DNA of 35,461 nucleotides, from NCBI GenBank assembly GCA_009602725.1, contig WELB01000096.1, forward strand, positions 332,433-367,893, in the 5' to 3' direction. The translations under genes and the position numbers were made by a program. Every line of letters starts with the position of its first letter. The stretch's first letter is position 1. Positions 1-35,461 of the stretch are shown here, in pieces. The stretch comes from Spirogloea muscicola (Eukaryota; Streptophyta; Zygnematophyceae; Spirogloeales; Spirogloeaceae). Under the pieces are notes generated by a model. The model ran no database searches. It was not told the origin of the DNA and saw only the letters and a list, made by a program, of their open reading frames with translations.

Positions 1-568
1 CAGCAACAAGAGCACGGCCCGCGCGCGAGTGGACGGCATGGGCGAGGGAGCGTTGAAGGGACACGGAGAGCCGCATCCGGAAAACCTGGGCCAGGGAGCC
101 GGCCGCGTTGAAGTCGGGCAGCCCCCCTGGCGGACCCGGCCGCCGCTCCATTGCTTGCCGGGCAAGCCGCTGGAGGAGATCCAGCCAGCCGCTGCCATAA
201 GCCCCGTGGACGTCTATGGCAAGGGCCGCGAACTCATCACCTGGGGGGTGATCGGCATACTTCCGCTCCTTGCCCCGGGCCGCCAAGGCGACCGCATGCC
301 CAGCGGTCGTCGCCGACTTGGAGGGGTTGGCGGAGTCGACACAGTCGGCGGTCACCACATCCGCGATGATACGCGGACCGCCGCCGGGCGGGCTGGCGAC
401 TAGGTCTGCGCGTCGAGTGTGGAGTTGACCATCAGCGCCGCGCACGAGGGGCATTATCGAGGTGTGCTCCACGGCCACCTTGTAGCCTGCCTCGATGAAG
501 ACACCCTGCATGCCGTCCCTAAGAAGGTCATGGGATCCGGTCCTCTCGCCGCCGTGGGCACAACGGCC
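1..568 (-). pseudogene. RLE-type LINE fragment: endonuclease domain
   Basis: Read on the minus strand this continues one frame of a non-LTR retrotransposon. It starts after the CCHC knuckle (AHGGERTGSHDLLRDGMQG), passes the restriction-like endonuclease core (HTRRADLV, then RIIADVVTADC, then GKERKYADHP) and reaches the C-terminal block (AGSLAQVFRMRLSVSLQR) before running off the window edge at base 1. The spacing RxxD, then D 15-20 residues on, then KxxKY about 35 residues further fits a PD-(D/E)XK nuclease, as in R2-like elements. Upstream it stops abruptly at about 568, where a hairpin repeat is joined to it, so the reverse transcriptase part is missing. The frame looks open but the copy is 5'-truncated and cannot act alone. 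The family call is confident; the exact clade is not. Confidence 0.8.
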
Positions 569-872
569 GTGAAAGGCCAGCCCAAAAGAAGAATGTGCGC
601 GCCCGTAGAGAAGAGGGAAAGTGCTCGCCCATTGAGAATAGGGGCTGGAACAACCAGCCCGAAAAAGAATGAACAGAGTACGAGAAGGAGGTGCTCGCCC
701 ATTGAGAAGAGGGGCTGGCAAAGCCAACCCAAAAAGAATGGACAATGTTCAAAGCCAAAGAAAGAGGTGCTGAAAAAGGACTACACTACAAAGTGCAAGA
801 TGGTGCAGAGGGAGATGCAGAAGGGGGCCAGGGGAAGCGCTAAGAAACAGAAATAAAGCAGCTACGAGACAC
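569..872 (-). repeat. LINE 3'-UTR hairpin units, three joined copies
   Basis: Three minus-strand copies of the LINE 3' tail stand side by side. Hairpins lie at about 566-590 (GGGCTGGCCTTTCAC form), 632-672 (GGGCTGG-loop-CCAGCCC) and 692-735 (GGGTTGGCTTTGCCAGCCC form). The last two end with the terminal motif seen on the plus strand here as GTGCTCGCCCATTGAG. The stretch 740-872 is the 3' UTR proper of two subfamilies, joined within the conserved CCTGGCCCCC-like stretch. No coding capacity is supported; ORFs across it are repeat-derived. Confidence 0.8.
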
Positions 873-996
873 TCAGTAACCCCCGCTAAGCAGCCGCAGA
901 TCAGAGATGCTGGGCTCCTGGAAGTGGGTCCCCTGGCCAGAGCCAGAGGCAGCAGCGAGGGCTCTGCCGGCACGAAGGTGCAGCGCCCGGGCCATG
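873..996 (-). pseudogene. LINE C-terminal tail (5'-truncated copy)
   Basis: On the minus strand the last about 40 codons of the retroelement ORF are readable: MARALHLRAGRALAAASGSG, then SISDLRLLSGGY and a TGA stop at 873-875. The same ending (LLSRGY, LLTSGY, LTRGY) closes every copy in the window, followed by the shared 3' UTR. The copy is truncated 5' at about 996, where it joins sequence with a partial hairpin-family signature (GAAAGGGCCGGATGG). It is a dead 3'-end insertion. Confidence 0.75.
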
Positions 997-1140
997 GGGC
1001 TGGCAAAGTTTGAAAGGGCCGGATGGGTAATAAGAAGCCGAGGGGTCATTAATTGCCTAGCTTGGGCAGCTTTCTTGCAGAAGAAGGGCTCGCCCATTGA
1101 GAATATGGGCTGGAACAGCCAGCCCATATTTCTTGCAGCC
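997..1140 (-). repeat. hairpin-family remnant
   Basis: Contains GCTCGCCCATTGAGAAT followed by TGGGCTGGAACAGCCAGCCCA (1086-1130), a perfect-stem member of the LINE 3'-UTR hairpin family in minus orientation. The left part carries the GGGCCGGATGG tail found in other copies near 25.43 kb. The unit marks the edge between the repeats and the lower-GC host region to the right. Confidence 0.6.
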
Positions 1141-2108
1141 AAGTGGCGCACGCTGACGATGCCGTGTGGCAGCCGCGGCCGAGCTCACTTGGCTGGCTGG
1201 CCGGGGTTGGGGAGGGGCCAGGTGCCTTTTGCCAACGGTTCTCATTTCTGCCTTCAGACCGCTCCACTGTACAGTGCTTCTTGCTGTAAATCATCTCGAA
1301 GCGCCGGAGTCTCCGCCGCCACCTGCGGCGCCATCGCCGCCGCATACATCGCGCGCCCGACGAGGTGCGCCCCCATTACCTCCGCAGCCCGTTGCCGGCT
1401 CCGTTGCGGCAGAAGGGAACGCCACGGGGAGCTGAACGGCGCTCGTCAGTCGTCTATCGGACGGACTGCGCCGGGGGCCCCAGCTGATGCCGACGCGGCA
1501 TCGATGGCGGTCGTGGGACGAGCCTCGGTGACCTGAACCTCGCCGCCAGGCGTTGCCTCACCGGCCGCTGCCCTTCCCCCGTGATTGCTGCTCGCAGCTG
1601 CTCTGACGACGGGCGAGCCGGACTAGAGCTTCCACGGCGTACTTGATACAGCAAGGACTCAACAAGCGATGGCTTTTGCGAAGCCGCCAGGCGGCGGGAC
1701 GGCAGGGCCACACATGCACCTTCAAGATGGACGCAAGGAGGTGATGCCTCTACCGCGCACAGCTCCTTTGAAAATCCTCTGCAAAGGAGTCGCACTGTTG
1801 CTCGGGTTCTGCTTCTACAAATTCTCTGTGTTGCATTGTCAGCATCAAGCCCCTGCAGCCATTATGGATTGATGGATCCAAGATGGCCAGGTTGATGACC
1901 AGCCGTCGCTGTGTATTGGTCGCAGGCAAACAGGCTTAGGTCTTCTTTCAGGTCATACTCCTGGGTCAGTCGAGCAGATGGATGTATTGTCTCAATTACA
2001 CTGTCAATAACACTTCGTCTGATCTGACCCGAGAGGTGACGAAAGCATGCATAGATCTGACAACTGCTGATCGGTTCGAATGTGCTCCCGGGGCGTGCTA
2101 TTGACCAG
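1141..2108. other. upstream region of the lyase gene, no confident gene
   Basis: GC-rich up to about 1650, then falling. One reading of 1166-1435 is Pro/Ala-rich (SPPPPAAPSPP), but it has no splice context or recognisable domain. The region should hold the promoter and first exon of the rhamnogalacturonan lyase that becomes recognisable at 2109. I see no clear TATA box or RNA gene. Confidence 0.4.
1744..1872 (+). CDS. possible first exon with signal peptide (lyase gene)
   Basis: From ATG 1744 the frame reads MPLPRTAPLKILCKGVALLL and continues with a hydrophobic stretch (GFCFYKFSVL). This is a basic n-region plus hydrophobic core, as in a secretion signal, closed by TGA at 1870. Secretion would suit a pectin-acting lyase whose recognisable part begins at 2109. 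However, the phase-0 join that exon 2109 needs has only a weak GTGTTG donor here, so the link is unproven. It may equally be chance. Confidence 0.25.
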   Translation: MPLPRTAPLKILCKGVALLLGFCFYKFSVLHCQHQAPAAIMD

Positions 2109-5100
2109 GTCATCATTGAGAACGGAATTGTCAGGCTCACAATCCTGAAACCGTCGGGCATCGTCTCGGGCCTGGCCTTTGGGGGCCTTGACAACTTCTT
2201 CGAGGTCGCAAATCCGGAGACCAACAGGGGGTACTCTCCAGCCTTCGCCAGCAATTGACAAACGGTTGTGCAACCTATAAAGCAGTGGTCTATTGCGTAG
2301 AGAGGGCTGCAGAATGCATGGGCAATAATGCTGCGAGCTCTACGAAGTGCTCCTAGTCAAGCTGGATAAAGCCCCAGCCACGTTGCAGATGAGCTCCGAA
2401 CGTGCAGCCCCGCAGGTACTGGGACCTGAATTGGTGTCCTCCTGGCGCAAAGGACATCTTCGATGTGTAGGTGGCATGCGGCTTTCTGCTTTTGACCTCT
2501 ACAGTTAGCATGCAGTTAGTTCGACCACTGTCCAGGCAGAACCTGTGATGTGCTCCTGGTGAAGCTAGTAGAGTTTCTGCACCTTGATATCTGCACCTTG
2601 GTGAGGATGTCTGGGTATTGTCCTCTTAATTCTGAATGGACTAGGTTTGCTGCTTACGGCTCTGCTAAATCCTAAACTCTTAAAACTCAACACACTCTAC
2701 TGTGTGCAGTATTCATGCTACAGAGTACCACGTCATTAGAAAAGATCATGATTGCGTGGAGGTTTCTTTTGTCAGACCGTACAACCCCCATGCTCAGCCT
2801 CCTATGGTCCCTATAACAATAGACAAGAGGTACGAGACCGACGAAGTAGGCACAAGGCTAAGTATATGTAGAGATGTAGGCTACTGTCCATGAAGACAAC
2901 CCTCAATTGCCTGTCTTGACCAAGGACATTACAAGTACAACCTTCCAGTCAGTTCCGCTCCACTATGTGCAATATTACCCAAACTCACAGATGTGACTCA
3001 TAGCTCTCAACTTCCTTGCGTGCAGCAGACAACAAGGGTTTAGTCTTTGCAAACTTCATGCTTCACACAGTGGAGTTGATGACTGATGTAGCTCAGGCTT
3101 TGGTCTCAGGTTTCTTATGCTGCGAGGAAACACAGGCTTTTACACATATGCCATCTACCATCGACCGCAGGGTGTGCCAGACATGACCATGAGCCAGACC
3201 CGCTTCTGCATCAAGCTTCGAGATGACAAGTCAGTAGGCAGAGCTCTGACCAACTGCAACATCAATGAAGTAGTCCCTACTTGCCAGGAAATTGGTATAT
3301 CCGCATCACTTGTGGACAGCTATGGCAGTTGCATCACCTCACCTTGTCAATTGCTTCACAGGTTTCACTACATGGCGCTTGCAGACGACAGGCAGAGGGT
3401 GATGCCAGGTGGCAAAGACCGGGCTCCGCCTCGTGGCAAGGCTCTTAGTCCTGTTGAAGCCTGCCTGCTTGTGAACCCTGCGAACTCAGCCCTCAGAGGG
3501 GAGGTGAGAAGACTTTGCTGCTGAGTGAAGGCCATTTGAATGGTCATAAGAATGCTAAAGACTGGGCAAAACGCAAATGAATTGGGTGGCAAATCCACCA
3601 TGTGCCTTGCTCATGATACTGTCAAGCAGAAAGTCAGAATTTGAAGGCAGGGCAATAGTGTCAGGGGTCATCATACATTGTACAACTGTTTTGCTACTGT
3701 TCTCTTAATTTGTATGTTGTGGAATGTATGCTGTCTCATTCTTGGGGCAGATTGATGACAAGTATCACTATTCCTGCGACAATAAAGACAACCGAGTCCA
3801 TGGCTGGATCAGTGATGCACCGCCAGTAGGCTTCTGGGTCATCAATGCCAGTGATGAGTACCGCAATGGTGGTCCCGTGAAGCAAAACCTCACATCACAC
3901 TGTGGTCCCGTCTCTCTGTCAGTGAGTATGGTGCAGTCACACTTATGTACGAATAACAATTTCAGCATCAAGATGTCGCGGCTCGAATGTGGTAGCTTCT
4001 TGATCACCCTTACTCATAAGAGTTTTTGGCTGAGAAGAAGCAGGATGTTCAATATTCCCGCATGATGCTGCGCACTGACTTTCTGTTATTGATGACGGGT
4101 CATCAGATGTATCACAGTGGACACTATGCCGGGCCTCCCTGTTGTCCCACGTGGACTGGCGGTGAATCGTGGACCAAAGTTTTTGGGCCTACTTTCATAC
4201 ATGTTAATGTTGCACCAAGAGGAGTTGAACACCGGTCATTCTTGTGGCAAGATGCCAAAGCGCAGGTTCTGTAGTAGTCTACTGTTGACAATATTGCTCA
4301 TTCGTGCCAGGAATTGGTGGCAAGCTTATCTCCTCGTTGCAGCATGATGGCCTGTTTCATCTGCTTTGACTTCATGCATCTGTAGCTTGACTCGGCATTT
4401 TTTGCTACAATTTGACACCTTACGTGGCGGCTTCAATTGATATGCTGATGATGCCCTGTTTTATATGGACGACAGATGCTAGCAGAAGTAGGGGCATGGC
4501 CATACACTTTCCCAGCTTCGGCTGACTTTCTGAAAGCAAACCAGCGAGCGAAAGCGGCTGGGCAACTTCTTGTGAAAGACAAGTGAGTACCTTGTAAAAG
4601 TATAAGCATTGGTAGCAGAAGGGGTTGCTTTGGATAACCATAATAGCCACCCAGCCCTACAAATCTTTATCACAGGTGCACTCTTCAACAAGCACCCCGA
4701 CAATTAGTAGTTGAGCATGTAGGTAGTGGAGGCACTTCTCTAGCTCTTATCTGCATGGCTCAGCTTTCCCTTAACTCGAGTGCAGCTTCCGAAGTCCAGG
4801 CCCCTTTCCTGCCAAGTATGCCTTTTTGGGGTTGGCGCTACCTGGGGCAAAGGGGTCTTGGCAAACAGAAAGCAAGGTAGATTTGTCATCTGGGGCACTC
4901 TAAAATGCGTGCTCCAAGCCAAGCTTTGGCCATCAGATCAGATTGGTATGCCTTCTTGCAGCGAGTGTTGCTAGTGTTTAAAACATGGTGGCGCTCGTGT
5001 TCTTGAACATTCTCATCTTTCTCATCTTCAGGTTGTGTTGATAATTGCAACAGGGCTACCAATTCTGGTCCCAGGCAGACTCCAACGGCAAGTTCGTGAT

Positions 5101-6460
5101 CAACCATGTCAGGCCAGGAACCTACGATTTGTATGCCTGGGTTCCGGGGGTGTACGGCGAGTACAAGCGGGAAGGCCAGAGCATCACACTCGGCCCAGGC
5201 CAGGCAGTTGACCTTGGGCAGCTAATATTTGAGACTCCTAGTCAAGGCCCAACAATATGGGAAATTGGAATATCTGATCGCTGTTCCTCGGGATTTTATG
5301 TACCTCCACCTGACCCGCAGCATAACAATCGCCTGTACCTCAACAATTATCCTCACAGGTGATTTCTAATGTTTATTCACCACCCATTACAAGCCCCACC
5401 AACTCTTAAGTGCTCTCCCCACTTCCTGAGGGCATTCTTCAGCAGCCGTGCTGAGGCCCAGATAGGGAAGCTGGTATGCCAGCTAGCTTATGAGGCTTCC
5501 ATGCAGGGCAAGATTTTGTCCTCTTGATTTCTTTGTTCTCTTATCTTCATACTTGCTATATTCACATGTACCTGCCTATATGTTTGTCTCAGATTTCGGC
5601 AACATGGCTTGTGGGAGCCCTATTCAAGGTTATTTCCAACACATGATCTTGTCTATACCGTTGGGTCCTCGGACTGGAGGAAGGACTGGTGGTGGGCCCA
5701 CGTACCAAGGTCAGCAGTTGCAGCTACCACTAGCAGCTACTGCATCTCAATGTATGCTGTCAAGGTCAGGCATACGTGACTGAGATTGATCATGCTCATA
5801 CCTGCATCGCTATATAGGATTGATGCTAAGGGAGCAACCAGCCCAACAACATGGACAATCCAGTTCCATTTGGCCAACGTGCAATCAACTGGCAGCTATG
5901 TGCTCCGTTTGGCTTTTGCAGCAGCATCAAATGCTGCTATACAGGTATTGTTTCCGATACATGTGCTCATGGGACTTGCCCGTTGCGATGTGAGGTAGCA
6001 GTGGCTTGAGGAGTAACACAGAGCAAATAGGAAGCTAGTAAGTCATTATTGTGCTTGTGCTTGTCAATGGTAACAGGCAAGAGACATTTGACCCTTGATC
6101 TCTGACTACAAACTCCTAGATCTCAAGAGAAGTTGTGATGTTGTCGTGTTTCGCGTGAAATTTTGACCCTCATTGTCGTGATTCAAATGTGCACTGCTTT
6201 GGCAGGTTTTTGTTAACCAGCCTGACCAAACAAAGCGACCTACATTTGACACTATGCAAATGGGCAAAGACAACGCCGTTGCAAGAGCCAGCCACCACGG
6301 CTTGTATCAGGCCTTCGATGTAACCTTATCACCTAAAGCACTGAAAGCAGGTGAAAATAATATCTACCTATGCTCAAGGAAGGCGAGTAACAGTTTCGTT
6401 GCTGCCATGTACGACTACATTAGGCTTGAGGCCCCTTCGCCTCCGTTAGCGACTCATTAA
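2109..6460 (+). CDS. rhamnogalacturonan endolyase (PL4 family), 13 exons
   Basis: Exons: 2109-2230, 2416-2466, 2710-2829, 3110-3229, 3362-3503, 3751-3921, 4107-4265, 4476-4582, 4786-4876, 5054-5358, 5593-5709, 5818-5944, 6206-6460. All introns are GT-AG and all phases agree, giving 628 codons plus stop; plant relatives are about 640-680 aa. The family cleaves rhamnogalacturonan I backbones by beta-elimination. The N-terminal catalytic beta-sandwich shows VIIENGIVRLTI, ETNRGYWDL, ITIDKRFLMLRGNTGFYTYA, FHYMALADDRQR and DDKYHYSCDNKDNRVHGW. The FnIII-like middle domain has GSWQ..GYQFWSQAD and VRPGTYDLYAWVPG. The C-terminal carbohydrate-binding jelly roll has TIWEIGISDR, DLVYTVGSSDWRKDWWW and MYDYIRLEAP. 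The first exon is unassigned (see 1744). It looks more like plant than fungal enzymes. No frameshift or in-frame stop was seen, so it is probably functional. Confidence 0.9.
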
Positions 6461-9400
6461 CGACATCAGCCTCGTCCTCTCCGTATTCCTTGTAAGGCAG
6501 TCAGCCTTCCACATTACATATTTCTTGAGATTGAACAACTGCATACCCCTCTGCTGACAAAATTGGCTTGGAGAGGCGTTGAATGGACCCTAATGCTGTA
6601 CCATGGTGCATAGGATGGAACTTCAGAACAGGATGTTGCTCCTAGTATGAGGTGGGTAAATGCATTTCTGTCACTGCACTCAGGCCCATGTGACTGATAC
6701 GGCTTCCAGTCAGAAGAGTGTATGCAAGATTGGTGCAAACCTGGTGTCTTAAGTATGATTCCAGGGTTTATCTCATCAGGTGGCCCAAGGAGTGCTTGGG
6801 CAGGGGGTTTGGGTTGGAATAATTGCATAACAGTTTACTGTCGGTTGATTGGAAGCTCTGGGGGCTGTGCACATGTTGGTTGATTGAGACCGTACATGCA
6901 GATGAGACAGACAGACAGACAGACAGACAGACCATCACATGCAGCAGTCCTACTACTCTTCCTGTCAAGTCTCCTTTGCATAGCACATGCTGATTCGCAA
7001 CCAAGAGGTGTCACGGTGGTGCCAACCTTATGGTAGGAATTTTGTCACCCATCCTTAAGCCCAAGCCAAAGCCTCGAATATGTCCCTGCCATTGGGCAGA
7101 CTTTGAGTCATACACAGGCCATGGCAAGTCGCCCGTAGCTAGTAACGAGCATCCTGTGCGCCACGCCTGGTATGGCGCCTTGGCAATACTGCAATGTTAA
7201 AGGTCAAGCCAAGCACTGCAGACCCCTGCACTGTTGTGGACCACCTTGGCATGTATGCAGTGCTGATGTATACCATCGACTTTGAAGGCCCGCGACATTT
7301 GTATGGATAAGGGACTCTCTACATTAGTAAACCTTAAGCTACAAGGTCAGGCCGCTCGATATTTCGGCATAACGAAGTTGGATGTAGCCAAGATGGATAC
7401 GAGATGTGGCCAAGATGGGTGCAAGATATAAGCGAGAGGCAGCTGCTACTTTGCGGCCAGCACGGCAACGCAGTGCAAGAGCTTGGGAGTGCTGGAGAGG
7501 CATGAATCGCCGGGTGCAATCACTTTTTCAGACTGAGAAGAGGCACACTGAAGATAGGGAGCCCCGGCCAGAGCCACCTTCAGCAGAAATGTTGATGCTG
7601 CCTATTGGCACGTCATCATCACAATCATCATTGAGTGAAGCCCATTGAGCAGTGTGTCGTACATGAACCGACCTGGCTGACCTGATCTTGGTCAACAGAA
7701 AGCTTGTTAGCCGCTTTGTTCGCTACTTAAGTTAGCTGTGCTGATATTCCGCTGTGCTCATCATATGTGACATGCAATAGCATACATGACACAAACAGCA
7801 GTAATCAGGCAGCTGTCAAGTGGTCGGAAATAAGACACTGACCTATCTAGTCAGGCTTGATGGTCTACTCTTCTAAATTGAAACGAGCTTCCTACAAGAG
7901 CACTGTATTCTATGCCCACCTGTGGCTCTTGTGGTTCCGGTCTTAGGCTTGAGATTTATAGGCTGCGGCCTGAACACATTCACGCTGATATCCGAAGCAC
8001 TATAGGTACTAATCTCTCGATGTGGTCTTACTCTGTACTCCTTAGACCATGTCGGCTGCACTTGCGCCAACACGTTTGCAATTATACGCCATGAAAGCAA
8101 TGGGCAGCATAAACGACATATGACAGTCAAATCTTGCATCTTTGAGCAGCAGCGACAGCAGTGCTTGAAGAAGCAAAAGAGAATAAGTCAGTACTGCAGC
8201 AGATTACTAAGCTGTAACGGAATACGATGATTTGGCATGTACGAACCCATTCCCTCTTCTCTAGCTTTGATGCAGAAGATATACTGTACTACACTTAGAA
8301 AGCGCAAACTCATCAGAGAAAGCAAAGCTGGTCTCTCCTCCACAGACCTCTGAGGAAGACAGCAGAGCGCTTTTGTAAGAGGAGGGTGGATTATGGAGAC
8401 CAGCCCAAAGAATATGGGACTTGGATGAGCAACACCCCTTGCATCGCATCATAGCCCAGGGTGTGTAACAGCATCTGGTGAAATTTGACGCTGCTGCAAG
8501 GTGCAAAAGAATGGACATCAATGACATCGTCTGAGGAATTGCCTGGACTACAGACATTTCCCCTTATATGCTTGTCCAGAGGCAGTGCTTAGAAAGCAAC
8601 GGCTGCGGTGGCCAGCGGCAGCTGCAGGTGCCGCGACAGCTTCAGATGCGTGGACGTGCACTTGTCCAGCTTGCAAGTACACGTGACTACTCTTACTCGT
8701 TAATAGTCGATCATCAACTTCCAAGTAAGATGCCTGTCTACCTGAATCGATGCCTGTCTACCTGATCTGGAGTATAGAATGTCCAAGGTGGCTCATGATA
8801 CACGTCAAGACGGGCTAAAGGAATGCAATTAAGAACTGTCCGACAACCGCCTCACTCGCCAATACTCGGGGGAGCCACGGAGAAGTATCCTCTGAGTTCC
8901 CAGTGGACCTTTTGCCCTCTCCCTGCATGGACATTGTCGGCTCCGCGTGGCCTTACCATCCATTTACTGCACCGCCTCTTCCATTCGCTTCCCTGCTGGT
9001 GGTGCCCGCTTTACTTGCCCAGCCGGGGCCATCCGTTGCGGCTCGGTGAGGCTGGGCCGCATCAAAAGTCCCTCAGTTGTGGCCCCATAATGGCTGCATG
9101 AAGTAGAGAATACTGGGGCTCTAATTAATGCCTAGAAGTGTAGCAACGGTTGGCAAGCCTACGCAGAATCGTCACAATGAAAGAAGCAGCAACATAACGC
9201 TCATACTCCCCAATTTCGCACACTCTTGGCCTCGACGACATTGAGTATCTTGTCAAGCAAACTGATGCTCAGAATCCTCACGAGCTCACATGGTCGTACA
9301 AGCTCCACCCGGCATGTCACGCCATATCATAAACTGCAGACGAGGGATTGCAGGTATATTGAAGGTGGCTGTCAGGTGGGGGCAGGGTGTGCACGGTAGT

Positions 9401-9629
9401 CCATACAGAAAGCGTGGGCATGAGCTTCTGCACCACCTACAGCCTCTTCGCATGAGCTAAGATCTCTGCCACAGCATAGAGAGGTAGCTCTTCTAGGAGG
9501 GCGGTGACTGTGAAGGGCCAGCTACGAGAATAGATAGAAGGCCAATTGGAGGCCCCGACCTAATGGGGAAAAATGCTAACTCAACAAGTGGCTGCCAACG
9601 ATGAAGTTAGCACTTCGATCATTCTATTC
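6461..9629. other. 3.2 kb without a recognisable gene
   Basis: Between the convergent ends of the lyase (+) and the ligase (-). GC is intermediate and all ORFs are short (up to about 98 codons) with no family signature. It holds a (GACA)6 microsatellite and, at 8727-8765, a 20-bp tandem duplication (GATGCCTGTCTACCTGA-type). A short AGCCCAAAGAAT stretch near 8403 weakly recalls the LINE hairpin tail. The ORF at 8823-9101 was considered and not supported. Confidence 0.5.
6906..6931. repeat. (GACA)6 microsatellite
   Basis: Six and a half perfect tandem copies of GACA in non-coding sequence downstream of the lyase gene. It is a simple repeat of no evident function and probably length-variable. 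Confidence 0.9.
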
Positions 9630-11572
9630 TTAGCATACAACAGGAATGTGTGGGAACAACTTGCAGCATGTAATTAAGCCCACCCAAAAGGGGCGAGGGT
9701 TGTGAGAAGCCAACCTAAGGTAATCTTGGCAGCGTCTTCTTTTCACAAGGTGTACACTCCTTGACCTCAAATATCCTTGATCTTCCCTCGAGACACTGCT
9801 TACATAATGAGAAGTGGGAAAAAGCGGAACAAAGCTGATCATTGCATTGCCGCGAGCACCCAGCCAGAGCCATCACAGCCCAAGCAGGCCAGCATTCATG
9901 TGCAGCACCGAATAAGCTGAGGAGCCATGATCCTCACATGCAACTCACCAGGCACACAAGTCTGCGAAGCTGTAGGACTTGTCATAGCTGCAAGCGATAA
10001 TATGTGTCACCCCAGTATTCAAGCATGCAGCCATGGTAATCTCCAACCCCAAGCGCCTCGCTGAGCACAAATCAGCAGCTTCGGTTGATAAGCCTTGAGG
10101 AGACCTGCAATGTCGCACCATAATCATCATCCTTTGTGCATTTGTCCATGATTGATTGATTGCTGCCGGCATCCTTGGAACTTGAGGACAGTAACACCAC
10201 AGGCAGGAAAGCTGACTCATCTCATTTGCACAAGCCTGGCCGCCCTAGATAGTCATCACCTTATGCCATAAGCCTGGAGTAGGTAGATGTGGCAACTTTG
10301 AAAGAGGTACCACAAGCCGTCTGTACAACATTCACTTCTGCAGGCGTTGACCTCAACACCGAAGACGTAACTTGTGTCCACTGCTTGTAGCAGCTGCATG
10401 ACACCACTTAGTCACACATGAGTGGCTGTCGAAGTCTCCTGGCTTGAAACACAGTGGACATGTTAAGCTGCATGCGTTGCTCAAGGCCTGTCTTTATATG
10501 GTTGCCAGATGAAAACCTAGCCCGACAGCTAGGCAACTCAACAGTCCTTTACACTTCACATGTAGATGTTACCTGCTGAAGATCAGCCTGCTCAAGTTTG
10601 TCTGTGTAGCTATCGCCACTAGCATCCATTGTATCCCTCAATTTGGCTTTTGTTGCATCAGACAGGTGCAGATAATACCTGTGTGGTATGCAACATGGAC
10701 GGACAACCTTCAGGCAACAGCTGCAAACAATCAATTGGACTCGCCTTGAGCTGCCTCTGAATATGCTGAACTGCTTTTCGACAAGCAAGGTAGAGTTATG
10801 ACCGTAGTTGGACTTCAAGGGCAATAGCTTTTGCGCATGCAGACAATCTATGATCCAGCTGAAGATGATGACATCAGTGCACCCTGCAGCAGCCTGGTAC
10901 TTGATCCCTAGCCATGCCAGCAACCATCAGCCATGTTAGCAGCGAGCTTGCTGCACAATAGTCGTCCACAAAGAGTCTATCGTGCCTAGTATGATGACTA
11001 AGTCTGCATGACTGAGAGTTCCAATGGGCCTGGACATTCGGTCAAGGCCAGTGTAGACAAAGACCTCGTTTTTCAGCTGCAATTGTGTGTGTCACGAGTG
11101 GGCTCAAGCTCATTGAGAAGGTCGCTCCATGCTCAGTGATAAGAATATGAATTTTCTCCCTGGATAGGTCCTCAGAGAAGTTGGCAAAATCTAGTGGCCT
11201 ATGTCAAAGTCAAGCTCGATTGGATTTATGGTTCATTGCAAATGAACTACACACTACAAACACCGCACATGCAGGCCAACGTGGGCTACAATATCACATT
11301 AAACCATCTCAAGTAGCAGGAAGCGGAAGCAATCAGACTTCTCTTTCAACTCTCATAGTGCAGGATACAGAAAATCAATCCACCAAAGAGATCGGACTTG
11401 CGCTGTACTTTTGAAACGTCTGTAGTGGTCAGGTGCTGTGGAAGCAGTGGACGTATTGCACTGACTGCAGCGCCGCCTTTCTTCTGCCGCTTTGGTTGCC
11501 GTAGCTCCAGAGCCGAGTACCTCTTGCCATCCACTGTTTGGCCTCCTCGTCCAGTGACTATCTCATATAAAG
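9630..11572 (-). CDS. LIG4: DNA ligase IV, C-terminal half (tandem BRCT region)
   Basis: Exons in transcript order: 11572-11369, 11190-11065, 10907-10814, 10678-10573, 10393-10260, 10104-9949, 9786-9630. All introns are GT-AG and phases agree throughout (about 325 codons). It reads LYEIVTGRGGQTVDG, then LTTTDVSKVQRKSDLFGG, then BRCT1 (LIFYFANFSEDLSREKIHIL, HGATFSMSLS, VTHTIAAEKRGIKYQAA, TDVIIFSWIIDCL). Next is the XRCC4-binding linker (YYLHLSDATKAKLRDTMDAS, GDSYTDKLEQADL), then LWYLFQSCHIYLLQAYG and BRCT2 (ARRLGLEITMAACLNTGVTH, FADLCAWED, SVHLVKRRRCQDYL). This matches plant and animal LIG4, which seals breaks in non-homologous end joining in the nucleus. The usual BRCT2 tryptophan is absent (RRC), and the last about 25 codons overlap a LINE-hairpin-like sequence. 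The nucleotidyltransferase core was not found upstream, so the locus may be truncated. Confidence 0.85.
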
Positions 11573-11872
11573 CTGCAGCATTGAAGTAGTAATGGAGTGA
11601 TTATGACCGATCATTTATGCTCCGAATCTGCAAGTGGAAGGCCTCCTGCTGATGAGCACTCTCAAGCAACAGTGCGCATGGCATATAGTGGACAATAATG
11701 TCATGAGACGTATATGATGACTAACATATACATTATGCTCTTGCGTGCTGGTATAAGAAAAGCGGCAGCCGAGGGAACGGCCAGCTTGCAGATGCAAAGC
11801 GAACGCCTGAGATTTCTGCTGCAAATGAATGGGCGCCTAGTGGGCCTTCAGCGAGGTCTTCCACAGGAAGAC

Positions 11873-11938
11873 ATTCCCCATAATCAAGTGCGGCCATCCA
11901 TCCGCCAGAAGATGCTCTCTCACGCACCAGAAAATTCT
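11873..11938 (-). CDS. possible further upstream LIG4 exon
   Basis: On the minus strand an AG|..GT-bounded segment reads NFLVRERASSGGWMAALDYG and leaves one base, so joining to the exon at 11572 gives ..LDYGESLYEIVTG. In plant LIG4 the residues just before the equivalent of LYEIV are a W..CLD..SF block, so position and pattern fit. The donor is GTCTTC, close to the GTCTTT used at 11064. The expected RFPR motif just before it is not visible, so this exon is tentative. Confidence 0.35.
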
Positions 11939-12257
11939 CTAGGTTGAGGGTCGGCTGTCGTAATTATCAGACGATAGAGCGGAGCAAGCAAGACTAAAAT
12001 CCCAGCTTCGATGGCATGTCGCATTCTAGAAGTAGCTGCGCTTGGAAGCGGGCATCATAGCACCGCGGCTTCCTGTACTCCTCCTTTACACACTCCCCTT
12101 CCCTACGAAACACTGACCACTCATCATTCGCTATCACCATACGCCCAAATTTTCTTCCTCACCTGCTCCAGTACGACCTTACCTCCCTTTCGATCGCCAA
12201 ATTCTATTCAGAATCCCAGTATTCGCTTTGGGCCGTAGAGTGTCAGCCCCAGGTACG
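11939..12257. other. gap where LIG4 core exons should begin
   Basis: If LIG4 were complete, the OB-fold and nucleotidyltransferase exons (KxDG lysine motif, EGLVIK-type motif) would follow here on the minus strand. None is readable in any frame. Retroelement repeats begin at about 12258. Either the gene ends here or its 5' half was displaced by the repeats. Confidence 0.45.
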
Positions 12258-12880
12258 CACATGAGAAGATGACACGTAGAAGACACGTTCTTTTGTCCGT
12301 TCCTTTGGGCTGGACTTTCACAGCCACCAGTCAATTCGGCAGCGCTGTCCTCAGCTTTTGGTCTGGTCTGGTCTCAAAGCCATTGCCTGAAGTTGAAGCT
12401 GCTGCTTATTTTGAAAAAGCAGCAGCTCTGCGGAAGGGGAACGATGAAGAAAGCGCGGCCACATTGACTGGTAGCTGGGAGAGGCCAGCCCAGAGGAATG
12501 CGCAAGGTCTGAAGGAGCTGGAGTGCTAAGGCGTACGACATCAGCAAAGGGACGCTCAGTAATCTCTAGTCAAAAGATGCAAGTCGGAATAGCTCGCAGG
12601 GCGATGGGTTGGACCAGCCCAAAGGAGAAGGCGGGCGCGGCGCGCGCAAACGGAAGGGATGAATGGAAAGAAGAGGAGTGCTCTTGCTTGCCTTGCTCTT
12701 GCTCTTGCCTCTCACAGCCACCGCTGTCACTCTGGAAGCGCTGTTCTTGCTTGGAGGTGGCGGTGGCTAGATGGACAAGCCAAGTTGCGACGAAGACGTT
12801 TAGGGGAAGCGACAAGCTTTGCTATATGCTCATTAGAAGATGGCAGGCGGCGCAGGAGATAGCGGCAGCAGGAAGTCCTC
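12258..12880. repeat. patchwork of LINE 3' tails
   Basis: Plus-orientation hairpin TTTGGGCTGGACTTTCACAG at about 12303-12330. The minus-orientation tail at about 12470-12600 (GAGGCCAGCCCAGAGGAATG, then CAGTAATCTCTAGTC) parallels the 3' end of the copy at 25.48 kb. A GGTTGGACCAGCCCAAAG hairpin follows at about 12606. These are 5'-truncated tails in opposite orientations. The CTCTTGCC-rich stretch at 12680-12730 is low complexity. Confidence 0.6.
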
Positions 12881-12892
12881 GATAGAGTCATC

Positions 12893-14452
12893 CAGTGCAG
12901 CGCTTGGTCTCCCCAGGGCCTGCCAGCCCTCCTGCGCCTGCCCTCGGGCTGTCAGACACCAGCTGGGGGCTTCATCCTCCTCGGCGCCCCCATAGGCTCC
13001 CCAGCCTTTGTGGTGGAGCAGCTCCAGGCTCGACTGCAGGAGCACCTCCGGCCGGCGGACCGCCTCCACATGCTGCAAGACATGCAGCTGGCGACCGCCA
13101 TGCTGACCAGGTGCATTGCCCACCGTCCGCACTACCTGGCCCGCGTCCTCCCTCCCTCCCCGGCGGTGAAGGCGGCGTACGCGGCTTTTGACTCCGGCGT
13201 TCTGGCGAGCGCGGCCTCTCTCCTGCAACACCCCGGCTTCCTCACCACACCAGCCGCGATGCTCCAGGCCAGCCTGCCTGTCAGTCGTGGCGGTCTGGGC
13301 TGCCGCCCAGTCGCCCGCGTTTGCGAGGCCGCCTACCTGGGCAGCTGGGCCCAGGTCGCCGCACCCATCAGCCGGCGGTTCCAAGCGCACGGCATCCGCA
13401 CCATGGAGCGGGTGGTAGCTGAAGTGGAGAGCGGCTCGTTGCCTTTCCAGGCTGCTCTCCGCGCTGCCCGCGACGCGCTCCTGGCGGCCCACCCCGACAT
13501 GTCGAAGCAGGTCGTCCCGTTCATCCACCTTGCGCACACCCCCGACCTGCGGGCCCAGGCCCGCTACACTGCGCTGGTGGACAAAGCGGCCTACGACCAG
13601 TTGGTGGAGCTCCTTCCGCCGCACGACACCCGAGGGCGCGCCCGGCTCCTCTCCGCCTCCTCCCCTGGGGCGGCGGCGTGGCTAGCAGCACTCCCCATCT
13701 ACGCGGCGCTGACTATTCCAGACGCGGTATTCAGGACGGCGGCCCACCGGCTCCTCGGCCTCCTCCCTCCCTGCCTCATCGGGGTCCAACAGTGCGAGTG
13801 CGGTGCCCGCCACGATGACCCTGCGGCGTTGGCGGCCCACATGCTCCGCTGTGCACACGGGGGCGAGCGGACAGGTTCGCACGACCTCCTGCGAGACGCC
13901 ATGCAGGGTGTGTTCCTGGAGGCCGGCTACAAGGTGGCAGTGGAGAACTCCACGATAATGCCCATCCTGCGGGGCGCCGATGGACAGCTTCACACCCGCC
14001 GCGCGGACCTCGTTGCCATCCCGCCCGGAGGAGGTCCGCGCATCATCGCTGATGTGGTAATTGCCGATTGCGTTGATTCGGCCAACCCCGCGAGGTCCGC
14101 GACGCTCGTCGGGCACGCGGTCGCTCTGGCGGCTCGGAGTAAGGAGCGCAAGTACTCTGACCACCCTCCAGGCGATGCCTTCGCGGCACTGGCCATTGAC
14201 GTACACGGGGCATTTGGCAGTGGCTGGTTGGATCTCCTCCAGCGGCTTGCCCGGGAGGCCATCGAGCGGCGGCAGGGTTCGCCAGGCTTCAATGCTGCCG
14301 GCTCCCTCTCGCAGGTCTTTCGGATGAGGCTGGCGGTCTCGCTGCAGCGCTCTTTGGCTCATGCGGTCCACGCTGCTTCCGGGTCTCGGCAAAGCGCCGC
14401 TTCTCCTGCTCCGAGTTACTCTGATCTGCTGTTGCTCACAAGTGGATACTGA
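12893..14452 (+). pseudogene. RLE-type LINE, RT thumb to C-terminus (5'-truncated)
   Basis: A single open frame of 519 codons begins inside the reverse transcriptase just after the YADD region (CSAWSPQGLPALLRLPSGCQ, homologous to the 27-kb copy). It ends at YSDLLLLTSGY. In order: thumb/linker helices (ASLPVSRGGLGCRPVARVCE); CCHC knuckle CECGARHDDPAALAAHMLRC at about 13793-13852; endonuclease with HTRRADLVAIPPGGGPRIIA, DVVIADC, SKERKYSDHP and ALAIDVHGAFGSGW; and the C-terminal block AGSLSQVFRMRLAVSLQR. D (RAD), D (IAD) and the K of KERKY are candidate PD-(D/E)XK residues. The first methionine in frame is at 13010, but the homology starts before it. The intact frame with a missing N-terminus suggests a recent 5'-truncated insertion. 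A near-identical copy lies at 22.24-23.53 kb (-). Confidence 0.85.
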
Positions 14453-14600
14453 GCAGCCATCTGCATCTCCCTCTGCACCATCTTGCACTTTGTAGTGTAG
14501 TCCTTTTTCAGCACCTCTTTCTTTGGCTTTGAACATTGTCCATTCTTTTTGGGTTGGCTTTGCCAGCCCCTCTTCTCAATGGGCGAGCACCTTCTTTTTT
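14453..14600 (+). repeat. LINE 3' UTR with hairpin
   Basis: Directly follows the TGA of the copy ending at 14452. It holds a pyrimidine-rich stretch, then TTCTTTTTGGGTTGGCTTTG and GCCAGCCCCT. The arms GGGTTGGC/GCCAGCCC form an 8-pair stem with one G-U pair and a 3-base loop. It ends in CTCAATGGGCGAGCACCTTC. The same order is seen in minus copies at 690-870, 22.1 and 31.2 kb, so this is the canonical element end. There is no poly(A) tail. Confidence 0.8.
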
Positions 14601-15740
14601 TCATCCAGCATCGGAGGGAGGATATCTTAGACGAGATGGGAAGCTGGCCAGGGGAGGGGATGGAGGATGCCTGTGAGAGCAGCTACTGTCTTGAATGTTA
14701 TAAAGGCCCCTGATTTCACCACTTTGTTCCTTTTGGGCAGGCCTTTTACAGCCATCGCCAAGTGTCGTAAGAGGTCCTTTACTTATCAAGGCAATGGCCG
14801 TGAAGTAGAATAAGTAAGCCCTCCCAGCAAAATTACGAGGGGCTCTTCCAAAGCGGGCGAGGGCTGTGGAAGTGCAGCCCCAAGTAGCACAATTTGATAT
14901 ACCAGGTTGGAAGTCACGCCAAAGCCCTGCGCCGCCCCTGCCCCGGGGGGGAGCTAGGCCAGGATTGTCGCACAGTAGCTCGGCATCTCGGGGCCGGCAT
15001 CTTTCTACCGTACGGCTGGCCCCCGGCCGGCAGCAGAATACTCACCTGGCACTTGCCGAGATGCCCTGCCGGCCAATGATAGCAAGTTATCGGAAGAAAG
15101 TACAGCCTTGGGGCGACGTGGCGCCACGGCGTGGCGCCGAGCGTCGCGGCGGGCGCCGCGTCTCGCGGCGGGCATCTTGCGCGCATCGCGAGGGTTCGCG
15201 GCGGCTCCGCGTGCGGCCATCTGGCCGGGCAGCTGATCTCGCCGCCGCCTCTCCCTTGCTCCCCATCTTCTCGTGGGCCTTTCCCATTCTTTTTCTCCGG
15301 GCTGGCTTTTCCAGCTCTCGCCCCCCTTTGGGCGCGAGCTTAATCTTTGTCCATCCTTGGCGGTTCTCAACGGGCTGGCTTCAAACAGCCCCCGCTCCTC
15401 TTTTGGAAGTGCCGCCTCTTCCTTGTCAGTCAATGAGCTGCTCCTTCATCTCTTCCTCATCCCTCGCATGCAACTCTCTCGAGACTGGGAGATGCTGGCC
15501 AACGCTAAAATTCATCTCTTTGCTTGATCTATGTGCTGTGCTCGCCTGCTTGCCTCCCCGGTTTCCCTTCCCTCTCTTCCTCCCTCAATCCCCCGGCTAA
15601 TTTGATCCTCGCCCACTCCTGGAAAAGCTCACACTTGAGAAGAGCTGCTACTTCCCTGTCGTTGATGCCTTCCTGGCCTGTCACAGCTTACCTCAATAAT
15701 ATCTTCCACGGCCGTCGCCCCTCTTGATGGAGCTTTCCCC
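14601..15740. repeat. GC-rich region with degenerate hairpin repeats
   Basis: Hairpin-like variants appear at about 14836-14885 (GGGCGAGGGCTGTGGAAG, then CAGCCCC) and 15283-15345 (TTTTTCTCCGGGCTGGCTTT, then TTTGGGCGCGAGC). Between them, around 15110-15240, a very GC-rich stretch is full of GGCGCC/GCGCC palindromes (GTGGCGCCACGGCGTGGCGC). Long ORFs on both strands here arise from GC bias, and I recognise no protein. Confidence 0.5.
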
Positions 15741-15793
15741 TCCTCTGGCGGCCCTGCCTAGTCCGGCAACACCCACCCCGGCTTAGCCCAGGC

Positions 15794-15821
15794 GGTGGCT
15801 GCTGGCGCGCCAGCAGCCACC
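15794..15821. repeat. 28-bp perfect palindrome
   Basis: A perfect inverted repeat centred on GGCGCGCC, with arms GGTGGCTGCTGGCG and their complement; it continues outward for a further 3-4 bp with one bulge. It lies about 310 bp upstream of the nuclease ATG. It could be a promoter element, a cruciform-prone site or a chance result of GC richness. Confidence 0.7.
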
Positions 15822-15955
15822 CGCCCGGGGCGGCGGCACAGCTCGATACGCCGCTTGCACCCGAAGCGGCGGATCTCGGCCCGCACAGATTTGCAACTTT
15901 TTCCGGGGCGGCTGGCTGCGGAGGAAAGGCGGGGCCCGCCCTAGTCCTCCCGGCT

Positions 15956-16040
15956 GCGGGGGGAGAAGGAGAGCGGGAGGACGGAGGGGAAGGCGGCGAA
16001 GGAGGAGAGAGAGAGGGAGGAGGGGGGAGGAGGAAGGCGG
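15956..16040. repeat. purine-rich tract upstream of the nuclease gene
   Basis: About 85 bases of almost pure G/A on the plus strand (GGAGGAGAGAGAGAGGGAGG-like), ending about 20 bp before a TATA-like box. GA/CT tracts are common in promoters of GC-rich algal genes; a role here is inferred only. Confidence 0.55.
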
Positions 16041-16060
16041 CTCGTAGCGAACGTCGGGGC

Positions 16061-16066
16061 TATAAG
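16061..16066 (+). promoter_or_regulatory. TATA-like box of the nuclease gene
   Basis: TATAAG stands 72 bp before the start codon at 16133, where the flanking sequence is GC-rich. A start site about 30 bp downstream would leave a 5' UTR of about 40 bp. The ATG lies in a good context (CCGCCATGG). This is sequence-based inference. Confidence 0.45.
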
Positions 16067-16132
16067 CTTGAGGGCCCAACTGAGCTGCTCAAGTGTCACT
16101 CACCCCGGCCCCTGGAAGGCCCAGCGCCCGCC

Positions 16133-20910
<4,778 letters not shown>

Positions 20911-22080
20911 TTCCTTCACCAATCTAAACTGCTAGTTCATCGTGCTGCAAAGATGATTGCTGTACTGATATCCGCAATGCTAGTTTTATTGTGCTTCAGA
21001 TGTGTTTTGCTGTGAGACTGTCAAGCAAGCCTAACTCGAGCTTGTGTCTGCTGCACAGGTTGAAACATGGTGTAGTGCACATTCGCTGCACAAGAAATTG
21101 CGCTCTTTGCTTTAACATCTCAAAGAGCCTCTGATAGAGCAATAAGAGTATTTGCAGAGTCGCAAACACGTTCCTACAAAGCCTATTGGGCTACCTCAAT
21201 TTTGTAGTTTCTTACTATGCAGAACCCTGCAGTCAGTTGGCACTAAAGCTTGGTTAATAATAAAAGTTGGAGATGGTATGGAATGAAAGAGTGTGGTCAT
21301 TTCATTAATTACATGTTTACCTTCAGTTTGTTACATGAACAACTTCGGTGATGTGAAATTTGCAATACGATATATGGTTGCTGAGAGTGCACAAAATATT
21401 GCAACAGTATGTGTTGTACCTGAAAACTAGCATCATGAGTTTGGCTGGGATAATCTTCTTTCAGCAGTCACTATTACGTACTCACCTACTAAGAGGATGT
21501 GACAGATAGAAAAAACCACCACATACTTGCACCTTAACTTTTCTGATACTTAAGTATTGCTCTGTTGTACTATGACCAGCTAAGAGGAGTTATACATATA
21601 TGTTATAAATATGCCTATAGTTAGAGACATACTCATGAGATGTGAACATCCAGAATTATTTGCAAACTTCTATTGATACAGTTCAGCAAACCACCCTTCC
21701 GAATATCTTAAACGACCAACAAAGTACATGCTATAGATAAATACTGTTGAATTTGCCCACAACTCACGGAGAAGATATATGCAAGACAACTATAAGGGAG
21801 AATGTCACGCTAAGCTTCCTGATGATATGTAAGAGCATCATAATGCAAAAGATTGCTGACGAAAGTAAACCACTGACCAAAGAAAACACAAATATGATGC
21901 TACAGCTTATGCGGAAGCTGATCTTGAACACTTACCGTTGAAGAAGTCCCCTTTGCCTGAGATGCCTAAGAGATATATAGTGTTAATGTTTGATACCGTT
22001 GCTAACACCAAAGTCGGTAATGATAATCGATGCCAGCCTGCAGGAATCGTAGCTAGCCTTCATGAAGTTGCAGGAATAGT
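20911..22080. other. AT-rich stretch without a recognised gene
   Basis: Downstream of the nuclease gene the sequence becomes AT-rich, in contrast to both neighbours. It should contain the nuclease 3' UTR. ORFs 21747-21941 and 21938-22255 show no family signature, and the end of the latter is LINE hairpin sequence. No tRNA or rRNA pattern was seen. Confidence 0.4.
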
Positions 22081-22084
22081 AGCA

Positions 22085-22478
22085 ATGGTCATGAAGAGAA
22101 GAGCTCGCCCATATAGAAGAGGGGCTGGCAAAGCCAACCCAAAAAGAATGGACAATGTCCAAAGCCACAGAAAGAGGTGCCGAAAAAGGACTACACTACA
22201 AAGCACGAGACGGTGCAGAGGGAGATTCAGATGGATGCTCAGCATGCACGTGTGAGCGACGGCAGATCAGAGTAATTCGAAGCAGGAAAAGCAGCACTCT
22301 GCCGAGACCCGGAAGCAGCAGCCATAGCACGGCCAGTGCGCGCGTGGATCGCATAAGCCAAAGAGCGCTGTAGCGAGACCGCCAGCCTCATCCGAAAGAC
22401 CTGCGCGAGGGAGCCGGCAGCATTGAAACCTGGCGAACCTGGCCGCCGCTCGATGGCCTCCCGGGCAAGCCGCTGGAG
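22085..22478 (-). pseudogene. LINE copy, C-terminal part and 3' UTR
   Basis: On the minus strand, LQRLAREAIERRPGSPGFNA and the AGSLAQVFRMRLAVSLQR block lead to a TGA at 22239-22241 (ending LTRAC rather than ..GY). The canonical 3' UTR with a GGGTTGGCTTTGCCAGCCCC hairpin follows down to about 22100. It is the 3' part of the copy that continues at 22829, from which it is separated by a nested insertion. It is very close in sequence to the copy at 12.9-14.6 kb. Confidence 0.8.
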
Positions 22479-22828
22479 AAAGAAAACAAATGCCGCTGGA
22501 GGGAAAGTGCTCGCCCACTGAGAATAGGGACGAGCTTTGGCGGCGGCCTCCGGCTTCCGTCAGGGCGACGTCTTTCCACCAGCTAGCTACTCGGATCGGC
22601 ATCTTCCTGTCTAGAGATTACTGAGCGTTCCCTGGCTGATGTCTTAGTCCTAGTCGTTCGCACTCAAGCTCCCTCAGACCTTGTCCATTCTTTTGGGCTG
22701 GCCTTTCCCAGCCACCAGTCAATCTGGCCGCGCTTCCTTCTTCTTCGAACAGGGGCTGGAAAAGCCAGCCCAAAAAAGAATCAACAAATGACGAGAAGGG
22801 GGCCAGGGAGAGAGAAGGCGCGCTGGAG
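22479..22828. mobile_element. nested insertion of two LINE tails, flanked by an 8-bp duplication
   Basis: The host LINE copy is cut within its endonuclease region. CGCTGGAG stands at 22471-22478 and again at 22821-22828, and removing one copy plus the insert restores the uninterrupted order seen at 14.23 kb. The insert carries a minus terminal motif (AGTGCTCGCCCACTGAG), a plus 3' tail with hairpin GGGCTGGCCTTTCCCAGCC (about 22694) and a minus hairpin (GGGGCTGGAAAAGCCAGCCC, about 22747). These are several truncated tails together. Confidence 0.7.
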
Positions 22829-23535
22829 GAGATCCAACCAACCACTGCCGAAGGCCCCGTGTACGTCAATGGCCAGTGCGCGGAGGCATCGCCTGGAGGG
22901 TGGTCCGAGTAGTTGCGCTCTTTACTCCGAGCCGCCAAAGCGACCGCGTGCCCGACGAGCGTCGCCGACTTCGCGGGGTTGGCCGAACCAACGCAATCTG
23001 CAGTCACCACATCAGCGATGATACGCGGACCTCCTCCGGGCGGGATGGCAACGAGGTCCGCGCGGCGGGTGTGAAGCTGTCCGTCAGCGCCCCGCAGGAT
23101 GGGCATGATGGTCGAGTTCTCCACTGCCACCTTGTAGCCGGCCTCCAGGAACACACCCTGCATGGCGTCTCGCAGGCGGTCGTGTGAACCTGTCCGCTCG
23201 CCCCCGCGCGCGCAGCGGATCATTTGGGCCGCCAGCGCCGCAGGGTCATCGTGGCGGGCACCGCACTCGCACTGTTGGACCCCGACGAGGCAGGGAGGGA
23301 GGAGGCCAAGCAGCCGGTGGGCCGCCGTCCTGAATACCGCGTCTGGAATTGTCAGCGCCGCGTAGATGGGGAGTGCTGATGGCCACGCCGCCGCCCCAGG
23401 GGAGGAGGCGGAGAGGATCCGGGCCCTCGGGTGTCGTGTGGCGGAAGGAGCTCCACCACCTGGTCATAGGCCGCTTTGTCCACAAGCGCAGTGTAGCGGG
23501 CCTGGTCTCGCAGGTCGGGGTGGTGCATGAAGGAC
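22829..23535 (-). pseudogene. LINE copy, knuckle and endonuclease region (broken)
   Basis: Minus strand from about 23535: DLRDQARYTALVDKAAYDQ, then a disturbed stretch (GTGCTGATGGCCACGCC region), then PDAVFRTAAHRLLGLLPPCL-type sequence. The CCHC knuckle and RTGSHDRLRDAMQGVFLEAG follow, then HTRRADLVAIPPGGGPRIIA, DVVTADC and KERNYSDHPP, after which the frame is lost by an indel near 22880. It is colinear with the copy at 13.53-14.25 kb. The inner D and K residues remain, but the frameshift and the nested insertion make it a pseudogene. Confidence 0.8.
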
Positions 23536-24950
23536 TAAGCTATGGTTTCTGCAGGCTGGCACCGATTACCAATTTGAACGAGTTCAGCATTCAGCAGCAT
23601 TGATTCTCCCCCAGTCCTCGAAAGCATGCCACTTCATGAAAAATCATAGGCTTTGCTCACAAGTGCCTGCTTATATAGTAAGCTGAGCTGAGGTGAGCTT
23701 GAAATAATTTGGTTATCACCTCCGTGTAGTTGTCCTAATCTCATGTTGCTTACTTGCACAAGTGAAGGCAGCAGCTTAAAAAATTGAGCAACATGGGACC
23801 AAGACAAGTACCCAGCAAAGGTGATAGCCAGAGGGGTGTTGGTCTCTTTTTGAGACTAACACCTGCCCTGTGGAAAACTTTCGTGTATGGAGGTATAGGC
23901 AAAAAGAACTGCACGATCTTGAGTCCTATATACATTTGGTACTCTCCCACGTCTTGAACCCCTTACGTTGAGATTCGTAGTCTTCCAATTTTAACACCTA
24001 AATGCCATTCACCAGTACAATCAACGTTGCCCACGGCGTGCTTTATTGTCCGTAAAAGCTGACAATTGCTCAAAGTACAGCAGTCCGCATACTAAGGTCC
24101 ATCGATGTTTGCATTATGAAATGCAAAGCTGATGCTTGCCGTGGTCGACACTGCAAATGCAGAGTTGCACATTTGACCTTTGTGGTGATTGAGCGTAATA
24201 TGCTGGCTACAGGTCACCACAATACTGGCAACATAGACCATGCATTGTCCTCCCATTGTGGACAGCGTGCCCACAAGCAGCAATCGCCACTGTCTCCAAG
24301 GCTTCATTGCAATCGTTGCAATCGTGCCAACAAGTAAAACTAGTCAATTGCGAATTGGTGGACCAGGGTGATTGTGCAAGTGAATGTGGTGTGTACTCTT
24401 TTTCTACGGCAAAGACATTGTCTACTCCCTAGTATAGCTGGCGACTGTCCTGTTTATCTCAATGCAAGTAATAGGCGTTGAGCATATGGGGCTAGGGCTC
24501 GGAGCGAGCAACCCTCTAATCGTGACCCTCAGCATGGCCTTCCCGAGCATTTGTGGAGTATCATGCCATTGCCACTGGCCGACTTCTCTACCAAAGCCAC
24601 TGGCTGGGCCTTGTCGACACAGACATCTTCTCTTATGTCTTCTTTCTTCCTCGGCTAGCATTTCACGGCCATCGGCCTTGGGGCAGCCACAGCATTCTCC
24701 TCATCAGAGGCTTCTCATTTACATCTCTACATGGGCTTACTGGGTGGTCATCCATAGCTACTTGTAGTACTGAGGTGGTTAGTCTGTCAAATCCGTATAA
24801 AGTCACTCGTGTGTACTAGGGTCCCCTTCACTTGTGTTTCTCAATTTGGTACCTCTCAGACTTGTGCTTTTGTTCTTCTAACAGACATTGTACTGGCTTA
24901 ATGTTGGCCTCTCTTCCATCATATGCTCACTGGGCGCCTTCCAAACAGAG
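23536..24950. other. 1.4 kb without a recognised gene
   Basis: Moderate GC, only short ORFs (up to 101 codons) without motifs, no hairpin units. It separates two LINE clusters. I see nothing that I can name in it. Confidence 0.4.
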
Positions 24951-24959
24951 GCTCCCCTC

Positions 24960-25477
24960 CGATTCTGCTTTGGGCTGGCCTGTCACAGCCATTGCCCCCT
25001 TTGTTCACATGCATTTACTCGTTGAGAAGTGCTCGTATGGAGACCTTCTCCACAAGCGTGAATTTGAAGCTAAGTGGGACTAGAAGCAGCTCTTCTGGGG
25101 GGGCGAAGCAAGGGCCGGGCTGACCTGGCACGAAGAAAGAGAAGCTCTCCGACAAGAAATTGAGCTCTTCCTGAGGGGCCAGAACGAAAGGGGGCAATGG
25201 CTGCAAACAGCCAGCCCAATATGACTGAACACAGTCTGACCTGGCGCAAAAAGAAACAGCTCTCCCATACCAGGGCAAGGGCTGCGAGTGGCCAGCCCAA
25301 CACAGTGTAGAAGGTCACAGAAAGGGGGCAATGGCTGCCAATGGCCAGCCCAAGGAGACTGAAAAGCAAAAACCGCTTCCAGATTGCAGCAGTGGCTGTG
25401 AGAAGCCAGCCCAAAGGAATAGACAAGGCCTGAAAGGGCCGGATGGCGCAAGAAGCAAAATACTAATCGCTGAGACA
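24960..25477 (-). repeat. tandem array of divergent 3'-UTR hairpins
   Basis: Four minus-strand units of about 60-75 bp. Hairpin cores stand near 25188 (GGCTGCAAACAGCCAGCCCA), 25268 (GGGCTGCGAGTGGCCAGCCC), 25329 (GGCTGCCAATGGCCAGCCCA) and 25391 (GGCTGTGAGAAGCCAGCCCA). A plus-oriented relative (GGGCTGGCCTGTCACAGCC) lies at 24971. Stems are kept while loops and spacers differ. The array is the 3' UTR of the LINE copy that ends at 25478. Confidence 0.75.
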
Positions 25478-28090
25478 TCAGCAAGGAGGCTTTAAGTATC
25501 CTTTAGTCAGCAACTGCAGGTCGGAATAACTAGAGGGTGGAAAGACGTCGCCCTGACGGAACCCAAAGGCAGCAGCCAAGGCGCGGCCTGCACACAGGTG
25601 GACGGCAAAAGCAAGGGACCTCTGCAGGGAGACGACAAGGCGCATCCTGAACACTCGAGCAAGCAACCCGCCGGCACGGATAAGCTGGGTTGCTCGCTCT
25701 GCTGCCCTTGGTGGCCATCAAGTCTCAAATGCTCCGTGTACGTCGACGAGCGAAACAAAGTCGTCGGCCGCTGGGTGATCGTGGTATTTCCTCTCCTTGA
25801 CGCCCGCTGCTTGGCGGACTGCGTAGCCCGCCTCCTCCGACGAGCGTTGGGCACTCCTAGAATCAACGCAGTCATTGGTGACGACGTCTGCAATGAGCCA
25901 AGGGTACCCCGCCTAACGCACTGAAGAACGAGATCGGCGCGCCTAGAGTGGAGGCGGCGATTTGCCCCAACTGTCAGAGGCATGACACTGGAGTTTGCCA
26001 GTGCCACTGTCTAAGCAGGTCGTGAGTGCCGGTCCGCTCCCCACCTCGTGCGCATCATAGCATATGGGCAGCCAGAGACGCCGCATCCGGACTGCGCTTG
26101 CCACACTGCACCAGCCACTGAGGCAGGGTGGATGGAGGCCGAGGAGGCGGTGTACAGCTGTGCGGAAAAGTCATCCGGCATCTGGAGCGCGTCGTATGTG
26201 GGCAAGGCGGACAACCAGGGCTGCAGCCCCTGGGGAGGATGCAGACAGCAGCCACGCGCGTCCCCAGAGGTCGTCGGAAGGCAGAAGCCCCATCACCGCG
26301 GTGAACGAGGCCGCATCAACCACCGCCATGAGGCGAGCTTGGGCTCGGAGGTCGGGCATGCGCGAGAGGTGTTCGAAAGGGACTGCCCATTGCACCAGGG
26401 CGGGGGTGGTCCGCGAGCAGCGCATCCCGGGCTGAGCGTAGAGCCGCCTGGAAAGGCAACGCGCCGGTCTCCACGTCCGCAGCCACCTGCTCCAGCAGGC
26501 TACCCCCATGCCGGATGAATCGCTGGGCCACCGAAGTCGCACCCTGCGCCTAGCTACCCAGGTACGCTGCCCGGCAGGCGCGAGCCAGCGGGCGGCAGCC
26601 CAGACCACCACAACTCACAGGCAGGGAGGCCTGTTGAACTGCAGCCGGCGACTTCAGGAAGGCCAGGTTGGTATCGGACCAGGGCCGCTGTGCTGGCCAC
26701 GTAACCTGCATCAAAGGTTGCGTAGGTGGCCTGCGCTGCCGGCAAGGTAGGGAGGGCTCGGGCCAAGTACTGGGCCGTTGTACATTGCACCGCGTGATCA
26801 TGGCTAGCGCCAGCTGCATGCCGTGCTCTGGGAGGTGGGCCGCCGGCAGGAGGTGCTCCTGGAGCCGGGCGCGCAGCTGCTCGTCCACAAAAGACGGCGT
26901 GCCGAGGTACCCCAAGGATGGTGAGGCCGTTCAAGGGAGTCTGGCACCCTGGGGGCAGAGGCAAGGGGACAGGAAGGCCACGGGGCGACCACGCTACGCA
27001 CTTCTTGGCCCGGATGGACATGCCGAGGGCGGCCAGCTGCTGCCGGAAGGTGGCGGTGGCTGCCGACACGTCCCCAGGGCTGCCGACCAGGGTAGTGTCG
27101 TCGGCATAGGTGGGTAGGAGGACGCCGGGGTGCGCGCCGCAGTGGCCTTGAGAGCGCGACCGTGAGCCAGCGCAAAGAGAAAGCTGGCCAGAGGGTCCCT
27201 TTGGCATGTGCCCGTCCTTGACTGCAGCGTCTCCACCTCACCACTCCCGGTCTGCCACAGGAGGTCGCTGGGCTGGCCGTAGCCATGGCGGAGAAAGGGA
27301 AGGAGGGAGGGAAGGCAGCTTGCAGCTCCTCGGTGACGGCGTTTCGCTCTACGCTGTTGAAGGCGTTCTGCACATTGACAGCCAGGAGCATCCAGTCAGG
27401 GTGGAGATCTAGGGCCGCGGGGACGCCGTGGACGACTGCCCCACCGCCGTTTCACAGCCCAGTGCAGTATTGATATGGGGCAAGGTGGGTCTGCGATTGC
27501 CCGAGGTGTTGTTGCCACAGCGTGCGGGCCACCAGACACTACAGAACCTCCCTGATGGCGCTGGGTCAGACTCCGCCGTTGGCCTTGGCGATGACGAGGA
27601 GGTTGCTGGAGCAGAGCACCGAATGTGTAGCAGCAGGGACCTTGTCCTGGGCCACGAGCTGACACACTTGGAATAGCGCCTGGAAGTCGGAGGCCTCGAC
27701 CTCCAATAACAACTCATGAAGGTGCTCTGTGAGCATACCAGAGGGGCCGCCTGCGGCGGCTCTGCGGCTGCTCTGGAGTACCCTGCCGAGGGTTGCAGCG
27801 TCGAGGGCCACCTCCTCGGGCGGCTCGAAGGAAGGCAGCCAAGGGGGGAGGGGGCGCGGGCTTCGGAATGGAGGGCTTCCATGGCATGTCTACTGCAAGT
27901 AATGGCGGCTCGGTTGTACGGGGCTCGGAGGGACAGTCCTCCCGCAGTCGCCACAGCGAGTGTGGCCGGCAGCTGCACGCCACGCCTGCCCCGCTAGGTT
28001 GTCGTGACGGGCGCAGGCGAGCTCGTGCTGAGCCAAGCTACGGCGGTTGTGGCAGGGGCGCTGGCAATGCGGGCACACCAGAGGCGCAGG
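25478..28090 (-). pseudogene. near full-length RLE-type LINE, degenerate
   Basis: The longest copy. Minus strand from about 28078: zinc fingers (CPHCQRPCHNRRSLAQHELA ending in C, then CGDCG). RT blocks follow: AAGGPSGMLTEHLHEL, LLVIAKANGGV, motif A as LLAVNVQNAFNSVE, and motif C as TYADDTTLVG near 27110. Then KKCVAWSPRGLPVPLPLPPG, the RT-distal region (about 26.0-26.9 kb), remnants of the knuckle and endonuclease (HSRRADLV near 25940) and ARVFRMRLVVSLQRSLAFAV. The end is LQLLTKGY without its stop, running five codons on to 25478. Several frameshifts break it. The motif A aspartate is an asparagine. It gives the best view of the domain order ZnF-RT-CCHC-RLE. Confidence 0.8.
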
Positions 28091-28396
28091 CGAGCTTGGC
28101 GGGTATGAGGGGGGGGGGCACCTGGAGCTTCAGAAGCTGATTGCCCACTANGAAGGTGGCGGCTGCGAGAGGGGAGGTGGTGGCGGCGGCGACGGCGGCG
28201 GGAGTGACGACGGGGGGGAGACACGGGCGGCGGAGAGGGGGACGACGATGGTGGTGGAGGGGGCAGGTGCAGCAGCGGTGAAGTGGTGGTGGTGGTTGGG
28301 GCGGTGAAGGAGTCGTTGGCATTGGTGATGACAGGGGAGGCTGCGGCGGCGGAGAAGGTGGGGTGGTGAAGGCGACGGCGTGGATGTCTTCAGGAG
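28091..28396. other. GC-rich leader of the LINE copy, with an N
   Basis: GGT/GGC/GAC-rich low-complexity stretch with one ambiguous base at 28151. It lies where the 5' UTR or N-terminal linker of the minus-strand LINE would be; translations give only Pro/His-rich sequence. No confident feature. Confidence 0.35.
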
Positions 28397-28469
28397 TAGG
28401 GTTTCAGGAGTAGGGGGTCTAGGCTTTAGGTTAAAGGGTTAGGGTTGAGGATTGATAGCCTTTAGGTTG
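28397..28469. repeat. degenerate telomere-like repeats
   Basis: Holds GTAGGGTTTCAG, TTTAGGTTAAAGGGTTAGGG and TTTAGG. These resemble the plant and green-algal telomere unit TTTAGGG in degraded form. They stand at the 5' edge of the longest LINE copy, between two oppositely ending elements. This may be an interstitial telomere remnant or part of the element leader. Confidence 0.45.
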
Positions 28470-28569
28470 TATGCGACGGCGCGGCCGGCGGGTTACTGCG
28501 GCCGCTGTCGCCCCGCGGGGCCCCGACGGTCGTCGGGCTGTAGAAACAGCTGGTGCGCGCACAGGAGAA

Positions 28570-28702
28570 TCAGGAACAGAAGAAAGTGCTCGCCCGTTAA
28601 GGATAATGCGTGTATATTAAGAGATGGGGAGGCCATGTGTGGCCAAGTACAAAGGCAAGCACATTGGACAAATGTACGTCACCTGCTGCTAAGCTGACCC
28701 GC
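28570..28702 (-). repeat. 3' UTR of the second LINE subfamily
   Basis: Follows the TGA at 28703-28705 on the minus strand: GCGGGTCAGCTTAGCAGCAG, a stretch shared with 20401-20512 and 33417-33505, then ATTATCCTTAACGGGCGAGC ACTTTCTTC. The hairpin of the first subfamily is absent, but the terminal GGGCGAGCACTTTCTTC is shared, so both probably use the same 3' end signal. Confidence 0.7.
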
Positions 28703-30312
28703 TCAGTAACCACGAGTCAGCACATAGAGGTCGCTAGCTGACGCTCGAATACCGGACGGCAATTGACTAGCTCTTGTGCCAGCAGCTAAGGCTCGACCAG
28801 CTTTCTGATGCAGAGCATACGCCTGAGCTCGTTGCAGACAGGTTGACACTCGACGTCGCAGAAATGACAGATAGGCTGCCGGCATACCCATCTGGGCTGG
28901 GAGCATATCCTCGCGTCGTGCATATCCCAGACTCGCTATGTTCTCGAGTAGGGTATGGAAGCGAGGACCCAAGCAGCCGAAAGTGTCGATTGCGGCCGGG
29001 AGGAGGTGGTCACTGCGGGGGTAGTCTGAGTAGTGTCGGAGCTTTTTCTGCTCAGCACCTCCCACTGCGTGGCCAGCAATGTGTGTGGAAGCGGAACTCT
29101 TGTATGCCTCAGTCACCACCACATCAACCAAAGCTCGTGGGCCTCCGCCAGGTTGTACACCCACAATGTCCAGGGTGCGACGGTGATGGCCTCCCTGGGA
29201 ATCCGTGGTGATGGGCATTACATTGCTCACTTCAACGATGGCGCGGTAGCCGGCGTCGCGCATCAAGCCCGCCAGGGCGTCCCGTAGGAGATTGTGGACG
29301 CCCACCACCTCAGGGCCTGTGGGACACCGCAGCATGTGGGTGGCTAGGTCTCCGCCCTCCGTACGGAAGCCACACTCACACTGAGTTACTCCAATCAGGC
29401 AGGTCGGGGGCAGGCCCAGGAACAGCTGGAGAAGCGTCCGGAATGCTTCAGGGCTGATTTTGAAAGCGTTGTGGATTGCGTGTGTGGTGAGCCAATCCGT
29501 TGCCCCAGGCGTTGCGAGCGATGTGAGACGTGCCAGACTCCTTGGATTGGTCTTGATATCCGGCATCGTCCTCAACGCCTTGCGACGCTCGTCCTCAACT
29601 GCCGCAACGAGTCTGGCCTGTGCCGCTTTGTCTGGTGCTTGAGCAAGCGCTGAGAAGGGGGTGAGGAGGGGTTGTAGGGACGGGAAGGAGCCGAGTGCTG
29701 ACTCCCGGATGCTCCTCAGTTGTACTTGGAATGCCAAGGAGCCTTCCTCCACCTCGGCTGCAGGGCCGGCCAGGCAAGGGAAGCGCAAGGGAAGAAGGGA
29801 GGCAACCTGGTGCCAGCAACCGAGAAAGGCTGCCTGCGCCGTCTGTTCAAGTGACCGGCAGCCCAGGCCGCCCATTCGTGTGGGAAGGGATGCCTGCAGG
29901 GAGGATGAAGGTGAGGGGAAGGATGGGTGTTGAATCAGGGAAGCCAGGGTTTGCCGGAGGGAGGTGTCGAACTCCTTGTACAGCTCGCCCACCATGTCCG
30001 TTGGGGCGACTGTCCGCTGCAGGTAGCCAGCTCGTTGACCGATGCAGCGAGTAAGGATGGCCAGCGCCAGCTGCGGATCTCCGAGGAGGGGAAGGGAGGG
30101 AAGGGGGGCAAGGTGTTGCTGCAGGCGTTCACGCAAGTCCTCCGCAATGTGGGATGGTGTGCCAAGGGGAACTTTGAGAACAGCCAGCCCATTGGCAGGG
30201 GTCTGGCAGCCTGGTGGGAGCTGGAGGTTGGTGGGGAGGGGGCGTGGTGACCATGCCACGTTCTTGGTGGGGCAGACCCGCAGGCCCATTGTGCTCAGTT
30301 CGTGTACGAGTT
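28703..30312 (-). pseudogene. RLE-type LINE subfamily 2, open 528-codon fragment
   Basis: An uninterrupted frame from 30289 (upstream codons of the same frame reach about 30312: ELSTMGLRVCPTKNVAWSP) to TGA 28703. It starts after RT motif C, continues through LPPGCQTPANGLAVLKVPLG, LQASLPTRMGGLGCRSLEQ, CCHC (CECGFRTEGGDLATHMLRC), endonuclease HRRTLDIVGVQPGGGPRALV, DVVVTEAY and QKKLRHYSDYP, and ends SDLYVLTRGY. Candidate catalytic D, D and K are present. It is clearly diverged from the 12.9-kb copy but has the same layout. Its 5' end is cut and joined to another tail at about 30313. The long open frame suggests recent insertion. Confidence 0.85.
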
Positions 30313-30440
30313 AAGGATAGGGGCTGGAAAAGCCAGCCCAAAAAAGAATGAACAGAGTACGAGAAGGGGGCCAGGGGAAGCGCTAGAGAAAACAAGCACA
30401 CAAAGAAACAAAGCAGCTACGAATTACTCAGTAACCCCTG
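30313..30440 (-). repeat. LINE 3' tail (minus)
   Basis: AGGATAGGGGCTGGAAAAGC CAGCCC hairpin at 30312-30342, then the GAACAGAGTACGAGAAGGGG 3'-UTR stretch and the last codons (CAGTAACCCCTGCT = SRGY-stop in reverse) at about 30428-30441. It is a 5'-truncated tail joined head-on to the 5' end of the 28.7-kb copy. Confidence 0.7.
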
Positions 30441-30480
30441 CTACTGGGACAGAAGCACGCCCAGGGAACATGGTGCCCTG

Positions 30481-30545
30481 CGGACATTCTCCATTCTTTT
30501 TGGGCTGGCTTTGCCAGCCCCTCTTTCTTTATGGGCGAGCCTTCT
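30481..30545 (+). repeat. LINE hairpin unit (plus)
   Basis: TTTTTGGGCTGGCTTTGCCA GCCCC with an 8-pair stem, then TTTATGGGCGAGCC. It opens a plus-oriented truncated copy directly opposite the minus tail at 30313-30440, with about 40 bp between them. Confidence 0.75.
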
Positions 30546-30559
30546 CTCTCTTGCGGAGC

Positions 30560-30938
30560 GAGCGGTGCTGGCGATAAATCCACGGCACTTGCACTTGACG
30601 TCCACGGGTCTTTCTGCAGTCGCTGGCTGGACCTCCTACAGCAGCTTGCTCGGCAGGCCGGGTCAGCAAGGGAGCTGCCCCGCTTCAACGCTGCCCGGCC
30701 GCTTGTACAGGTTTTCCGCATGCGGCTGTCAGCTGGGGAGCCGGCAGACTTTCCTGCAGCCGGGTCGCTGGCGCAAGTGTTTCGAATGCGCCTGGCCGTC
30801 TCGCTGCAGAGGTCTATGGCCCGGGCATTGCACCTTCGTGCCGGCAGAGCCCTCGCTGCTGCCTCTGGCTCTGGCCAGGGAACCCACTTCAACGAGCCTA
30901 GCATCTCCGACCTGCGGCTGCTTAGCAGAGGTTTCTGA
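30560..30938 (+). pseudogene. LINE C-terminal fragment with internal duplication
   Basis: Plus frame: ALALDVHGSFCSRWLDLLQQ, ARPLVQVFRMRLSAGEPADF, PAAGSLAQVFRMRLAVSLQR, SMARALHLRAGRALAAASGS and SISDLRLLSRGF-stop at 30936-30938. The block around QVFRMRL occurs twice, about 70 bp apart. A duplication or fusion of two copies therefore occurred in frame. The second copy matches the subfamily at 873-996 and 32.2 kb. Confidence 0.75.
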
Positions 30939-31062
30939 GTGATTCGTAGCTGCTTTGTTTCTGTTTCTTAGCGCTTCCCCTGGCCCCCTTCTCGTACTCT
31001 GTTCATTCTTTTTCGGGCTGGTTTTTCCAGCCCCTATTCTCAATGGGCGAGCACTTTCTCTT
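30939..31062 (+). repeat. LINE 3' UTR with hairpin
   Basis: GATTCGTAGCTGCTTTGTTT, then CCCCTGGCCCCC, TTCGGGCTGGTTTTTCCAGC CCC hairpin (31014-31037) and CTCAATGGGCGAGCACTTTC. It is the complete standard tail of the LLSRGY subfamily. Confidence 0.75.
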
Positions 31063-31064
31063 CG

Positions 31065-31208
31065 CTGTCAGTCTCTTTCCAGCGCTCCGTGGCTCACGCA
31101 GTCCACTTGCGAGCAGGCCGCGCTTTGGCTGCTGCACGTGGGTCTAGGCGGGGTGCCTCTGCCGCTCCAGGAAAGGGCCGACGGTCTCCACGCCCGTCGC
31201 GTAGACCA
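31065..31208 (+). pseudogene. LINE fragments: C-terminal piece joined to endonuclease start
   Basis: 31075-31165 reads QRSVAHAVHLRAGRALAAAR (C-terminal block of another copy). At about 31167 the sequence switches to RADGLHARRVD, the start of the endonuclease domain, without its knuckle. The second part is the 5' end of the composite copy that continues at 31349, 32000 and 32462. Confidence 0.65.
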
Positions 31209-31348
31209 AAGAAGGTGCTCGCCCATTGAGAAGAGGGGCTGGCAAAGCCAACCCAAAAAGAATGGACAATGTTCAAAGCCAAAGAAAGAGGTGCTGGAAA
31301 AGGACTACTTTACAAAGTGCAAAATGGTGCAGAGGGAGATGCAGATGG
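31209..31348 (-). mobile_element. inverted LINE 3' tail inserted in the composite copy
   Basis: Begins AAGGTGCTCGCCCATTGAGA, then a GGGGCTGGCAAAGCCAACCC hairpin and about 90 bp of the TSGY-type 3' UTR, ending GATGGCTGC. It splits the host copy exactly within RVD|LVATPQAGGP: GTAGACC before it and CTGGTGGCC after it restore the frame once removed. Any target duplication is at most 2-3 bp. Confidence 0.75.
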
Positions 31349-31460
31349 CTGCCTGGTGGCCACACCACAGGCCGGGGGGCCACGTCTTCTCCTGGACGTG
31401 GTGACCACCGACGCATACGACCGCTCACACCCAGCCCAATGTGCCACCAAGGCTGGGCTG

Positions 31461-31584
31461 GGTACCTTTCTTCGTTGCATAGAAGCATACCTTGCGCTCA
31501 GCTAATACCAAGACAGCAACTCCTAACAATAATGGTATGATGATTCCCAGTCTTTACGCAAATACTTACAAGATACAATGTCAT
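31461..31584 (-). pseudogene. nad1: nuclear mitochondrial fragment: start of nad1
   Basis: Minus strand from ATG 31584: MTLYLVSICVKT, then after a one-base shift LGIIIPLLLGVAVLVLAERK and, after another small deletion, SMQRRK. This is the highly conserved N-terminus of NADH dehydrogenase subunit 1 (complex I, mitochondrial inner membrane). It ends at the junction with the LINE (about 31461). Two indels make it non-functional. It lies about 40 bp after the cox3 stop on the same strand and belongs to the same insert. Confidence 0.85.
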
Positions 31585-31625
31585 TCGTATTCCTACTTTT
31601 TTTCTCTTCTGCTTTGCTTTGCTTT

Positions 31626-31999
31626 TTATCCTCCCCACCAATAGATAGAATCAAATTAGAATAGCCAAACCACATCCACAAAATGCCAGTACCAAGCTGC
31701 TGCTTCAAAACCAAAATGATGTCTCTTGGTAAAGTGACCCATTTATTGGCGCAGACAACATATGCTTAGAAAAATTGTGCCTATGATAACGTGAAAGCCA
31801 TGAAAACCTATAGCTAAAGAAATGTAGAGCCATAAATACCATCTGAAAGAGTGAAAGGAGCTTCAACGTATTCCATAGCTCGTAAGGCTGTAAAGATGAT
31901 GGCTAAAACAATGGTAGCTAACAAACCATAGATTGCCTGATCTTTCGTTCGTGCAAGTATTGAGGGATGAGCCCATGTAACTGCAGCTCCAGAAGAAAG
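31626..31999 (-). pseudogene. cox3: nuclear mitochondrial fragment: C-terminal half of cox3
   Basis: Minus strand from 31999: LSSGAAVTWAHPSILARTKD, AIYGLLATIVLAIIFTALRA, MEYVEAPFTLSDGIYGSTF. A one-base shift near 31820 moves to LAIGFHGFHVIIGTIFLSIC, then GHFTKRHHFGFEAAAWYWHF, VDVVWLF and IYWWGG with the natural TAA at 31626-31628. This is cytochrome c oxidase subunit III from its third helix to the end. In-frame stops at 31743-31745 and 31656-31658 and the frameshift show it is dead. It is AT-rich inside GC-rich LINE sequence. It starts exactly at the LINE junction (about 31999). TGG is used for Trp. Confidence 0.9.
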
Positions 32000-32272
32000 C
32001 GGTCGCCTGCTCCGCTCAGGCAAAAGAGCTCAAGTACGCCGACCATCCGCGGGAAGACGAGTTCTTCCCGTTGGCAATTGACACCCATGGGGCGCTGGGC
32101 GCTCGGTGGCTCGAGCTGCTCACCCAGCTCGCCCGCCACACCATCGCCCGTCGCTTCCATGGGGAGCCGGTCGACTTTCCTGCAGCCGGGTCGCTGGCGC
32201 AAGTGTATCGTATGCGCCTGGCCGTCTCGCTGCAGAGTTCTATGGCCCGGGGCGCCACCTTCGTATTGGCAG

Positions 32273-32461
32273 AAGAAAGTGCTCGCCCATTGAGAATAGG
32301 GGCTGGAACAACCAGCCCGAAAAAGAATGAACAGAGTACGAGAAGGGGGCCAGGGGAAGCGCTAAGTAACAGAAACAAAGCTGCTACGAGACACTCAGTA
32401 ACCCCTGCTAAGCAGCCGCAGATTAGAGATGCTGGGCTCCTGGAAGTGGGTCCCCTGGCAG
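32273..32461 (-). mobile_element. inverted LINE 3' tail with 6-bp target duplication
   Basis: Begins AAGAAAGTGCTCGCCCATTG, then a GGGGCTGG-loop-CCAGCCC hairpin, the 3' UTR and the last about 20 codons of the ORF in reverse, ending GGGTCCCC. TGGCAG stands before it (32267-32272) and at its end (32456-32461). Excising it restores TFVLAGRALAAASG of the host copy. It therefore looks like a 5'-truncated retrotransposition event into a sister copy in opposite orientation. It defines the element 3' end as ..GGGCGAGCACTTTCTT. Confidence 0.8.
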
Positions 32462-32551
32462 AGCCCTCGCTGCTGCCTCTGGCTCTGGCGAGGGGACCCA
32501 CTTCCAGGAGCCTAGCATCTCTGATCTGCGGCTGCATAGCAGGGGTTACTG

Positions 32552-32695
32552 AGTGATTCGTAGCTGCTTTGTTTCTTTGTGTGCTTTTTTTCTTAGCGCT
32601 TCCCCTGGCCCCCTTCTTGTACTCTATTCATTCTGTTTTGGGCTGGCTTTTCCAGCCCCTATCCTCAATGGGCGAGCACTTTCTTCTTCCCAGCT
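32552..32695 (+). repeat. LINE 3' UTR with hairpin
   Basis: Standard tail of the composite copy: CTGCTTTGTTTCTTTGTGTG, CCCCTGGCCCCC, TTTTGGGCTGGCTTTTCCAG CCCC and CTCAATGGGCGAGCACTTTC TTCTT. With 32273-32455 it forms an inverted repeat with arms of about 180-200 bp. Confidence 0.8.
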
Positions 32696-32699
32696 GCGT

Positions 32700-33170
32700 G
32701 TCATTCCGACTTGCTGCTGCTCACTTGTCGTGACTGAGCTTCTGTAAGCGCTATGGCTGCTGCCTCAGGGTCTCGGCAGCGTGCCGCTTTTCCTTATCTC
32801 TTTTCCTGCTTCGAGTTCTGATTTGCTGTTGCTCACCCGTGGATACTGAGCATCCATCTGCATCATTTTGTGTCTTGGTGTGTAGTTGTCTTTCCGGGCA
32901 CTGTTTTGTGGCTTTTTGAGGCCTGCCGACATTGTCCGTTCTTTTCTGGGCTGGCTTTGCTAGCCCCTCTTTTTCCTTAGCCTAGCATCTCTGATCTGCG
33001 GCTGCTTAGCAGGGGTTACTGAGCGATTCGTAGCTGCTTTGTTTCTTTGTGTGCTCGTTTTCTTTGCGCTTCCCCTGGCCCCCTTCTCATACTCTGCTCA
33101 TTCTTTTTTGGGCTGGCTTTTCCAGCCCCTATCCTCAATGGGCGAGCACTTTCTTCTCTTTTTCTATGGG
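32700..33170 (+). repeat. two more truncated LINE tails in tandem
   Basis: 32735-32978: remnant of ..ASGSRQ and LLLTRGY-stop (TGA at about 32847), TSGY-type UTR and hairpin GGGCTGGCTTTGCTAGCCCC. 32979-33170: SLISDLRLLSRGY-type end (TGA 33020-33022), its UTR and hairpin TTTTGGGCTGGCTTTTCCAG CCCC, ending GCACTTTCTTC. Both face the same way as the tail before them and join directly end to start. Confidence 0.75.
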
Positions 33171-33362
33171 GGAGCCTTGCTCTCCTCTGTAACTTCCCCT
33201 TCCCGTTTGGAAGTGCCAACGGAACCGGAACCTGTATGATGCCGCTGGGCTTCGTTGCGCGCGTCGACGTGGCATCGTCCGGGAAGTCGTACTGTCCGGG
33301 CACGCGCGGCACGCGCTACTAGCGCCACGCGCCAACGCGCGGCACGCGCCATTCCCCTGAAT

Positions 33363-33510
33363 TCTGATATTCGGGCATCATTTAGCAACCTCTACGTGCT
33401 GACTCGTGGTTACTGAGCGGGTCAGCTTAGCAGCAGGTGATGTAAATCTGTCAATGTGCTTGCCTTTGTACTTGACCACACCGGCTCTCCATCACTCTGG
33501 GGATACGAAT
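33363..33510 (+). pseudogene. LINE subfamily 2, last codons and 3' UTR
   Basis: IRASFSNLYVLTRGY with TGA at 33414-33416, then GCGGGTCAGCTTAGCAGCAG and the UTR shared with 28.6 and 20.4 kb. Upstream, 33230-33360 is GC-rich with several ACGCGC/GCGCGT repeats (CACGCGCGGCACGCGC) that I cannot assign. Confidence 0.7.
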
Positions 33511-33954
33511 CAAGAATCCGCCCATCCAGGGGAGGACCTTGGGGCTACCCTCATCACACTCTTTGGGGAGGGGTAGCAGATGGAACGCAGTAGTAGGCCG
33601 AGTCTAGACTCATCAGTCGGACCCGTGACGCCCAGAAATGCAGTGTGTATTTAGTGATGGAGGGCCTGTGTGTCCCAGAGAGAGGAACAGGCCTGCTTGC
33701 CTGCTGCTGCAGCCGCCGCCACAGCCTTGCTGCTGCCATCGGCTGCTCAGCCCGCGCCGCGGCTCGTCGCTGCAAAGATTGTCGGCTCTCTGTAAGTGCT
33801 ATGGCTGCGTCCCATGTCAGGACAGCTGGTAAGCCAGACCCTCAGTAGAGTCACCACCTTCTGGCGGTGCCTCAGGGTAAGACTTCTGCTGTGCAGTATA
33901 TGCTGGCGTTCCACTGTAAGGGGGTTGTCCCTAGAACCCCCTAGGTCCGAACTA
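33511..33954. other. unassigned spacer between LINE tails
   Basis: No LINE coding or hairpin sequence is visible. Two overlapping ORFs of about 65 codons are Cys-rich by composition only. An imperfect repeat of CCCTAGAACCCCCTAGGTCC and CTAGGTCCG lies at 33930-33960. Nothing else is recognised. Confidence 0.35.
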
Positions 33955-34130
33955 GGTCCGTTCTCCCGCCTGCGGCTGCTTAGCAGGGGTTACTGAGTGT
34001 ATCGTAGCTGCTTCATTTCATCTGTGCTCGCTTTAGCAATTTCCTTGGCCACTCCGACCTTTGTTCATTCTCCTTTGGGGTTGGCCTCTCAGAGCCACCG
34101 CCCTCTCATGGAAGCGTCTTTCTCTCTAAT
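33955..34130 (+). repeat. truncated LINE tail (variant hairpin)
   Basis: SRLRLLSRGY with TGA at 33994-33996, TATCGTAGCTGCTTCATTTC, then TTTGGGGTTGGCCTCTCAGA GCCACC. The stem is weaker than in other copies and the terminal GGGCGAGC is missing, so this is an older or different lineage. Confidence 0.65.
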
Positions 34131-34229
34131 TAGGACGTACTAACCCCTAACCGTGCGTATAGGGATCAGGACGTCACAGCTTCCGTCTGCAGTAGTCTCG
34201 TGTCTAGCGTGAATAATTCGGCACCTTTC

Positions 34230-35045
34230 GGCTCTTTGGACTTTGTTTTGGGCTGGCCTTTCCCAGCCCAAAAAAGCCCAGAGAGCCACTGGGAGAGCCA
34301 CTTCAATTCCCAATTAGTAGAATTGCTTTTTGCGCCATCCGGCCCCTTCAGACCTTGTCCGTTCTGTTGGGCTGGCCTCTCACAGCCGCCAGTAAAATTT
34401 CCAGCCCCTACCCTCAATGGCTGGCCCCTTCTTCCTACCTTGTGGGCGAGTCCTTTCTTGCAAAGAAGAAAGTGCCCGCCCATTGAGAAAGAGGGTCTGG
34501 CAAAGCCAACCCAAAAAGAATGGACAATGTTCAAAGCCAAAGTTGCCCTTTCTTGTCGCGTCCTCACTCGTAGCTAGTGAGTGAGTCCATACTTCACCCG
34601 TTCTGACATAGCGCTTCAGGCCCCTCCGGCGAACCCTTGTTTCTTTGTGTACTTGTTTCTCTTAGCGCTTCCCCTGGCCCCCTTCTCGTACTTTGTTCAT
34701 CTTATTGGGCTGGCTTTTCCAGCCCAATGGCTTCCTCTGGCCCCCTTATCGTTCTTTGTTCATTCTTTTTTGGGCTGGCTTGTCCAGCCCCTATCCTCAA
34801 TGGGCGAGCCCTTTCAATTCAATTTTCCAGCCCCTATCCTCAATGGGCGAGCACTTTCTCTTTGTCAATTCTTTTCGGGCTTGCTTTTCGCAGCCCTTGC
34901 CCCTATTGGGTGAGCCACTTCTTTGGGCCCCTCCGTCATTTAGCCACTTCGAAATTTTTGTCAATCCTTTTTGGGCTGGCTTTTCGCGCGCACTTCTCTC
35001 GCTTTTCACAGCCTTTGCCCCTTTGGGAGAGCCACTTCTTTCTTG
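34230..35045 (+). repeat. long array of hairpin units
   Basis: At least nine units in 0.8 kb. Plus orientation: 34246 (GGGCTGGCCTTTCCCAGCCC), 34367 (GGGCTGGCCTCTCACAGCC), 34708 (GGGCTGGCTTTTCCAGCCC), 34772 (GGGCTGGCTTGTCCAGCCCC), 34826 (half unit), 34877 (GGGCTTGCTTTTCGCAGCCC) and 34973 (GGGCTGGCTTTTCGCG). Minus orientation: 34470-34530. Several are followed by a CCCCTAT-CTCAATGGGCGAGC end. The regular 60-100 bp spacing argues for tandem growth as well as insertion. Confidence 0.75.
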
Positions 35046-35283
35046 TCGCGTGCTGGTCTGAGCCTCTGGCTTTCGTCAGGGGGATTGTTTGCCGGCAGCT
35101 AGTCTGTCGGATTTGAGGCTCCTCACTCGGCCGACCTCCGGGCCCAAGTCTTCATGGCAGAGGTAGATGCGGCCTCCTTTACCACGAGGAGAGATCGTGT
35201 ATTAGAAAGAAATGTAGGCCAAATGGCCAGGTACAAGTCAAGCACATCTAAAAATCTACAGAACCTACAGCAGATTGACCCGC
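35046..35283. other. LINE fragments and 3' UTR of the terminal copy
   Basis: 35046-35180 contains broken plus pieces (FRQGDCLPAAS-like, then LADLRAQVFMAEVDAASFT, which resembles the RT-distal ..DLRAQARLMAVVDAASFT region of the 26.3-kb copy). From about 35200 the minus strand is the AT-richer 3' UTR of the copy at 35284 (GATTGACCCGCTCAATAACC). Confidence 0.55.
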
Positions 35284-35461
35284 TCAATAACCACGGGTCA
35301 AAACATAAAGGTCACTACTCGATGCATGAATACTAGATGCCAGGAACGGAGCCCTTCTGCCACCTACTAGAGCTCGCCCAGCTTTCTGGTGCAAGGCACT
35401 AGCCTGAGCACGCTGCAAACAGGCCGAAACTCGACGTCGCAAGAGCGACAGATATGCAGCT
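35284..35461 (-). pseudogene. LINE subfamily 2, C-terminus running off the window
   Basis: From the window edge the minus strand reads AAYLSLLRRRVSACLQRAQA, SALHQKAGRAL and ASSSDLYVLTRGY with TGA at 35284-35286. It is open and closely parallel to the end of the 28.7-kb copy but clearly diverged. How much of the element lies beyond the window is unknown. Confidence 0.75.

Follow-up and report, generated by a model that had tools for sequence, protein, structure and literature searches.

The locus described here raises the question of how half a kilobase of mitochondrial gene sequence came to lie inside a LINE retrotransposon of Spirogloea muscicola, and whether it is a nuclear insertion of mitochondrial DNA (NUMT), as the first-pass annotation had read it, or a product of the assembly or of the retrotransposon itself. 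The window, namely the whole stretch of 35,461 nucleotides that was analysed, is C96:332433-367893 in a 153-Mb assembly of 471 contigs. The evidence makes it highly probable that the insert is a functionless NUMT, which entered a fragment of an R2-like LINE through a double-strand break repaired by non-homologous end joining (NHEJ) and has decayed since its insertion. The features of the locus are collected in Table 1.

Table 1. Parts of the insert and of the LINE sequence around it, in window coordinates.
Feature	Position	Strand	Remarks
NUMT, 534 bp of mitochondrial DNA	31465..31998	-	Pfam COX3 and NAD1 chains; edges from other NUMTs that continue into mtDNA
cox3, C-terminal half with its TAA stop	31626..31998	-	frameshift near 31820; stops 31745-31743 and 31658-31656
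cox3-nad1 spacer, 41 bp in the window copy	31585..31625	-	counted; related spacer in L033, L034/L035 and L041
nad1, first ~40 codons	31465..31584	-	two 2-bp deletions
Host LINE left arm (..CATKAG), truncated at 31352	31352..31457	+	truncation junction single in the assembly (<=3 mismatches)
CTGGGTA, host bases retained at the break	31458..31464	+	CTGGG now twice (5-bp local duplication)
Host LINE right arm (AVACSAQ..), truncated at 32273	31999..32273	+	first base (31999) also compatible with mtDNA
Longer sister LINE ORF in the window	12863..14452	+	one of three ORFs behind the endonuclease-domain model

The origin of the insert can be read directly from its coding content. Both cox3 pieces match Pfam COX3 in the Pfam search (E 6.8e-21 and 9.8e-26), and the nad1 piece, with the query joined across one indel, matches plant NAD1 chains in the PDB (E 9.3e-6), so that the earlier description of a cox3 end, a spacer and a nad1 start on the minus strand is borne out; the bare, unjoined nad1 piece of 42 residues had no match to NADH dehydrogenase in Pfam. 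The GC content of the insert is 39.5%, versus 60% at 30001-31000 and 57% at 32001-33000. Arms of a high-copy LINE family border it on both sides and constitute nuclear flanks, and these flanks, the mitochondrial gene homology, and the stops and the indel private to this copy together uphold the NUMT reading.

The insertion site is likewise directly visible, by comparison with sister copies of the host LINE. The searches with the two arms gave 867 and 2315 first-look candidates, of which 40 were scored each, and most of the 52 loci compared were the best 12 of the 40 scored matches in each search, so these copies are a sample of a large family. Twenty-four of them (22 distinct) were chosen for having arms at most 11 nt apart, and hence are uninterrupted by selection; the gap between their arm alignments is exactly 3 nt in 21 and 6-7 nt in the other three, where the alignment stops early. 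In a further LINE copy, in L029, the arms are separated by 124 nt, at a different point. The consensus of the 24 copies reads CATKAG-Y-AVACAARAKELKYADHP at the site, which agrees with the annotated loss of at most one host codon (KAG-Y-AV in the sister consensus) and amounts to 1 bp at the DNA level. The insert breaks up a reading frame that runs through unbroken in the sister copies chosen; it was therefore inserted after the LINE, and the proposed order of events stands.

The host itself is a LINE fragment of approximately 382 bp, truncated at both ends, and among the copies compared most sisters extend past it in both directions. The empty sites come from paralogous LINE copies only: allowing up to 3 mismatches, the assembly contains the left truncation junction a single time, and no orthologous empty site of the window was found with it; the right junction is present at 5 places and therefore cannot mark orthology; and on the homeolog C20, of which 3 kb was read, the repeat cluster is not colinear with the window. 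A run of N starts directly after the window end. Elsewhere, for window 28703-30310 and L033, the LINE copy is 99.7% identical over 772 bp to a copy on C59, which suggests recent LINE movement or a recent duplication, and a short repeat of the CGCCCATTGAGAATAGGGGCTGG..CCAGCCC type recurs on both strands between the LINE fragments at 30400-35100.

The insertion had been placed within the endonuclease region of a LINE; the LINE site was right, the copy proved to be the short fragment just described, and the endonuclease assignment is probable. A domain model of 187 residues, made from three window ORFs of the LINE family, showed the order alpha-beta-beta-beta-alpha-beta following the C-terminal CxC..C stretch, at low confidence (mean pLDDT 57.2). 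Restriction-like endonucleases typically have this order. With the same low-confidence model, Foldseek ranked R2 retrotransposon proteins first to fourth (E 7.7e-4, 5.9e-3, 1.0e-2 and 3.6e-2; probability 0.98 for the best; TM-scores at most 0.36). No endonuclease match was found in Pfam with three LINE ORFs, and a PDB sequence search with one ORF returned neither an R2 protein nor such a nuclease. The family has an RVT_1 match at 26554-27237 that stays below the cut-off (E 0.016, 15.4 bits against 29.6), and the structure model of a whole 529-residue LINE ORF was uninformative (mean pLDDT 35.6). The weak domain model thus supports, without proof, that the host region is probably an R2-like endonuclease. 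R2 elements have a site-specific target in rDNA.

The edges of the insert could be fixed from both sides, as the mitochondrial side of each was read from other NUMTs that extend past its limits. On the minus strand, the mitochondrial DNA reads on as GAAAGG-GGCCTAATG at the nad1 end and arrives from AATCTTAC-TTTCTTCTGG at the end with cox3; the junctions in the window are GAAAGG-TACCCAG-CCCAG-CCTTGG and GGCGACCGC-TTTCTTC; and the uninterrupted host site is GGCGACCGCATACCCAGCCTTGG. Because the other NUMTs and the empty site together define both sides of each join, the segment annotated at 31461-31999 is retained, with its limits shifted by 1-4 bp to a mitochondrial part of 31465-31998: the bases at 31458-31464 are host sequence, and base 31999 is compatible with host and mitochondrial DNA alike. 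At the insertion the host lost 1 bp (one A) and had CCCAG doubled, a 5-bp local duplication, beside which one join is blunt, the other containing 1 bp of microhomology (a shared C). Neither a target-site duplication nor a tail was found in the sequence read at the junctions.

The loss of a single base pair, the blunt and microhomologous joins, and the lack of target-site duplication and tail fit end-joining repair of a double-strand break. According to the part of PMC6215612 available to us, NHEJ captures NUMTs with blunt joins or 1-7 bp of microhomology and deletes few bases; these marks of NHEJ junctions, with a small deletion and no target-site duplication, are all present in the window insert. 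We infer from these features that a break took place, which pathway repaired it, and that DNA and not RNA was taken up. A double-strand break would have opened within the short truncated R2-like LINE fragment of the nuclear genome, and the 534-bp mitochondrial piece, comprising the cox3 end, the spacer and the nad1 start, would have been joined into it by NHEJ, one end blunt next to the 5-bp host duplication and the other through the 1-bp microhomology, with 1 bp of host sequence lost; the insert, without function, would have decayed afterwards. A reverse transcribed mitochondrial transcript captured by the LINE machinery could also span two genes of the same strand, as a polycistronic transcript does, in a host family that matches RVT_1 weakly and has a putative R2-like endonuclease. 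However, the junctions have neither tail nor target-site duplication, the insert sits antisense within a LINE fragment that was already there, and the break points of other NUMTs are many and different, which leaves capture of a transcript very improbable.

The damage to the reading frames can be seen directly, and its parts differ in what they say. The frameshift and two stops annotated in cox3 and the two indels in nad1 are all present. Both stops (Table 1) rest on changes private to the window copy, and so does one of the 2-bp nad1 deletions, the other being gapped in L034/L035 as well. The cox3 frameshift near 31820, however, also occurs in L036 and L038 and by itself is therefore no evidence of decay after insertion; the private damage suffices for nuclear decay despite this shared change. 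It also bears on the notion that the locus is a chimera of the assembly, with organelle reads misjoined into a repeat, to which a repeat-rich locus approximately 3.5 kb from the run of N at the window's end would lend itself. In raw organelle DNA one would not expect stops, an indel and 12 substitutions that none of the other copies compared has, and there is no N within 3 kb of the insert; a chimera is thus the least credible of the alternatives, its chance being minute.

For the timing, private changes were counted in the insert against 27 other groups overall, of which 4-9 were represented at 14 of the 15 columns sampled, and in the host arms against 22 copies. They amount to 12 of 535 columns (2.2%) in the insert and 9 of approximately 380 (2.4%) in the arms; measured against the majority, the insert has 19 differences in 535 and the arms have 12 substitutions and 2 indels per approximately 380. 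Since the private divergence is similar and the comparison sets differ in depth, the ages of insert and host arms can be called similar, and nothing more. As judged from these counts, the mitochondrial insertion probably followed soon after the arrival of the LINE.

The window insert is one of many such pieces. Counting itself, the 0.54-kb segment matches the assembly at least 47 times (40 of 50 candidates were scored), at no fewer than 40 loci; the 39 besides the window, with many different ends, hold 47 pieces with 5759 aligned bp, or 10.7 times the segment, in a local search. By shared flanks, 19 loci fall into 7 families and 21 stand alone, giving a lower bound of 28 groups; the family L050/L052/L056 was grouped on the downstream flank only. 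A second NUMT, L039, directly adjoins LINE sequence of the same right-arm region. As duplicated blocks with NUMTs occur in this genome and the cox3 frameshift is common to L036 and L038, the window insert might have been copied from another nuclear NUMT instead of from the mitochondrion; but the best-scoring other copy among the matches listed reaches 91% identity along just 325 bp, and none of the 39 other loci shares flanks on both sides with the window, so a nuclear source appears improbable. Short pieces of other NUMTs are closer to the window copy, for example 100% identical over 54 bp.

The seven flank-sharing families might suggest that transposons amplified the NUMTs, but this is not claimed, because in two of the families the one member searched has the look of a gene duplicate. 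These members, from two triplicated families, encode ordinary gene parts (RRM, and DSBA below its cut-off), and their content suggests that pieces of chromosome were duplicated, not that transposons were at work. Gene-like stretches also recur, in three or four copies of approximately 82-92% identity, at window 18910-20019, in L040/L042/L043 and in L046/L048/L049, which may resemble a hybrid or polyploid genome; the other copies of the stretch at 18910-20019 are 92, 91 and 86% identical. The gene at window 15728-20019 has a lamin-tail match just below the cut-off, an endonuclease/exonuclease/phosphatase domain and proline-rich SPPP stretches. One further NUMT locus, L065 (C284:14640-15634), is a tandem satellite with units of approximately 180-203 bp, each with a mitochondrial cox3 piece and AAACCCT telomere-type repeats; at L054 (C61), which shares flanks with it, the repeat finder saw no satellite array.

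The other NUMTs also inform on the donor genome. The first-pass annotation had deduced that cox3 and nad1 are neighbours on one strand of the mitochondrial DNA, and this adjacency is supported by NUMTs, of which four groups (the window, L034/L035, L033 and L041) span the order cox3-spacer-nad1; no statement of such an order was found in the available portions of algal mitogenome papers. At C43:462400-480400, L034 and L035 form two inverted low-GC blocks of approximately 5 kb, 92% identical, in which a longer stretch includes cox3-nad1. The mitochondrial genome itself is apparently absent from the assembly, since no whole cox1 or cox3 was found there: COX1 gave 15 matches, all partial, with stops in many and at most 225 of 436 positions covered, and COX3 gave 21, all partial, two of them being the window itself.

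The window, L036 and L038 are shorter by the same single base in a T-rich part of cox3 despite different flanks and ends; by manual count, L033 is out of frame there as well, and L037, which has diverged further, is longer by one base and by the same count stays in frame. As NUMTs of different flanks carry the same shortening, the donor mitochondrial DNA may itself have had a broken or recoded cox3, a defective mitochondrial haplotype then seeding the nucleus repeatedly, which we regard as unlikely. Four TAG codons in a COX1 match had prompted consideration of the Chlorophycean mitochondrial code, with TAG as Leu and TCA as stop (PMC4159012, in the part available). That code was rejected, because the COX1 reading lies in another frame there and TCA stands at Ser positions of the cox3 consensus.

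The plastid presents another picture. The family Photo_RC (psbA/psbD) gave 2 matches (4 candidates, 4 scored), both near-whole, stop-free and on contig C392, presumably the plastid genome, and no psbA/psbD fragments were found elsewhere in the assembly at the sensitivity used. Dozens of mitochondrial scraps from a single half kilobase of mitochondrial DNA contrast with no psbA/psbD scraps at that sensitivity in a photosynthetic eukaryote, which bears on the differing rates at which mitochondrial and plastid DNA leak to the nucleus. The window event is not special in this genome but an ordinary NUMT, and the interest lies in the abundance of NUMTs and in the asymmetry between them and plastid insertions (NUPTs).

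In conclusion, the pasting of mitochondrial DNA into the nucleus is a well-known kind of event, and here its edges are unusually clean: the site before insertion can be read to the base from many sister copies, and the organelle side from other NUMTs, which makes a clean textbook case. Compared with R2-like LINEs having a restriction-like endonuclease, the host family appears alike in its CxC..C stretch followed by the modelled domain and in its top Foldseek matches, while the window host differs in being a fragment and the model is of low confidence. Compared with the proliferation of NUMTs and NUPTs within the nucleus described in the accessible part of PMC7037861, some NUMTs here have likewise multiplied with their flanks, whereas the searched members of two triplicated families hold ordinary gene parts and the window NUMT has not multiplied. 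The closest likeness is to the simple NHEJ-captured NUMT, as far as the available parts of PMC6215612 and PMC7037861 describe it, with one contiguous piece of mitochondrial DNA, blunt and microhomologous joins, minimal host deletion and pseudogenisation; the window case differs only in its target, a LINE fragment hit in its probable endonuclease region, for which many sister copies supply base-exact empty sites.
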